Part shown: positions 1 to 53,553 of the stretch, piece after piece
Position numbering within the stretch: position 1 is the first letter of the stretch
Layout of the letters: each line of letters opens with the position of its first letter
NCBI GenBank assembly: GCA_024276605.1
Contig: JAJRWX010000017.1
Coordinates: 1 to 53,553 of the forward strand
Source of the DNA: Planctomycetota bacterium
Lineage (GTDB): Bacteria; Planctomycetota; Phycisphaerae; UBA1845
Direction: 5' to 3'
Length of the DNA: 53,553 nt
Program-made: the position numbers and the translations under genes
The notes under the pieces: generated by a model
The model's input: only the letters and a program-made list of their open reading frames with translations
What the model was told of the DNA's origin: nothing
Database searches by the model: none

Positions 1-207
1 CCTCGCCTGGTAAAGTTCGGTCGCCAGGTTGCCCCATGATCCGGGCCAACCAAACGGAACACCAGCCGGGTTTGAAGAGGCGCAAGCCATCCAGCGTACG
101 CAAGGTATTTAGACAGCTTGGTTAGGAAGTGGTTTTGGTGCGGTCACATGTCGCATACCGATGTTACTCTCCTCCCCTGTCACCAGGCTTGCGCCAGGTG
201 CTCTGAT
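1..207. other. Left-edge intergenic sequence, no supported gene
   Basis: No convincing gene. A frame open from base 3 to a TAG at 122-124 could be the last 40 codons of a gene entering from the left, but it has no recognisable protein features. Bases 124-147 match 227-250 at 19 of 24 positions (both contain GGTTTTGG), so this stretch seems to hold a decayed copy of part of the palindrome that follows. Confidence 0.4.
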
Positions 208-284
208 TATCCAATCCGCGCCCGTGAGGAAGCGGTTTTGGACCGTACACGCAAGGCCGCTTCCTCACGGGCGCGGTTCGGATA
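208..284. repeat. Long palindrome, 28-bp arms
   Basis: Arms 208-235 and 257-284 are reverse complements at 26 of 28 positions, with the inner 20 bp (216-235 and 257-276) perfect, around a 21-base loop. It sits 61 bases past the stop of the leftward permease gene and has no clear U-run. It could stop transcription or be a dispersed intergenic palindrome of the kind common in planctomycetes. The family assignment is inference; the pairing is seen directly. Confidence 0.8.
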
Positions 285-345
285 AGAGGCTGGTTCGGAG
301 TGTATGACGATTTGGTGAGCTGGTTGTCTGCCTACCTACAGTGAT

Positions 346-1323
346 TTAACCAACTTCGCGGCGCTGAAATGTGGCGACGGCGATGGCGATGATGGCTATG
401 GTCCACAGCGCGGCATATCCCGTGGCATATCCCAGGTATGATAATGGAATGGCTGTTCTCGATGTTTGGGCGTGCAGTCCGTCAATGACCCAGAACAATC
501 CGGCATTGGGTACTAACTGATAGGCAACCGTCGCCAGCCAGGAAGACTCCAGATATTGTCCGAAGGCGTAGTCGGCGATGATACCCAGGCTAAGGACGGA
601 TGTGCAGATGATTAAGGTGACCAGTTGGCTGAAACGTGTAGAAGCGGCCAGAGCTACGGCTGCGGTTATGACAGTAATCAGCAGAACGAGATAGGCCGCC
701 ATGAAGATCTGCCCGCCTATGAAATTACTGCCCAACGGGATGACCTCCCAACGTTCGTCAAATTTAGCCACAATCATGACAGCCAGGGTCAATGTCGGGG
801 TGAGGAACATGAGATTCGTTGTGGGGAAGTCTTTTCCGTAAAAGTAGTTCTTGAAGGTGGCAATGAGCAGGGAAATGATGACGGCTCCCGTACCCAGGGC
901 GAGGACAGGCCCATCCCAGGGATCGGTGGTGTTTTGGAGAACACCGTGACGCTGGGCGAGCACAAATACGAGAAAACTGATGTAAAACGCCAGGATTAAG
1001 GCGGAGGCAAGGCCTGTGAACTTACCCAGGATGAATACCGGGCGAGAGATAGGCTTGGAAATGACGGAAAGAACGGTTTTGTTTTCGATCTCCCTGGTCA
1101 AAATTCCCGCTGCACAGAAGACGGATAAGAACAAACCGCTAATCAGTAGCGTAGAAAGGCCCAGGTCGAGTAGGAGTTTGTCGTCGTCCTCAAGGGTAAA
1201 GCCAGCCAGGGAGACGTTGAGAATCAGCAGTAGGGCCGTGGCGAGGAGGATGACGCCGTATATCGGCTGTCGAATCGTCTCGACGAAGGTGTTTTGAGCT
1301 ACCGTGTAAAACCGTTGCCACAT
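346..1323 (-). CDS. ABC-2 type transporter permease (orphan)
   Basis: Membrane subunit of an ABC exporter, 325 aa. The start ATG (MWQRFYTVAQ) is followed by a hydrophobic segment at about 24-42, then about five more membrane segments spread to the C-terminus (around 55-80, 100-125, 140-155, 205-255, 295-318). The signature region ILTREIENKTVLSVISKPISR just after TM2 is typical of ABC-2/NosY-like permeases. No ATPase lies beside it on this strand. The nearest one (6209) is on the other strand and already has an adjacent permease (7441), whose N-terminal half resembles this protein (SDEFVHHQMYLVVTKPVAR at the equivalent place). It may be a paralogue sharing that ATPase, or its partner may lie outside the window. 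Confidence 0.85.
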   Translation of the reverse strand: MWQRFYTVAQNTFVETIRQPIYGVILLATALLLILNVSLAGFTLEDDDKLLLDLGLSTLLISGLFLSVFCAAGILTREIENKTVLSVISKPISRPVFILGKFTGLASALILAFYISFLVFVLAQRHGVLQNTTDPWDGPVLALGTGAVIISLLIATFKNYFYGKDFPTTNLMFLTPTLTLAVMIVAKFDERWEVIPLGSNFIGGQIFMAAYLVLLITVITAAVALAASTRFSQLVTLIICTSVLSLGIIADYAFGQYLESSWLATVAYQLVPNAGLFWVIDGLHAQTSRTAIPLSYLGYATGYAALWTIAIIAIAVATFQRREVG

Positions 1324-1665
1324 ACGAAAATGACCGACCTATGACCAAGTTAGAGACGACAATCGTTCCGAGGGAATCCACCGGCTGCCAATACTTGCTT
1401 GGCACTTGTAGGGTGATATTGTACCCTGTCTCCTCGCTGTTACAAGCTACGCTCCACAGCGAGCTACGTTACTAATGGTTACGCCTGAGCAATGATCATG
1501 GTTCGGCAAAACGTACTAGAGAAAGCTCTATTTAATTGTAGCTGGGTACCTCATTCTTCGCGTAGCGAAGGATGGGGGACGGAGGATTCCCTGAGACTTT
1601 TTGGAACAGGGATCCATCCCCCTACCATTGACTGTTATACGCTATAGGTATTGAGAATCATCTAC
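1324..1665. other. Divergent intergenic region with two hairpins
   Basis: This region separates the leftward permease from the rightward SPFH operon and must hold both promoters. A tight palindrome occupies 1552-1574 (10-bp stem with one G-U pair, 3-base loop). A second stem pairs 1584-1593 with 1607-1615, with one bulge. Both lie 50-115 bases before the first SPFH gene, where they could act in its leader RNA. No promoter boxes could be assigned with confidence. Confidence 0.5.
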
Positions 1666-3792
1666 ATGGCTGAGTCACAAGACAATCGATCTCCACACCA
1701 ATTTAGACGTGCCCAGAGCGTGGCCAGCGTTGGGTTTGTACTCCAGTTGTTGTCGTACGGCACGTTGTTGGGCATTTCGATTTGGTCCTCATCCGACGCG
1801 ATCGGGGCTGTATCGAGGTTTATGCTGATTGGGTTGCCTGTTTGGGCGATTCTGGCACTGGTATTTAAGCAGATGCGCCGGGTGGCGGATGAGGCGTTGG
1901 AAACCGAGCAGCTCAAACGAGCCAGGGCGGAAGGTGGGACCGAATCCATCTTTGAGCTGGATGACGAAGCGCTGCTATTGGAACAGAATCGCCTGCGGTG
2001 GATGCTGCGCTGGATGTTACCAGCCGGGACGGTCATCGTGGCTGCTATCTTGTTGATCGGTCACTTTGTCGGGTGGACGTGGACTCTCGATCAGGCCTTT
2101 GCCGTCGATTCTTCAGCGCGTGTGAAGTCTACGGACAATCCCACCCTGATGATGTGGTTTGTCATCGGGGTTGGATTTATCAGCTTTCTGTATGCCCGAT
2201 ATGTCGTCGCGCTGTCGCGATTGGCGAATTGGCGATTGTTGCGGTCGGGGGCGGCGTGCATGGCCGGAAACGCCATCGGCTGTTTGGTGCTGGCGATTGC
2301 CTTGATGTTAGGCTCTACTATTGAGTGGGTGGAGCCGGTGGCTGCTTACACCGTGCGTGTGCTGCTGGTGGTGTTAGGCATCGAGTTTACGGCTAATTTC
2401 ATTTTAGATTTCTATAGACCACGTGTATCAGGGACGATTCCACGACCTTCGTTTGACAGCCGATTGCTGGGGCTGCTTAGTGAGCCTGGCGGTATAGCCA
2501 AGTCCATCGCGGAAACGATGAACTACCAGTTTGGGTTTGAGGTGTCTTCAACGTGGTTTTATCAGCTTCTTCAACGTTGGCTGTTTCCTATTACCGTGGT
2601 GACTTGTGTGGCTGTTGTGTCGTTGAGTAGCGTGGTCATTGTAGATGCTGACGAGCAAGCGGTGGTGGAGCGTTTTGGCCGATTGGTTGGTGATGATCCC
2701 GTACTTTCGCCGGGGATGCATTTGAAATGGCCTTACCCGATAGACATCGTCTACCGGGCGCCTGTGAGTCGCATCAGTGAGATTGTGATCGGTGAGGCTG
2801 CAGAGGAAGACGATGACCATCATCATGCCATTGTGTGGACTGAGGCGCATGATTTCGTGCCGGAAATGATGTTGTTGGTCGCTTCGCGGCGCGACGACCA
2901 GATGATGCGGGATGATACCGCGCATGATGATAACGTGGATCATGAAAAAGATGTTTCGGAAAGTCAGGCTGTGAGTCTGCTGATGGTTTCGATTCCCATC
3001 GAGTATCGCATTAAAGATATTCGACAATTCCTATATCGCTATGAAGACCCTATCAAGCTGCTGGAACAGGTTGCGTATCAATATTTATCCAACTATGCGG
3101 CCAGTGTGGATGTGGACGAGTTGATCGGTCCGGGTCGCAACGACTTTAACCGCAATTTGCAGCGTATGATACAGGAAAATCTCGATGAATTAGAGATTGG
3201 TATAGAAATCGTTTTTGCCGGTGTTAGTGGAGCACATCCACCGGAGAAAGATGGTGTTGCGGCTTCTTTTCAACAGGTTATTTCCGCCGAGACCGGTCGC
3301 GCTGCTACGATTAATTCAGCCAAAGGTGAGGCTCAAACGACATTAATCTCTGTGGCAGGGACTGAAGCGCGAGCCAGGGAACTCGATGCAGCGATTCAGG
3401 CACGCAATCGACTTCGCGTGGATGCGACCACAACAGCGGAGGTGTTACAAGAAGCGGAAACGCGTTTACGTGATTTGCTTATGGGGAATGCCGCAAAAGG
3501 TATTGCGCCGCTTAGTGGTAAAGCCGCTTCGGTGATCGCGGAGGCTCGTTCACAGGCTTCAAAAAACGTCAGTAAAGTCGCGTCAAAAGTGCGTGTGTTC
3601 AGCACCGAGGTGGCTGCTTATGAAGCCGCGCCTGAGCTGTATATGCAGCGTAAGATGCTGCAAGTGTATGAGGATATTGATGATGTGCGTAAGTATCTGA
3701 TCGTCGGAGACCCTAGCAATATCATTATTATATATGAAACGTCGGAAGAAGGCGGGCTGGATCGCGTGTTGACGGAAGGTTTGACGAAATAG
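1666..3792 (+). CDS. Polytopic SPFH/HflK-like membrane protein
   Basis: 708 aa from ATG 1666; a TTG five codons upstream is in frame but has no better ribosome site. About seven hydrophobic segments fill residues 20-325, the last (from about 305) leading directly into a stomatin/HflK-type SPFH domain, which begins with the family hallmark ADEQAVVERFGR. SPFH continues to about 530, followed by an Ala/Glu/Arg-rich helical stretch and the HflK-like end LYMQRKMLQVYEDI. Inside the SPFH part is an acidic, His-rich insert (about 375-395, EEDDDHHH then EAHDF). HflK/HflC proteins are membrane scaffolds that control FtsH or organise membrane domains; ordinary HflK has one TM, so the long polytopic N-terminus is unusual. 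It is the first of six genes on this strand with short gaps, probably one operon. Confidence 0.88.
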   Translation: MAESQDNRSPHQFRRAQSVASVGFVLQLLSYGTLLGISIWSSSDAIGAVSRFMLIGLPVWAILALVFKQMRRVADEALETEQLKRARAEGGTESIFELDDEALLLEQNRLRWMLRWMLPAGTVIVAAILLIGHFVGWTWTLDQAFAVDSSARVKSTDNPTLMMWFVIGVGFISFLYARYVVALSRLANWRLLRSGAACMAGNAIGCLVLAIALMLGSTIEWVEPVAAYTVRVLLVVLGIEFTANFILDFYRPRVSGTIPRPSFDSRLLGLLSEPGGIAKSIAETMNYQFGFEVSSTWFYQLLQRWLFPITVVTCVAVVSLSSVVIVDADEQAVVERFGRLVGDDPVLSPGMHLKWPYPIDIVYRAPVSRISEIVIGEAAEEDDDHHHAIVWTEAHDFVPEMMLLVASRRDDQMMRDDTAHDDNVDHEKDVSESQAVSLLMVSIPIEYRIKDIRQFLYRYEDPIKLLEQVAYQYLSNYAASVDVDELIGPGRNDFNRNLQRMIQENLDELEIGIEIVFAGVSGAHPPEKDGVAASFQQVISAETGRAATINSAKGEAQTTLISVAGTEARARELDAAIQARNRLRVDATTTAEVLQEAETRLRDLLMGNAAKGIAPLSGKAASVIAEARSQASKNVSKVASKVRVFSTEVAAYEAAPELYMQRKMLQVYEDIDDVRKYLIVGDPSNIIIIYETSEEGGLDRVLTEGLTK

Positions 3793-3853
3793 GGCCGTCG
3801 TGATTTTCGATGAGTCCGCAGCTTACGTGGACGTCGTGAGGAGATAAGCGAGT

Positions 3854-4789
3854 ATGAAAAACTTTGGCACCATGGCGGCAGCCGTTTTTGTGGCGATCGT
3901 TCTCGTGTTGTACATGTGTACGTTCCAGGTGCGGTTTACCGAGGTAGCCGTTGTAAAAACCTGGGGGAGGACATCCGGCACGGCTATTGATGAACCGGGC
4001 TTGAAATTCAAGTGGCCTCGCCCTATTCAGGATGTCGTTGTTTTTGATAAACGCATTCGCACGCTGGAGGATCGCACTGAGGAAACGCGAACGATTGATG
4101 GAAAGAATCTGCTCATTACCACGTTTACACTTTGGCATATCGACGATCCGATTAAATTCCATACGAACTTTCCCGACTCAGTGGAAGACGGCATAAAGAA
4201 ACTGCGCACGACGATTGTGACGCACAAACATGCGATTGTCGGTGAGCGGACGTTTGGAGAATTCGTTTCGACCGATCCATCCAAACGAAAGATACGCGAA
4301 ATTGAGCAGGAACTGATGACCTCGATTGCCAAGGATGCCCATGAGGAATACGGCATTGAGGTCGTGGATTTCGGGATTAAGAAACTGGGATTACCTGAGA
4401 CGGTAACCACCGATATTTTCAGAAGTATGAAAGCCGATCAAGACCGGCTTGCTTCGCGTTATGTGGCTGAAGGAGACGCCAGGGCAGCTAACATTTTAGC
4501 CGATGCGGAAGCGACCAAGGATAGAATCATGGCGGCGGCAGAGGAACGCGTTTCGGAAATTATTCGCGAGGCGCAGGAAGTGGTCGGTGGTTATTATAAG
4601 GAATTCGATCGTTATCCCGAATTGCGCATTTTCCTGGATAAATTACGCACGGCACGCGAAGCGTTGAAAGAACGAACCACGATTATTATCGATGCCGCAA
4701 AAGAGTCACCCTTCGACGTGTTTGATCGAGACGTGCGCGATCGTTTAGGTAAGAAGTCTGATAGCTATGGGGTGTCGGTTGGTAGTTAG
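3854..4789 (+). CDS. HflC-like SPFH protein
   Basis: 311 aa with one N-terminal membrane anchor (about 6-24) and the SPFH domain outside it. It begins with VRFTEVAVVKTWGR and has the GLKFKWPRPIQDVVVFDKRIR segment typical of HflC, ending in an Ala/Glu-rich helix with AEGDARAANILADAEA. Its length is that of HflC (about 300-330 aa). An AGGAG lies 11 bases before the ATG. It follows the polytopic SPFH gene by 61 bases and precedes a third SPFH gene by 21 bases. By analogy with HflK-HflC it probably assembles with its neighbours into a ring or cage at the membrane. No ftsH is seen in the window, so a role with FtsH is not shown. Confidence 0.88.
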   Translation: MKNFGTMAAAVFVAIVLVLYMCTFQVRFTEVAVVKTWGRTSGTAIDEPGLKFKWPRPIQDVVVFDKRIRTLEDRTEETRTIDGKNLLITTFTLWHIDDPIKFHTNFPDSVEDGIKKLRTTIVTHKHAIVGERTFGEFVSTDPSKRKIREIEQELMTSIAKDAHEEYGIEVVDFGIKKLGLPETVTTDIFRSMKADQDRLASRYVAEGDARAANILADAEATKDRIMAAAEERVSEIIREAQEVVGGYYKEFDRYPELRIFLDKLRTAREALKERTTIIIDAAKESPFDVFDRDVRDRLGKKSDSYGVSVGS

Positions 4790-4810
4790 CGTAACATACG
4801 CATGGATTAG

Positions 4811-6124
4811 ATGACGATGCACGATCACAACGACCATAATCACGAAAATCCGGCTGTCGATGAACATGCTCACCGAAACTTAGGGGGTGGGGAAGAGCCG
4901 TTGGATGCGGCTAACCAGTCTCTCTCGGATGCGCTCATTTCCAGTTTTCGTATTCTCAAAGGCATTATGCTTGTGCTGATGTTTCTGTTCATATTTTCAA
5001 ACGTGCGCAGTGTGGATACTAGCGAACAGGCACTATTGCTGCGACTCGGATCATTGATTGATGTCCGCGACCCCGGTTTGGTTTGGGCGCTGCCTTATCC
5101 GATCGATGAAATTGTGCCCATGCCCACGAAAAAGAGTAACGAACTGCTCATTACCAGCCATAGTTTTCACCGCCGCGCTTCGGAGGTTGGTGTGCCGCTG
5201 GCGGTTGTTGCTCGTGATGCATCTGAGGGATTAGATCCCGTCCATGATGGGGCGCTGCTGACCGCCGACGCGGGCTTGGTACACACGCAGTGGAAAATCA
5301 CCTACAAAATTGAGGATTTACGAAGTTTTGTAACAGAGATAGAAGGCGATAGCGTCAGCACGGCTGAGTCATTGATTCGTAGTTATATTGAAACGGTCGG
5401 CGTGCGTGTTGCTTCCGAGTTGACGGCTGAGGAAATCATTCGGACGCGGCTGGAATATGTGCGATCGGAGATGCATCGCCGGGTCAACGAACGATTGCGC
5501 GCATTGAACAGTGGTATTGAAGTAACCTTGGTGGAAATGTACGAACCTACACCGCCGTTACAAGTACGTGCTTCTTTTGATAACGCGCAAAAGGCGGAAA
5601 ACCGCAAGCGTTCGGTTATTTCCCAGGCCAAGCAGGCGCGGGTGAAGATACTCAATGAGGCTGCCGGCGAAGCGCACACGGAACTTGTTGAGGTGCTGGA
5701 TCGGCGAGACCTAGCTATATCCGCCGGGCGATCGCTTACAGCCGTTCAGCGCGAAGTTGATCGCGTGTTGGAGACCCTTGTTGAAGGTGAAGCGGGCATT
5801 CATTTGAAAGAGGCCGGGGCGCAGCTGTCGGTGCTTGTGGGGCAAATACAAAGTGATGTTGAGTTGTATCGTACCTTATTGCCGGAATACGAGAGCAATT
5901 CCGAACTTCTGGTCGCCAGGCTTTGGGAGCAAACGCGCGAAGCCATTTTTAGTCATCCAGGCGTGAGCAAGATATATCGCCCGGCGGGTTGTCAATTTAG
6001 ACTCACGATTCCACTGGATCCTCAAGAGACACAATTGGCTGAGCAGCGGCGTCTGCAAGATGAGAAATATGACGTGAGCAAACTCAAAGGGCTTAGAAAA
6101 GCCGTGTTGATAAACACACCGTGA
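4811..6124 (+). CDS. HflK-like SPFH protein with His-rich N-terminus
   Basis: 437 aa. The first 25 residues are rich in His/Asp/Asn (MHDHNDHNHENP), a possible metal-binding or simply disordered cytoplasmic tail, as in many HflK proteins. One TM (about 54-68) is followed by SPFH, starting SVDTSEQALLLRLGS and including DPGLVWALPYPIDEIVPMPT. A helical region ends with LWEQTREAIFSHPGVSKIYRP, like other HflK. ATG codons occur at 4811 and 4817; the first is taken. Third SPFH paralogue in a row: two HflK-like proteins flank one HflC-like protein, which argues for a hetero-oligomer built of three subunits rather than the usual two. Confidence 0.87.
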   Translation: MTMHDHNDHNHENPAVDEHAHRNLGGGEEPLDAANQSLSDALISSFRILKGIMLVLMFLFIFSNVRSVDTSEQALLLRLGSLIDVRDPGLVWALPYPIDEIVPMPTKKSNELLITSHSFHRRASEVGVPLAVVARDASEGLDPVHDGALLTADAGLVHTQWKITYKIEDLRSFVTEIEGDSVSTAESLIRSYIETVGVRVASELTAEEIIRTRLEYVRSEMHRRVNERLRALNSGIEVTLVEMYEPTPPLQVRASFDNAQKAENRKRSVISQAKQARVKILNEAAGEAHTELVEVLDRRDLAISAGRSLTAVQREVDRVLETLVEGEAGIHLKEAGAQLSVLVGQIQSDVELYRTLLPEYESNSELLVARLWEQTREAIFSHPGVSKIYRPAGCQFRLTIPLDPQETQLAEQRRLQDEKYDVSKLKGLRKAVLINTP

Positions 6125-6208
6125 CATACCTACGTTGCTTTTGCGTGGCATGGAAGGGCGTCATGGTCACTATCTATCGTGATGATTTCGAAGTGATGAG
6201 GTAGCCGC

Positions 6209-7444
6209 ATGGCCGGGACGAGATTGCCCGTGGTACAAACCGCAGGGCTTTGTAAGACATTCAAGGATTTCTGGCGAAGACCTCGCGTGGAGGCGGTCAA
6301 AGACCTGGATATGCACATCCACGCCGGAGAAGTATTCGGCCTGCTCGGTCCTAATGGTTCCGGCAAGACGACGACCATCAAAATGCTTCTCGGCCTTCTT
6401 TACCCCTCGCATGGGCGTATTTCGCTATTCGGAAAACCACCTACGGATGTATCCGTGAAAGGGCGAATTGGTTTTCTTCCCGAAGAATCTTACTTGTATC
6501 GATTTTTAACCGCACGAGAGACGTTGGATTTCTTTGGTCGTCTTTTTCGTTTACCTCGAAGAATTCGTGAGGAGCGTACTACTCATTTACTGGATATGGT
6601 CGGCTTATCGCATGAAGCCCATAGACCAGTGGGGGAATTCAGTAAAGGTATGGCCAGGCGCATTGGTTTGGCTCAGGCGCTGATTAACGACCCGGAGTTT
6701 TTGATTCTGGATGAGCCGACATCGGGGCTTGATCCTATTGGTGCGCGCCAGATTAAGGATGTGATTCGCCAGTTGGGACAAAAGGGTAAGACGATTTTAT
6801 TGTCAAGCCATGTGCTTTCGGATGTGGAGGATGTGTGTGATCGGGTCACCATATTGTACGGTGGGCAGGAACAGGCCGTCGGCGACATCGACGATTTACT
6901 ATGTCAACGCGATGTTACGCAGATCACTATACCGGCATTATCCGAGGAGACGATTCACGAGGTGCGTGAACTAATCACACGTTTGGAAAAGAAGGACGCA
7001 GATGTGACGCATCCGCGACACAAACTGGAGGACTTTTTTCTGCAGATTGTTGGGCAGGCCCAAGCGGCGGATATTAAAACATCCGGTGCACGGGCGGGTG
7101 GCGAGGTGCCTGAATTCTTACAGACGGCTACAGCATCGGAAGTGGTTGATCTTGTCGGATCGTTGGTGGCCGCTGGTGTGAAACCGGAGGCACCTGTAGC
7201 GGCGATCACACGACCGGTGGTGAAAGATCATGTCGATCCCTCCAGCGACGTGCTCAACGAGTTGCTCGGTAAAGATCAGAACGAACCGGACGAACCTGAC
7301 GAGTCGCCAATGGCTACGACAACGGACCTACCCATCGCGCCAGCCAAACCACCCGTATCGGCTGACTCGGGCGTGATCGACGCTTTACTGCAAGGTGAGC
7401 CACAAGCGTCGGAGGATGATGAGTCGAGCGAGTCTAACACATGA
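6209..7444 (+). CDS. ABC transporter ATP-binding protein with long acidic tail
   Basis: 411 aa. Residues about 10-225 form a standard ABC-2 type ATPase: Walker A GPNGSGKTT, Q-loop region GFLPEES, signature EFSKGMARR (variant of LSGGQ), Walker B FLILDEPTSGLDP and switch His in LLSSHVLSD. From about 290 the chain becomes Pro/Ala/Asp/Glu-rich and probably disordered, with short repeated pieces such as VLNELLGKD and VIDALLQGE. Usual length is 240-310 aa, so about 100 residues are extra. GAGG lies about 9 bases before the ATG. The stop overlaps the next permease ATG (ATGA), which implies translational coupling and a single transporter. Confidence 0.93.
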   Translation: MAGTRLPVVQTAGLCKTFKDFWRRPRVEAVKDLDMHIHAGEVFGLLGPNGSGKTTTIKMLLGLLYPSHGRISLFGKPPTDVSVKGRIGFLPEESYLYRFLTARETLDFFGRLFRLPRRIREERTTHLLDMVGLSHEAHRPVGEFSKGMARRIGLAQALINDPEFLILDEPTSGLDPIGARQIKDVIRQLGQKGKTILLSSHVLSDVEDVCDRVTILYGGQEQAVGDIDDLLCQRDVTQITIPALSEETIHEVRELITRLEKKDADVTHPRHKLEDFFLQIVGQAQAADIKTSGARAGGEVPEFLQTATASEVVDLVGSLVAAGVKPEAPVAAITRPVVKDHVDPSSDVLNELLGKDQNEPDEPDESPMATTTDLPIAPAKPPVSADSGVIDALLQGEPQASEDDESSESNT

Positions 7445-8847
7445 TGCAGGTCTGGACGATAGCGCGACAGATGATTGCCGAGGGCATTCGGATGAAAATC
7501 GCCCTCGTCTTTTTTGTGCTCATCGCGGCCATTGTTTTCGGGTTGCCGTTTTCGGTGACTGGTGACAGTTCATTGACAGGCGCCGTGCAAAGCTTCATGT
7601 CTTACAGCTTGATGACCACGGGGTTGCTATTGGGCGTGCTAACGATTTTTATGTCTCGCTCCTTGTCTGATGAGTTTGTCCACCATCAAATGTATCTTGT
7701 GGTGACCAAGCCTGTTGCGCGATGGCAGATTATCCTAGGTAAATGGCTGGGGATGTGCCTACTCAACGCGGCATTCTTGCTCTTTGCCGGAGCGTCCATG
7801 TATGGCATGGTTTACTATATTAAGTGGACCCATCCACCGCGCGATGAAGTATTCGACGAACAAGAACTTAATAACGAGGTACTTGTCGCTCGTCATGCGC
7901 GAGACAGTCAGGTTCCCGATTTTCAGGCGCTAGCTGAAGCAGAATTTCAGCGAAATCTGGAGCAAGGCAAGTATGATCAACAGCCTAATTTTGATCCGGG
8001 TAAGCAGCGAAAGAATCTGGCCGGCAAGTACGAAGCTCGATGGCGTGTGATCGGGCCGTATGAAACACGCGAGTTTTTATTTGATAACATATTATGCGAT
8101 CGATCGGCAGATAAGGAGATTCAAGTTCGGTATAAAGCCGAAATTTCCGGTTATGAAAAAGACGAAATTTTTCGGGCTGTTTGGCGAATCGGGGATCGTG
8201 CGAAGGGTGCGCAGGCCTATGAGCTACATGTGCGCCATGTGATCGATCGTTTCCACACTATGCGTGTTCCCGCCAATGCCGTCGCGGACGATCACACCCT
8301 CAAAGTGACGATGGTAAATGTCAATCCTTTTGAAGGGGAGAGGCAAGCAGGCAACGTGTTACATATTCGGAAATCCGACGGGATACAAGTACTTTTTATT
8401 GTCGGATCGTTTGAGTGGAATCTGCTGCGCCTGCTTACCATGATGATGTGTAAATTGATGTTTCTCGGGGCGGTGGCCGTGTTGATGACCACTGTATTTT
8501 CATATCCCGTAGCATGTTTGACTTCCTTTACCGTGTATATCCTGGCCGGGACGCGTAGTTTTCTTGAAGAGGCGTTGGAGTTTATGACCGGGCGTGAGCA
8601 TTCGATGTTCGCCTCCGTCAGTGAATTTGCCATACAGTCGGTGGCCCATCTGTATAATATGGTGCAATGGGTGATCCCGAGTTTTAGCCATTATGACGCA
8701 ATCGAGGATTTCGTGAATGGCCGCAATGTCTCTTTAGTATGGGTGCTCACTGCGATGGGGGAGTTGGTCGTGATTAAAACCGCAGTCATACTGGGTCTGG
8801 CTATTCTCCTTTTCTATCGGCGCGAGGTGGCGGAAGTCTCAGTATAG
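7441..8847 (+). CDS. ABC-2 type transporter permease with large loop
   Basis: 468 aa permease coupled by a 4-base overlap to the ATPase gene. TM segments lie at about 20-40, 55-75 and 100-120; a hydrophilic domain of about 200 residues (125-325) follows, containing charged and aromatic sequence that would sit outside the cytoplasm if the topology is standard. More TM segments fill 340-370, 385-400 and the C-terminus (to about 460). The SDEFVHHQMYLVVTKPVAR stretch after TM2 marks it as ABC-2/NosY-like. The inserted domain is not recognised; it might bind cargo or contact the SPFH proteins, but nothing in the sequence proves this. The gene ends 44 bases before the next one in the same direction. 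Confidence 0.88.
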   Translation: MMQVWTIARQMIAEGIRMKIALVFFVLIAAIVFGLPFSVTGDSSLTGAVQSFMSYSLMTTGLLLGVLTIFMSRSLSDEFVHHQMYLVVTKPVARWQIILGKWLGMCLLNAAFLLFAGASMYGMVYYIKWTHPPRDEVFDEQELNNEVLVARHARDSQVPDFQALAEAEFQRNLEQGKYDQQPNFDPGKQRKNLAGKYEARWRVIGPYETREFLFDNILCDRSADKEIQVRYKAEISGYEKDEIFRAVWRIGDRAKGAQAYELHVRHVIDRFHTMRVPANAVADDHTLKVTMVNVNPFEGERQAGNVLHIRKSDGIQVLFIVGSFEWNLLRLLTMMMCKLMFLGAVAVLMTTVFSYPVACLTSFTVYILAGTRSFLEEALEFMTGREHSMFASVSEFAIQSVAHLYNMVQWVIPSFSHYDAIEDFVNGRNVSLVWVLTAMGELVVIKTAVILGLAILLFYRREVAEVSV

Positions 8848-8891
8848 CGCGGTCTATATGTCGCACGTAAATGTCTAACGGCTGATCCGGT

Positions 8892-10871
8892 ATGACACAA
8901 ATTATTGTTGATACTTTGCCGGAGCACCTCAAAGCCAGGCAAAGTGCGCGCAGGTATGAACGTAGCGTACAGATCTTTTGTATATCACTGGCCATTGTTT
9001 GTGTTATAGCTGCGGGTTTTTTGCATAGGCCTATCAATCAATTAAGACAAGCACATCAGTTGGTCATCGACCCCTCCAGCTTGGCAGGCCTACCTCCTGA
9101 TCTGGCCTTGCTGGGCAAATTGGGAACGTTTCGTGCGTTGGCTATAGATTGGGCGTCCATTCGTGCGAACAGGCTGAAAATGGAGGGTAAAAATTACGAG
9201 GCGATGGAGTTGCACGGTATCATATGTAAATTAGCGCCGCGCTTCCCACGTGTTTGGGCCAATGCAGCCTGGAACATGGCTTATAACATTTCGATTTCCG
9301 AATACTTGCCTGAGGCCAGATGGCAGTGGGTTAAAAATGGGATCAAACTTTTACGCGACCAAGGGCTGCAATATAACCCACGGTCCATCACGCTCTACCG
9401 TGAACTAGCTTGGATATATTGGCATAAGATTGGTGATATTCTTGATGATCAACATCTGCAATATAAAAAAGCCTTGGCTGTGGATATCGAGCGTGTGCTT
9501 GGCGCTCCGCCGGTGACCACCACCGATGAGGAATATTACGCGTGGTTTAAGCAAATCGTTGATGCGCCGCGGGATCTGGATCGATTTATAGCTGAGGATG
9601 AAGATGTTCGCATGTTGTTGCAACGACTTCGCGCAGTCAATATTGAGACGAATCATGTCATTCTTGAGTTTGTGGCGCGTTTTCAACGACCCCAGTTGCA
9701 AGCGAAAGATTTGTTGACGGATCAATCTCAGATTGATGTACAACTGACCAAACAATTGGCCATTCTCCATGACGAAGATGTTGCACCCACGTTCGAACGA
9801 CTGTTGGCTGCCTTGCGTTCTCATGTGCTGCGCGAGGAGCTAAAGTTCGACCTTGATTACATGTATGAATTGATGGCTGATCGCTATGGTCCTCTCGATT
9901 GGCGAAATGCTTTTTCGCATACGCTGTACTGGGCGAGCTTGGGCGATCGGGTTACGCAGGACATTGAGCGTAAAGACCGTGCAGACGCAGTGAATACCGC
10001 GCGCATCGTACTTTTTGCCTTGCAGAGCATTGTGATGCGCGGTCGAATCGTACTTTGGCCAAATTTTAATGATCCGATGTCGTCGTATATCGACCTTACT
10101 CCGGACGTGCGATTTATTCCCCATTTATTCGACGAGTATATGCGCGTCAGCAAAGAACAATTCCCGGATGATCCCAACATGGCCAGGGGATTGCCTGCCA
10201 AAAATTACATGAACGGTTTTGTGACGAACATGGAGAATTGGACGCAGTTGCTCTTTCTAGAGGGTGGCGAGCGCAATCTCGAAACCGCTGAAAATTACTA
10301 TATCTGGCTACGAGAAAATAACCTGCACCCGGACGGTACGACGCAATCACGTTATACGAAGACATTAGAAGCATTCGTCATGGATGAGATTCTCAATCAA
10401 CTCAATACGTATCGTGCGGCTGGAGGTATGATACGCACCTTGTTGAAACGGGGGTTTAAGCATTTAGGACTTGGACAGCGTCAAGCCGGGTTGGCAGTGT
10501 TTCAAAGGGCGCAAATGTGTCACGCTTATTGGCACAAAAATGGAGATGTGGTGCGTAATGATCGCATGAAGTTAGACCCGTTACCCGTCATGATCCGGAA
10601 CGAACTCATTCAGTTTATGAAGCAACAATCAATTTCACCGCTGTTCAAAGCTCGTTTGTGGCGGGCACTACCACTTGAGATGCGTCAGGCGACGTACGAT
10701 GATTTACTACCTTACATGGAAAAGGTTTGTGCAGCGCAACGGCCTCCCTGGTCTGTCAGTGCGATGTTAACTCAGCCACCGGATATGGAGTCATTCCGTC
10801 GAAAGGAAATCGACGTAGTCGGTAAGCCGCATCAAGAGGGTGTAGATGTAGGCGAACGATTCAAGCATTAA
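8892..10871 (+). CDS. Single-TM protein of unknown function, repeat-helical
   Basis: 659 aa with a cytoplasmic leader, one TM segment at about 28-46, then a large, mainly helical, soluble domain rich in Trp, Tyr and Leu. Pieces such as YEAMELHGIICKLAPRFPRVWANAAWNMAYN (in two parts, near residues 98-130) have a tetratricopeptide-like feel (paired helices, Ala/Tyr/Trp positions), but a clean 34-residue repeat cannot be laid out by eye. It is the last gene of the SPFH-ABC run and is probably co-transcribed. Its position suggests an accessory partner of the exporter or scaffold. No catalytic motif recognised. Confidence 0.8.
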   Translation: MTQIIVDTLPEHLKARQSARRYERSVQIFCISLAIVCVIAAGFLHRPINQLRQAHQLVIDPSSLAGLPPDLALLGKLGTFRALAIDWASIRANRLKMEGKNYEAMELHGIICKLAPRFPRVWANAAWNMAYNISISEYLPEARWQWVKNGIKLLRDQGLQYNPRSITLYRELAWIYWHKIGDILDDQHLQYKKALAVDIERVLGAPPVTTTDEEYYAWFKQIVDAPRDLDRFIAEDEDVRMLLQRLRAVNIETNHVILEFVARFQRPQLQAKDLLTDQSQIDVQLTKQLAILHDEDVAPTFERLLAALRSHVLREELKFDLDYMYELMADRYGPLDWRNAFSHTLYWASLGDRVTQDIERKDRADAVNTARIVLFALQSIVMRGRIVLWPNFNDPMSSYIDLTPDVRFIPHLFDEYMRVSKEQFPDDPNMARGLPAKNYMNGFVTNMENWTQLLFLEGGERNLETAENYYIWLRENNLHPDGTTQSRYTKTLEAFVMDEILNQLNTYRAAGGMIRTLLKRGFKHLGLGQRQAGLAVFQRAQMCHAYWHKNGDVVRNDRMKLDPLPVMIRNELIQFMKQQSISPLFKARLWRALPLEMRQATYDDLLPYMEKVCAAQRPPWSVSAMLTQPPDMESFRRKEIDVVGKPHQEGVDVGERFKH

Positions 10872-10917
10872 TGACGTTAACTTATTCAACCCATGGATCG
10901 CGCCGGAACATCCGACA

Positions 10918-11475
10918 TTATGATCGCGTAACTTCCCGCCGACGAAGGGATGCTTTCAACAGGCTTGAGATTCGATTACATACGAAGTCGCGAAAGGCTC
11001 CGCTATCGAGCCGTCGCAAGCGCAACATAGGGCCGCTGACTAATTGGCCATGCACATCGGGTGTGTATTGCGTTTCGTGAAAGGCAATAGCTTCCGACGT
11101 CACTGTGCCGAGTAAGTCCATGCGATACTCACCATAGCCAAAGCAGAATCGAATTTCACGTCCACCTTCAAGAAAATTCGAGGCGTCCATATCCATAGAT
11201 ATGCCGCTCGCTTTGTATTTCTCCATCAACTCGACAAAGACGGGAATTAACTCGTGTAGGAGGAGATGACGAAGTTGCTGTATAGCGTCTGGTTTTTCCT
11301 TCTTGTGTTGTTGGGAGGATTTTTCCGCTTCACGTTGTTTGACAACGCTCAATATGTTATCAAGCTCTGATTCCGGACAGGCCTTTGGTCGATCAGGTAC
11401 GCGAAATCGTTCCACGAGCCGTTGGTAGTTACTTGCCTGGGGCTGGCTATCGGATGGGTATGTTTCGTCTGTCAT
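10918..11475 (-). CDS. Conserved-looking protein of unknown function
   Basis: 185 aa, soluble, with no signal or TM segment. The first 75 residues are hydrophilic (Gln/Lys/Glu-rich); from about 65 on there is a structured part with LRHLLLHELIPVFVELMEKY and an acidic/aromatic section (EIRFCFGYGEYRMDLLGTV), ending Arg-rich. The composition and codon usage look like those of a real gene, and it is convergent with the SPFH-ABC operon, its stop 46 bases from that operon's end. No family recognised. Confidence 0.65.
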   Translation of the reverse strand: MTDETYPSDSQPQASNYQRLVERFRVPDRPKACPESELDNILSVVKQREAEKSSQQHKKEKPDAIQQLRHLLLHELIPVFVELMEKYKASGISMDMDASNFLEGGREIRFCFGYGEYRMDLLGTVTSEAIAFHETQYTPDVHGQLVSGPMLRLRRLDSGAFRDFVCNRISSLLKASLRRREVTRS

Positions 11476-11939
11476 GACCGACCGTTGTTACCGCTTTACA
11501 GAACATTCACACTATCTGCCGACACGATGGATTGTTTGATTGTGATACATCAAAACAGCAAGTACACCACAATGACGCTTCGGCATGGTGGCGAGAGGTC
11601 TTGAATCGAATCGATGAAGATGATATATCGGAACTAAGTTCCGATTTGTAACGTGGAACTGTCCGGGCAATTCAACAAGCCTTTTATAGCCAAACAGCCT
11701 TGTTGGATTGACCCTAGGTGTTGTAACGAGTAATATGTAGTTGCGGCGATGGAGATCAAGAAAGATCAACAGCTACAAAAAGTGGATCATCCTGCTTGAT
11801 GTTTTTTGGGACTGTAGCGGGTTACATCGTGACGGATTCAAGTCTTGGCTAGACGATACGATTGTTAGTTGGGTTCTTTTTTTTGTCCATTTATCTGTGT
11901 GATTGATGCCCAAACAAAGTTTCGCAAAGGGGGTACGTT
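11476..11939. other. Divergent intergenic region with a 9-bp-stem hairpin
   Basis: 464 bases between two divergent genes; no supported gene. A near-perfect palindrome lies at 11627-11645 (9-bp stem, one-base centre). The end contains the ribosome site AAAGGGGG at 11926-11933 that fixes the TTG start of the kinase at 11940. Confidence 0.5.
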
Positions 11940-13613
11940 TTGCCTACACTGACCGTTCTTTACGGTCCTGACCATGGTCATTCATTTACTGCCAAAGGCG
12001 AGTCGCTTGTTATCGGGCGCTCCACCTCGGATCTGCAACTGTCCGACAGTGGCTGCTCACGACAACACGCCCGCATACAGCCAAGTAGCGGGTACTGGTA
12101 CATCGAAGACCTTCACAGTGCCAATGGCACTTACGTGAATGGTCATGGAATAAACTCTGCGTTGCGCCTTAATCATGGAGATCAAATACGTATTGGTTGT
12201 TCGCTACTTCTTTTTCACGACCAATCGATCTGGGATGGTAACGGCGATTCGTCCGAGATTAACAACGCAGCTGATGTCCAGGTGCATCAAAATTCGGACG
12301 ACCCGATTTCAACCACGATCAAGGCGATGCCAGATGACGACGAGGGGTACGCTGATAATGCATCTCATACTCAGACGGTTTCTTCTTGGTCAATGATTGA
12401 CCAATTCGTAGACATACTCGCCACCTCACAATCCAAAGAAGCGTTGCTTAATCGAGTGGCTGACATTGTGATGGATCAGTTACAAGCGAGTCGGCTCATT
12501 ATACTGCGGCTTGACTCTCGAGGCGACGATCTGATCCCTGAAGTGGCAAGATTTCGTCGTGAGATCAACAATCAGAAACCAAGTATTGAGGTTTCCGAAA
12601 AAATTACACAGCGCGTACTGGACATACGCGATGGTGTGCTATGCAGTAATGCGATCGGTGATAAGCGATTCGCCACCAATAGTAGCCAAGACAGTATACA
12701 TAGGCTTGGTTTGCGTAGCGTCATTTGTGTCCCGATCCTTGCGCATGATCATGTGTTTGGCTTGTTGCATGCGGATTCAACTACGGCAGACGGTCTGTTT
12801 AATGAAGATCAATTACGCTTGGCGGTAGCGATAGGAAGGATGACGGGTATAGCGATTGACAATATCGATTTGCGTCAATCCCGTATGCGTACTGAACGCC
12901 TTGCAGCCACAGGTGAGACGGTGGCCTACTTATCTCACCACATGCGTAACTTGCTACAAGGTATGCAAAGCGGGGCGGAAATTGTTGAAATTGGTATAGG
13001 ACGCGAGGAGATCGACCGTATACGATCGGGTTGGCAGTTGATTAGGCGAAACATAGATCGTACGCTCAATTTTGCTTCCAACATGTTAACTTTCAGCAAA
13101 AAGCGAGAGCCTTACATGCGGGAGGTTAATATCAATCTTGTCGTGGAGGAAGTTCTCTCATTAACGCAGACCCACTGCAAAGAAGAAAGCATACGCATTG
13201 AGACGTCCCTTGGACCTTTACCACCTTTGGCGTCAGACTTTGATGGCTTGCACCAAGTTATCCATAATATCGTACTCAATGCCATTCAGGCTGTTGATGG
13301 TAGGCAGGGGCATATTCAGGTGACTACCAGATACGATGCTGCTTGTGAGAAAGTTTTTATTACTGTGGCTGATAACGGTCCGGGTATCTCAGAGCGGCAA
13401 TTGGAACACATCTTTGATGCATTTCATTCAGGAAAGGGCCATGCCGGAACAGGGCTTGGCTTGGCTGCCAGTAAGAAGATTGTTGAGGAGCTTAACGGAA
13501 CGATTCGAGTCGAAGTCCCTCCGAACCTCGGGACCCGTATGATTGTTTCCATCCCTGCTACTTCGACGACTTCGTTTAACATCGATCAAACACCAAAACC
13601 CGACTCAGCCTAG
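11940..13613 (+). CDS. FHA-GAF-histidine kinase signalling protein
   Basis: 557 aa, no TM, so cytoplasmic. The TTG start is supported by AAAGGGGG ending 6 bases upstream. Residues 1-95 are an FHA phosphothreonine-binding domain (VIGRSTSD, SRQHARI, SANGTYVNG). Residues about 150-310 are a GAF domain (SVICVPILAHDHVFGLLHAD). The kinase core follows: H-box LSHHMRN with the phosphoacceptor His near 332, N-box VLNAIQAVDG near 445, G1 DNGPGI near 477 and G2 GTGLGLAASKKI near 502. The N-terminal FHA implies that it reads Ser/Thr phosphorylation and passes it to a His-Asp relay. No response regulator lies beside it. The stop codon TAG is the first base of sequence related to the 40057-40190 repeat, so the C-terminus may have been set by that element. 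Confidence 0.93.
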   Translation: MPTLTVLYGPDHGHSFTAKGESLVIGRSTSDLQLSDSGCSRQHARIQPSSGYWYIEDLHSANGTYVNGHGINSALRLNHGDQIRIGCSLLLFHDQSIWDGNGDSSEINNAADVQVHQNSDDPISTTIKAMPDDDEGYADNASHTQTVSSWSMIDQFVDILATSQSKEALLNRVADIVMDQLQASRLIILRLDSRGDDLIPEVARFRREINNQKPSIEVSEKITQRVLDIRDGVLCSNAIGDKRFATNSSQDSIHRLGLRSVICVPILAHDHVFGLLHADSTTADGLFNEDQLRLAVAIGRMTGIAIDNIDLRQSRMRTERLAATGETVAYLSHHMRNLLQGMQSGAEIVEIGIGREEIDRIRSGWQLIRRNIDRTLNFASNMLTFSKKREPYMREVNINLVVEEVLSLTQTHCKEESIRIETSLGPLPPLASDFDGLHQVIHNIVLNAIQAVDGRQGHIQVTTRYDAACEKVFITVADNGPGISERQLEHIFDAFHSGKGHAGTGLGLAASKKIVEELNGTIRVEVPPNLGTRMIVSIPATSTTSFNIDQTPKPDSA

Positions 13614-13670
13614 TACTTTTTGTCACAGCTGAGCATTTGGGTGCCCGTGTTATGCCGGAGCCGCTACGGG
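13610..13670. repeat. Single arm of the dispersed repeat also found at 40057-40190
   Basis: 13610-13643 aligns with the right arm of the 40057-40190 element read on the minus strand. Both have CTAGT-CTTT-GTCACAGCT then an A/T-rich step then GGGTG, with a 2-base length change and five substitutions. It is followed by CCCGT (13644-13648) and ACGGG (13666-13670), which pair, as in the centre of the other copy. It lies between the convergent kinase and HAD-like genes and overlaps the kinase stop codon. Confidence 0.65.
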
Positions 13671-13716
13671 AAAAACCTTTGTCCAAGCCACCCGGTCCAG
13701 TAGTGCGCCCTGCGAA

Positions 13717-14391
13717 CTACCCCAAAGAGGCGGGCTTGATACCGGCCTTGATCATGTCAGCCGCACCCTTTTCCAGCGAGGTTATGATCTCATCAAAACT
13801 TTGATAGACGATGTCCGCACCGCTGCGGTGTAATCGGGAAGCATGGCAACATCCTATCGGCAGACCTATGACAAACAACTGGGTATGGGATCCCGCGCGA
13901 ACTACCATATCGGATGAGGCGATCACGATCGAACGTGCATCGCCGGCGGCTATTTCCGCGAGCATGGAGGATCGTTGCTGTGGTTCGCCAGGTAAGCAAT
14001 GACAGGAAACAAAGCCATTGACAAGGTCCGAAGCTGCGATACATCGCTTCTGCTTATCAAGTGAACCATGATTTCCTGTTGTGACGCTCACGCATAATCC
14101 AAATCGCTGTAGTGAAGAGATCGAGCGGGAGGCGTCTTCTCGCAGGACTAGCGATGAAAAGCTCTCCGGTGACGTGATATGAGCCTGGAATGTAGTCCAG
14201 AACTGTTTGATTTTCATCGGTCGAGCGCCGGTCAGTAGCGCCGCTTCCAAGCCATGTTTTCGCCATAGACGCCAAAAGGTGACTTGGTCCAGACATGACC
14301 AGCCTACATCAGCTACCGCTTTTTGATACGCGGCGTAGTGGGTGTCTTGAATGTCGAATATCGCGCCGTACAGCTCTATAATAAATCGCAC
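13717..14391 (-). CDS. HAD-like hydrolase fold with degenerate active site
   Basis: 224 aa from GTG 14391, chosen because AGGAGG stands 6 bases before it; an ATG 21 bases further up lies on top of that ribosome site. The fold and spacing match phosphoglycolate phosphatase-type HAD proteins: N-terminal beta strand, helical cap (residues 20-90), TTGN as motif II, IVIASSDMVVRAG as motif IV and a C-terminal SLEKGAADMI helix. But motif I, normally DxDGT, reads ELYGAIFDIQDTHY, so both catalytic aspartates are gone, and the Asp of motif IV is shifted or lost. HAD enzymes form an aspartyl-phosphate on the first Asp, so this protein should not be a phosphatase of that type. It may be a binding or regulatory relic. 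Confidence 0.7.
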   Translation of the reverse strand: MRFIIELYGAIFDIQDTHYAAYQKAVADVGWSCLDQVTFWRLWRKHGLEAALLTGARPMKIKQFWTTFQAHITSPESFSSLVLREDASRSISSLQRFGLCVSVTTGNHGSLDKQKRCIAASDLVNGFVSCHCLPGEPQQRSSMLAEIAAGDARSIVIASSDMVVRAGSHTQLFVIGLPIGCCHASRLHRSGADIVYQSFDEIITSLEKGAADMIKAGIKPASLG

Positions 14392-14502
14392 GACATACCT
14401 CCTGTTGGCCAAACCTATTTAGTCGTGCAAGCTAGCGAAAACATGACACTCATGCAACCATGCCGTGGATTGGTTGTGATTCATTGATTTTCTCATGCGC
14501 GC

Positions 14503-14541
14503 AAAAAAACAGAGACGATCTTTTATAGAGATCGTCTCTGT
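14503..14541 (-). terminator. Intrinsic terminator of the basic Cys-protein gene
   Basis: Read on the minus strand: a perfect 12-bp stem (14530-14541 with 14509-14520), a 9-base loop and then a run of T (14503-14508, fully T). It lies 52 bases past the stop of the gene at 14593. It is the only textbook Rho-independent terminator seen in the window. Confidence 0.9.
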
Positions 14542-14592
14542 CAGAATGCGAAACACAAAGCCGTTGACTTTGCGTTTGAGGTTGTGCCGGTT

Positions 14593-15090
14593 CTACTTAG
14601 GGAAGTTGAACATGCGACCCTTGACCATCGGGCTGGTGGCAACCATGAATGAACCGGTCTTGGTGCGTGCGACGGCCTTGATGGCGCTCTTACCAAATTT
14701 GGCACCAAGTATGTTCTTGCATGCTGTGGTTGAGCAGTTCTGAACATTGACGTTCTTGTTTGTGCTACGTGCCCACTTGGCTAACTGCGCGGCGGAGCAT
14801 GTCTGGATGATGGCACCCTTGTTGATCCAATTGGCAAAAGCGTTCAATGTGGATGGTGTGGGGCGACCTTGCTTAGCCGGACCCTTGGTTTGGTTCATCA
14901 ACGTTCGGAAGGAGTTGATCTTGCAACCAAAGGTGTCGCAGCACTGACGATACGCGGAAGGCGTACCAGCGGGCTTAACCGACTTGTTGCTCTTGCTGGT
15001 CATGCTTCGACTATTAACACCGAAGCGTGAGCTTGTACCAGATCGACCTGAGGTCGAACGCGAACTGTTTCTCATGTTACTTGAAGGCAT
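14593..15090 (-). CDS. Small, very basic Ser/Arg-rich cysteine-containing protein, unknown
   Basis: 165 aa from ATG 15090 (GGAGA about 7 bases upstream; an upstream in-frame start at 15126 would lie before this ribosome site). Residues 1-45 are low-complexity Ser/Arg/Thr/Gly (SSRSTSGRSGTSSRFG), probably disordered. The rest carries six Cys in the pattern QCCDTFGCK, QTCSAAQ, VQNCSTTACKN, many Lys/Arg and very few acidic residues, and ends GRMFNFPK. Net charge is strongly positive. There is no signal peptide or TM. It has its own terminator and a long AT-rich leader, as expected for a separately and perhaps strongly transcribed gene. Nucleic-acid binding or a structural role are guesses. No family recognised. 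Confidence 0.75.
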   Translation of the reverse strand: MPSSNMRNSSRSTSGRSGTSSRFGVNSRSMTSKSNKSVKPAGTPSAYRQCCDTFGCKINSFRTLMNQTKGPAKQGRPTPSTLNAFANWINKGAIIQTCSAAQLAKWARSTNKNVNVQNCSTTACKNILGAKFGKSAIKAVARTKTGSFMVATSPMVKGRMFNFPK

Positions 15091-15538
15091 CCTATTTTCT
15101 CCAAAAAGTCCTAAAGTACCAACCATAGTTAGTTTCCCGTCTTACGAGGCCTTCATCGGATTGCAGTTGAAGCCGCTTGAGAAAACACTGCTGGTAACAA
15201 AACAAATATAGGGCGGTCATCAGTCCATCATCATGCGTATACATATATGTTGTGCGGCACATCGCGTGACAAAGCGATGCCCCTAAAACGCGATTTGAAG
15301 GCTATGAACATGGATTTTGTGGGTGTTTTTGCCTCGTGTGTGTACGCGACAAACGTAACACGCAGACTATTTTTTATCACGAAACCAAGTAAAAAAAAAT
15401 CAAAAAAAATGGTTTGATGTTAAGCGTTACGGTTATAAACGCAGCGATGAGATTAAAAAAACGATTGCGTAGTGTTGCAACAAGTGCTTGAATTCATTTG
15501 CAAACGTGTGATACAAAGGAGGTATCAGGCCCGAAAAT
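15091..15538. other. AT-rich region with phased A-tracts upstream of the basic-protein gene
   Basis: 448 bases between two leftward genes; no supported gene. Bases 15375-15415 hold two long A-runs (9 and 8 A) flanked by AAACCA and TGGTTT, which can pair. Such A-tracts bend DNA and can act as an upstream promoter element for the gene at 15090, or the T-runs on the other strand could help end the cystathionine beta-synthase transcript. No promoter boxes can be named with confidence. Confidence 0.45.
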
Positions 15539-16918
15539 TCATGTTCTAGATGCCAGGAATTCAACAAGATCGATCTTAGTGATGATCCCCACAATCACTT
15601 CGTTATCGATAACCACCGCGACATGGTCCTCATCGAAAACATTTTGAACTTTTGATAGTGGATCACTCATGGATACCATGCCCTGTAGCGGCATAGTCGC
15701 TTTCATAACGTTGTCTTCACCTTTGCATTGACCGCTGGCGAGGGTTTTTAGAAGGTCCAATTCGTGGATCATTTTATACGATCCGCTATCGCCCGTGACC
15801 ACCGGCATTTGAGAAATACCCATGTCACTCATACGTTGCACGACGCTGGCCAAGGTCTCTTCAGGACGCGCAAATTCCACGGTATTTCCTTTATACCTCA
15901 GCAGGTCGCGGACCGTGCCAATACGCTCTTCAAGCCCCAGAAAGCCCATATCCTTCATCCATTCGTCGTCGTAGCATTTGCTCACATAGCGATCGCCTGA
16001 ATCGGGAATAATGACCACCACGACCTTACCCGGACCCAGCTTCCTGGCCACTTCCATAGCGCCGAATACAGCGGTACCGGCCGATCCACCTGCAAAAATA
16101 CCTTCTTCTCTCACTAATCGACGGGCGGTTAGAAACGAGTCACGATCCGAAACAGGTATGACCTCGTCGATGACCGACATATCCAGCGTGTCTACCATGA
16201 AGTCATGCCCGATGCCTTCCACCCTGTAGATACTCGGAGGGCCGGGTTCACGTCCGTGAAATACATCAAAGTAGATACTGCCGTGAGGATCAGGGCATGA
16301 GATAATCAACTCTTTTCCAGCTTCCGCCGCTTTTTCTTTTAGATACTTACCTGCGCCGGAGATGGTACCTCCGGTTACGATACCGCCGACAAGGCAATCG
16401 ATCTTTCCCTCCGTGTCCTCCCAGATTTCCGGCCCTGTCGTCAGGTAATGTGCCTCGGGGTTATTCATGTTGCTATACTGATCAATGTACAACGAATTAG
16501 GAATTTCCCTAGCCATGCGCAACGCTACCCCCACATAGCTGTCGGGATGATCGTGGGCAAGGTCTGTGCGCGTGACTAAGACCTCAGCGCCGAACGCCTT
16601 GAGCATGTCGATTTTTTCCTTGCTCATTTTGTCGGGAATCGTGAATACGCAGTGATACCCAAGCACCGACGCCGCCATGGCCAGGCCCATGCCGGTATTC
16701 CCCGAGGTACTTTCGATGAGTGTGGCCCCAGGTTTGATAAGGCCGCTTTTTTCCGCGCCGCGAATCATATGCAAGGCCATTCTATCCTTAACAGATCCAC
16801 CGGGGTTGAGCTGCTCCAACTTGGCCAGCACCAGCGCCGAATTCTCGTCACACAGACGACTAAGTTTGACCATGGGTATCCGACCGATCAAATCCAGCAC
16901 GTTGTCATAATACTTCAT
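15539..16918 (-). CDS. cbs: Cystathionine beta-synthase with C-terminal CBS domain pair
   Basis: 459 aa from ATG 16918 (GAGG 7 bases before it; a GTG four codons upstream is less likely). Residues 1-320 form a fold-type II PLP enzyme: the PLP lysine is K44 in NPGGSVKDRM, the substrate loop is ESTSGNTGMG (about 70-80), and the phosphate cup is VGGIVTGGTISG. It joins serine or an acetylserine with homocysteine, in cytosolic transsulfuration. Residues about 335-459 are two CBS motifs (MSDMGISQMPVV; DEDHVAVVIDNEVIVGIIT), which in relatives bind adenosyl ligands and regulate activity. The alternative is a cysteine synthase; the CBS pair and the overall length favour cystathionine beta-synthase. 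No haem-binding N-terminus. A paired inverted repeat lies 54-118 bases upstream. Confidence 0.93.
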   Translation of the reverse strand: MKYYDNVLDLIGRIPMVKLSRLCDENSALVLAKLEQLNPGGSVKDRMALHMIRGAEKSGLIKPGATLIESTSGNTGMGLAMAASVLGYHCVFTIPDKMSKEKIDMLKAFGAEVLVTRTDLAHDHPDSYVGVALRMAREIPNSLYIDQYSNMNNPEAHYLTTGPEIWEDTEGKIDCLVGGIVTGGTISGAGKYLKEKAAEAGKELIISCPDPHGSIYFDVFHGREPGPPSIYRVEGIGHDFMVDTLDMSVIDEVIPVSDRDSFLTARRLVREEGIFAGGSAGTAVFGAMEVARKLGPGKVVVVIIPDSGDRYVSKCYDDEWMKDMGFLGLEERIGTVRDLLRYKGNTVEFARPEETLASVVQRMSDMGISQMPVVTGDSGSYKMIHELDLLKTLASGQCKGEDNVMKATMPLQGMVSMSDPLSKVQNVFDEDHVAVVIDNEVIVGIITKIDLVEFLASRT

Positions 16919-16971
16919 CGCAGGCCTCACGAGTATAAGTTTTGGAGAGCATCAATGTCTAAGCTTTTATG

Positions 16972-17036
16972 ATTAGTGTCGTATTTACGACAAACGAGAA
17001 TGAGATTCAAACCCCCAGCGGCTATACGACACTAAT
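16972..17036. promoter_or_regulatory. Paired inverted repeat upstream of cystathionine beta-synthase
   Basis: ATTAGTGTCGTA (16972-16983) and its exact reverse complement (17025-17036) are separated by 41 bases. The left half also forms a small hairpin of its own (16978-16983 with 16986-16991). Location 54-118 bases before the gene's start suggests a pair of operator half-sites or an RNA switch. Regulator unknown. The core TGTCGTA / TACGACA recurs as an inverted pair at 52506-52530. Confidence 0.55.
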
Positions 17037-17232
17037 GACCGTTTCAACTGGACCATCCGTTTTTATCACTTTTTATCATTTCCTAACGACTGTCAACCAT
17101 GATAGGGCAAACGGTGCGCTCTACGCAAGCGTCGTGAGGATGTCTCCGTGGGAGTAGGACTGTAGGGCCTTTAAGACCCATGCAGAGGTATTTTTTGCAG
17201 GGGAAGCTATCCAGGTTCATCGCTCATCAGGA

Positions 17233-17424
17233 TCAAGTAGTCGTGACGAGAGGCGGTTGCGATGGCGATTTAGGAGGCTCCGTCGGCTTCTCAGATTGGG
17301 CGTCCCGATATAGTTGCTCGATATGCTCGATTCTTTGCTGATGTCGAATGCGCGCTTCATAGCCCAGCTTGGCTATATTGCGGTTTTGTAGCGCTTCGAG
17401 AGTTCTTCGCAGCTTGTCGATCAT
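17233..17424 (-). CDS. Possible small helical protein
   Basis: 63 aa. Residues 1-42 have a regular charged helical pattern (LRRTLEALQNRNIAKLGYEARIRHQQ, spread over residues 5-30) followed by a Pro/Thr/Ser-rich tail (PTEPPKSPSQPP). The composition looks protein-like, but the ribosome site before the ATG is poor and no family is recognised. Treated as a tentative gene. Confidence 0.4.
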   Translation of the reverse strand: MIDKLRRTLEALQNRNIAKLGYEARIRHQQRIEHIEQLYRDAQSEKPTEPPKSPSQPPLVTTT

Positions 17425-17867
17425 AGGTGTCGCCGTTTCGAGTAGAGGTTGAGATTCACGATTATCGTATTCACTACGCAGCTAATAAAATCCATTCTTT
17501 CTTACGCATGGCCCTACTCTTTATTGATCGGACGTTCGTTATTCTTGAGTTAATGAACCTTCGAAAATGAATCACTAAGTAGGTGGGATACTTGTTCACC
17601 TTATGGCATGTCAGCTGTTATAGGAGCCTGCGTGAATGGCTATCAATGTTGTTTCGACCGTTTACGGCATGTGATTACGTTATGGGACAAGCAAGGATAA
17701 CGTTGTATGCGAATCCCATCACATAAGACTACCGATGAGACGACTATCACAGTCGTGATGGTCGGGGCTGTGATAGGTTGAATATGCACCTACGGGACGA
17801 AAAAGCCGGTGACGGAATTCGTCCGCGCGTGTGTAGGTGGCGCTACGATTCTAGGCGAAATGACTCC
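17425..17867. other. Upstream region of the HD-GYP gene with a 9-bp inverted repeat
   Basis: No supported gene unless the HD-GYP protein starts early (TTG 17778 or ATG 17784 are in frame). CTATCACAG at 17744-17752 is mirrored exactly at 17768-17776, ending just before those early starts; it could be an operator or a leader hairpin. Confidence 0.45.
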
Positions 17868-19310
17868 ATGGCCAAGGCTAAGCGAAAAACACGACGTAGA
17901 AAAAAGCCTTCAAGTGCTCGGTACAAGACGCCTGACTGGCTACATCAGCCCAACGAGCAGGGCGAAGTAGACAGCCAGCAGCGTGAGTCGCGTTTGATTT
18001 CGTTAAGTGATCTACAGACGGAAGTGTGCCAGGCTATTGAAGCTGGTATGACACTTGATCAGGATGTCTATGCAGAGTCGGGGGAGTTACTTCTTGCGGC
18101 AGGTTCTCGAATTACTCGCCGTTTCCTGGAGCTTCTGAGTAAGCGTAAGTTAACGCGACTTCACCTTCGCCCACCTCCAGGCATAGATTATGCAACAGTC
18201 GATGAATCTGAAAAACAGGACGATATAGAATTCGAGTATTCGTATGAGAATGCTGACAAACAAATAGCACCGTGTAAACCTTTTGAAACGCCGCTTAGCA
18301 AGGAATTGGATGAACGGCTTGGAGCTGAACTTCGTAAGCAGGTAACATTTCGACCCATCCATGCTTGGCGCCGACCACGATTGGCGATTGATGATCTTAA
18401 AGATAAGGCCATTCGCGGTGTGCATGAACATGAAGCTACACAAAATGCGGTCAGTAACGTTTGTGAACGGCTCATGGTTGGCAAACGAACCTCTGCATCG
18501 GAATTAAGACAATCCGTGATTCAATTCTCAGATATGGCTGCGATCGACTTTGATTTACTTCCATTGGTTGTTGCGCTGCAGGAATCTTGCGGTGATTATC
18601 TTTACGATCATTGCGTGAACGTGGCTCTGTTAAGCATGGCTATAGCGACCCATCTCGGCCTTGATCGTGAACAGGTGACGGTTGTGGGGCTTGGCGGTTT
18701 GCTACAGGACATCGGTATGTTGCGCGTTCCGGCAGATATTCGTCTTACCAGCGAGCCGCTCAGCGTAAGTGACTGGGATGAGATCCGCCGACACCCACTG
18801 CACACCCTCGATATGCTGCATGAGCTGCGTGGTCTGCCACAGGAGGTTCGATATATTGCGTATCAAGCACACGAACGTTGCGATGGTCAGGGGTATCCCC
18901 GCGGACGGAACGGTAGGGAACTGCACCAGTTTTCCAGGTTGATTGCCATTGCGGATGTATACTCCGCTATAACTAGCGGACGGCCTTACCGAAGCGCATA
19001 CTCGCCTTATTATGCGGCTAAAACAATTCTCGAAAACGGTAGCATTAATAAGTTTGACCGCGAATTAGTACGTGCATTATTGGATACTGTGTCTTTGTTT
19101 CCCATAGGTAGCGAAGTATGCTTAGCCAATGGTGAGAATGCGCGTGTGATACGCGCTAACCCCGAACTGCATACCAAACCCGTCGTTGAATTGCTCACCT
19201 ATGATGGCTATCCTACCGGCGAGATACTTGACTTATCTATTGAAGATACGCCAGCCGTGGTCGAAGTAGTTGAATCGAACGATCCTTCCTTAATGTCTGA
19301 CACACCGTAG
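17868..19310 (+). CDS. HD-GYP domain protein with altered HD motif
   Basis: 480 aa from ATG 17868 (MAKAKRKTRRRKK, a very basic N-terminus). Earlier in-frame starts at 17778 and 17784 add about 30 residues and cannot be excluded. Residues about 230-420 are an HD-GYP domain, the class that hydrolyses cyclic-di-GMP: H in YDHCVNVALLS, HERCDGQGYPRG (the GYP motif) and ADVYSAITSGRPYR are present. The defining HD doublet, however, reads LLQDIGM instead of LLHDIGK, so one metal ligand is replaced by Gln. Activity may be lost or changed. The N-terminal 200 residues hold a short conserved-looking part (GMTLDQDVYAESGELLLAAGSRITRR, near residues 55-85) that resembles the small domain seen before many HD-GYP domains. 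No TM segments. Confidence 0.88.
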   Translation: MAKAKRKTRRRKKPSSARYKTPDWLHQPNEQGEVDSQQRESRLISLSDLQTEVCQAIEAGMTLDQDVYAESGELLLAAGSRITRRFLELLSKRKLTRLHLRPPPGIDYATVDESEKQDDIEFEYSYENADKQIAPCKPFETPLSKELDERLGAELRKQVTFRPIHAWRRPRLAIDDLKDKAIRGVHEHEATQNAVSNVCERLMVGKRTSASELRQSVIQFSDMAAIDFDLLPLVVALQESCGDYLYDHCVNVALLSMAIATHLGLDREQVTVVGLGGLLQDIGMLRVPADIRLTSEPLSVSDWDEIRRHPLHTLDMLHELRGLPQEVRYIAYQAHERCDGQGYPRGRNGRELHQFSRLIAIADVYSAITSGRPYRSAYSPYYAAKTILENGSINKFDRELVRALLDTVSLFPIGSEVCLANGENARVIRANPELHTKPVVELLTYDGYPTGEILDLSIEDTPAVVEVVESNDPSLMSDTP

Positions 19311-19374
19311 TGCAGATGCACCATCTCTTGATGGGTCAGAGTTGAATTCCGTCCGCGTGTTGTGTGAGTTAATA

Positions 19375-21003
19375 CTATGTCAGCGTTGGTAGCGCATAGG
19401 TAAATGCGTTGTGTGGTATTAGTATGCCGTACGTACGTAATGGCGTAATCCGATCAATACGGACATTGATCAATTCACCAGGTGACACGGCTTCGGCTTC
19501 AATGTATACGTCGAAATAACGATCCGATCGACCGCGAAAAAGGCGTGTTTGGGAAACATCACACACGAATTCTTGATGTTTATTATTCCGCTGGTCGGTG
19601 CATTCAATAGCTTCCCACTTATCTCCGTCAACCTGAGGCGCGAATTCCACCTCGCTTTCGACGAGCACGCGTTCAATTGTGCCCACTAACGGCTGACGAT
19701 AGGCCAGCGATAGCTCACGTTCCAGATCAGCCAATCGATTCATTCGCTTACGTACAACGGGCTTCGGTACAGAGTCTTTCTGCCAGCGTGCTGCCGCAGT
19801 TCCGGCCCTAGAACTGAAGGGGAACGCGTGAATTTTCAAGAATCCGGCGTATCGGGCTACTTCCAGGGAGGCTTGGAAGTCATCCTCTGCTTCGCCTGGA
19901 AAGCCGACGATGATGTCCGTCGTAATGGCTGGGTTCTCAAGCACCTTTTGAACCCGGTCGATCATGTCGATGAAATCATCCCGCGTATATTGCCTATTCA
20001 TACGCCGGAGGATGTTCTGGCTGCCGGATTGTAGTGGCAGGTGCAGGTGAGGGACGCAGTTATCGTGTTTGGCTAGCACGTCGAGCAGAGAGGCGTCCAC
20101 ATCACCTGGTTCCAGGCTTGACAGTCGAAGACGTTTCAGGCCGGCGACTTCTGCAAGTGCTTCGATGAGGCCTGCCAATGGAGAAGTCGTACCGGAAAAA
20201 CGTTTGCGGATAGCCGTTTCACGTCCGTAGGCCCCCAGGAATATGCCTGTGACAACGATTTCCGCGTGTCCTGCAGCCACGAGTGCCCTGGCTTCGGCCA
20301 CGGCGACCTCGATAGGCTTCGATCCTAGCCGTGGCCTGAGTTGGGGTATGATGCAATAGCTACAATACGCATCGCAACCATCTTGAACTTTCAGGAAAGC
20401 ACGCTGATGCCCATCAAATTGGTCGATCCGGCCTGTGAGCGTGTCCGGTGTATTGACAATGGGCAGACCAGGTGGAATAATCTTTGTCGGAGAATCGGAT
20501 TCCGTATCTGCCGACTCATGGCTCGAAATGGTCGGGCTAACCGGGACCAAACGGTGTAAAGGATTCATACGTACTTCATACCTGTCGGCATTTGGAAAAA
20601 TAGGGGTCGCCACAGTAGCACGCGCAGGGGTGTCTTTTTCAAACGTGGGTGCTTGGATAGCCTGTTGGCGGATTAGGTGTATTAGCTCAGTGCAGACGTC
20701 CGTATCGTGACCCAAGACAGCGGTTACGCCTGTGATGCTGCGCAGACGTTGTGCATCTGCGGACGCGCCGCAACCCACCACAATGACCGATGTTTGGCCG
20801 CCTTGCGAGAGTCGGCGGATTGCCTGACGGCTCTTGCGAAACGCTTGGCTGGTGACGGCGCAGGTGTTCACAATGGCGAAGTCCGCTACGTCGCGGCGGC
20901 GAGCTGGTTGCAGACCCAGCGATCGAAGTGTATCGCGGATCAGTTGTGATTCGTACTGGTTCACTTTACAGCCGAGGGTGGCTAGCCGATACTTCCGAGC
21001 CAT
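19375..21003 (-). CDS. mtaB: tRNA-t6A37 methylthiotransferase MtaB
   Basis: 542 aa. Adds a methylthio group to t6A at position 37 of tRNAs reading ANN codons, using S-adenosylmethionine and two iron-sulphur clusters. The N-terminal domain begins LGCKVNQYESQ (the KVNQYE form marks MtaB rather than MiaB) with cluster cysteines C12, C48 (NTCAVT) and C78 (VVGCGAS). The radical-SAM cluster is CDAYCSYC at about C210/C214/C217. A C-terminal TRAM-like part follows. Between the two domains (about 120-195) there is a Pro/Thr/Ser-rich insert, so the protein is about 100 residues longer than usual (430-450). Convergent with the HD-GYP gene, divergent from pilM. Confidence 0.9.
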   Translation of the reverse strand: MARKYRLATLGCKVNQYESQLIRDTLRSLGLQPARRRDVADFAIVNTCAVTSQAFRKSRQAIRRLSQGGQTSVIVVGCGASADAQRLRSITGVTAVLGHDTDVCTELIHLIRQQAIQAPTFEKDTPARATVATPIFPNADRYEVRMNPLHRLVPVSPTISSHESADTESDSPTKIIPPGLPIVNTPDTLTGRIDQFDGHQRAFLKVQDGCDAYCSYCIIPQLRPRLGSKPIEVAVAEARALVAAGHAEIVVTGIFLGAYGRETAIRKRFSGTTSPLAGLIEALAEVAGLKRLRLSSLEPGDVDASLLDVLAKHDNCVPHLHLPLQSGSQNILRRMNRQYTRDDFIDMIDRVQKVLENPAITTDIIVGFPGEAEDDFQASLEVARYAGFLKIHAFPFSSRAGTAAARWQKDSVPKPVVRKRMNRLADLERELSLAYRQPLVGTIERVLVESEVEFAPQVDGDKWEAIECTDQRNNKHQEFVCDVSQTRLFRGRSDRYFDVYIEAEAVSPGELINVRIDRITPLRTYGILIPHNAFTYALPTLT

Positions 21004-21138
21004 AATGAGTCCATCATACGTGGCTGGTGACCATTAGGAAAGTTGCCAAGGCGCATAGCGTGTGATGTGTATTTGGAGATCAACAGGGCGATGATGATGT
21101 CGACACGGTGGTTGTTAACTGTGCGGGAGTAGCATTCC

Positions 21139-23145
21139 ATGGCTAGTACACAGGCAGTGTGGGGGATCGATCTCGGGCGGTGTGCACTCAAGGCAATTAA
21201 GCTACGTCTTAGTGGCGATGACAAGGTTGAAATTGTCGCATGTGATTACCTGGAGCACGATCAGGATCTATCACATGCCGAGGATAAGCGGCACGAGCTG
21301 ATTGCTGCAGCCCTCGAGAAATTTCTCTCTCGCAATGATATCTCCAAAGATGCGATAGCGATATCAGTTCCGGGGCAGCAAACACTCGCCCGTTTTACGA
21401 AATTGCCCCCGGTCGCCCCTAAGCGGATTCCGGATATCGTGCGATACGAGGCAGACCAACAAATTCCTTTTGATATGGATGAAGTGATCTGGGACTACCA
21501 GACGTTCGAGTCTGAGGGGCTGCCGGATTTGGAAGTCGGCATTTTTGCGATGAAACGTGAATTGCTCCGTGAACATTTACTGCATTTTGAGCAGGCATCC
21601 ATCGAACCGATTGCCGTACAAACCGGGCCACTGGGTGTGTATAACGCGGCATATTTTGAGGATTTTTTGAGTGATGAAACGACGATTATGCTCGATGTCG
21701 GCGCAACCAACGCTGATCTTGTCATCGGTACACGACATAGCCTCTGGACGCGTACCATTCAGATTGGTGGTAATCACTTTACGGATGCATTGGTCAAAGC
21801 CTTTAAGCTGTCGTTTGCCAAAGCAGAATCGCTGAAAAGAACCGCTTCCACAAGCAAATACAAACGACAGATTTTCCAGGCCATGAGGCCGGTATTTGCC
21901 GATTTGGTTCAGGAGTTGCAGCGGTCCATCGGTTTTTATTCATCTACACATCGTGAAGCACAAATCGATAAGATTGTCGGTTGTGGCAATGCCTTCAAGC
22001 TTCCAGGACTGGAAAAATATTTGCATCAAAACCTAGACTTGGCTGTTCAGGTATTATCAGCACCTAAAAATGCCCAAGTGTCAACCACGGCTCAGGGCGA
22101 TGTGATCAAAGACCAATTTTTGAGCTTTTCCGTAGCCTATGGCATTGCCTTACAAGCATTGGAGAAGGGTAAGATTCAATGCAATTTGTTGCCTACGGAG
22201 ATTGCCAAGCAACTCGTCTGGCGTAGAAAGAAGCCTGCTTTCGCAGCCGCCGCAGCGTGTCTGATGCTCTCGGGGGCTATGATTTGGTTTCGTCAGTCTA
22301 CCGACATGAGCGCATTGGCCGCAGAGGCGAATGCGGGCAGTGGGTCTATGCAACTGGATCAAGCCTACGATACGGTCGAAAACGGCCCGTCAAGCTCGTT
22401 GTCCAACCGTGCGCAAGCACAGGCGATTCTAGCCGCAGGAAAATCACTGAAGAGCGAGCTGGGACGATTGCGGGGGCAAGGTCAAACTGAACGGGAAGAG
22501 ACAGAAGAACTGGTCAGTTTAATGCGCAATAAGATTGTTGTCCCTAAGATCGTGAAGATCATTCATGATGCTTTGCCGATGCCTAGTGGTGCGCTGGGGC
22601 AGGCTTCAACCGTCGAGCAGGTACAGTCGTTACTTTCCTCTGGGAAATTACCACCGCGTAACGAGCGTCGTCAAGTCGTTGTCGAATCGTTTGACATATT
22701 ATGGGAGGCGGATTTGCACGCCTACGATTGGACGAGCGTCGTCTCCATGCCTGAGCCTATTAATCCGTTCGAAGATGAATTGGCAGGTTTTTGGGTGAAA
22801 GTCACGTGTACTACACCCAACAAAGACGCTGCCGACTTTATTGACAAAGAGTATGTTCGTACGTTGCGGCAACTGGGAAGCCGACCGGGTATGGGATTTT
22901 ATTTTGATCGAATTGCGATTTATCGTGGCGAAAAAGTGAAGATAAAATCCCTAGGGCGATCAGGCCGGAAAAAGTTTTTTGGTGGTGGGCTTGTCAATCA
23001 AGACGAATGGGAGGCCATTGACCCATTAGATCCAGTCACGAACGAATCTCGCAAAGACGATTGGCGATTTGATATTTTCATCGATGTTATTTTGGAAGAC
23101 TACCCAGAGGATTTGTTGGACACGAACGAGAATGAAGGCGATTAA
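21139..23145 (+). CDS. pilM: PilM-like actin-fold ATPase fused to a PilN-like membrane part
   Basis: 668 aa. Residues 1-345 are an actin-like PilM domain: phosphate loop WGIDLGRCALKAIKL at about 8-22, second loop MLDVGATNADLVIG near 180, adenosine-site GCGNAFKLPGLEKYL near 285. A TM segment at about 364-383 (AAAACLMLSGAMIWF) follows, then a coiled, mostly periplasmic region to the end. In type IV pilus systems PilM is cytoplasmic and binds the N-terminus of a separate PilN, so here the two roles appear joined. The order with the next three genes (PilM-like, two anchored proteins, secretin) resembles the Amuc_1101-1098 cluster of Akkermansia, another PVC bacterium. That comparison comes from memory of the gene order, not an alignment. 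Confidence 0.87.
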   Translation: MASTQAVWGIDLGRCALKAIKLRLSGDDKVEIVACDYLEHDQDLSHAEDKRHELIAAALEKFLSRNDISKDAIAISVPGQQTLARFTKLPPVAPKRIPDIVRYEADQQIPFDMDEVIWDYQTFESEGLPDLEVGIFAMKRELLREHLLHFEQASIEPIAVQTGPLGVYNAAYFEDFLSDETTIMLDVGATNADLVIGTRHSLWTRTIQIGGNHFTDALVKAFKLSFAKAESLKRTASTSKYKRQIFQAMRPVFADLVQELQRSIGFYSSTHREAQIDKIVGCGNAFKLPGLEKYLHQNLDLAVQVLSAPKNAQVSTTAQGDVIKDQFLSFSVAYGIALQALEKGKIQCNLLPTEIAKQLVWRRKKPAFAAAAACLMLSGAMIWFRQSTDMSALAAEANAGSGSMQLDQAYDTVENGPSSSLSNRAQAQAILAAGKSLKSELGRLRGQGQTEREETEELVSLMRNKIVVPKIVKIIHDALPMPSGALGQASTVEQVQSLLSSGKLPPRNERRQVVVESFDILWEADLHAYDWTSVVSMPEPINPFEDELAGFWVKVTCTTPNKDAADFIDKEYVRTLRQLGSRPGMGFYFDRIAIYRGEKVKIKSLGRSGRKKFFGGGLVNQDEWEAIDPLDPVTNESRKDDWRFDIFIDVILEDYPEDLLDTNENEGD

Positions 23146-23216
23146 CCTGGGCTAAGTGAAGGCACTGAGAATACGTTTTATTCTGCATGTACCTGCAAAT
23201 TCGGGAGCAGGAAGTT

Positions 23217-24521
23217 ATGGAGTTTATTCGACGACACGCATTTACCATTATCTGTTCCGTTGTCGCCTTAGCCGGCTTAGCCATTGGGGTCACCGGTCTG
23301 CAGGCGATGCCCAAAGTGGCGGATAAAATGCACGAGGCGAAACGCGTCTTTGACGAATTAGGATCGCTGGAAAATGGGGCGGCTAATCGCCAAGTTATCG
23401 GTGCGGAAAAACGCCGGATTGACTCCATAGTTCAAGACCGTAATCGGGTGATACAGCGCTGTCTGACGTTGTATCCATACAAGCCATTAATAGACGGCGT
23501 CTTTCCAAATGGCGATGATAATCGTCGTCGTCAATTCAAATCGACCTATCAGACGGCTATGCAAGCTTTGCATGATTCGATGCGTTCAGGTGCGACGGCG
23601 ATGTCTCAAGACGTTGAGAATATGCGAGATAAAATCGAAGCTGAAAAAGACAGGGCCAAAGAGCAAAACCTAGACCCTGGGGCTGTGCCACTATCTCCAG
23701 TGGAGACCGGCCCGGCAGAAACGCCCGCCGGTTTTTTAACGGTAGCTGGAGCTAAGGAGAACCCTGCGGCCCGCGCTGAGATGGCTACCGCGCAGCAATT
23801 TTACATGTATGCTACCCCTTTTGAAATACGCAAAAATACCAAAGTACGCGCTTTATCCAAAGCTACACCTAGCTTGGATTTTCATCCAGCTATGATGGAT
23901 ACCGGTACCGTTGACGCGCCTTACCCGGATGAATGCTGGGAGGCACAAGTTGGGTATTGGATCCAAAAGGATGTGGTCGAAGCTATCAACGATGTCAACA
24001 TCCAAGCTGCTGCTAAATTGAAGAAAGCGGGTGTTGCTCGATGGGTGGGTACGTTACCGATCAAAGAACTCATTTCCGTGCGTGTGAGTGCTGATTATGT
24101 GCCACCGTTTGGAGAAGGAGAACTAGTTAATGGCGCCCAGCCGGGGGGGCGCCAGGAAGCGTTGCCGCCGATCTCAGCAGAGAATGTGTTTACCCACAAT
24201 GGTCGTTCGGGTACGTTCGAAGTTGTTCAGTTTACCGTCAAGATGGTCATGGATCAGCGGGATATATCCGTATTTGTCAATCGCTTGACGGCGGGACGAT
24301 TCCACACGCTGCTTCGGGTAGCCTATAAACAAGTGCTGCCGAATAAACGTATGGTTGGTAAAATTTATGGGGCAGACCCGGTCGTCAATGTCGTCATGGA
24401 TTTTGAATCGGTCATGTTGGGTGAAATTTTCCGCAAGTGGATGCCCCCGGAAGTGTGTGATCGGTACGAGATCGCGTGTCCGGAACCCGAAGAAGGTACT
24501 GATGAAGAGGGGGACACGTAG
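23217..24521 (+). CDS. Membrane-anchored protein of the pilus-like cluster
   Basis: 434 aa from ATG 23217, chosen for GGAG/AGGAAG just upstream; ATG 23187 is ten codons earlier without such a site. Short cytoplasmic leader, one TM segment (about 9-30), then a coiled-coil-like region with a Pro/Ala-rich patch near 155-185 and a globular C-terminal part (FEVVQFTVKMVMDQRDISVFVNRLTA, about 330-360). It sits where PilO-like proteins sit in pilus operons. Similarity to a named PilO is not visible, so the role is inferred from place and topology. Confidence 0.78.
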   Translation: MEFIRRHAFTIICSVVALAGLAIGVTGLQAMPKVADKMHEAKRVFDELGSLENGAANRQVIGAEKRRIDSIVQDRNRVIQRCLTLYPYKPLIDGVFPNGDDNRRRQFKSTYQTAMQALHDSMRSGATAMSQDVENMRDKIEAEKDRAKEQNLDPGAVPLSPVETGPAETPAGFLTVAGAKENPAARAEMATAQQFYMYATPFEIRKNTKVRALSKATPSLDFHPAMMDTGTVDAPYPDECWEAQVGYWIQKDVVEAINDVNIQAAAKLKKAGVARWVGTLPIKELISVRVSADYVPPFGEGELVNGAQPGGRQEALPPISAENVFTHNGRSGTFEVVQFTVKMVMDQRDISVFVNRLTAGRFHTLLRVAYKQVLPNKRMVGKIYGADPVVNVVMDFESVMLGEIFRKWMPPEVCDRYEIACPEPEEGTDEEGDT

Positions 24522-24632
24522 TGTTGATCCAAGATCAGCCATTATGTGTGCAAGCAGATGTTAATCGGCTGCCTGATTGGTTACCGGCGACATACGTTTT
24601 GAAGCTTGTGATCGGTTACGGAGTTCAGTGTT

Positions 24633-26510
24633 ATGGCTAAACAACTTGTAGGTCCTCTAGAAAGACATCTTGAAAAAGCGGTGGTTGCCTTGGCAGGCCT
24701 GGTGCTTATCGGGGCGATAGGAAGGTATCTGATTACCTCGCCGAATCAAGTCATCATTAATGGGGCGCCGGTTCCCCCGTCTAAAATCGATGAAGAGTTG
24801 GTGACCACGGCACGCGCGGTTCGAGATCGCGTGGTTGGCGTGCGTAGTGATGTTGAGGCTCCAGACCCGGTTTATGATGAATTTGAGTCCCAGATTAATC
24901 CATTTGGTAGGGAAAAGTTGGATGATTCACTCGTCAAAGCGGTGGCTTTTGGTCCGCCCATACCGATTATCGATCCGCCAACAGCTGTTGATGGGGATAA
25001 AGAGCTGGTTAAAGTCGTGGATTTGGATAAACCCACCGTCACCTCCGGTCGCAGTACCATCGTTTTTTATGACGACGACAACCAACCCTACGACGAGGTG
25101 ATTAATTGGACTATCGTCTCGGTTGTTTTCGATCGTGAAAAACAATCAAAACGTCAGGCTTTAGCCTATGGTGGTAGTCGTAAGGAGGTGACGTTTGGTA
25201 CGGTAGAGCTTCAGCGCCGGGCGCAGCGCCCCGGCGGGAGTTGGTCCGATGAAGATTGGGAGATGGTTGAAGCCTGGCCGGCTAAGTCTGCACCTCCACC
25301 TCCCGAATTACAAATTGTTGAGGTGGATGGGCAACTTGAAGTACCCCATAAACAGTATGTGGCTTTATCTGAATACTATCGAGCGTTGAATAAGCCGGAG
25401 ACGCAACTTGATTTGTTAAGGCCGCTTGGATTGGAAGTCTCTAATGGTTCGCCGTGGGTATGGCCGCAGTTATATCAGCACAGTAAAGAATTACAATTAC
25501 AGGATTGGGATGTACTGCACCCGGGGGATAAGCCCGACCAAATACTGGATGATCGTTATGGGCTGACGGATGATACGTTAACGCCGGCTATGCCTCAACG
25601 GGGAAAAGAACTAACCTTCGATGAGCAGGTTGATGCAGCATTCAAGCTCCTTGCCGAGGCCCGACAATCCAAAGATTTGAACCAAGTATTGACGGCTTAC
25701 AATCTTTGTTTTGGGGTGAAAAATGATATACGTTCCAGCGGTAAGGCAAAGGGTTTGGCGCAGCGTTGTATGGATACCGCCAATTTGCTGCAAGACGATA
25801 TAGAGCGTGATAAAAGGCGGAAACCCAAAAAACGGCCGAAAGCGAACTCTGATGATGACGAAGAGCTACAACGAGAACGGTACCCTCGCCAGCAAATTTG
25901 GGTGATTGATGCTAAATCAGACAGCATACCCTCCGGTCAGACTTTTCAATATCGCATGCGCGTGAACATTTACAATCGTTTAGCGGCCCAGCCGGCTAAG
26001 TATGCGAACCCTGATGATGCGAAAGTAGTATTTATTGCGAGCGAATGGTCCCCGCCTACGGATCCCGTAGCTTTTGAAGCGGTATCTCATATGTTTGCGA
26101 CAAGCTTTGATGAGCGTCAGGAAAAAATCAGCATTGAGGTATTTCAGTGGTTTGATGGCGAATGGGTCAAAGGTAGATCGCGCTTTGGTGTGGGTGATCA
26201 CATGGCTTTTCCGGCCCGGGCAACGACAAGATCGTTAGAAGATCCGACTAAACCTGTTAGGGCGTTGGTTGACTTTGAAACTGATGCGACAGTCGTCGAC
26301 ATAGATTTTGACCGGGCTTATTGCGAGAAAAAGAGGGGACGCACAAGAGACGGCGTGAAACTTGGTGTCGTTGGTAAAGCATGTTCTGTCATATACATTG
26401 ACAACACCGGTGAATTGCATGAGCAATTCGTGCCGTTTGACAAAAAGCATCCGTTCAAAGCCGAGTTAGGCGATCGAATGTGGAAACCGGAACGAGACGT
26501 GAGTCGTTGA
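24633..26510 (+). CDS. Membrane-anchored protein of the pilus-like cluster, unknown
   Basis: 625 aa. One TM segment near the N-terminus (about 15-33, VVALAGLVLIGAIGRYL), the rest soluble and presumably periplasmic. Alternating acidic, proline-containing and beta-rich stretches, with a Lys/Arg-rich patch RRKPKKRPK at about 392-400 and a beta-rich C-terminal part. An ACGGAG about 10 bases before ATG marks the start. Located between the PilO-like gene and the secretin; such proteins commonly link the inner-membrane ring to the secretin, but no known domain is recognised here. Confidence 0.75.
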   Translation: MAKQLVGPLERHLEKAVVALAGLVLIGAIGRYLITSPNQVIINGAPVPPSKIDEELVTTARAVRDRVVGVRSDVEAPDPVYDEFESQINPFGREKLDDSLVKAVAFGPPIPIIDPPTAVDGDKELVKVVDLDKPTVTSGRSTIVFYDDDNQPYDEVINWTIVSVVFDREKQSKRQALAYGGSRKEVTFGTVELQRRAQRPGGSWSDEDWEMVEAWPAKSAPPPPELQIVEVDGQLEVPHKQYVALSEYYRALNKPETQLDLLRPLGLEVSNGSPWVWPQLYQHSKELQLQDWDVLHPGDKPDQILDDRYGLTDDTLTPAMPQRGKELTFDEQVDAAFKLLAEARQSKDLNQVLTAYNLCFGVKNDIRSSGKAKGLAQRCMDTANLLQDDIERDKRRKPKKRPKANSDDDEELQRERYPRQQIWVIDAKSDSIPSGQTFQYRMRVNIYNRLAAQPAKYANPDDAKVVFIASEWSPPTDPVAFEAVSHMFATSFDERQEKISIEVFQWFDGEWVKGRSRFGVGDHMAFPARATTRSLEDPTKPVRALVDFETDATVVDIDFDRAYCEKKRGRTRDGVKLGVVGKACSVIYIDNTGELHEQFVPFDKKHPFKAELGDRMWKPERDVSR

Positions 26511-26882
26511 GGTACGATTAGGTTGTTGTATCCACGTTTTTCATAGCTCAAACGCGAGGATTGGAACGCGGATGCTGATGAGGATACGATTGTGCAGCGA
26601 TTCATGATGTTGTGTTGTCTGGTAATTTGGGTGGCATGAAGGCGGGCTGTTATGACGGTATTTACACCCTCCTGTTTGGCGATCGATACGGGTGTGATGG
26701 CGAGACTTGCGGTTTGTCCCGTGTTTCCTAGAATCCATCCATGCGTTGCTTGGGTGGCTGCATGGGGTCATAGTATCCATGTGCGTGTGTCATCCCGCAT
26801 CAGCTTGTTGGGGGCGAAGTGCGGCGAGTATTAGGGGGTATCGTTTGACGGGTGCTATCGTGCCCACAGGGAGGATGTTGTT
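26511..26882. other. Intergenic leader of the secretin gene
   Basis: 372 bases with no supported gene; short frames here have no protein-like sequence. The last 15 bases carry the strong ribosome site AGGGAGG (26870-26876) that selects the TTG start of the secretin. A separate promoter for the secretin could lie here. Nothing else seen. Confidence 0.45.
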
Positions 26883-29800
26883 TTGGCAATATTGAGAACT
26901 ACGGCGATTGCGGTCATGGTGATTGCTGTCTTCCTGTCGGCTGCACCGTCGGTGTTGGCAGGCGATGGGTCCGTACAACTGCAACACGCCATCAAGTTAT
27001 TCGATCAGGGTGATTATGCGGCTGCGCAGGAAGTGCTTGTGGCTATCGATCGGGCGAAGCTTGGGCCAAAAGAGCAGGCAAGCCGTGATGATTATCTTCA
27101 GCGACTTCAAGAAGCGACGTTGATGCAGGAAAAATCGCTACGCGACCTGGAAGATGCAGAGGCGGCTATTGGCGCAGGTGAAAAGGCTCAGGCGCATGCG
27201 TCGTTGCAGGCTGTGCTTAACAACGAATACACATCTCAAGGTGTACGTGAGGCTGCCGATCGATATATGCGGGAGCTTCATCAAGATACTCATCAAGAGG
27301 GGCATCGATCATCGCCACCTTCGGATGAGGTGGACCGCGTGCAAGTGTTAGTTGGTGAAGCAGACGAACTGGTTCGCACAGGACGCTATGAAGAAGCTAG
27401 GCGTCTTTATGAGCAGGTTATCTCCATCGTACCTGGTCATCCCGAAGCGGTGGATGGTTTGCGTATGGTGACGGAGCATCAGCGTAACCTTGTCGGTACG
27501 CGCGCCGATACGCTTGCGGAGCGTCTGCGTCGTCAAGATGCGATTAACTGGCAACGCAGTGTGGCTCAATTCCGTGATGCCGAGTCTCAAATTCGGCAAT
27601 TTGTCCGACAGAAGCAATTTAATCAAGCCAATCAAATGCTGGTGCGCGCGGGTCAAATTGTTGAAGCTGGGAAGCAATTTGCCGACCCTGCAAGTCAGTA
27701 TGATGCTTTGAAGTCGGACTTTGTATCACTATCGGATTTAGTGCGTGACGAGGAGCGTCGGTACAATGAAGAGGTCGTGGCCAATACCCGTCGTGAGATT
27801 GAGCGGCAACGACATGACCGTCTTATGCAGGTCGAAGACAATCGCTCTCGCCAGGTCGAGTCGTTGATGGAGCAGGCGCTACAGCATCGCAAAGATGGTG
27901 ACTTGGACGCTGCAGTGAATGTTCTCATGCAGGTTACGGTTATTGACCCTCAATATAAACCTGCTCGATGGTTAATGGATACGTTAGACGATCAACGACA
28001 ATATCAACAGTCTAGGAAGACGCGTGATATATACTATAGCAAGATGCGCGGCGCGCTGGAGGATGTTGAAAAGGCGAAAATACCGTGGTATGAGGAAATT
28101 GAATATCCTGACGATTGGCTTGAACGATTAGCCATGCCGACCCGTACACGCCCCGGCCAGTCCCGTATGGACAGTTTATTGCTTGGTGCGTTGGACCGAA
28201 AAGTACCGGCGGATTTTGATCGTGTACCTTTCGGTGAGGTGATGGAACGATTGGTAGATGCGAATGATATCAATATTCATGTGAACTGGCATGATTTACA
28301 ACTGGCTGGTGTGGACCGCGAGGCGACGATCGATTTACAGCTGCCTCGTGAAATTACACTTAAAAAGGTGCTCACTGAGGTGTTGGAGCAGGCCGGGGGA
28401 GGCAAAGTCGATCTGGGTTATGAAGTCTCTGATGGCATTATATCCGTAGCCACACGCGAGCGGCTAGATCGCAATGTGTTCATGCGTGTTTACGACATTG
28501 CAGATTTGTTGATGGAAATCCCCAACTTTACGAACGCGCCTATGGTGGACCTACGCTATGCTACGGCCCAGCCTAAGCCCATAAATCCGGATGCTCAGCC
28601 GTGGGCGGTGGGTGACGACGACGATGACGAAGAGGAGTTTGATCCCGAGCGTAATAGCCGGGTTCAAAAAATGATTCAACTTATTCAAGACACTATATCC
28701 CCCGACAGTTGGCGTCAAAAAGGTGGCACGGGAGGATCAATTCGTGAAATCAACGGCCAATTGGTCGTTACGCAGAATGCCGCTGCGCAGCGACAGATTC
28801 GTGGCTTGTTGGATCGCCTGCGTCAAGAGCGGGCCATTCAGGTAGCGATAGAAGCATTGTTTATTACGGTGTCCAGCCATTATCTTGAAGAGTTGGGGAT
28901 GGATCTCGACATTGTGTTAAATTCGGGTAATGCCGGATTTGATTTCATCAATTCCGGTGGCGGTATAGCTACGGATCCTACTCTTGGCAATCGCCTGCTG
29001 TTGCCACGCACATTTTCTCGACTTGGTTTCACGCCGAACGTACCTCCTTTGGGGACGGTGTTAGGCACGCCAACGACGGCGGCCAATCAGCCGTTTTCAC
29101 AGGCTTTTTTGGTTCCCCAGGCTGCAGGCGGCTCAGGGAGTCAATTAACACCTGTGCCGGTTACTTCAGGCTTATTGGGTATTACCGATCCTTCGTTGTT
29201 GCCGAGCGATGTGCCTGGTAGCTTCGGTGGGCAGTCGATTGGGCCCGCACTGAGCATTTTTGGGAGCTTTCTCGATAACATTCAAGTTGATTTCCTTGTG
29301 CGGGCTACCCAAGCAGATTCACGATCTACGGTGTTGACAGCGCCGCGTTTGGTTGTATTTAACGGCGGTTCCGCTTGGGTGGCGGTCACCATACAGCAAA
29401 ATTACATCTCTCGATTGCAGCCCGTCGTGAACCAGGGAGCCGTCGCACAGGCTCCCATTACCGGTACAATCGATGCCGGTGCGAGTTTGTTTGTTAGAGC
29501 GACGGTCACCGCTGACAAACGATATGTGATGATGTTACTTGCCCCTGGTGTCACGCGTTTGCTTGGTCTGCAAGCCTTCGAGTTTAGCGGTGGTACCGGT
29601 GCGGGCCAAGCGTTTCTTCAGTTACCCACGTTATCCGCACAGCGGATGCAAACCGTCGTGTCCGTTCCAGATGGCGGAACGTTGTTGATTGGTGGGCAAA
29701 AGCTTGCGAGTGAAACTGAAGTAGAAGCCGGTGTACCGATTCTGTCTAAAATTCCCGTACTCAAACGGATTTATTCCGCTCGTTCGATGGTTAAGGATGA

Positions 29801-29888
29801 GCAGACTTTGCTCATTCTGATCAAACCAAAAATCCTTATCCAAAGTGAGCAAGAACAACTCGCGTTCCCCACGTTTTCGCAGCGATAA
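26883..29888 (+). CDS. Secretin (outer-membrane pore) with long helical N-terminal region
   Basis: 1001 aa from TTG, set by the upstream AGGGAGG. A signal peptide covers residues 1-27 (cut after VLAG or nearby). Residues 28-440 are mostly helical with repeat-like pairs (FDQGDYAAAQEVL; GRYEEARRLYEQVISIVPGHPEA) suggesting tetratricopeptide units. A small N-domain follows at about 445-510. An acidic run of about 13 Asp/Glu-rich residues lies near 578-590. The secretin domain occupies about 640-990, ending with the family core PDGGTLLIGGQK and VPILSKIPVLKRIYSAR. Secretins make the gated ring through the outer membrane in pilus, type II and type III systems. Its neighbours suggest a pilus-like or type II-like apparatus. 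Confidence 0.92.
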   Translation: MAILRTTAIAVMVIAVFLSAAPSVLAGDGSVQLQHAIKLFDQGDYAAAQEVLVAIDRAKLGPKEQASRDDYLQRLQEATLMQEKSLRDLEDAEAAIGAGEKAQAHASLQAVLNNEYTSQGVREAADRYMRELHQDTHQEGHRSSPPSDEVDRVQVLVGEADELVRTGRYEEARRLYEQVISIVPGHPEAVDGLRMVTEHQRNLVGTRADTLAERLRRQDAINWQRSVAQFRDAESQIRQFVRQKQFNQANQMLVRAGQIVEAGKQFADPASQYDALKSDFVSLSDLVRDEERRYNEEVVANTRREIERQRHDRLMQVEDNRSRQVESLMEQALQHRKDGDLDAAVNVLMQVTVIDPQYKPARWLMDTLDDQRQYQQSRKTRDIYYSKMRGALEDVEKAKIPWYEEIEYPDDWLERLAMPTRTRPGQSRMDSLLLGALDRKVPADFDRVPFGEVMERLVDANDINIHVNWHDLQLAGVDREATIDLQLPREITLKKVLTEVLEQAGGGKVDLGYEVSDGIISVATRERLDRNVFMRVYDIADLLMEIPNFTNAPMVDLRYATAQPKPINPDAQPWAVGDDDDDEEEFDPERNSRVQKMIQLIQDTISPDSWRQKGGTGGSIREINGQLVVTQNAAAQRQIRGLLDRLRQERAIQVAIEALFITVSSHYLEELGMDLDIVLNSGNAGFDFINSGGGIATDPTLGNRLLLPRTFSRLGFTPNVPPLGTVLGTPTTAANQPFSQAFLVPQAAGGSGSQLTPVPVTSGLLGITDPSLLPSDVPGSFGGQSIGPALSIFGSFLDNIQVDFLVRATQADSRSTVLTAPRLVVFNGGSAWVAVTIQQNYISRLQPVVNQGAVAQAPITGTIDAGASLFVRATVTADKRYVMMLLAPGVTRLLGLQAFEFSGGTGAGQAFLQLPTLSAQRMQTVVSVPDGGTLLIGGQKLASETEVEAGVPILSKIPVLKRIYSARSMVKDEQTLLILIKPKILIQSEQEQLAFPTFSQR

Positions 29889-29998
29889 GTATTGTTGGTT
29901 GGATCGCGATAGCTGTTGATTAGGTTGTATCTGTAAGCCGTTTGTCCATGGGTGTAACGCCGGACTGAGCTTTACCTTTAGCAAACGAGCCGCCTATC

Positions 29999-31030
29999 GT
30001 GTTGATTCACCGAAACGCATTATGGTTGCTTGCCAATGGCATCTTTTTGGTTTGGCCATTGACTACTGTGTTGTCCCCTGACATGGGTGTAGCGTGTTTT
30101 CCGTTGTCGTATGCCGGTTCAATTGACATAGATACTGCTTGGGAGCCGCAAGCAGCTCGCCATACGGGAACTGGTCGTGCTCCGGTCGATGCAAAGACGC
30201 GTATCGCACCATTTTCTCCCAAGCCGTTCCAGCCAGGGATACGAATCGATTGGCTTCATAATCGCGTAGAGCTGGATGCCAAGGTTGTCTTGCGGAAAGG
30301 AGCGCTCGAACTGCTCGTATGTAGTCCCGGTACGCGTGAACACGAGAGTATTCTAGTCTGTCCAGCTAAACCATCTGCGATTTACCAGGCGCTAGGACTG
30401 ATCGGTCTTACGCCGGGGCATCCCGTTTCTTACGACCCTAAGGCGGAACAATTAATTCCTCCGGCAGGAGAGTCACTACGGTTGAGCGTGCGCTGGCGCG
30501 ATGGGGGGGAAATCAAAACCGTTCCTGTGGAGCGCTGGCTTCAATTGCGAGACGAACAAAAATCACCAACTGCGATGGACTGGATGTTTACCGGTTCCAT
30601 GCGTACGAGTGACGGTCGGTTCGCCGCAGATTTGGAAGGGACGATTATTTGCGTTGTGGATTTTGCCTCGGCGCTGATTGGTGTTGGGGCATTGCACAGT
30701 GACAGCAACGAATTATTGTGGTTACAGGCCTTTGAGAAGCGCATTCCCCCCAGAGATACTGCCTGCACCATTATCCTCGAAAGTGCGACGCGACATACCA
30801 TAGGTTTAATTCTTTGGAAAGACGGTACACTCATGCGTGATGATCAACCGGCGACAATTCAAGAGTTAGCCAAAATGGTCAAAGCATTAGTGCGAGATCG
30901 TCGGCGGGTGGTTATCAATCTGGGGATCGCTAAGGGCGTATCCGAAAAGCTTGTGGATGAGATTGTGGCCTCGTTCGTGGTTGCCGGTGTGGACCGCTCG
31001 CTGGTGAGCCTGATGAGGCTTGGTGTTTGA
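29999..31030 (+). CDS. Exported or anchored protein of unknown function
   Basis: 343 aa from GTG 29999, with no strong ribosome site, so the start is uncertain. The N-terminus has a hydrophobic stretch (about 7-26, ALWLLANGIFLVWPLTTVL) fitting a signal peptide or anchor. The middle is beta-rich. The last 70 residues (WKDGTLMRDDQPATIQELAK then VVINLGIAKGVSEKLVDEIV then AGVDRSLVSLMRL) have the alternation of the periplasmic domain of ExbD/TolR-like proteins, but only weakly. It lies 110 bases after the secretin and 71 before kdsD, so it may be the last member of the pilus-like cluster. Confidence 0.68.
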   Translation: MLIHRNALWLLANGIFLVWPLTTVLSPDMGVACFPLSYAGSIDIDTAWEPQAARHTGTGRAPVDAKTRIAPFSPKPFQPGIRIDWLHNRVELDAKVVLRKGALELLVCSPGTREHESILVCPAKPSAIYQALGLIGLTPGHPVSYDPKAEQLIPPAGESLRLSVRWRDGGEIKTVPVERWLQLRDEQKSPTAMDWMFTGSMRTSDGRFAADLEGTIICVVDFASALIGVGALHSDSNELLWLQAFEKRIPPRDTACTIILESATRHTIGLILWKDGTLMRDDQPATIQELAKMVKALVRDRRRVVINLGIAKGVSEKLVDEIVASFVVAGVDRSLVSLMRLGV

Positions 31031-31101
31031 CATTTATTCCATAAAGAGACGAATGGCTGGTAAAAGTTGAGTCGCCAAGCCTTTTCGCAGATAATGACGT
31101 T

Positions 31102-32142
31102 ATGCCACAAACCTCTATGAAACAGTCACAGCGTGATGCCCGGAACGCGGGCATCAACCCATCGGACGATGTCCTCTTGGGTTGCGGTAAAGCCGTCCTG
31201 GCCGCTGAATCTGAAGCCATCGTGGATGCCTTATCGCGTTTGGGTGATGCTTTTGTGGGTGCCGTTCGGGCTTTGGTTAACTGCCGTGGGCGCGTTTGTG
31301 TCACCGGTGTTGGCAAGGCGGGTTTGATTGGGGCGAAAATTCAGGCCACGCTCGCCAGTACGGGTACGTTATCTTATAGCCTGCATCCGGTTGAAGCGCT
31401 TCATGGTGATCTGGGCATGGTGCATGGAGATGACGTCGTAATGGCACTAAGTAAGAGTGGCGGCTCGGAGTTGGTGCGATTGCTACCGATACTAAAAAAA
31501 ATGGGGTGTAAAATTATCCTGTTGACCGCCCGTGTTGAATCACCCGCAGCGGCGCATGCCGATTTTGTGCTCGACATCGGATCGACGGAGGAGGCTTGTC
31601 CTTTGCGACTGGCCCCTAGTTCATCTGCAGCGGCTATGTTGGCAATTGGAGATGCGCTGACGTTGACTGTGATGCAGTGTAAAGCTGTGCAACCGGAGCA
31701 ATACGCTTCGTACCACCCAGGTGGGGCGTTGGGCCGGTTTCTGATGAAAAACGAACAGATCATGCGTACGGGTGCTGATTGCCCCTGTGTGCATGAGAAG
31801 GTTACACTGGGACAGTGTTATCAGGCGATTCTTGATGCGCCGCATCGGGCTGGGGCTGCTGCGGTGGTTGATGATAGTCATAAATTAGTAGGTATCATCA
31901 CGCATGGTGATTTTTTCCGCATGTTCAAAAATCATGAACAAGCCGCGGATCGTCCGGTTTGTGATGTCATGACCAAAGACCCTAAACGAATTAGCCAACA
32001 GGGTAAGGTAGTGGATGCGTTGGCATTAATGCGTCAATATGCCATCGATGAATTGCCGGTAGTAGATGATGACCATACGTTGGTTGGCTTGATTGACATT
32101 CAAGACCTCGTAGCTAAGGGATTTCTCGGGATTACGGAGTAG
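31102..32142 (+). CDS. kdsD: Arabinose-5-phosphate isomerase (KdsD/KpsF/GutQ family)
   Basis: 346 aa. Interconverts ribulose-5-phosphate and arabinose-5-phosphate, the first step to Kdo. Residues about 45-185 form the SIS sugar-isomerase domain (GVGKAGLIGAKIQATLASTG; ALSKSGGSELV; LAPSSSAAAMLAIGDAL), followed by the conserved YHPGGALGR segment and two CBS motifs (about 220-340; VCDVMTKDPKRI begins the second). The length matches E. coli KdsD (328 aa) plus a short N-terminal addition. Kdo synthesis fits an organism with lipopolysaccharide-like surface sugars. Confidence 0.92.
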   Translation: MPQTSMKQSQRDARNAGINPSDDVLLGCGKAVLAAESEAIVDALSRLGDAFVGAVRALVNCRGRVCVTGVGKAGLIGAKIQATLASTGTLSYSLHPVEALHGDLGMVHGDDVVMALSKSGGSELVRLLPILKKMGCKIILLTARVESPAAAHADFVLDIGSTEEACPLRLAPSSSAAAMLAIGDALTLTVMQCKAVQPEQYASYHPGGALGRFLMKNEQIMRTGADCPCVHEKVTLGQCYQAILDAPHRAGAAAVVDDSHKLVGIITHGDFFRMFKNHEQAADRPVCDVMTKDPKRISQQGKVVDALALMRQYAIDELPVVDDDHTLVGLIDIQDLVAKGFLGITE

Positions 32143-32301
32143 TGGATCACTGCGCCGACTGTGTAGTATTCTTACTTTGTAACCTGGCAGCGTCATCACT
32201 AATTCATCAGGATAATTCGAATCTCAGGCCGCCATATAAAGTTAGCGCATACTCTACCCTGGTGACGTTGACCCTGCGTCATCAACATTCATAATGACCA
32301 C

Positions 32302-32952
32302 ATGCCTTCACCGTCTAATACACGTGACAATCCGAGCGACGATTTCCTGATAACTGCGATGTTAGCCGGTGACACGGCAGCCCTAAGGAAACTGATGCAG
32401 CGGTATGACCGACTTGTGCGCTATCATATATACCGCATCTCAAAGAGTCGCTGTCTTGCTGATCCCCATTGGCTTGAGGCTATCGCTTCGGAAACGTGGT
32501 CAGGGTTTGTGGAGAGGTGTCGGACTACATCGGGTGAGGCGATCGATTCCGTCCCGGCGTTGCTGTCGCGGATCACCAGGAATCGGAGCATCTCTGCGTT
32601 GCGTCGCGTCATCGGCACAGAGCAAACGCAATCCCTGGACGCCGAAACTGGCACGATCGATCAAAACCTATCCGCCGACGAGGATCAACAACCTAGTGTT
32701 GTGGCTGAGCGTTTGGAACTTTTGGAATTCTTGCGAGAAAGTTTATCGGACTTAGAAGAAGCGGATCGAAGTATCTGTGATGAACTGCCGCTCATCATGG
32801 AACGCCGTTGGAAAGAGGCTGGTAAGCGGCTGGGCATGAGCGAATCGACGCTTCGGTCGCGTTGGCAGGTCATTTTAGGCAAACTTCAACGGACCTTAGC
32901 CAAAAAAACCGGAGAAAATATCGCGCCGAAGGCCTCATGGAGCGACTTATAG
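32302..32952 (+). CDS. ECF-type RNA polymerase sigma factor
   Basis: 216 aa. Region 2 lies in residues about 20-95 (LRKLMQRYDRLVRYHIYRI then PALLSRITRNRSISALRR); an acidic linker with Gln/Asp follows, and region 4 is at about 145-195 (WKEAGKRLGMSESTLRSRWQVILGKL, the helix-turn-helix that reads the -35). It directs polymerase to a special promoter set. It is followed after 48 bases by a gene for a small membrane protein that fits an anti-sigma role. No -35/-10 pair specific to it was recognised upstream. Confidence 0.88.
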   Translation: MPSPSNTRDNPSDDFLITAMLAGDTAALRKLMQRYDRLVRYHIYRISKSRCLADPHWLEAIASETWSGFVERCRTTSGEAIDSVPALLSRITRNRSISALRRVIGTEQTQSLDAETGTIDQNLSADEDQQPSVVAERLELLEFLRESLSDLEEADRSICDELPLIMERRWKEAGKRLGMSESTLRSRWQVILGKLQRTLAKKTGENIAPKASWSDL

Positions 32953-33000
32953 ACTGTGAATGGACGTGTAGAGTGTGGATTTCTACCGGAATAAGGTGAT

Positions 33001-33459
33001 ATGACGCAACCTGATCACAAGCTTGACCCTATCGAGCAGACGCTAGCGGAGCTTGCCGAAGCTGAGCAAGCCGGCGTGTTTCGAGCGACGCGTTTGGATG
33101 AATGTGCGCTTCTAATGGGTGGTCATGTTGCTACGCGACCAGCTTGGTTGAAGTGGGGCAAGCATTGGGCAGCACTTGCAGCCATGCTGGGTCTTACCAT
33201 AATCGTATGGTCAGCCATGTTCAACATGCAGCTCAATCAAATCGACTCGGCTACGAATCGGTCGGTTGTGTTAACTGATCCCGAGACAGGTATACACAAC
33301 GTCGGTTGCGATGGCGACTTTCTTCGTTGTTTCAATGGTCCTACTATATTGGCCGCCGCAACCTGTAAAACATTTGACTTCGACCTCGATGGTGACATCG
33401 ACATGCTCGATATGCAAACCTACCAACAGAACTGCCAGGGCTTGCGACGCAATCGTTAG
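33001..33459 (+). CDS. Small single-TM protein with external dockerin-like calcium loop (possible anti-sigma)
   Basis: 152 aa. AAGG lies 4 bases before TGAT and the ATG. Residues 1-58 are cytoplasmic and helical (EQTLAELAEAEQAGVF), one TM covers about 61-82 (WAALAAMLGLTIIVWSAMF), and about 70 residues are outside. Those end with FDFDLDGDIDMLDMQTYQQNC, an EF-hand/dockerin type I calcium loop (Asp at loop positions 1, 3 and 5, then DMLD). Cysteines at the end may pair. Position straight after an ECF sigma factor makes an anti-sigma role likely, though the cytoplasmic part lacks the zinc-binding HxxxCxxC signature. Dockerin loops bind Ca2+ and cohesins in other systems; here the partner is unknown. 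Confidence 0.78.
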   Translation: MTQPDHKLDPIEQTLAELAEAEQAGVFRATRLDECALLMGGHVATRPAWLKWGKHWAALAAMLGLTIIVWSAMFNMQLNQIDSATNRSVVLTDPETGIHNVGCDGDFLRCFNGPTILAAATCKTFDFDLDGDIDMLDMQTYQQNCQGLRRNR

Positions 33460-33714
33460 AGCAGAGCAAAAGAATGGTGGGATGAATTATTCCACACAAT
33501 ATCTAACCAGTCCTGCTCCTGGTTTCAAATAATTTATCCTCATCTGCCCGTGCTGTTCAGGTTGGACGTGTCTGGTCTGTCGTCGTCCACGGTCGTCTGC
33601 CTGTCTTAATGAGCAACGAATGCACCGATCTGATTTCAGGTCTTTTCTTGGGCTACCAAGATGGAATTAAACAAGTGTTACCCTACGTGGTAGGCGCGTG
33701 ATGTCACGCCATGA

Positions 33715-34134
33715 CTACTGCCCCGTGAATCCAGCTTGTAATTGTGCGTAATCTTTCATTGTGATGCTACCATCGGCGTCAACGTCAAAGCATGGGCACG
33801 GACTCGCGTCGATACCCCCATCCGGCCCCATGAAACAGATGGTAAACAATTGATGATCGAAGCGATTGACCAGCCCATCATCGTTGCAATCAGTTGGCGG
33901 CAACTCGGACCAAAAGCCGCCCGACAGCGTGAAAATACCACCTTGCATGACGCCTGCATCTGGCTGACCGATTGTTCCTGACAGTTCGAATTCGCCACCA
34001 GTGCTGCGCAACACACCGCCGCCATCGATACTGGAACGGGTGATTTGGTAGTCTGACTGACCGAGTGTTGTCGTAGCTACCTGGCTGAGAACACCGACCA
34101 ATATGGCCGTACAGATTTTGGTTCGTCCGATCAT
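33715..34134 (-). CDS. Exported dockerin-type protein
   Basis: 139 aa. Signal peptide about 1-25 (VGVLSQVATTTLGQ). Then a beta-rich segment typical of planctomycete exported proteins (SSIDGGGVLRSTGGEFELSG), and two calcium-binding loops: DCNDDGLVNRFDHQLF and DVDADGSITMKDYAQL, forming a dockerin type I-like module at the C-terminus. It has no enzyme domain, so it may serve as an adaptor or anchor in a cell-surface or secreted assembly. Convergent with the sigma/anti-sigma pair; the nearest stop is 255 bases away. Confidence 0.82.
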   Translation of the reverse strand: MIGRTKICTAILVGVLSQVATTTLGQSDYQITRSSIDGGGVLRSTGGEFELSGTIGQPDAGVMQGGIFTLSGGFWSELPPTDCNDDGLVNRFDHQLFTICFMGPDGGIDASPCPCFDVDADGSITMKDYAQLQAGFTGQ

Positions 34135-34203
34135 TTGGTTCCTCCTGCTTCTGCCGCATGCTGAGATACGGCACGTATTGCGTTCATGGAATTTGAGGCG
34201 CTA

Positions 34204-34326
34204 TTAGTGTTGGTGGGTTCGCGAAGTTGCCAACCCATGCTCTGTGCAGTGTTTTCGGTGGTTTCCAGGAGCCATAGCCATGCTGTCCTCATGTTCAATC
34301 CTTTCTGGTAGCTTATTTTCTTCCAT
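34204..34326 (-). CDS. Possible 40-codon frame overlapping the end of the fibre-like gene
   Basis: ATG 34326 overlaps the final codons of the upstream gene by 14 bases, with AAGGAAAC about 7 bases before it, so it could be translated by coupling. The 40-residue product (MEENKLPERIEHEDS..., His-rich at the end) is not recognised. It may be chance. Confidence 0.22.
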   Translation of the reverse strand: MEENKLPERIEHEDSMAMAPGNHRKHCTEHGLATSRTHQH

Positions 34327-36946
34327 CGTCGTTTCCTTGATAAGTAGTTCGTGCTGCCTGGCCATGAGATAATTCCTTGCTCGTGGGGTTACGCCAACTC
34401 CAGCCCATCGCAAGCATCCCGACCAGGAATATAGCTGCAGTTATGGGGGTACTCATGCCCGGCGTGCTAGCCTGTTGTGGGTGAGTTATCTTGCGGATGC
34501 TTTCTTTTAGCGTAGAGACCTCAGCCCGCAACGCAGCGATCTGCTCCTGATGGATTTTGAATTGGTTGCCCGCTGTGACCGCGCTTGCACGGCTAAAATT
34601 TTCAAAAAACACGCTGATTTTCTTATGCTTGCGGCCATCGATGGCCTCGGTGACGTTGGACCAATTCACGGTCTCACCGACGCGGGCTACAACGTATCCG
34701 GTCGGAAATTGCTCCGGGTCGTCGAGCATGGCATGACCGCGAACATCTGACGAAATGAGGTAGTCCCCCGGTTTGAGGTTCCGTCCTGTATTGACCACCC
34801 ACATATCCCCGTTCCCGACGGCCATGACCAAACGAGGGTTCTTGAGCGACATCGGTCTTGTTGGTTCAAGCAGCCCCAAGTGTGCGCCAAGGCACTTGGA
34901 GTCATTTGCACTGGACGACGTGGTCATTCCGTAGATCGTCTCGGCATTCAAATCGCCGTGTAGGTTATGGTTCTCTCCGGTCATGGTCATCAACATCCCA
35001 CGCGCCGGTTGCTCATCGGACCATCCTAAGTGTGAGCCGGTAAAACTGTTGTAGCTCACCGTATTACCTGAAACGGAGATTGAACCCACGCCGGAGTGAT
35101 CCTGTTTCAGCGAGACGAGGGTTCCGTCATTGCCGAGCCGATTGAAAATCGCCGGAGTTGTTGATGAACTCCAGACTTCGAGCCGCGCCGATGGGAATCT
35201 GGTCCCAATTCCGACGTTGCCATTATGAAGCAGTCGCATCAGGCTCGTGTTGCTTGTCGTTTGAATGTCAAGCCCGTTTTGGCCTCCAACGCCGTTGCCC
35301 CCGACTCGAATTCGTGCGACGTCATCCAGCCAGGACAAGCTGACCTCGGCCAACTGGTTGTTCGGATTGGTGGCAGTCACACGTCCACCCGTTGCGCCGC
35401 TGCTGCGAATCTGACCGGCCACGTCGAGTTGCGCTCCCGGAGTATTTGTCCCGATGCCGACCTTACCTGAGAAGTACCCGTCACCAACGAAAAACCCGCC
35501 CCAGTTCGTCGTAGCGCCAAAGGCGCGTCCTTCGACAGCGATGTTCGTGTCACCCGTTCCTGCGGCGATGGCATTGACTCCGATCGTCCACTGCGAGGAC
35601 GATTCGGCCACGGCTCGCAAACCATAAACATTTGCGAACTCTGATGTCGCACTGGCACAAACTCCCGTTGCAGCCAGAAGAGGACCGCGCACGATCGGAC
35701 CGCCTTGCACGTTGGCACCGAAAATCGCGCACCCCGCTGTAGTTCTAGTAACTTGAAGGGTTGAGAGCGCATTAATCGCTGTCGTCCCGATGCCGACCTT
35801 ACCCTGCACGATGAGACCGTCCGATGGCGCAGCGTCTACTCCGGCGTACGTCGCCCCGATGGCTACACCGCCCTCTACGTCAAGCTTGTTGACCGGCGTC
35901 GGCGTCCCTATTCCGACTTTGCCGCTAGCTTTTACTGCAAAGGCCGTTGTATCTGGCTCACCTGGGGTGGGTTGCAAGACACTTGGTACGCGAACATATA
36001 AGCCGTCATCGCCGTCGTTGGCCCTCAGGTCGACCACTAGATGTGAACTTAGCGGCCCGATCATCTGCATTCCAAAATTCGACCCGGGGATATCCGCAAG
36101 CCCTCCGCCGTACCGCGCAATCTCTAAGCTCTGGTTGGCGTCGAGACCGATGCGTAAACTGGTTCCCGCCCCGTTCAAAATGTCTAGTGTTTTCGTTGGT
36201 TGCGTGGTTCCGATACCGACGTTGCCGCTCTTGTCGATCGTCATCCAATCCTCTCTTGTACTGTCCGCTTGCCAACCACCAAACCGCAGGGAACTAGCGA
36301 AGGGAAAATCCGAGCCTGGAATTCCGAAAAACAGGTTTTCGAATTCCATGAACATTCCCCACCGTCCGAATCCGGTGTGGCGTCCTGTGGTCATTGGATC
36401 CCACTGACGAACGATCATCGGCGCATCGGCTTCATCTAGCCGGATCGAGTTTTGAATTTGAAGCAGGCCACGGACATCCAACTTCTGCGAAGGATCCTTT
36501 GTTCCAACGCCGACGTTACCCATGTCGTCAACGTCAATGCCGCGCGTGTGAATGGCATACGGCGCGGCGGACAATGGCTGACGTGGAGTCAGCGGAATGA
36601 AGGCTGGGGAGCAAGGCGAAGTGCAACAAACATCAATTTGTAGCCATCGGGCATCACCGTCAAACGCCGTCGCTCCGAAGTCCAATTCAACCTGAAACAG
36701 GCCGTTACGAACTTCAGCCGTCACCTGAATCGTGCTTGCGATTTGGATGCCCGGGTCCGGGTCGTTGTCGCCCGTCCACAGACCAAACTCGAAGTCGCAG
36801 GTGTCAGTGACCGGGACGCCGTTTTGTTTGAGTTGACCCTGATATGTAAATGCCGTTGTGTCTAATGTCCCGCCGATAGCAACGGAAGCCAAGACGGCAG
36901 GCATCACCGCTCCCAAGATTCCGTAACGATTCACAAATTGATGCAT
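34313..36946 (-). CDS. Tail-fibre-like repetitive surface protein with C-terminal anchor
   Basis: 877 aa from ATG 36946 (GGGAGGG 5 bases before). A signal peptide (about 1-26) is followed by a beta-domain (FTYQGQLKQNGVPV to ARWLQIDVC, about 30-115). Six repeats of the motif G(N/K)VGIGT follow near residues 142, 240, 340, 380, 493 and 575, as in phage tail-fibre and bacterial adhesin stalks. The C-terminal part (about 660-780; GDMWVVNTGRNLKPGDYLIS) resembles the self-cleaving intramolecular chaperone domain of some tail spikes, by impression only. Then come a coiled coil (about 795-818) and a TM segment (about 830-848). GC is higher than in neighbours (34-37 of 60 bases in three sampled lines; 26 of 60 at 43141). 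No phage genes lie nearby. Confidence 0.8.
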   Translation of the reverse strand: MHQFVNRYGILGAVMPAVLASVAIGGTLDTTAFTYQGQLKQNGVPVTDTCDFEFGLWTGDNDPDPGIQIASTIQVTAEVRNGLFQVELDFGATAFDGDARWLQIDVCCTSPCSPAFIPLTPRQPLSAAPYAIHTRGIDVDDMGNVGVGTKDPSQKLDVRGLLQIQNSIRLDEADAPMIVRQWDPMTTGRHTGFGRWGMFMEFENLFFGIPGSDFPFASSLRFGGWQADSTREDWMTIDKSGNVGIGTTQPTKTLDILNGAGTSLRIGLDANQSLEIARYGGGLADIPGSNFGMQMIGPLSSHLVVDLRANDGDDGLYVRVPSVLQPTPGEPDTTAFAVKASGKVGIGTPTPVNKLDVEGGVAIGATYAGVDAAPSDGLIVQGKVGIGTTAINALSTLQVTRTTAGCAIFGANVQGGPIVRGPLLAATGVCASATSEFANVYGLRAVAESSSQWTIGVNAIAAGTGDTNIAVEGRAFGATTNWGGFFVGDGYFSGKVGIGTNTPGAQLDVAGQIRSSGATGGRVTATNPNNQLAEVSLSWLDDVARIRVGGNGVGGQNGLDIQTTSNTSLMRLLHNGNVGIGTRFPSARLEVWSSSTTPAIFNRLGNDGTLVSLKQDHSGVGSISVSGNTVSYNSFTGSHLGWSDEQPARGMLMTMTGENHNLHGDLNAETIYGMTTSSSANDSKCLGAHLGLLEPTRPMSLKNPRLVMAVGNGDMWVVNTGRNLKPGDYLISSDVRGHAMLDDPEQFPTGYVVARVGETVNWSNVTEAIDGRKHKKISVFFENFSRASAVTAGNQFKIHQEQIAALRAEVSTLKESIRKITHPQQASTPGMSTPITAAIFLVGMLAMGWSWRNPTSKELSHGQAARTTYQGNDDGRK

Positions 36947-37224
36947 CTCAACCCTCCCGATTTTGCACACATGATAAACGCTAAGTAACGGGCGCTCTCG
37001 ACTGTCTAGTATCCTCCGAAAGGCATCGGCATCAGCTCGCGGCCCGAACCGTCCAGCGTGTGATTATAGCAGCCTAAATACGCGGATGACATGAATCGAC
37101 TGTGTTTTTATTTCCGATAATAACATCCTTCTTCGCATCATGCCCAAAAAGATCGAGCCGGTTATTGCCGAGCACACGATCCATCAGTTATCACTGCCCC
37201 AACCATAAGAAGTATGTTAAGTCT
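36947..37224. other. Intergenic sequence upstream of the fibre-like gene
   Basis: No supported gene. It should hold the promoter and leader of the leftward fibre-like gene; no boxes can be named. Two inverted-repeat structures occupy the sequence to the right. Confidence 0.35.
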
Positions 37225-37498
37225 GGTAGGGCAGGTCGTTATTTCGCCCCCAGGCGAAAGGTTGCCCCGTCTTTCACGATCACGCTTCGGTCTTCTTTGG
37301 GGTACGATGTCCGGTCGTGTGATGGGCATGGTCAGAGCACCTGTCGCAAGCCTGGTGACACGGTGGCGTTGGAGGTCTGGTTGGTATGCGGTGGTCCGCA
37401 GGCTCGCGCCGTGCGGCTCTGATGGTTGCGCGTGTCCATGATTGCGGCAGGTCAACCTTTCGCCAATTGGTATTGGCGAATGAACGACCTGTCCTACC
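37225..37498. repeat. 274-bp element with nested terminal inverted repeats (MITE-like or structured RNA)
   Basis: Outer arms 37225-37240 and 37483-37498 are reverse complements at 15 of 16 positions. Inner arms 37253-37264 and 37453-37464 are exact over 12 bp. Between each pair lies TTCGCC or TTGGCGAA, which fold back within the arm as small hairpins. The two ends are therefore long nested inverted repeats around a 188-base GC-rich centre with no gene. This could be a miniature transposable element or the folded region of an RNA. No target-site duplication is obvious. Confidence 0.65.
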
Positions 37499-37532
37499 GG
37501 GATTACATGAAGGAATCTGTACGTGGGTCAAA

Positions 37533-37670
37533 CATGCCCACGCTTCACTTGGGCATGCCACACGCCTACCGGGCTATCATCGATTCCCCCATGTCCAAAA
37601 GGAAGGACATGGGGCACCCGGCGAAGTGGCGAGAGAACGTGGAGGACTGGATGCTCGCCTGCGCGAGCAT
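37533..37670. repeat. Three successive hairpins
   Basis: Stems: 37533-37540 with 37550-37557 (8 bp, CATGCCCA type), 37587-37596 with 37605-37614 (10 bp, CCCCATGTCC type) and 37651-37658 with 37663-37670 (8 bp). They lie between the preceding element and the end of the leftward antiporter gene. They resemble intergenic palindromes scattered in planctomycete genomes, and could also stabilise or end the antiporter mRNA. A frame of about 86 codons through here reads no real protein. Confidence 0.6.
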
Positions 37671-37723
37671 GAAAGAGATCAGGTGAGTATTGGGACATCT
37701 CTCCTGGTATATCTCCCCATGAT

Positions 37724-39745
37724 CTACGCCAAATCTGCTACTGTTGGTGGGCTGGGGCGATATGGAGATGTTGGTTGCTGGGGAGGCGCGGTAGGGGCCT
37801 TGGGCGTTATCTTTTGTTTTCGACCGACGATGAGAACGAACAGTAGTAGGAATAATGCACCCGCACCCAGACCGTAATACCAGGGTTGTTTGTAGATGTT
37901 GCACATCACATCGCTGATCCCCAAAGCTGCGATAGCAGTAACCACGGCGTAGGGAATTTGTGTCCATACATGCTCTTCGTGGCGACATCCCGAAGCGATT
38001 GATGATAATACCGTGGTGTCGGAGATGGGTGAGCAATGGTCGCCGAAGACCGCCCCAGCTAGGACGCTTCCGACGGCGGCGTAAAAGTAAACCAACGCTT
38101 GATCCGTCGAGAGGTTTGGAGTTTGCTGAATCAAGCCGGTGGCAATAACGACCGTCGTAGGACAAAGAATGCCCATGGTTCCCCAAGAAGTTCCGGTAGA
38201 GAAAGAAATAATAGCCGCGGTCAGAAAGACGGCGAGCGATAGCCATTCGATGGGAAACGCCATGTTCCGCAGGTGACTTTCCATCACTTTACCTAAAGCC
38301 AAGTCCTGGAGCACCTGCGACAAAGCCCATGCCAATACGAGGATGACAATGGCTGGGAACATACGGGCCATGCCGTCCAGGCCGGCATCAGCGGCGTCTC
38401 GGACGCTACACGAACCGGCGACGATCGTTAACATCAAAGCAAAAAACGCTGAAAGAATCGCACCGTAAAAAATTGAAAGATACGAATCGGTGTGGTTGAT
38501 AACCTCGAATATTTTTTGCCAGGCGGTCATGTCGCTGGTGATCACCTCTTTCCCACCACTGTTGTATCCCGTAACCCATAGTACGGCTATCGTTGAGATG
38601 ACCAATACGAGGATGGGAAACAAACCGAGCCACCATCGTGGCACTATAGTTTCAGAAGGCGCTGATACATGTGCATCGTATGGTAAATCCTGCGTATCGT
38701 CTCCGGCCCGTTGTTGGGCGCGTTTCATCGGTCCAAAATCTCGACCTAGCATGGCAACCAGAAAGACCATGAAGATCGCGAGTATGGGGTAGAAACGATA
38801 TTGCAGGCTACCATAAAAGGCTTGCATGCCATTCATGGCCTGGCCGTCTGAGATGAGAAAGTCCGGCGTACCTTGTGCGGCTACGGTGTTTAAGCCGTCG
38901 CCGATGAAACTGATTTCAGCGCCGACCCAAGTGCCAATTAGCGCTAAGGACGCTACCGGGGCAGCAGTGGAGTCGACGATGTAGGCGAGTTTGGCCCGGG
39001 AAATTTTGAGTCGATCGAAAACGCCGCGCATGGTGGGGCCGACGATCATGGTGTTGGCGTAATCGTCGAAGAACACAATCAACCCGGCTAGCCATGCCGT
39101 GAGTGCGCCACGACGAGGCGAGTTGGTGTCACCGGCCACAACGCGCACCATCCCGGCGGTGCCGCCGTTACGACCGAGTACCCCGACGGTGAAACCGATG
39201 ACCAAAGTGAAGATGATAATTTTAAGATGACCGTGCCCATCCGATGGATCGAGGATAGCGCCTACGGCATATTGTTCACAGGCCATACGAAAACCGGCGA
39301 CGATGGAATTTTGCCCGACGTATGGGCTGGTCGTTGGCAAGCAAGGGATTAATAAGTACGCACCGGCGAGTAGTCCTACGACTAATGCGGGGACGACCTG
39401 GCGGGTGAAAATAGCGAGGATGATAGCCATTAACGCAGGCGCGAGCACCCATAGGCCATAGAGTGATTGTGGATTTTTCGGTTGACGCACAGTGGATTGA
39501 TTGGGTGTGGTCGGTGTTGTGTCCGTGGTTGTTGGTGTTGAATCTTTTACGCTGGGATTGTCTACCTGAGTATTCACAGGGGCGATTTGCGTGTTGGTCG
39601 ACTGATCGATTACGGCTGGGTTGGTGCTGTTGGGCAGTTGAGCGAAGATGCTTGCAGGGCTGAATGTGAGATACATACTGGCGAGTACGATGCCCAGGGC
39701 GAACGATGCACGACCCGTCGTTTTTCCAGTTGTTCGTGTTTGCAC
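37724..39745 (-). CDS. nhaC: Na+/H+ antiporter, NhaC family, with exported N-terminal extension
   Basis: 673 aa from GTG 39745, with AAGGAG 5 bases before. A signal-peptide-like start (about 14-36, SFALGIVLASMYLTFSPASIFA) and a Thr/Pro/Asn-rich linker (about 37-90; TPTTTDTTPTTPN) precede a polytopic core of about 12 TM segments from about 95 to 655. Core motifs FFDDYANTMIVGPTMRG, SLALIGTWVGAEIS and GDHCSPISDTTVLSS are those of NhaC-type antiporters, which exchange external H+ for Na+. NhaC proteins are usually 450-520 aa and lack such an extension. The last 30 residues are Pro/Ser-rich. Confidence 0.9.
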   Translation of the reverse strand: MQTRTTGKTTGRASFALGIVLASMYLTFSPASIFAQLPNSTNPAVIDQSTNTQIAPVNTQVDNPSVKDSTPTTTDTTPTTPNQSTVRQPKNPQSLYGLWVLAPALMAIILAIFTRQVVPALVVGLLAGAYLLIPCLPTTSPYVGQNSIVAGFRMACEQYAVGAILDPSDGHGHLKIIIFTLVIGFTVGVLGRNGGTAGMVRVVAGDTNSPRRGALTAWLAGLIVFFDDYANTMIVGPTMRGVFDRLKISRAKLAYIVDSTAAPVASLALIGTWVGAEISFIGDGLNTVAAQGTPDFLISDGQAMNGMQAFYGSLQYRFYPILAIFMVFLVAMLGRDFGPMKRAQQRAGDDTQDLPYDAHVSAPSETIVPRWWLGLFPILVLVISTIAVLWVTGYNSGGKEVITSDMTAWQKIFEVINHTDSYLSIFYGAILSAFFALMLTIVAGSCSVRDAADAGLDGMARMFPAIVILVLAWALSQVLQDLALGKVMESHLRNMAFPIEWLSLAVFLTAAIISFSTGTSWGTMGILCPTTVVIATGLIQQTPNLSTDQALVYFYAAVGSVLAGAVFGDHCSPISDTTVLSSIASGCRHEEHVWTQIPYAVVTAIAALGISDVMCNIYKQPWYYGLGAGALFLLLFVLIVGRKQKITPKAPTAPPQQPTSPYRPSPPTVADLA

Positions 39746-40056
39746 AGTAACTCCTTTGCTTGCTACGCCTTGCTACAACCTGTTTGCTTGCGTGCCGACG
39801 TTGTATTTTTCATCCTTCTGCAAGGAATTCGTAGGCCGGCCATTCATATTTGTATCGGCTCAAGCCCTCTTTGGCGACCGGTCTCATCAGGCTATCGCAG
39901 GAAAAAGTAAGACCGCGATGGCTGTGTCAGCTTGATAGGCTTGTATGGGTGCTAATTTACGATTGATTCGTTGAGTCAGCAACCTTCCCTGGAGTTTGAT
40001 CCAGCATCCTGCCACCGCGCGGGCGAAAAGCCGGCGCTTGTTTCGTTGGGGGCTAC
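39746..40056. other. Intergenic sequence upstream of the antiporter gene
   Basis: 311 bases with no supported gene; it must contain the leftward promoter of the antiporter. Nothing else is recognised up to the repeat element on the right. Confidence 0.4.
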
Positions 40057-40190
40057 AGTGCTGTGTCACAGCTTATTATTAGGGTTCATGGAGAGTGTGG
40101 TATGGACAACGTTTTTTTTGCCCGTGTCGGCCTCCGGAACTACACGGGACTTACCCATGCCACCCGAATTCTTAGCTGTGACAAAGCACT
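40057..40190. repeat. MITE-like 134-bp element with inverted ends
   Basis: Arms 40057-40073 and 40174-40190 are reverse complements at 16 of 17 positions (AGTGCT-TGTCACAGCT type). The similarity continues inward for about 18 bases (ATT-GGGT-CATGG) with gaps. The centre carries a CCCGTGT/ACACGGG hairpin (40121-40127 with 40142-40148). One arm with a shortened centre recurs at 13610-13670. It has no coding capacity, so any mobility would depend on an outside transposase. It lies just past the stop of the leftward PDZ gene. Confidence 0.72.
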
Positions 40191-40230
40191 AGTGATTAGA
40201 GAGGACCAACACGATCGATCGTGGTGAGAG

Positions 40231-41061
40231 TTAGTCAGGCACCTCATTGGATGATGCGTTTGTTGTTGGTGCAGCGCGAAAATAAGTTACCCACCAGATG
40301 GAAAATCGGTCGATGGTGCCTTGAAGTTTTTCACGCATGCCGGGGATGCTGTTAATACGGTCTAAGGGCATGCGGCCTAGTACGGCTTTGATGTCTAAGG
40401 TTTGGGTGCCGCGGAGTACCTTGAGTGTGACTTCGGCACCGGGGCCTTTGCTTTTGATGATCTGCGCGAAGTGTTGAAATAGTTGAGAGATGTTTTGATT
40501 CATGGGTTCATTATCAAGAGACAATATAATGTCACCTTTTACCATACCGGCCCGTTGCGCGCCGCCATCCGGAACAATGGCTCTGATTCTGATACCCGCC
40601 TGGCCTTCGGGGATATGTGAGTTTTCTTTGTGGGTGGGAAATTGCGCATCACGTTCGATACCTAGGAAGCCATACTTGTTTCGTAAGTGTGCATTGAGAT
40701 AGCCTTCGTAGATAATTCTCTCAATTTGAAGACTTACTTCGAGTTCTTCCGTCTCATGGTAGGCTGTGCGAAGCTGCGGGAACGCAGGCGTGCCGATACC
40801 GATCAAATGATAGGCCGCTTTTTCCCGGTTCTGGTAGGTAATAGCTGCTAACTGTTTGATTAGCTTGGCGACGAGTTGTTTTGTTTCAGAGTCAATGGGT
40901 ACGTGGAATTCTTCGTCTGTGATGGGCGCTGGTTCATAAGGTTTGGTGGCCGGTTGTGCTTGGGCGTACAACATTGCCGGCGAAAGCACTAAGATAGCCA
41001 ACATCCATGCCAGGTGCTGTGATGAATTAGGTGACACGATCACGACATTATCTCTCATCAT
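40231..41061 (-). CDS. Exported PDZ-domain protein
   Basis: 276 aa. Signal peptide about 17-36 (HLAWMLAILVLSPAMLYAQA). Residues 50-125 form a helical part with a HEAT/armadillo flavour (NREKAAYHLIGIGTPAFPQL). Residues about 130-235 are a PDZ domain: GFLGIERD, the loop AGMVKGDIILSLDNEP and VTLKVLRGTQTLDI. There is no protease domain, so it probably binds peptides at the cell envelope. It follows the aminotransferase gene by 44 bases on the same strand and may be co-transcribed with it. Confidence 0.85.
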   Translation of the reverse strand: MMRDNVVIVSPNSSQHLAWMLAILVLSPAMLYAQAQPATKPYEPAPITDEEFHVPIDSETKQLVAKLIKQLAAITYQNREKAAYHLIGIGTPAFPQLRTAYHETEELEVSLQIERIIYEGYLNAHLRNKYGFLGIERDAQFPTHKENSHIPEGQAGIRIRAIVPDGGAQRAGMVKGDIILSLDNEPMNQNISQLFQHFAQIIKSKGPGAEVTLKVLRGTQTLDIKAVLGRMPLDRINSIPGMREKLQGTIDRFSIWWVTYFRAAPTTNASSNEVPD

Positions 41062-41105
41062 ACGATCAGCGTGATGTCATATATATACATGAGCTTCTTT
41101 TACCA

Positions 41106-42224
41106 TTATAGCCGTGATTGTAGCGATGTGCATATGCGATCTACGTCGTTTTCCGTCAGCTCATGGTGAAAGGGAAGTGCGATAGTTCTGGCTGCTAATG
41201 CCTCGCAGACCGGAAAGTCGCCGGGTTTATAGCCAAACTGTGCCACGTAGAAAGGTTGTAAATGAATGGGTGCGAAATAGTTGCTGCATCCGATACCGCT
41301 CTCGGTTAGCGCCATGAGGATACGGTCACGGTCGTTTTGGTTATAGCGATCGTCCAAGCGGATGACGAATACGAACCAACTCATGTCTATTCCATCTCTA
41401 ATTTTTTGCATGTGAACGCGAGGTTCGTCAGTGAGCCGCGCTCGATACATCAGCTCGATTTGGGATCGGGCTGATATGATGTCTGTCATGCGCTCCAGTT
41501 GGGCGATGCCCAGGGCGCAGTTGATGTCGCTAAGGCGATAGTTAAAGCCGAGTCTGGGATGTGCGAGCCAGCCGCTTTGTACATCGCGACCCTGGTTACG
41601 CAGTGAGCGACAGTGATCAGCCAATGCTTTGTCATTTGTTACGATCATGCCGCCTTCACCGGTGGTGAGTTGTTTATTAGGATAGAAGCCGAACACACCT
41701 GCATCGCCGAAAGCACCGGCACATTGGCCGTTGAACTCAGTACCCAAGGCCTCGCAAGAGTCTTCAACAACGCGCAATCCGTGCTGCTTAGCCAGTGGGA
41801 GGATGGCGTCGTAGTCGGCGATTTGACCGAAAACGTCCACGGGAATAATGGCTTTGGTGTTGGTTGTGATCGCTGACGCAATCTTGGTTGTATCCATATT
41901 CCAGGAGTCCGGGTCTACGTCTACGAACACCGGCTTGCCACCGGCGAGTAAGATACAGTTGGCTGAGGCGATAAAAGAGAACGGCGTTGTGATGACTTCG
42001 CTGCTAGCGTTTACTCCGGTGGCGATCATGAGCATGTGCAGGGCGGCGGTTCCACTGGAACAGGCTACGGCGTGTTTGGTGCCACAATAGGAGGAGAAAG
42101 CATTTTCGAATTCCACCAGCTTTGGTCCCAGGCTGAGATTGGGGCTTTGCAGCACGGCGGTAACGGCGCGAACCTCAAGATCGGTGATGTTGGGTCTAGC
42201 CAGGGGTATGAAGGCGTCTGTCAC
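41106..42224 (-). CDS. DegT/DnrJ/EryC1/StrS-type sugar aminotransferase
   Basis: 372 aa from GTG 42224 (VTDAFIPLARP); a TTG five codons upstream is possible. PLP-dependent enzyme that aminates nucleotide-linked keto sugars. Seen are the family N-terminus FIPLARPNI, the substrate region SSGTAALHMLM, VVEDSCEALG (Asp that binds the PLP ring nitrogen) and FYPNKQLTTGEGG with the PLP lysine. The length is typical (about 370). Divergent from a UDP-sugar dehydrogenase gene, which points to synthesis of an amino or uronic sugar for surface polysaccharide. The exact substrate cannot be told. Confidence 0.92.
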   Translation of the reverse strand: MTDAFIPLARPNITDLEVRAVTAVLQSPNLSLGPKLVEFENAFSSYCGTKHAVACSSGTAALHMLMIATGVNASSEVITTPFSFIASANCILLAGGKPVFVDVDPDSWNMDTTKIASAITTNTKAIIPVDVFGQIADYDAILPLAKQHGLRVVEDSCEALGTEFNGQCAGAFGDAGVFGFYPNKQLTTGEGGMIVTNDKALADHCRSLRNQGRDVQSGWLAHPRLGFNYRLSDINCALGIAQLERMTDIISARSQIELMYRARLTDEPRVHMQKIRDGIDMSWFVFVIRLDDRYNQNDRDRILMALTESGIGCSNYFAPIHLQPFYVAQFGYKPGDFPVCEALAARTIALPFHHELTENDVDRICTSLQSRL

Positions 42225-42413
42225 GATTGCTGATCCCAAATGAGATAAGTCATGGTTGGCCCAAGCCAGCTTGAGGCATTATAGTACAGCGAGCCATCGA
42301 CCGATATTCGACTGACTGAGCCGCGATCGCGCTGGTCGCTAGTTTGTGTTATCGGGCTAATGCCCGACTGTGTAAAGAAGAACCCTAAGCGAATTTACCC
42401 CCAGGATTAACAT

Positions 42414-43799
42414 TTGTTAACGACATCCATGAAGAAACAAAAGAAGAAGCGTAGCCCAGTGCCCAATCGTCCGTTGCTGCTTTCGTTGAAGCAGTGGCAA
42501 AGTGCGTTGGATAAGCGGACGGCTCGGGTAGCTATCATGGGTATGGGATATGTCGGACTGCCCCTGATGCGCACTTTCTGCTCGGCTGGGTTTCATTGCC
42601 TTGGTTTCGACGTGGATGCGGACAAGGTTAAAAAGCTCAATAACGGCAAAAGCTACATCAAGCATATTCCCAGCTCGCTGATTGGGCAGGTCGTTGCGGA
42701 TGGAAAATTCAAAGCGACGGACGATCCGGCTGAGTTGTATTCGTGTGATGCGATTTTGGTTTGTGTGCCTACGCCGCTCACTAAAACCCGCGACCCTGAC
42801 ATGAGTTATGTGGAGGGTACGGCTCACCTCATCGCAGACAATCTGCGGCGGGGCCAGCTTATCGTACTCGAGAGTACAACCTATCCGGGTACCACACGCG
42901 AACTGGTTAAGCCGATTTTGGAAGCGGGCGGATTGAAGGCGGAGAAGGATTTTTTCCTGGCGTATTCGCCGGAGCGGGAAGATCCCGGTCGGGTAGACCA
43001 TAGCACGGAAACGATCCCCAAGGTGGTTGGTGGGGTTGGCCCCAAGAGTAGTAAAATCGGGGCGGCGGTTTATCGGGCTGCGGTTAAACATGTTGTGCCG
43101 GTGAAGTCTTGTGAAGTAGCTGAGGCTGCGAAGATTCTTGAAAATGTATATCGCAGCGTCAACATCGCGTTGGTCAATGAGATGAAGTTGCTCATGGATC
43201 GTATGGACATTGACGTGTGGGAGGTGATCCAGGCGGCGGCGACCAAACCTTTCGGGTTCCAGGCGTTTTATCCTGGCCCGGGATTGGGCGGTCATTGTAT
43301 ACCTATCGATCCGTTTTACCTGACGTGGCGGGCCCGACAATACGATATGAGCACGCGGTTTATTGAGCTGGCGGGTGAGATCAATACGGCTATGCCTGAA
43401 TTTGTGATTGCCAAGGTTTCTGACGCGCTCAATACGAAAAGGAAAGCCTTGAACGGTTCAAAGGTTCTCGTACTGGGTTTAGCCTATAAAAAAGACGTGG
43501 ATGACATACGTGAGTCACCGTCGATCGAGCTTATCGAAAAACTCCAGGCGCGAGGTGCGAAGGTAGATTACAACGATCCGTTCGTTCCCCGTACGCCCAA
43601 GCAGCGCGAACACAATCTCAACATGCGAAGTAAAAAACTCAATGCGCGGATGATTGCCTCATACGATTGTGTATTGATTGCGACCAATCACAGCGAATAC
43701 GACTACGATTGGATCACCAAACACGCCAAACTCATCGTCGATACCCGCAACGCCTGCGCCAAAGTAAAGACCGGGAAAAATAAGGTTGTGAAGGCGTAA
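42414..43799 (+). CDS. Nucleotide-sugar dehydrogenase (UDP-GlcNAc/ManNAc 6-dehydrogenase-like)
   Basis: 461 aa from TTG 42414 (AGGA 7 bases before); ATG 42429 is the alternative. Oxidises the C6 alcohol of a UDP sugar to the acid with NAD. The Rossmann motif is GMGYVGLPLMRTFCSAG (about 43-59); ESTTYPGTT, AYSPEREDPG and the catalytic-cysteine region GPGLGGHCIPIDP are all present, as in the WbpA/TviB/CapL branch rather than in Ugd. The first 30 residues are extra and Lys-rich (MKKQKKKRSP). The pair with the divergent aminotransferase suggests a UDP-acetamido uronic acid pathway. Confidence 0.9.
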   Translation: MLTTSMKKQKKKRSPVPNRPLLLSLKQWQSALDKRTARVAIMGMGYVGLPLMRTFCSAGFHCLGFDVDADKVKKLNNGKSYIKHIPSSLIGQVVADGKFKATDDPAELYSCDAILVCVPTPLTKTRDPDMSYVEGTAHLIADNLRRGQLIVLESTTYPGTTRELVKPILEAGGLKAEKDFFLAYSPEREDPGRVDHSTETIPKVVGGVGPKSSKIGAAVYRAAVKHVVPVKSCEVAEAAKILENVYRSVNIALVNEMKLLMDRMDIDVWEVIQAAATKPFGFQAFYPGPGLGGHCIPIDPFYLTWRARQYDMSTRFIELAGEINTAMPEFVIAKVSDALNTKRKALNGSKVLVLGLAYKKDVDDIRESPSIELIEKLQARGAKVDYNDPFVPRTPKQREHNLNMRSKKLNARMIASYDCVLIATNHSEYDYDWITKHAKLIVDTRNACAKVKTGKNKVVKA

Positions 43800-43807
43800 G
43801 AGCGTAG

Positions 43808-44587
43808 TTATTTTTTCCAAAATCTGACGGCGTTTTGAAAGATGGTTAGTCCGTCGGGGGTGGTGGAGGTTTCTCTTGTAGTCCATAGGGGATGGTGCGT
43901 GTGGTCGAAGTGGCGGTCGGGGTGGGGCATGAGGCCGAATACTCTGCCGGTGGCGTCGCATAGACCGGCGATGCCGGCGGTGCTGCCGTTGGGGTTGGCG
44001 GGGTAGGTGTCGGTGCGACCTTCGTCGTCTACATAGCGCACGGCTATGTGACCGGCTGATGCCAGATTTGATGCGACGGTGTCGCTGGCCGTGACGACTT
44101 TTCCTTCCGCGTGCTCGATGGGGAGTTCGATGTGTTTATTGTCTGTGGACTTTAAGAACGGGCAACGGTCGGTGCAGACTCTTAATTTGACCCAACGGGC
44201 TTCGAACTTGGCGGAGTTGTTGTATGTGACGGTGACCTGGTCGTGGCCGAAGTCGCTTCCGGGGAGTAGCCCCATTTTTACCAATACCTGAAACCCATTG
44301 CAAATGCCTAAAATTCCGCCACCGCGATCGACTAAGGTGCGTAGGGGGTGTGCGAGGTCTTGCATGAGTCGGCGTGCGAGAATGACGCCGGCGCCGAGAT
44401 CGTCGCCGTAACTAAAGCCACCGGGGATGGTGACGATCGTGAAATCGTCTAGGCGCGAGGGATTATCTGCTAATGTATTGACGTGCATCAGTGTGGGAGA
44501 AGCCCCGGCTAATTGCCAACAGTGCATCACCTCTTCGTCGCAGTTGATACCGGCGGCGCGCAAGACCAATACACGTAGCTCGCTCAT
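43808..44587 (-). CDS. purQ: Phosphoribosylformylglycinamidine synthase, glutaminase subunit PurQ
   Basis: 259 aa. Class I glutaminase that frees ammonia from glutamine for PurL in step 4 of purine synthesis. The catalytic Cys is in GICNGFQV (about C95), and the His of the triad is in LMPHPDR near 220. The residue after HP is Asp where Glu is usual, a mild change. It is somewhat longer than Bacillus PurQ (227 aa). Its ATG overlaps the purL stop by 4 bases (ATGA), so translation is coupled to PurL. Confidence 0.93.
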   Translation of the reverse strand: MSELRVLVLRAAGINCDEEVMHCWQLAGASPTLMHVNTLADNPSRLDDFTIVTIPGGFSYGDDLGAGVILARRLMQDLAHPLRTLVDRGGGILGICNGFQVLVKMGLLPGSDFGHDQVTVTYNNSAKFEARWVKLRVCTDRCPFLKSTDNKHIELPIEHAEGKVVTASDTVASNLASAGHIAVRYVDDEGRTDTYPANPNGSTAGIAGLCDATGRVFGLMPHPDRHFDHTHHPLWTTRETSTTPDGLTIFQNAVRFWKK

Positions 44588-47526
44588 GACGATTGACTTC
44601 CTCCGTGCGAAAGAGGAGACCGCCAGGCGCCGGAGATTTTTTCCACGCTGAGATTAACAATTTCGTGATCGTCGCGAGCAATGGTTAGATTCGGCTTTAT
44701 ACATACACGGCCAAGGATCGGTAGACCAGCGCTGTTGGCATCCTTTTCGCTCATCTCCAATAGATACGTCGTTGAAGGTTCGTCGAATAAATCGTGGGAG
44801 AAGTTGCCCGTTGATATATTGGCTGAGATGCCTAATCCGCTGGCGATGCACATTTCCGCCAGTGCGACGGCCATACCGCCGTCACTTACGTCGTGAGCGG
44901 CTTGTACTTTGCCTTCGGCAATGAGTGCAGCTATTTTATGATGCGTTTGCATGGCGGCGGTTAAATCGTTTTGACGGATGTCAGTCGAGGCGATGGCGAT
45001 TACGTTGTCGGCGGATTTAAGGTCCATCGTCACGCAGTGTGCAGTGTCGTCGACGATACCTAGTGCGCTGATTAGCAGGGTCGGTGGAATAGCGATGCAC
45101 TTGGGGAGTTCGGTGCGAGCCGCTTCCGCGTCGCTCATGGTGAATTCGTTGTTGAGCGAATCTTTGCCGGAGATGAACGGTAAACCATAGGCCATGGCAG
45201 CGTCATAAGCACCGCGGCAAGCGCGGACCAGGGTGCCCATGGACTGCTCGGTATCTACTTTGGGCCAACAGAAGTTGTCGAGGATGGCTGTGCGTTGCGG
45301 GTTTGCTCCGACGCAGATAATGTTTCGTAGTGCCTCGTCAATGGCATAGATAGCCATCCAATATGGGTCGTCGGATAATTGGGGACATAATCCGCAACCG
45401 ATGGCTATACCTTGTTTACTGGTATATATTGGCCGGATGACAGCGGCATCGGACGGACCCGATTGCAGTCCGGCGAGCGGTTTAATGACACTTCGACCTT
45501 GCACTTCATGGTCGTATTGGCGGATGACCCACTCTTTTGAGGCGGTTGACCAATCGGAAAGGGCTGATAGGAGGCGATCGTTGCATGCAGTGGGTTCGTT
45601 ACTCAGTGTGTTTGGCGCCGCGCGGGCTGAAACCAGCAGCTCAGGAGGATTGGCGGTCCATGTTGCTTTGCGGATGGTTCGTGGCAAGCCGTCGTGGAGG
45701 AAGGACATATCCAGTTCGCAGACAGTCGTGTCGTTGTAGCGGACGCGCAATTTTTTATCGTTGGTGAATGAGCCGATGACCGTCGCTTCGACATCCTCAG
45801 CGGCGAAGACAGCTAGGAATTTTTCGATCTTATCAGGCGGCACGGCATAGACCATGCGTTCTTGAGCTTCGGAAATCCATATTTCATCGTAGCGAAGACC
45901 GGGGTACTTTAAGGGGACGTTTTGGAGTTCAACATCCGCACCGATTTGTTCACCCATTTCACCGACAGCGCTACTTAATCCTCCGGCGCCGCAATCGGTT
46001 ACCGCAGAGTAGAGACAGCCATCCTGATGATCGCGGGCGAGTAACTGGGCATCGAGCAATTTTTTTTCTTCGATGGCGTTTCCGATTTGTACGGCGTGCG
46101 AAAATTCGTCGGCGTGGGTATCGGTTAATTCGGCGGAGGAAAAAGTGGCCCCGTGGATGCCGTCGCGACCTGTGCGACCGCCGGCTACGACAATTTTATC
46201 TCCCGGTTGTGGGGCTTTATCGATGCAGTGGCGCGGGATCAAACCCACGCAGCCGCAGAATACAAGGGGATTGGCGAGGTATCGCTCGTCGAAGTAAATC
46301 GCACCGTTGACCGTCGGGATGCCCATGCGATTGCCGTAGTCGCGCACCCCGCCGACTACGCCTTTGAGTACGCGCCGAGGGTGTAACACATCTTTAGGTA
46401 GTTTGTTGGCGTCAAAATCCGGCGGTGCGAGACAAAAGACGTCGGTGGAAGCAATCGGTTTGGCACCTAGACCGCAACCCATGACATCGCGAATGCAGCC
46501 ACCCGTACCGGTAGCGGCTCCGCCGTATGGTTCTATGGCTGAAGGGTGATTATGCGTTTCAGCTTTGAAGGCGATACCCCACTGGTCATCGAATGCGATC
46601 ACACCGGCGTTGTCTACAAAGACGGACAAACACCAATCGCGATCCAGGTCCGTTGTTGCTTTGACTATGGTTTCTTTTAGTAAGTTGTCGAACTGGATAT
46701 GCACCCGGCCCGGTATGCCGAAATCTTCACCCTCATAGTCCACCGCGCTTTTGAGTGTTTTATGGACGCAGTGCTCAGACCATGTCTGGGCGAGCGTTTC
46801 AAGTTCGAGGTCGGTGGGGTCGCGGTTAAGGTCTTGGTAGAAACGCTGGATGGTTTTCATTTCTTCCAGCGAGAGGAATAAATGGCCTTGGCGCGAGAGG
46901 TGCTTTAGTTGGTTGTCGTCTAGTTCGCGGATGAGTACGTGACGAAGTGAAAAAGATAATGTCGGCGGAGCGGAGAAATCTTCGGGTAAGACGTCATGGC
47001 GCTGTGAACCTTGGATGTACCACGCTTCCATACAGCTATTGGCTAGGATACGCGAGGCGATACGATCCAACTCGTCGGAACTATGTGCTCCGAGTATTTC
47101 ATAGCGACGGGCGGTGCGCACTTCGATGACGGGGGCCGGCTTGTCATCTCGATGCTCAAGCAGTCGTCGAATAGCCTGTTCGGTGCTCAAGGCGACCGGG
47201 TCCATGACGCCTGGTAGTGGTTGCACTTCGATGACGTCCTGCCGATCGGATCGTTGGGATAAACCTTCAGTGATGGTGTATCGCTCACTGACAGGATCGG
47301 CGAATAGCTGTTTAGCTAACTGCTCAACGTCCAAAGCTGTGAGATTGCCCCTTAATAGGTAGATACGACTTGTTCGGACCGCTTCGATATGGGCGAGGGG
47401 GAGCTGATGGATATCGGCGAGTAATGTCTGCCCTAGCCCGTCCATGGCTGGGGTGCGCGGGTGAATCCGTACGGACCAACGTTTCGATACCCGATCAGTC
47501 ATTTGTATTGAATCTACACCCGGCAC
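44584..47526 (-). CDS. purL: PurL with N-terminal PurS-like extension
   Basis: 980 aa from GTG 47526, supported by GAAGGA about 6 bases upstream. Converts FGAR to FGAM with ATP and ammonia from PurQ. The core (about 230-980) has the conserved TWSEHCVHKT, FKAETHNHPSAIEPYGGAATG and GGRTGRDGIHGATFSS. Small bacterial PurL is about 720-740 aa and needs separate PurS. Here the first 220 residues contain two stretches with PurS-like order (RIHPRTPAMDGLGQTLLADI, about 21-40; PLPGVMDPVALSTEQAIRR, about 103-121), so PurS appears fused in front, probably duplicated. No separate purS is seen. This is an intermediate between small PurL and the 1300-residue large type. Confidence 0.92.
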   Translation of the reverse strand: MPGVDSIQMTDRVSKRWSVRIHPRTPAMDGLGQTLLADIHQLPLAHIEAVRTSRIYLLRGNLTALDVEQLAKQLFADPVSERYTITEGLSQRSDRQDVIEVQPLPGVMDPVALSTEQAIRRLLEHRDDKPAPVIEVRTARRYEILGAHSSDELDRIASRILANSCMEAWYIQGSQRHDVLPEDFSAPPTLSFSLRHVLIRELDDNQLKHLSRQGHLFLSLEEMKTIQRFYQDLNRDPTDLELETLAQTWSEHCVHKTLKSAVDYEGEDFGIPGRVHIQFDNLLKETIVKATTDLDRDWCLSVFVDNAGVIAFDDQWGIAFKAETHNHPSAIEPYGGAATGTGGCIRDVMGCGLGAKPIASTDVFCLAPPDFDANKLPKDVLHPRRVLKGVVGGVRDYGNRMGIPTVNGAIYFDERYLANPLVFCGCVGLIPRHCIDKAPQPGDKIVVAGGRTGRDGIHGATFSSAELTDTHADEFSHAVQIGNAIEEKKLLDAQLLARDHQDGCLYSAVTDCGAGGLSSAVGEMGEQIGADVELQNVPLKYPGLRYDEIWISEAQERMVYAVPPDKIEKFLAVFAAEDVEATVIGSFTNDKKLRVRYNDTTVCELDMSFLHDGLPRTIRKATWTANPPELLVSARAAPNTLSNEPTACNDRLLSALSDWSTASKEWVIRQYDHEVQGRSVIKPLAGLQSGPSDAAVIRPIYTSKQGIAIGCGLCPQLSDDPYWMAIYAIDEALRNIICVGANPQRTAILDNFCWPKVDTEQSMGTLVRACRGAYDAAMAYGLPFISGKDSLNNEFTMSDAEAARTELPKCIAIPPTLLISALGIVDDTAHCVTMDLKSADNVIAIASTDIRQNDLTAAMQTHHKIAALIAEGKVQAAHDVSDGGMAVALAEMCIASGLGISANISTGNFSHDLFDEPSTTYLLEMSEKDANSAGLPILGRVCIKPNLTIARDDHEIVNLSVEKISGAWRSPLSHGGSQSS

Positions 47527-47663
47527 TACGTATCCTTCGTGGTTTAGAAGCGGTATAATACAACATATCGTGGAACAGTAATTTCTACCAGAGCAAGCTA
47601 ATATTTTTTCGTAATGCGTTGCCTTTGTCTACTCACACGGGCGGTTGAAGAAGAAGACTATTG

Positions 47664-48848
47664 ATGCGATTTGCCTCAGCTATCTCGAATCATAACGATG
47701 CGCAACAGGCCGTCGAACAGCTATTAGCCGAGGTCGATGAACGTCTCACGACCGGCATGGCTGACCTGGCTATGTTTTTTTCGACGGCCCATTTTGAGGA
47801 TGAGCTGGAAGATGTTACCCAGGTGTTGACGGAGGCGTTGCCTCATGCGCAGGTGTTTGGTTGTACTGCGGAGGGGACGATCGGAGGTGATCGTGAGCTT
47901 GAGCGCGTGCCTTCGATGTCGTTATTGGTGGGTTCCTTGCCCGATGTATTGATTCGTCCTTTTCACATGACGCAATCTCAACTGGCATCTAGCGAATCAA
48001 TCTTCGATTGGGAGCGTCTGGTGGGCGTATCGCCGGAGAGTAAGCCGGTGTTTATCAGTTTTGCTGATCCTTTTCAAATTGATGTGCAGCAATACGTTGA
48101 GCAGGTCAACAAGATGTACCCCATGGCACCACTGGTCGGTGGTATTGCCAGTGCCGCTCGTGAGCCGGGTCAGAATCGGTTGATTACCTCGGGACAGATT
48201 GTACGCGAGGGGATCGTGGGTGTCTCACTGACGGGGCAGGTCGTGGTGGACACCGTTGTCTCGCAGGGATGTCGACCGATTGGGGCGTCGTTTGTGATTA
48301 CTAAGGGTGATCGCAATGTGATTCAAGAACTCGGGGGAAAGCCCGCCTTGCGAAGATTGCAGGAGACGATTGTAAACCTATCGGATGATGATGAGGAGCT
48401 GGCTAAGCAGGCTTTGTTTGTGGGACGGGTGATTGATGAGCGTAAGGATTCGTTTTCTCATGGTGACTTTTTGATCCACAATATCGTAGGTGCTGATCGA
48501 AAGAATGGGGCTATCGGTATCGCAGGTCTGGCACGGGTGGGTGCGACGGTGCAGTTTCACGTGCGCGATCGTGATAGCGCAGACCAGGACCTTCGTAACT
48601 TATTGGCGCCTTATATTGGCGCGGATGTGCGCGGTGCGATGCTGTTTGGTTGCAATGGTCGCGGTAGCCATATGTGGGACCGAGCAGGTCACGATATTGG
48701 TGTATTGCGCGAGCTTTTAGGCGATGTACCGACAGCCGGATTTTTCTGCGGTGGTGAGTTTGGTCCGGTTGGGGGCAGTAATTTTATTCACGGTTTTACG
48801 GCTAGTATCGCGCTGCTGCGTGAGCCGGAAAACATCAAGTCTCAATAG
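47664..48848 (+). CDS. FIST domain protein (signal input)
   Basis: 394 aa from ATG 47664 (the TTG just before it is ignored). Residues about 20-215 are FIST_N (VFGCTAEGTIGGDRE; PLVGGIASAAREPG) and about 225-375 FIST_C (GADVRGAMLFGCNGRG; PTAGFFCGGEFGPVG; IHGFTASIALLR). FIST modules are thought to bind small molecules such as amino acids and usually accompany signalling proteins; here the protein stands alone. No membrane segment. Its stop is only 9 bases from the stop of the convergent holB gene, and it separates purL from the lipA-tmk-holB run. Confidence 0.88.
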   Translation: MRFASAISNHNDAQQAVEQLLAEVDERLTTGMADLAMFFSTAHFEDELEDVTQVLTEALPHAQVFGCTAEGTIGGDRELERVPSMSLLVGSLPDVLIRPFHMTQSQLASSESIFDWERLVGVSPESKPVFISFADPFQIDVQQYVEQVNKMYPMAPLVGGIASAAREPGQNRLITSGQIVREGIVGVSLTGQVVVDTVVSQGCRPIGASFVITKGDRNVIQELGGKPALRRLQETIVNLSDDDEELAKQALFVGRVIDERKDSFSHGDFLIHNIVGADRKNGAIGIAGLARVGATVQFHVRDRDSADQDLRNLLAPYIGADVRGAMLFGCNGRGSHMWDRAGHDIGVLRELLGDVPTAGFFCGGEFGPVGGSNFIHGFTASIALLREPENIKSQ

Positions 48849-48857
48849 TGGGTAGGC

Positions 48858-50027
48858 TTAGGCCACGCTGATGGCGGGTTTGCCTTCACTGAGCCTTGCT
48901 AAATCGTTGATGAGGGTTTCGATCGATAGTTGGGTATTCGCATTGCGCTGTAGGTGGAACTCGGCCAAGTTGCAACGGTGAATGGCGTCGATGGTGTGAT
49001 CGATCTGACTGTGCCGGCATATTTGCAGTAACTCGTTGTGTCGATGCTTGTTGGTCAATCCGGCTTCATCTTCTGCTAGAAGGTGGAGGATGTCGCTGTA
49101 CCAGGTAGCGGTTAATTTGATAAGTAGTAGCAAGCCTCGTCGAGTGGCTTCAGACTCGGAAATGTCCGGATCGCGCTGGCGGAACCGGCTACTTAATTTT
49201 TTTGCTTCATCGATCCATGCAAGAGCGATCCGGCTGCTGTTTTGGGCATTGAGTGTGACTAATTGGTCGATGAGCTGGTTGTTCATGTCGTATTGATGGT
49301 CACTGCAGGCTTTGGCTGCGGTGCCGATGCTTCCCCCGGCCATGCGTGCGTACCAGTCGGCTTGATCTTGTGGAAGATTGGGCTGAGTTTCGCTCAGGGT
49401 CCGGCGTACAAACGCGTCGGGTAGGGGATCGAAGGGGAGTACCTGGCAACGAGAGAGTGTGGTCGGCAACAAACGGGTTAGATCAGTCGTAAGGAGTATG
49501 ATATGTGTTGCGCCGGGTGGTTCCTCTAGTGTTTTTAGTAACGCATTTTGGGCGGCGATGGTCATGCGGTCAGCTTCACGAACAATAAATACCTTGACCT
49601 GGCCACGTAATGGGGTGAAGGCCGCTTGTTCGACGATAAAGTGGCGTACGACGTCTACGCCGAGTTCGAGCGCTTTTCGTTTTCGCAGAGTGGTATCCGG
49701 ATGTTCGCGGATGAGTTGGCGGTAGATGAGGTGAATATCGGGATGTGCGCTATGAGAGACGGAGACACACTCTTGGCACTTTCCGCAGCCTTGACGAATC
49801 GCATGCATATCTACATCTGTAGCTATATCCACGTCAGAGGATTCTGCCGGCGACATGTCTACAGGCTCATCACAGAGAAGTAGTTGAGCTAGGGCGCAGG
49901 CGAACATTTCCTTGCCGACGCCGTCGGGTCCGTGAAAGATGTAGGCGTGCGCCATGCGCCCTTGCGAGAGTGCGCGCTGCACCTGCCGATGTGCGTTGGT
50001 TTGATAACGAACGTCAGCCAAGGGCAT
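48858..50027 (-). CDS. holB: DNA polymerase III clamp-loader subunit delta-prime
   Basis: 389 aa. AAA+ clamp-loader component that helps open the sliding clamp in replication. Walker A region FHGPDGVGKEM (about 32-42) and the zinc-type Cys cluster CGKCQEC (about 79-85) are followed by FIVREADRMTIAAQNALLKTLEEPPGATHIIL, the typical Walker B/sensor section (about 150-180; given here as one run of the family core in parts). It is close to the length of delta-prime proteins (about 330-380). The ATG lies 14 bases inside the end of tmk; the tmk-holB pair is common in bacteria. Confidence 0.87.
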   Translation of the reverse strand: MPLADVRYQTNAHRQVQRALSQGRMAHAYIFHGPDGVGKEMFACALAQLLLCDEPVDMSPAESSDVDIATDVDMHAIRQGCGKCQECVSVSHSAHPDIHLIYRQLIREHPDTTLRKRKALELGVDVVRHFIVEQAAFTPLRGQVKVFIVREADRMTIAAQNALLKTLEEPPGATHIILLTTDLTRLLPTTLSRCQVLPFDPLPDAFVRRTLSETQPNLPQDQADWYARMAGGSIGTAAKACSDHQYDMNNQLIDQLVTLNAQNSSRIALAWIDEAKKLSSRFRQRDPDISESEATRRGLLLLIKLTATWYSDILHLLAEDEAGLTNKHRHNELLQICRHSQIDHTIDAIHRCNLAEFHLQRNANTQLSIETLINDLARLSEGKPAISVA

Positions 50028-50754
50028 GAATAATCGCCTCTACAGTATGCTTATGGATTTCTTCTATGGGGCCGCGAGCGTCTACGGTGACGACGGGTGT
50101 GGGGTAGTAATCGTGGACTTCAAGAAACTTTTTTCTTACGCGACGATGAAAATCGAGCGAGCGAGCCTCCATGGCATCCGGTTGACTGCCCTCGAATAGG
50201 CTACTTGTGCCGGTGTCTTTTTGTCGGTTTTTCCCTGCGTGGTGAGGTTTTCGACCGATGCGTTCAAATCCTTCGTCTGCGTCGACATCGAAAATGATGG
50301 TGAGGTCAGGCCAGTGAAGACCGACGGCAAGGTTGGCAAGCTCGATGACGCGTTTAGGGTCAAAACCGGCGGCGCCCTGGTAGGCGCATGTCGAGGTGAT
50401 GAAGCGGTCGCACAGGACCGTTTTTCCAGCGTCAATAGCCGGGGCGATGACTTCGTGGACTAATTGGGCACGCGAGGCCATGAATAGCAGCGTTTCACAG
50501 GTGACGTCCATGGTGGACAGATCATAGTCGAGCAATACGGCGCGAATGCGATCGCCGATTGTTGTGCCGCCCGGGTCTCGGCAGGTTACGACGTCTACGC
50601 CTGCGTCGCGCAGTGCTTGGTCGCAGACATCGCGTTGGGTTGATTTGCCTGCGCCGTCAGGTCCATCGAAGACGATGAATTTTCCTTTGGCGGCAGTGGC
50701 TAGAGCAAGCTCTATTTTTGTGTGGTGATCTAAACTCATCATTTCTCGGAACAT
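50014..50754 (-). CDS. tmk: Thymidylate kinase
   Basis: 246 aa. Phosphorylates dTMP to dTDP. P-loop GPDGAGKST at residues 31-39, then the CRDPGGTTIGDRIR motif (dTMP-binding Arg) near 58-71 and the LCDRFITST motif near 113. The lid region (about 170-195) holds an insert with many Lys/Gly/Gln residues. It is somewhat longer than usual (205-215 aa), partly through the 23-residue N-terminus before the P-loop strand, where later ATG codons also exist. Located between lipA and holB, overlapping holB by 14 bases. Confidence 0.92.
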   Translation of the reverse strand: MFREMMSLDHHTKIELALATAAKGKFIVFDGPDGAGKSTQRDVCDQALRDAGVDVVTCRDPGGTTIGDRIRAVLLDYDLSTMDVTCETLLFMASRAQLVHEVIAPAIDAGKTVLCDRFITSTCAYQGAAGFDPKRVIELANLAVGLHWPDLTIIFDVDADEGFERIGRKPHHAGKNRQKDTGTSSLFEGSQPDAMEARSLDFHRRVRKKFLEVHDYYPTPVVTVDARGPIEEIHKHTVEAIIHALG

Positions 50755-50827
50755 GGTCCCAAAAAAGCGATACGCAACAACGAAGGATGCTGTCGCTTGG
50801 ACTCCGGTTTACTCAACACAACACCTG

Positions 50828-51760
50828 TCATGGTTTATGGTGGACTCGTTTCATGGATGCTAAGCGACGCCGACTTTCATCAAATACTTCCACCGCGTTA
50901 TAGCTGGATCGCACAAACGGACCAGAGGCGACGCTGACAAATCCGAGTGAACGGGCATAGTCGGCTAGTTCGTCGAACTCAGCCGGCGGGTAGTATCGTT
51001 GAACTGCGTAGTGGCTGTCGCGTGTGGGTTGTAGGTATTGGCCAATAGTGAGTGCATCGCATCCGACATGGCGCAAATCCTGAAATGTCCGGTGTAACTC
51101 ATCCACCGTTTCACCCAGTCCGACCATCAGTCCTGATTTTGTGATGATGTGGGGGGCTATTTCTTTGGCGATGCGTAGAACCGTCAACGAGCGTTGGTAA
51201 TTACCTTGTGGACGAATGTTGGGTGTGAGTCGCTCCACCATTTCGATGTTGTGGTTGTATAATTGTGGATCAGCGTGGCATAGAGTACGAATTAAATCTT
51301 CCCGTGCGTGAAAATCCGCTGGTAAAACTTCAACTGTGGTATGGGGTGATGCTTGGTGAATAGCTCTGACGCATGCGGCGAAATGGTTGGCACCTTCGTC
51401 TTTCAGGTCATCGCGGGCTACGGCTGTAATGACGACGTGACGCAGGGCCAAGTCTGCGACCGCGCGAGCGAGTCGCTGTGGTTCATTTGGTTGGGGGGCA
51501 TCAGGTCTGGCGGTGGAGACGGCACAATAATGACATCTACGCGTACATATGTCGCCGAGAATCATAAATGTGGCATGACGCTTGGCCCAACATTCGGAGA
51601 GGTTAGGACATCGTGCTGATTCGCAGACCGTAGCCACGCCGCTGTTCTCGACAATATGTGAAGTTTTCGCAAAATCCCCGGATGGCAATGGCCTCTTAAG
51701 CCAGGGGGGGAGTCTACGCTTGGGTTTGGGTAAGGAAGGGGATAATACATCAAGTTTCAC
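50828..51760 (-). CDS. lipA: Lipoyl synthase
   Basis: 310 aa from GTG 51760, with GGAG 9 bases before it. A longer frame reaches 51886, but the extra 42 residues do not match the family and 310 is the normal length. Inserts two sulphur atoms into octanoyl groups on E2/H proteins with a radical-SAM mechanism. Auxiliary cluster cysteines are in CESARCPNLSEC (CX4CX5C, about 46-57), the radical-SAM cluster in CTRRCHYC (CX3CX2C, about 71-78), and the C-terminal RSSYNA carries the serine that ligates the auxiliary cluster. It ends 73 bases before tmk on the same strand. Confidence 0.93.
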   Translation of the reverse strand: MKLDVLSPSLPKPKRRLPPWLKRPLPSGDFAKTSHIVENSGVATVCESARCPNLSECWAKRHATFMILGDICTRRCHYCAVSTARPDAPQPNEPQRLARAVADLALRHVVITAVARDDLKDEGANHFAACVRAIHQASPHTTVEVLPADFHAREDLIRTLCHADPQLYNHNIEMVERLTPNIRPQGNYQRSLTVLRIAKEIAPHIITKSGLMVGLGETVDELHRTFQDLRHVGCDALTIGQYLQPTRDSHYAVQRYYPPAEFDELADYARSLGFVSVASGPFVRSSYNAVEVFDESRRRLASMKRVHHKP

Positions 51761-51973
51761 GCGATATTTCTCCAGCGGTTCATGTGTTCCGGCGGCATAG
51801 CGGGATTTTTTCGCATACTTTTTGAGCGGCCTTGGATCACAACAATCTTTAGGTGTAATTATAACCCATTGTGGTGCAGAGTACACGCAATACGGTTATA
51901 GATTCATTTGACGCTGTGTCGATGAGAGTTTACAATATAGTGTGAGGCTTGTTACGTTTGGATGTGCATAGCC

Positions 51974-52447
51974 ATGTCCGTGACATTTTCTGCCATTTTG
52001 TTTCCTGCTGATTTCTCAGAGCTATCGTTGCGCGCGTTGGATTGTGCGAAAGGCTTGGCCGAAAAGTTTAACGCAAAGATGTATTGTCTTCACGTCGTTG
52101 ATGAGGCCTATCAGTATTGGACAGGTGTGAGTCCTGAAAGTATACCCGTTGGCCCGCCGCCAGACGAGTTGCTGACTATTGGTCGTCAGCGGATGGAGCG
52201 GTTTGTCTCAGAGTATTTGGCGAATTTTTCGCAGGATCTAACAACGCATGTCATACTTGGACGTCCCTTTGCGGGTATTGTGAAATATGCCCGAGAGCAG
52301 GACATTGATATGATCGTCATGGCGACACATGGTCGCGGTGGGATTGCCCACGTTTTGCTGGGCAGCACGGCGGAAAAAGTAGTTCGTAAAGCACATTGTG
52401 CGGTGCTTACGGTACGGACGGCTGAAGGAGAATTTGTTCATCCTTAG
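51974..52447 (+). CDS. Universal stress protein, UspA family
   Basis: 157 aa from ATG 51974 (an ATG four codons upstream is also in frame). One Usp domain: first strand FSAILFPADFSELSLRALDCA, and at the end the ATP-binding loop ATHGRGGIAHVLLGSTAEKV (G-2x-G-9x-G-S/T), so it probably binds ATP. Cytoplasmic protein, linked in other bacteria to starvation, oxidative or redox stress. It reads away from the lipA operon. The next gene is 100 bases downstream. Confidence 0.9.
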   Translation: MSVTFSAILFPADFSELSLRALDCAKGLAEKFNAKMYCLHVVDEAYQYWTGVSPESIPVGPPPDELLTIGRQRMERFVSEYLANFSQDLTTHVILGRPFAGIVKYAREQDIDMIVMATHGRGGIAHVLLGSTAEKVVRKAHCAVLTVRTAEGEFVHP

Positions 52448-52505
52448 CGTTTGGCTACGCATTCTTCACGGCTGGTAGCTTACGCGGAGATCGAGTTGTT
52501 GAGGT

Positions 52506-52530
52506 TATGTCGTAAGTGTTGTACGACATA
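52506..52530. promoter_or_regulatory. 9-bp inverted repeat before the small membrane-protein gene
   Basis: TATGTCGTA (52506-52514) and TACGACATA (52522-52530) are exact reverse complements around 7 bases. The site lies 18 bases before the start of the next gene and immediately before its ribosome site, so it could block or regulate it. The core TGTCGTA/TACGACA is the same as in the pair upstream of the cystathionine beta-synthase gene. Confidence 0.5.
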
Positions 52531-52547
52531 TAGTGGGAGGATATGGT

Positions 52548-53159
52548 TTGTCAGCGGCTACGTATGTCGATGTGGAAGCGCGTGTTCGTAGCAACACGAC
52601 TGCTGCTTCGCTGACTGCCGGTACGCTTATTTTTTTCGGGTTTATGGTATTCGACGGCCCGAGCGGGGAAGGCCTTTTTCATACTGGTGATGTGTTGTTC
52701 CACATCGCCCTTCGACTGGGCGGGTTAACCATGATCGCTGTTGCGATTTTATCGGCGATAGGTACACCTTATGCTCTTTTTACAGATGCTATAGTGTCGG
52801 GTTTAACCGGTATGGCGTTGTGTGTCAGCGCCGCATTGATGAGCACGGGTAATACCGTGACCTTGACCTACTGCGTGTACTTTGTAAGTGGGTTTACGTT
52901 AGTCATTTCCGGCTTGCGAAATTGGCGAGATTATGGCGCATTACCCCGCATTTATGCAGATGATGGCAGTGCCGCCGCCGCGATTGAAGCTTATGATCCC
53001 TTTGGGGCATCGGATGCTAAGAGAGTCTTGGATAAGCACAGTGCAAAGGTTGGGCCTCAAGAGTCTACGCCGATCGTACTTCAGCCGAAAAAGAAATCTT
53101 TTCCCAAGCGACCATCATCCGTGGGGTCAGAGGATGATGTGATTCATTTGGATGATTAG
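52548..53159 (+). CDS. Small polytopic membrane protein of unknown function
   Basis: 203 aa from TTG 52548, with GGGAGG 7 bases upstream (an in-frame GTG at 52533 would lie before this site). Four membrane segments lie in residues about 22-130 (TLIFFGFMVF; LGGLTMIAVAILSAIGTPY; GLTGMALCVSAALMST; YFVSGFTLVISGL). The last 70 residues are cytoplasmic, Ala/Asp/Lys/Pro-rich and end VIHLDD. No known family is recognised. It may be co-transcribed with the universal stress gene, 100 bases upstream. Confidence 0.75.
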   Translation: MSAATYVDVEARVRSNTTAASLTAGTLIFFGFMVFDGPSGEGLFHTGDVLFHIALRLGGLTMIAVAILSAIGTPYALFTDAIVSGLTGMALCVSAALMSTGNTVTLTYCVYFVSGFTLVISGLRNWRDYGALPRIYADDGSAAAAIEAYDPFGASDAKRVLDKHSAKVGPQESTPIVLQPKKKSFPKRPSSVGSEDDVIHLDD

Positions 53160-53431
53160 CCAAGTGGCGTGTATGATTCCACAATCCGGAATCACCCTCG
53201 CCGATAGGTCTTTGGCTGTATTATTCCGACTAAACCGATTTACTATTATGGCTTGCGTTTTAGGAAGGCGCGACCACCATTCTACTCGCTTTTCCGTTCG
53301 TGACGTATTACACTGGTTCGTGAGAGTGTGTAATATATCCTGCTATATAGTGCTCAACAGGCAGGAGTGGTATTTTTTTACGCTATATACTTCGCGGCAC
53401 CGCGCAATATGAAGTGGTCGACGTGCGATCA
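53160..53431. other. Intergenic sequence at the right edge
   Basis: No supported gene. A weak stem (ATTACAC at about 53308-53314 with GTGTAAT at 53329-53335) follows the membrane-protein gene and could be a terminator without a U-run. Confidence 0.35.
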
Positions 53432-53527
53432 TTAAGCTGGCCGCTTCCTGACCAGGCCGTCGAAATACTTGGCGCGCTTCTTGCTGGTTGATTTTTGTAT
53501 ACTATCGATCGGTGGTTTGTTAGCCAT
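53432..53527 (-). CDS. Possible 31-codon basic peptide
   Basis: ATG 53527 to TAA 53432, 31 residues beginning MANKPPIDSIQ and ending LVRKRPA, Lys/Arg-rich. It has no clear ribosome site within the window (only CACCATCC before the ATG). Part of its end (CAGGAAGCGGCC on the minus strand) resembles the core of the 208-284 palindrome, so it may be an accident of a repeat. Confidence 0.25.
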   Translation of the reverse strand: MANKPPIDSIQKSTSKKRAKYFDGLVRKRPA

Positions 53528-53553
53528 GGATGGTGTCTTATAGGGAAAGGAAC

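Follow-up and report, generated by a model that had tools for sequence, protein, structure and literature searches.

A planctomycete ECF sigma factor gene paired with a membrane protein that carries a dockerin-type calcium loop

The window, by which we mean the whole 53,553-nucleotide stretch of DNA that was analysed, carries on its + strand a gene assigned to an ECF sigma factor and, after a gap of 48 bp on the same strand, a gene for a small membrane protein that ends in a calcium loop of the dockerin type. We tentatively read the two as a sigma factor and its membrane-bound anti-sigma factor, the exported half-dockerin tail of which, filled with calcium, would receive a signal by protein contact; our confidence in this reading as a whole falls a little short of even. 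A predicted sigma switch with a dockerin-type tail is present in three sets of genomes: the GTDB family of the window, a sister family (f8) and a third set that is scattered over the class.

The upstream open reading frame (216 residues; 32302..32952, +) is matched by the NCBIfam model TIGR02937 (sigma70-ECF) with 54.1 bits against a cut-off of 42.9, and the Pfam models Sigma70_r2 and Sigma70_ECF score marginally below their cut-offs. Searched against solved structures, the profile of the sigma family found 13 chains, every one an RNA polymerase sigma factor and the majority named as ECF (best E 8.3e-6). The predicted structure is helical, with a mean pLDDT of 85.5. On the basis of the TIGR02937 score, the 13 sigma chains matched by the profile and the helical model, the product is assigned as an ECF sigma factor.

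The partner (152 residues; 33001..33459, +), presumed to be the anti-sigma factor, begins with roughly 50 residues ahead of a membrane helix; a variable linker follows, and the calcium loop lies in the C-terminal part. The N-terminal end (residues 1–48; 33001..33144, +), presumed to be cytoplasmic and sigma-binding, has predicted helices at residues 10–23 and 34–39. The protein has a single strongly hydrophobic stretch, in which the best 19-residue segment starts at residue 56 with a mean hydropathy of 1.92; this maximum marks the core of the membrane helix (residues 56–74; 33166..33222, +), and the structure model has a helix at residues 49–85. Lys and Arg residues in the 20 residues flanking the helix, summed over 30 homologues, number 101 before the helix and 43 after it, with the N-terminal side richer in 23 of the 30, a bias that fits a partner with its N-terminus inside the cell. 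The single hydrophobic stretch and this charge bias, together with the conserved loop ligands described below, agree with the sequence-only reading, in which the protein had been given an anti-sigma layout with a calcium loop on the presumed outer side. No Pfam or NCBIfam anti-sigma model matches the partner, and none is among the families listed for the 30 members; the class I (zinc-type) Hx3Cx2C motif is not visible in the partner sequence. The structure model of the partner is weak (mean pLDDT of 75, pTM of 0.33). Its sole Foldseek match was a cohesin–dockerin entry at a non-significant E of 7.7, and a repeat look gave nothing, so that the predicted structure was rejected as proof of the tail fold.

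The tail (residues 103–146; 33307..33438, +) contains Cys110 and Cys122, which are present in all 30 homologues, and the sequence FDFDLDGDIDMLD (residues 125–137), within which lies the calcium loop DFDLDGDIDMLD (residues 126–137; 33376..33411, +). The loop follows the EF-hand pattern, with an acidic or amide residue at loop positions 1, 3, 5, 9 and 12 in 29 of the 30 homologues and glycine at position 6 in all 30. Asp or Asn occupies each of the five positions that would provide side-chain calcium ligands in 29 of them, the exception (L052) having lost one ligand. The tail is recognized by no Pfam or NCBIfam model; Pfam Dockerin_1 matches none of the 30 family members at an E of 1 or better, and the profile of the partner family, searched against solved structures, found only EF-hand proteins at an E of 0.16 or worse.

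Similar tails occur elsewhere in the genome of the window. A comparison of the partner with this genome gave 25 other places, all of which match the tail only, and the nearest of these (C110:40465) is 50% identical over 38 residues. The 25 relatives were selected for their likeness to the partner; by eye, the C..GP pattern is present in 19 of them, and in 24 the second loop is preceded by a stretch resembling a first loop (the exception, L021, is a short open reading frame), and under a strict pattern two loops were found in 13. In the 30 partner rows, inspected by eye, only the second loop is present and a complete first loop is absent from all. Because the genomic relatives mostly show two loops and the 30 partners one, the tail is best described as resembling half a dockerin, in which the second loop and the Cys pair are kept and a complete first loop is missing. 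The absence of Dockerin_1 matches and of a complete first loop led us to reject the partner as a whole dockerin; of the dockerin end that had been proposed earlier, the dockerin-type second loop stands and the complete dockerin does not. Twenty dockerins of the window's family that were chosen by Pfam score are of another type than the partner tail, the C..GP pattern being found in none of the 20.

Conservation was assessed in the 51 genomes, from 32 genera, of the GTDB family (by protein search) and in the 114 genomes of the order (by profile search). Full-length homologues of the partner were found in 48 of the 51 family genomes, the other three (G004, G007 and G010) being without one among the matches listed. 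Thirty of the 48 loci were read, and in 29 of these a homologous sigma gene lies directly upstream of the partner gene (28 by phmmer, with that of L055 partial, and one by eye, L040, where the sigma gene is a fragment at a contig end). At the remaining locus, L049, no sigma gene precedes the partner gene, which is still open, and transposase-like sequence was seen by eye at positions 1–899. The pairing of an ECF sigma factor with a membrane protein, from which the sequence-only reading had started, is thus borne out both by the two open reading frames in the window and by the related loci. The window's own genome has 34 sigma-like matches, of which 30 were read as loci and 25 have a downstream open reading frame; among these 25, a calcium-loop partner follows at the window's locus only.

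Among three genomes of the same genus, the ratio of non-synonymous to synonymous change is 0.09–0.16 for the whole partner, 0.13–0.19 for the N-terminal end, 0.19–0.89 for the linker and 0.11–0.15 for the tail. The strongest constraint of the protein is on the loop, with values of 0.02–0.09, which are drawn from 12 codons only and of which two of the three are pN/pS, with synonymous change saturated. The occurrence of the partner in 48 of 51 genomes, the ligands kept in 29 of 30 homologues and the low non-synonymous change in the loop confirm, at the level of sequence, that the calcium loop is more than a chance occurrence. Covariation between sigma factor and partner was calculated from 37 pairs, a set that omits L040, L049, L055 and L103 together with the near-identical L056, L057, L097 and L098. 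The N-terminal end holds 13 of the 20 top pairs compared with 6.8 expected; residues 37 or 38 are involved in 11 of the 15 listed pairs, which probably only separate the two families.

The sigma gene is preceded by a −35-like element, TTGACC (32268..32273, +), and a −10-like element, CATAAT (32290..32295, +), the latter ending 6 nt 5' of the ATG, and the elements and their spacing are shared with relatives. The sigma alignment (A2) has 27 rows, L055 being left out as partial, L040 because of a contig end and L049 for want of a sigma gene. In 19 of these 27 family sigma genes TTGACC-like and ATAAT-like elements lie 16–18 bp apart, with TTGACC exact in 16 of the 19 and the second element ending 6 or 7 nt before the ATG (for L039 and L057 the ATG was assigned by eye, the script having picked a GTG that lies nearer). 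Since the −10-like element ends so close to the start codon, the placement predicts a leaderless sigma mRNA that starts at the ATG. No match to the promoter element was found at the other eight of the 27 genes, nor at any of 15 sigma genes of f8. Across 186 kb of family loci the strict form of the promoter has six occurrences, always at the sigma gene, and it is found in none of 50 mononucleotide shuffles of the window. Each of the three same-genus genomes has one exact site for the promoter with ATG, at the sigma gene; allowing one mismatch adds 1, 2 and 2 sites compared with 0, 1 and 0 in the reversed control, and the exact promoter without the ATG has 4, 4 and 2 sites compared with 0, 1 and 1 in the control. 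By eye, no gene common to the extra sites was seen in the three genomes. With few extra sites beyond the reversed control and no shared gene behind them, the promoter was rejected as a marker of the regulon.

Several neighbouring genes were noted in the window. Convergent with the pair lies the gene for a short exported protein (33715–34134, −) that Pfam Dockerin_1 matches with 24.9 bits against a cut-off of 22.9, followed in coordinate order by the gene for an 885-residue protein (34313–36970, −) that has no Pfam match at an E of 0.001. Upstream of the pair, PilM-like and secretin genes (21139–29888) suggest a pilus or type II secretion operon. A gene for an Na+/H+ antiporter (37724–39745, −) is found near the pair in six of ten family regions and a KpsF-like gene in four of the ten, some of these regions being cut by contig ends; no hint of function was drawn from these neighbours.

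The layout is also found outside the window's family. A search of the order's 63 remaining genomes with the sigma profile gave matches, behind 30 of which the genes were read. In f8, 15 of the 16 best-match sigma loci are followed after short gaps by the gene for a small membrane protein that has a single calcium loop close to the C-terminus; in the exception, L102 (G097), the partner lies 75 bp behind a second sigma match of the same genome. A seventeenth f8 genome, G103, has no sigma match at an E of 1e-10. The remaining 14 loci, from families other than f8, have different neighbours or none that could be named. Three sigma genes of other families (L094, L106 and L117) are followed by membrane proteins that, by eye, share a different, mutually similar C-terminal domain. 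The partners of the window's family and of f8 are homologous (hhalign probability of 98.3, E of 2.3e-14 over 127 columns, with the loops aligned), and in the f8 tail the C..GP part is missing and the terminal helix is a different one (alignment A3 is without L103). When the f8 partner profile was searched against 397 class genomes, full-length matches were found in f8 only (15 genomes).

The third set was collected with a profile built from four weak matches in other families (L153–L156), which matches 52 of 298 class genomes at an E of 1e-4, many of them weakly or partially. Thirty loci including the four seeds were read, and a sigma gene lies upstream in 28 (25 by profile, at an E of up to 4e-4, and three by eye), with gaps between sigma gene and partner gene of −56 to 545 bp. 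In L153 and L154 the dockerin-tailed membrane protein is preceded not by a sigma gene but by another gene, the product of which we take to be a DUF4349-like lipoprotein. Of the 30 loci, 28 are aligned (A5, without L153 and L156), and 26 of these 28 have a Pfam dockerin match at an E of 0.1 or better; the profile of the set matches solved dockerins with a best E of 3.1e-6. One relative (L151/L156) has, by eye, an N-terminal end that looks zinc-type, joined to a single loop. A distant relationship is suggested between the N-terminal regions of the third set and those of the window's family (probability of 94.8 over 58 columns), and f8 aligns with the third set at the loop only. The survey of ECF neighbours in Planctomycetota that had been suggested from the sequence accordingly shows this arrangement in numerous genomes of the class, in the window's family, in f8 and in the third set.

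Dockerin matches are present in all 31 class genomes chosen for a search for dockerins and cohesins (23 in the window's own genome and 29–58 in the f8 genomes), compared with cohesin matches in 11: seven of eight genomes from the window's family, two of seven from f8 (one below the cut-off), G092 and G161. The seven window-family genomes have two to six cohesin matches each, the window's own genome having three, two of them above the Pfam cut-off. Five of the seven f8 genomes have no cohesin match despite their dockerins, and all seven retain the tailed partner, which argues against a cohesin as the general signal. Among the 12 carriers of the third set within the 31 genomes (G088, G092, G098, G100, G120, G133, G161, G207, G264, G289, G295 and G329), a cohesin match was found in two. 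A cohesin is therefore a possible partner of the tail in the window's family and would not be the rule for all sets, unless the cohesins there escape the Pfam model. In one relative (G020:C346:17688–19134) a cohesin match and two dockerin matches adjoin.

The tails were also scored against dockerins. The f8 tail scores a median of 15.9 bits against dockerins of its own lineage and 7.9 bits against those of the window's family (20 dockerins each), whereas the tail of the window's family shows no preference among Pfam-selected dockerins, with medians of 2.5 bits for its own lineage and 2.8 bits for the other. The pooled shift towards the own lineage (p of 0.002) is carried by the f8 tail, and the preference of that tail, which supports a protein contact as the signal weakly, could reflect descent.

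In the reading that we favour, the short N-terminal end of the partner would tether the sigma factor to the membrane, while the signal would be received by the exported C-terminal half-dockerin. The signal would most likely be protein contact, a handler of dockerin-tagged exported proteins engaging or releasing the tail; the candidate handler is a cohesin in the window's family and another receptor or sorting component elsewhere. The change would then cross the membrane, probably through proteolysis of the anti-sigma factor, and the sigma factor would be freed, with calcium playing a structural role. Two points favour protein contact: the tails are more like dockerins than like bare EF-hands, and the f8 tail scores higher against dockerins of its own lineage. 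The reading is helped by the constraint on the tail, loop, N-terminal end and membrane helix alike, with the linker less constrained. It is weakened by the lack of Dockerin_1 matches among the 30 members, the absence both of an own-lineage dockerin preference in the window's tail and of C..GP in the 20 dockerins, the f8 genomes without cohesins and the weak structure model; a half-dockerin might also be unable to bind a cohesin. A more far-reaching version, which we consider doubtful, is that a class of planctomycete anti-sigma factors wears the cell's own dockerin tag and reports the load of the outer dockerin-handling machinery, the window's lineage having trimmed the tag to a half-dockerin that can be engaged and does not fully assemble.

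Alternatively, the tail may be a calcium sensor, folding or unfolding as Ca2+ binds or leaves and so releasing the sigma factor without the help of another protein. Within the tail, the five ligand positions are conserved best, one calcium loop is the outer-end feature common to the two homologous families, and in Caulobacter SigV is linked to a calcium-binding protein of the periplasm (PMC13171946, in the text available). We nevertheless regard such a sensor as unlikely, as the third set has whole dockerins in a dockerin layout, beyond a bare loop, and one family member, L052, has lost a ligand. Dockerin-type loops usually bind Ca2+ tightly, and in calcium-rich water such a site would stay filled. 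Much the same degree of doubt attaches to the proposal that loop and Cys pair form a stable outer cap, the signal being misfolding, reduction or protease access as in envelope-stress systems: Cys110 and Cys122, kept in 30 of 30 homologues, are as expected for a disulphide outside the cytoplasm, but the sister family keeps the loop and not the C..GP..C arrangement. Less probable still, in our judgement, is that the partner simply shares an operon with the sigma gene, as a membrane-bound exported protein might, and is not an anti-sigma factor. The partner without an upstream sigma gene in L049, the whole-dockerin relatives behind another gene in L153 and L154, the lack of a clear covariation signal and the lack of a matching anti-sigma model would all be accommodated by it. 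Against it stand the conservation of the pairing in both families and, with a different sigma group, in the third set, a constraint on the N-terminal end as strong as that on the tail, and the apparent relatedness of the N-terminal regions in the window's family and the third set (see above).

With dockerins in all 31 class genomes and cohesin matches in 11, the role of many such dockerins is puzzling, and a sigma switch with a dockerin tail would offer a handle on it, through the targets of the sigma factor and through whatever touches the tail. In freshwater Planctomycetes, cohesin and dockerin modules (the 'planctosome') have been described outside cellulose degradation and proposed to serve peptidase assembly; the planctomycetes studied here likewise have dockerins and cohesins, and the sections of that paper available to us draw no link to anti-sigma factors (PMC6461901). 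The open-licence literature, in the portions available, yielded no description of a dockerin-bearing anti-sigma factor of planctomycetes. The type I dockerins of cellulosomes have a loop of the same kind, and the third set matches both Pfam Dockerin_1 and solved dockerins; the tail of the window's family differs in having one loop only and is not recognized by Pfam.

Three classes of anti-sigma domain have been reviewed (PMC8103513, in part). In the class II system CnrH/CnrY of Cupriavidus metallidurans, a pair of helices is able to hold an ECF sigma factor according to the text available (PMC7406223), and the predicted two-helix N-terminal end of the window's partner, ahead of one membrane helix, would likewise suffice. 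The partner profile gave no sequence match to CnrY. To our knowledge, the outer end of CnrY carries no dockerin. In Caulobacter vibrioides, the CaBP–SigV system connects an ECF sigma factor with an EF-hand protein on the outer side of the inner membrane, with the link across the membrane not identified in the sections available; CaBP is a separate soluble protein with three EF-hands, whereas the loop in the window sits on the membrane partner itself (PMC13171946). A likeness in logic, which the sequence-only reading had drawn to cellulosome regulation in Clostridium, is with SigI/RsgI of Clostridium thermocellum and its relatives, where a membrane anti-sigma factor likewise bears an outer module from the cellulosome world. 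The analogy fits as a way of working, with no homology seen; the sigma factor in the window is of the ECF type, and the RsgI N-terminal domain (RsgI_N) is absent from Pfam scans of the partner and 29 homologues. As far as the available text goes, RsgI proteins bear carbohydrate-binding and other outer modules (PMC3413522, PMC12484212), namely CBM3, CBM42, CBM35, PA14, GH and peptidase modules and not dockerins (PMC3413522). If the half-dockerin tail of the window's partner is a sensor, the range of modules known from anti-sigma factors would gain a new member.
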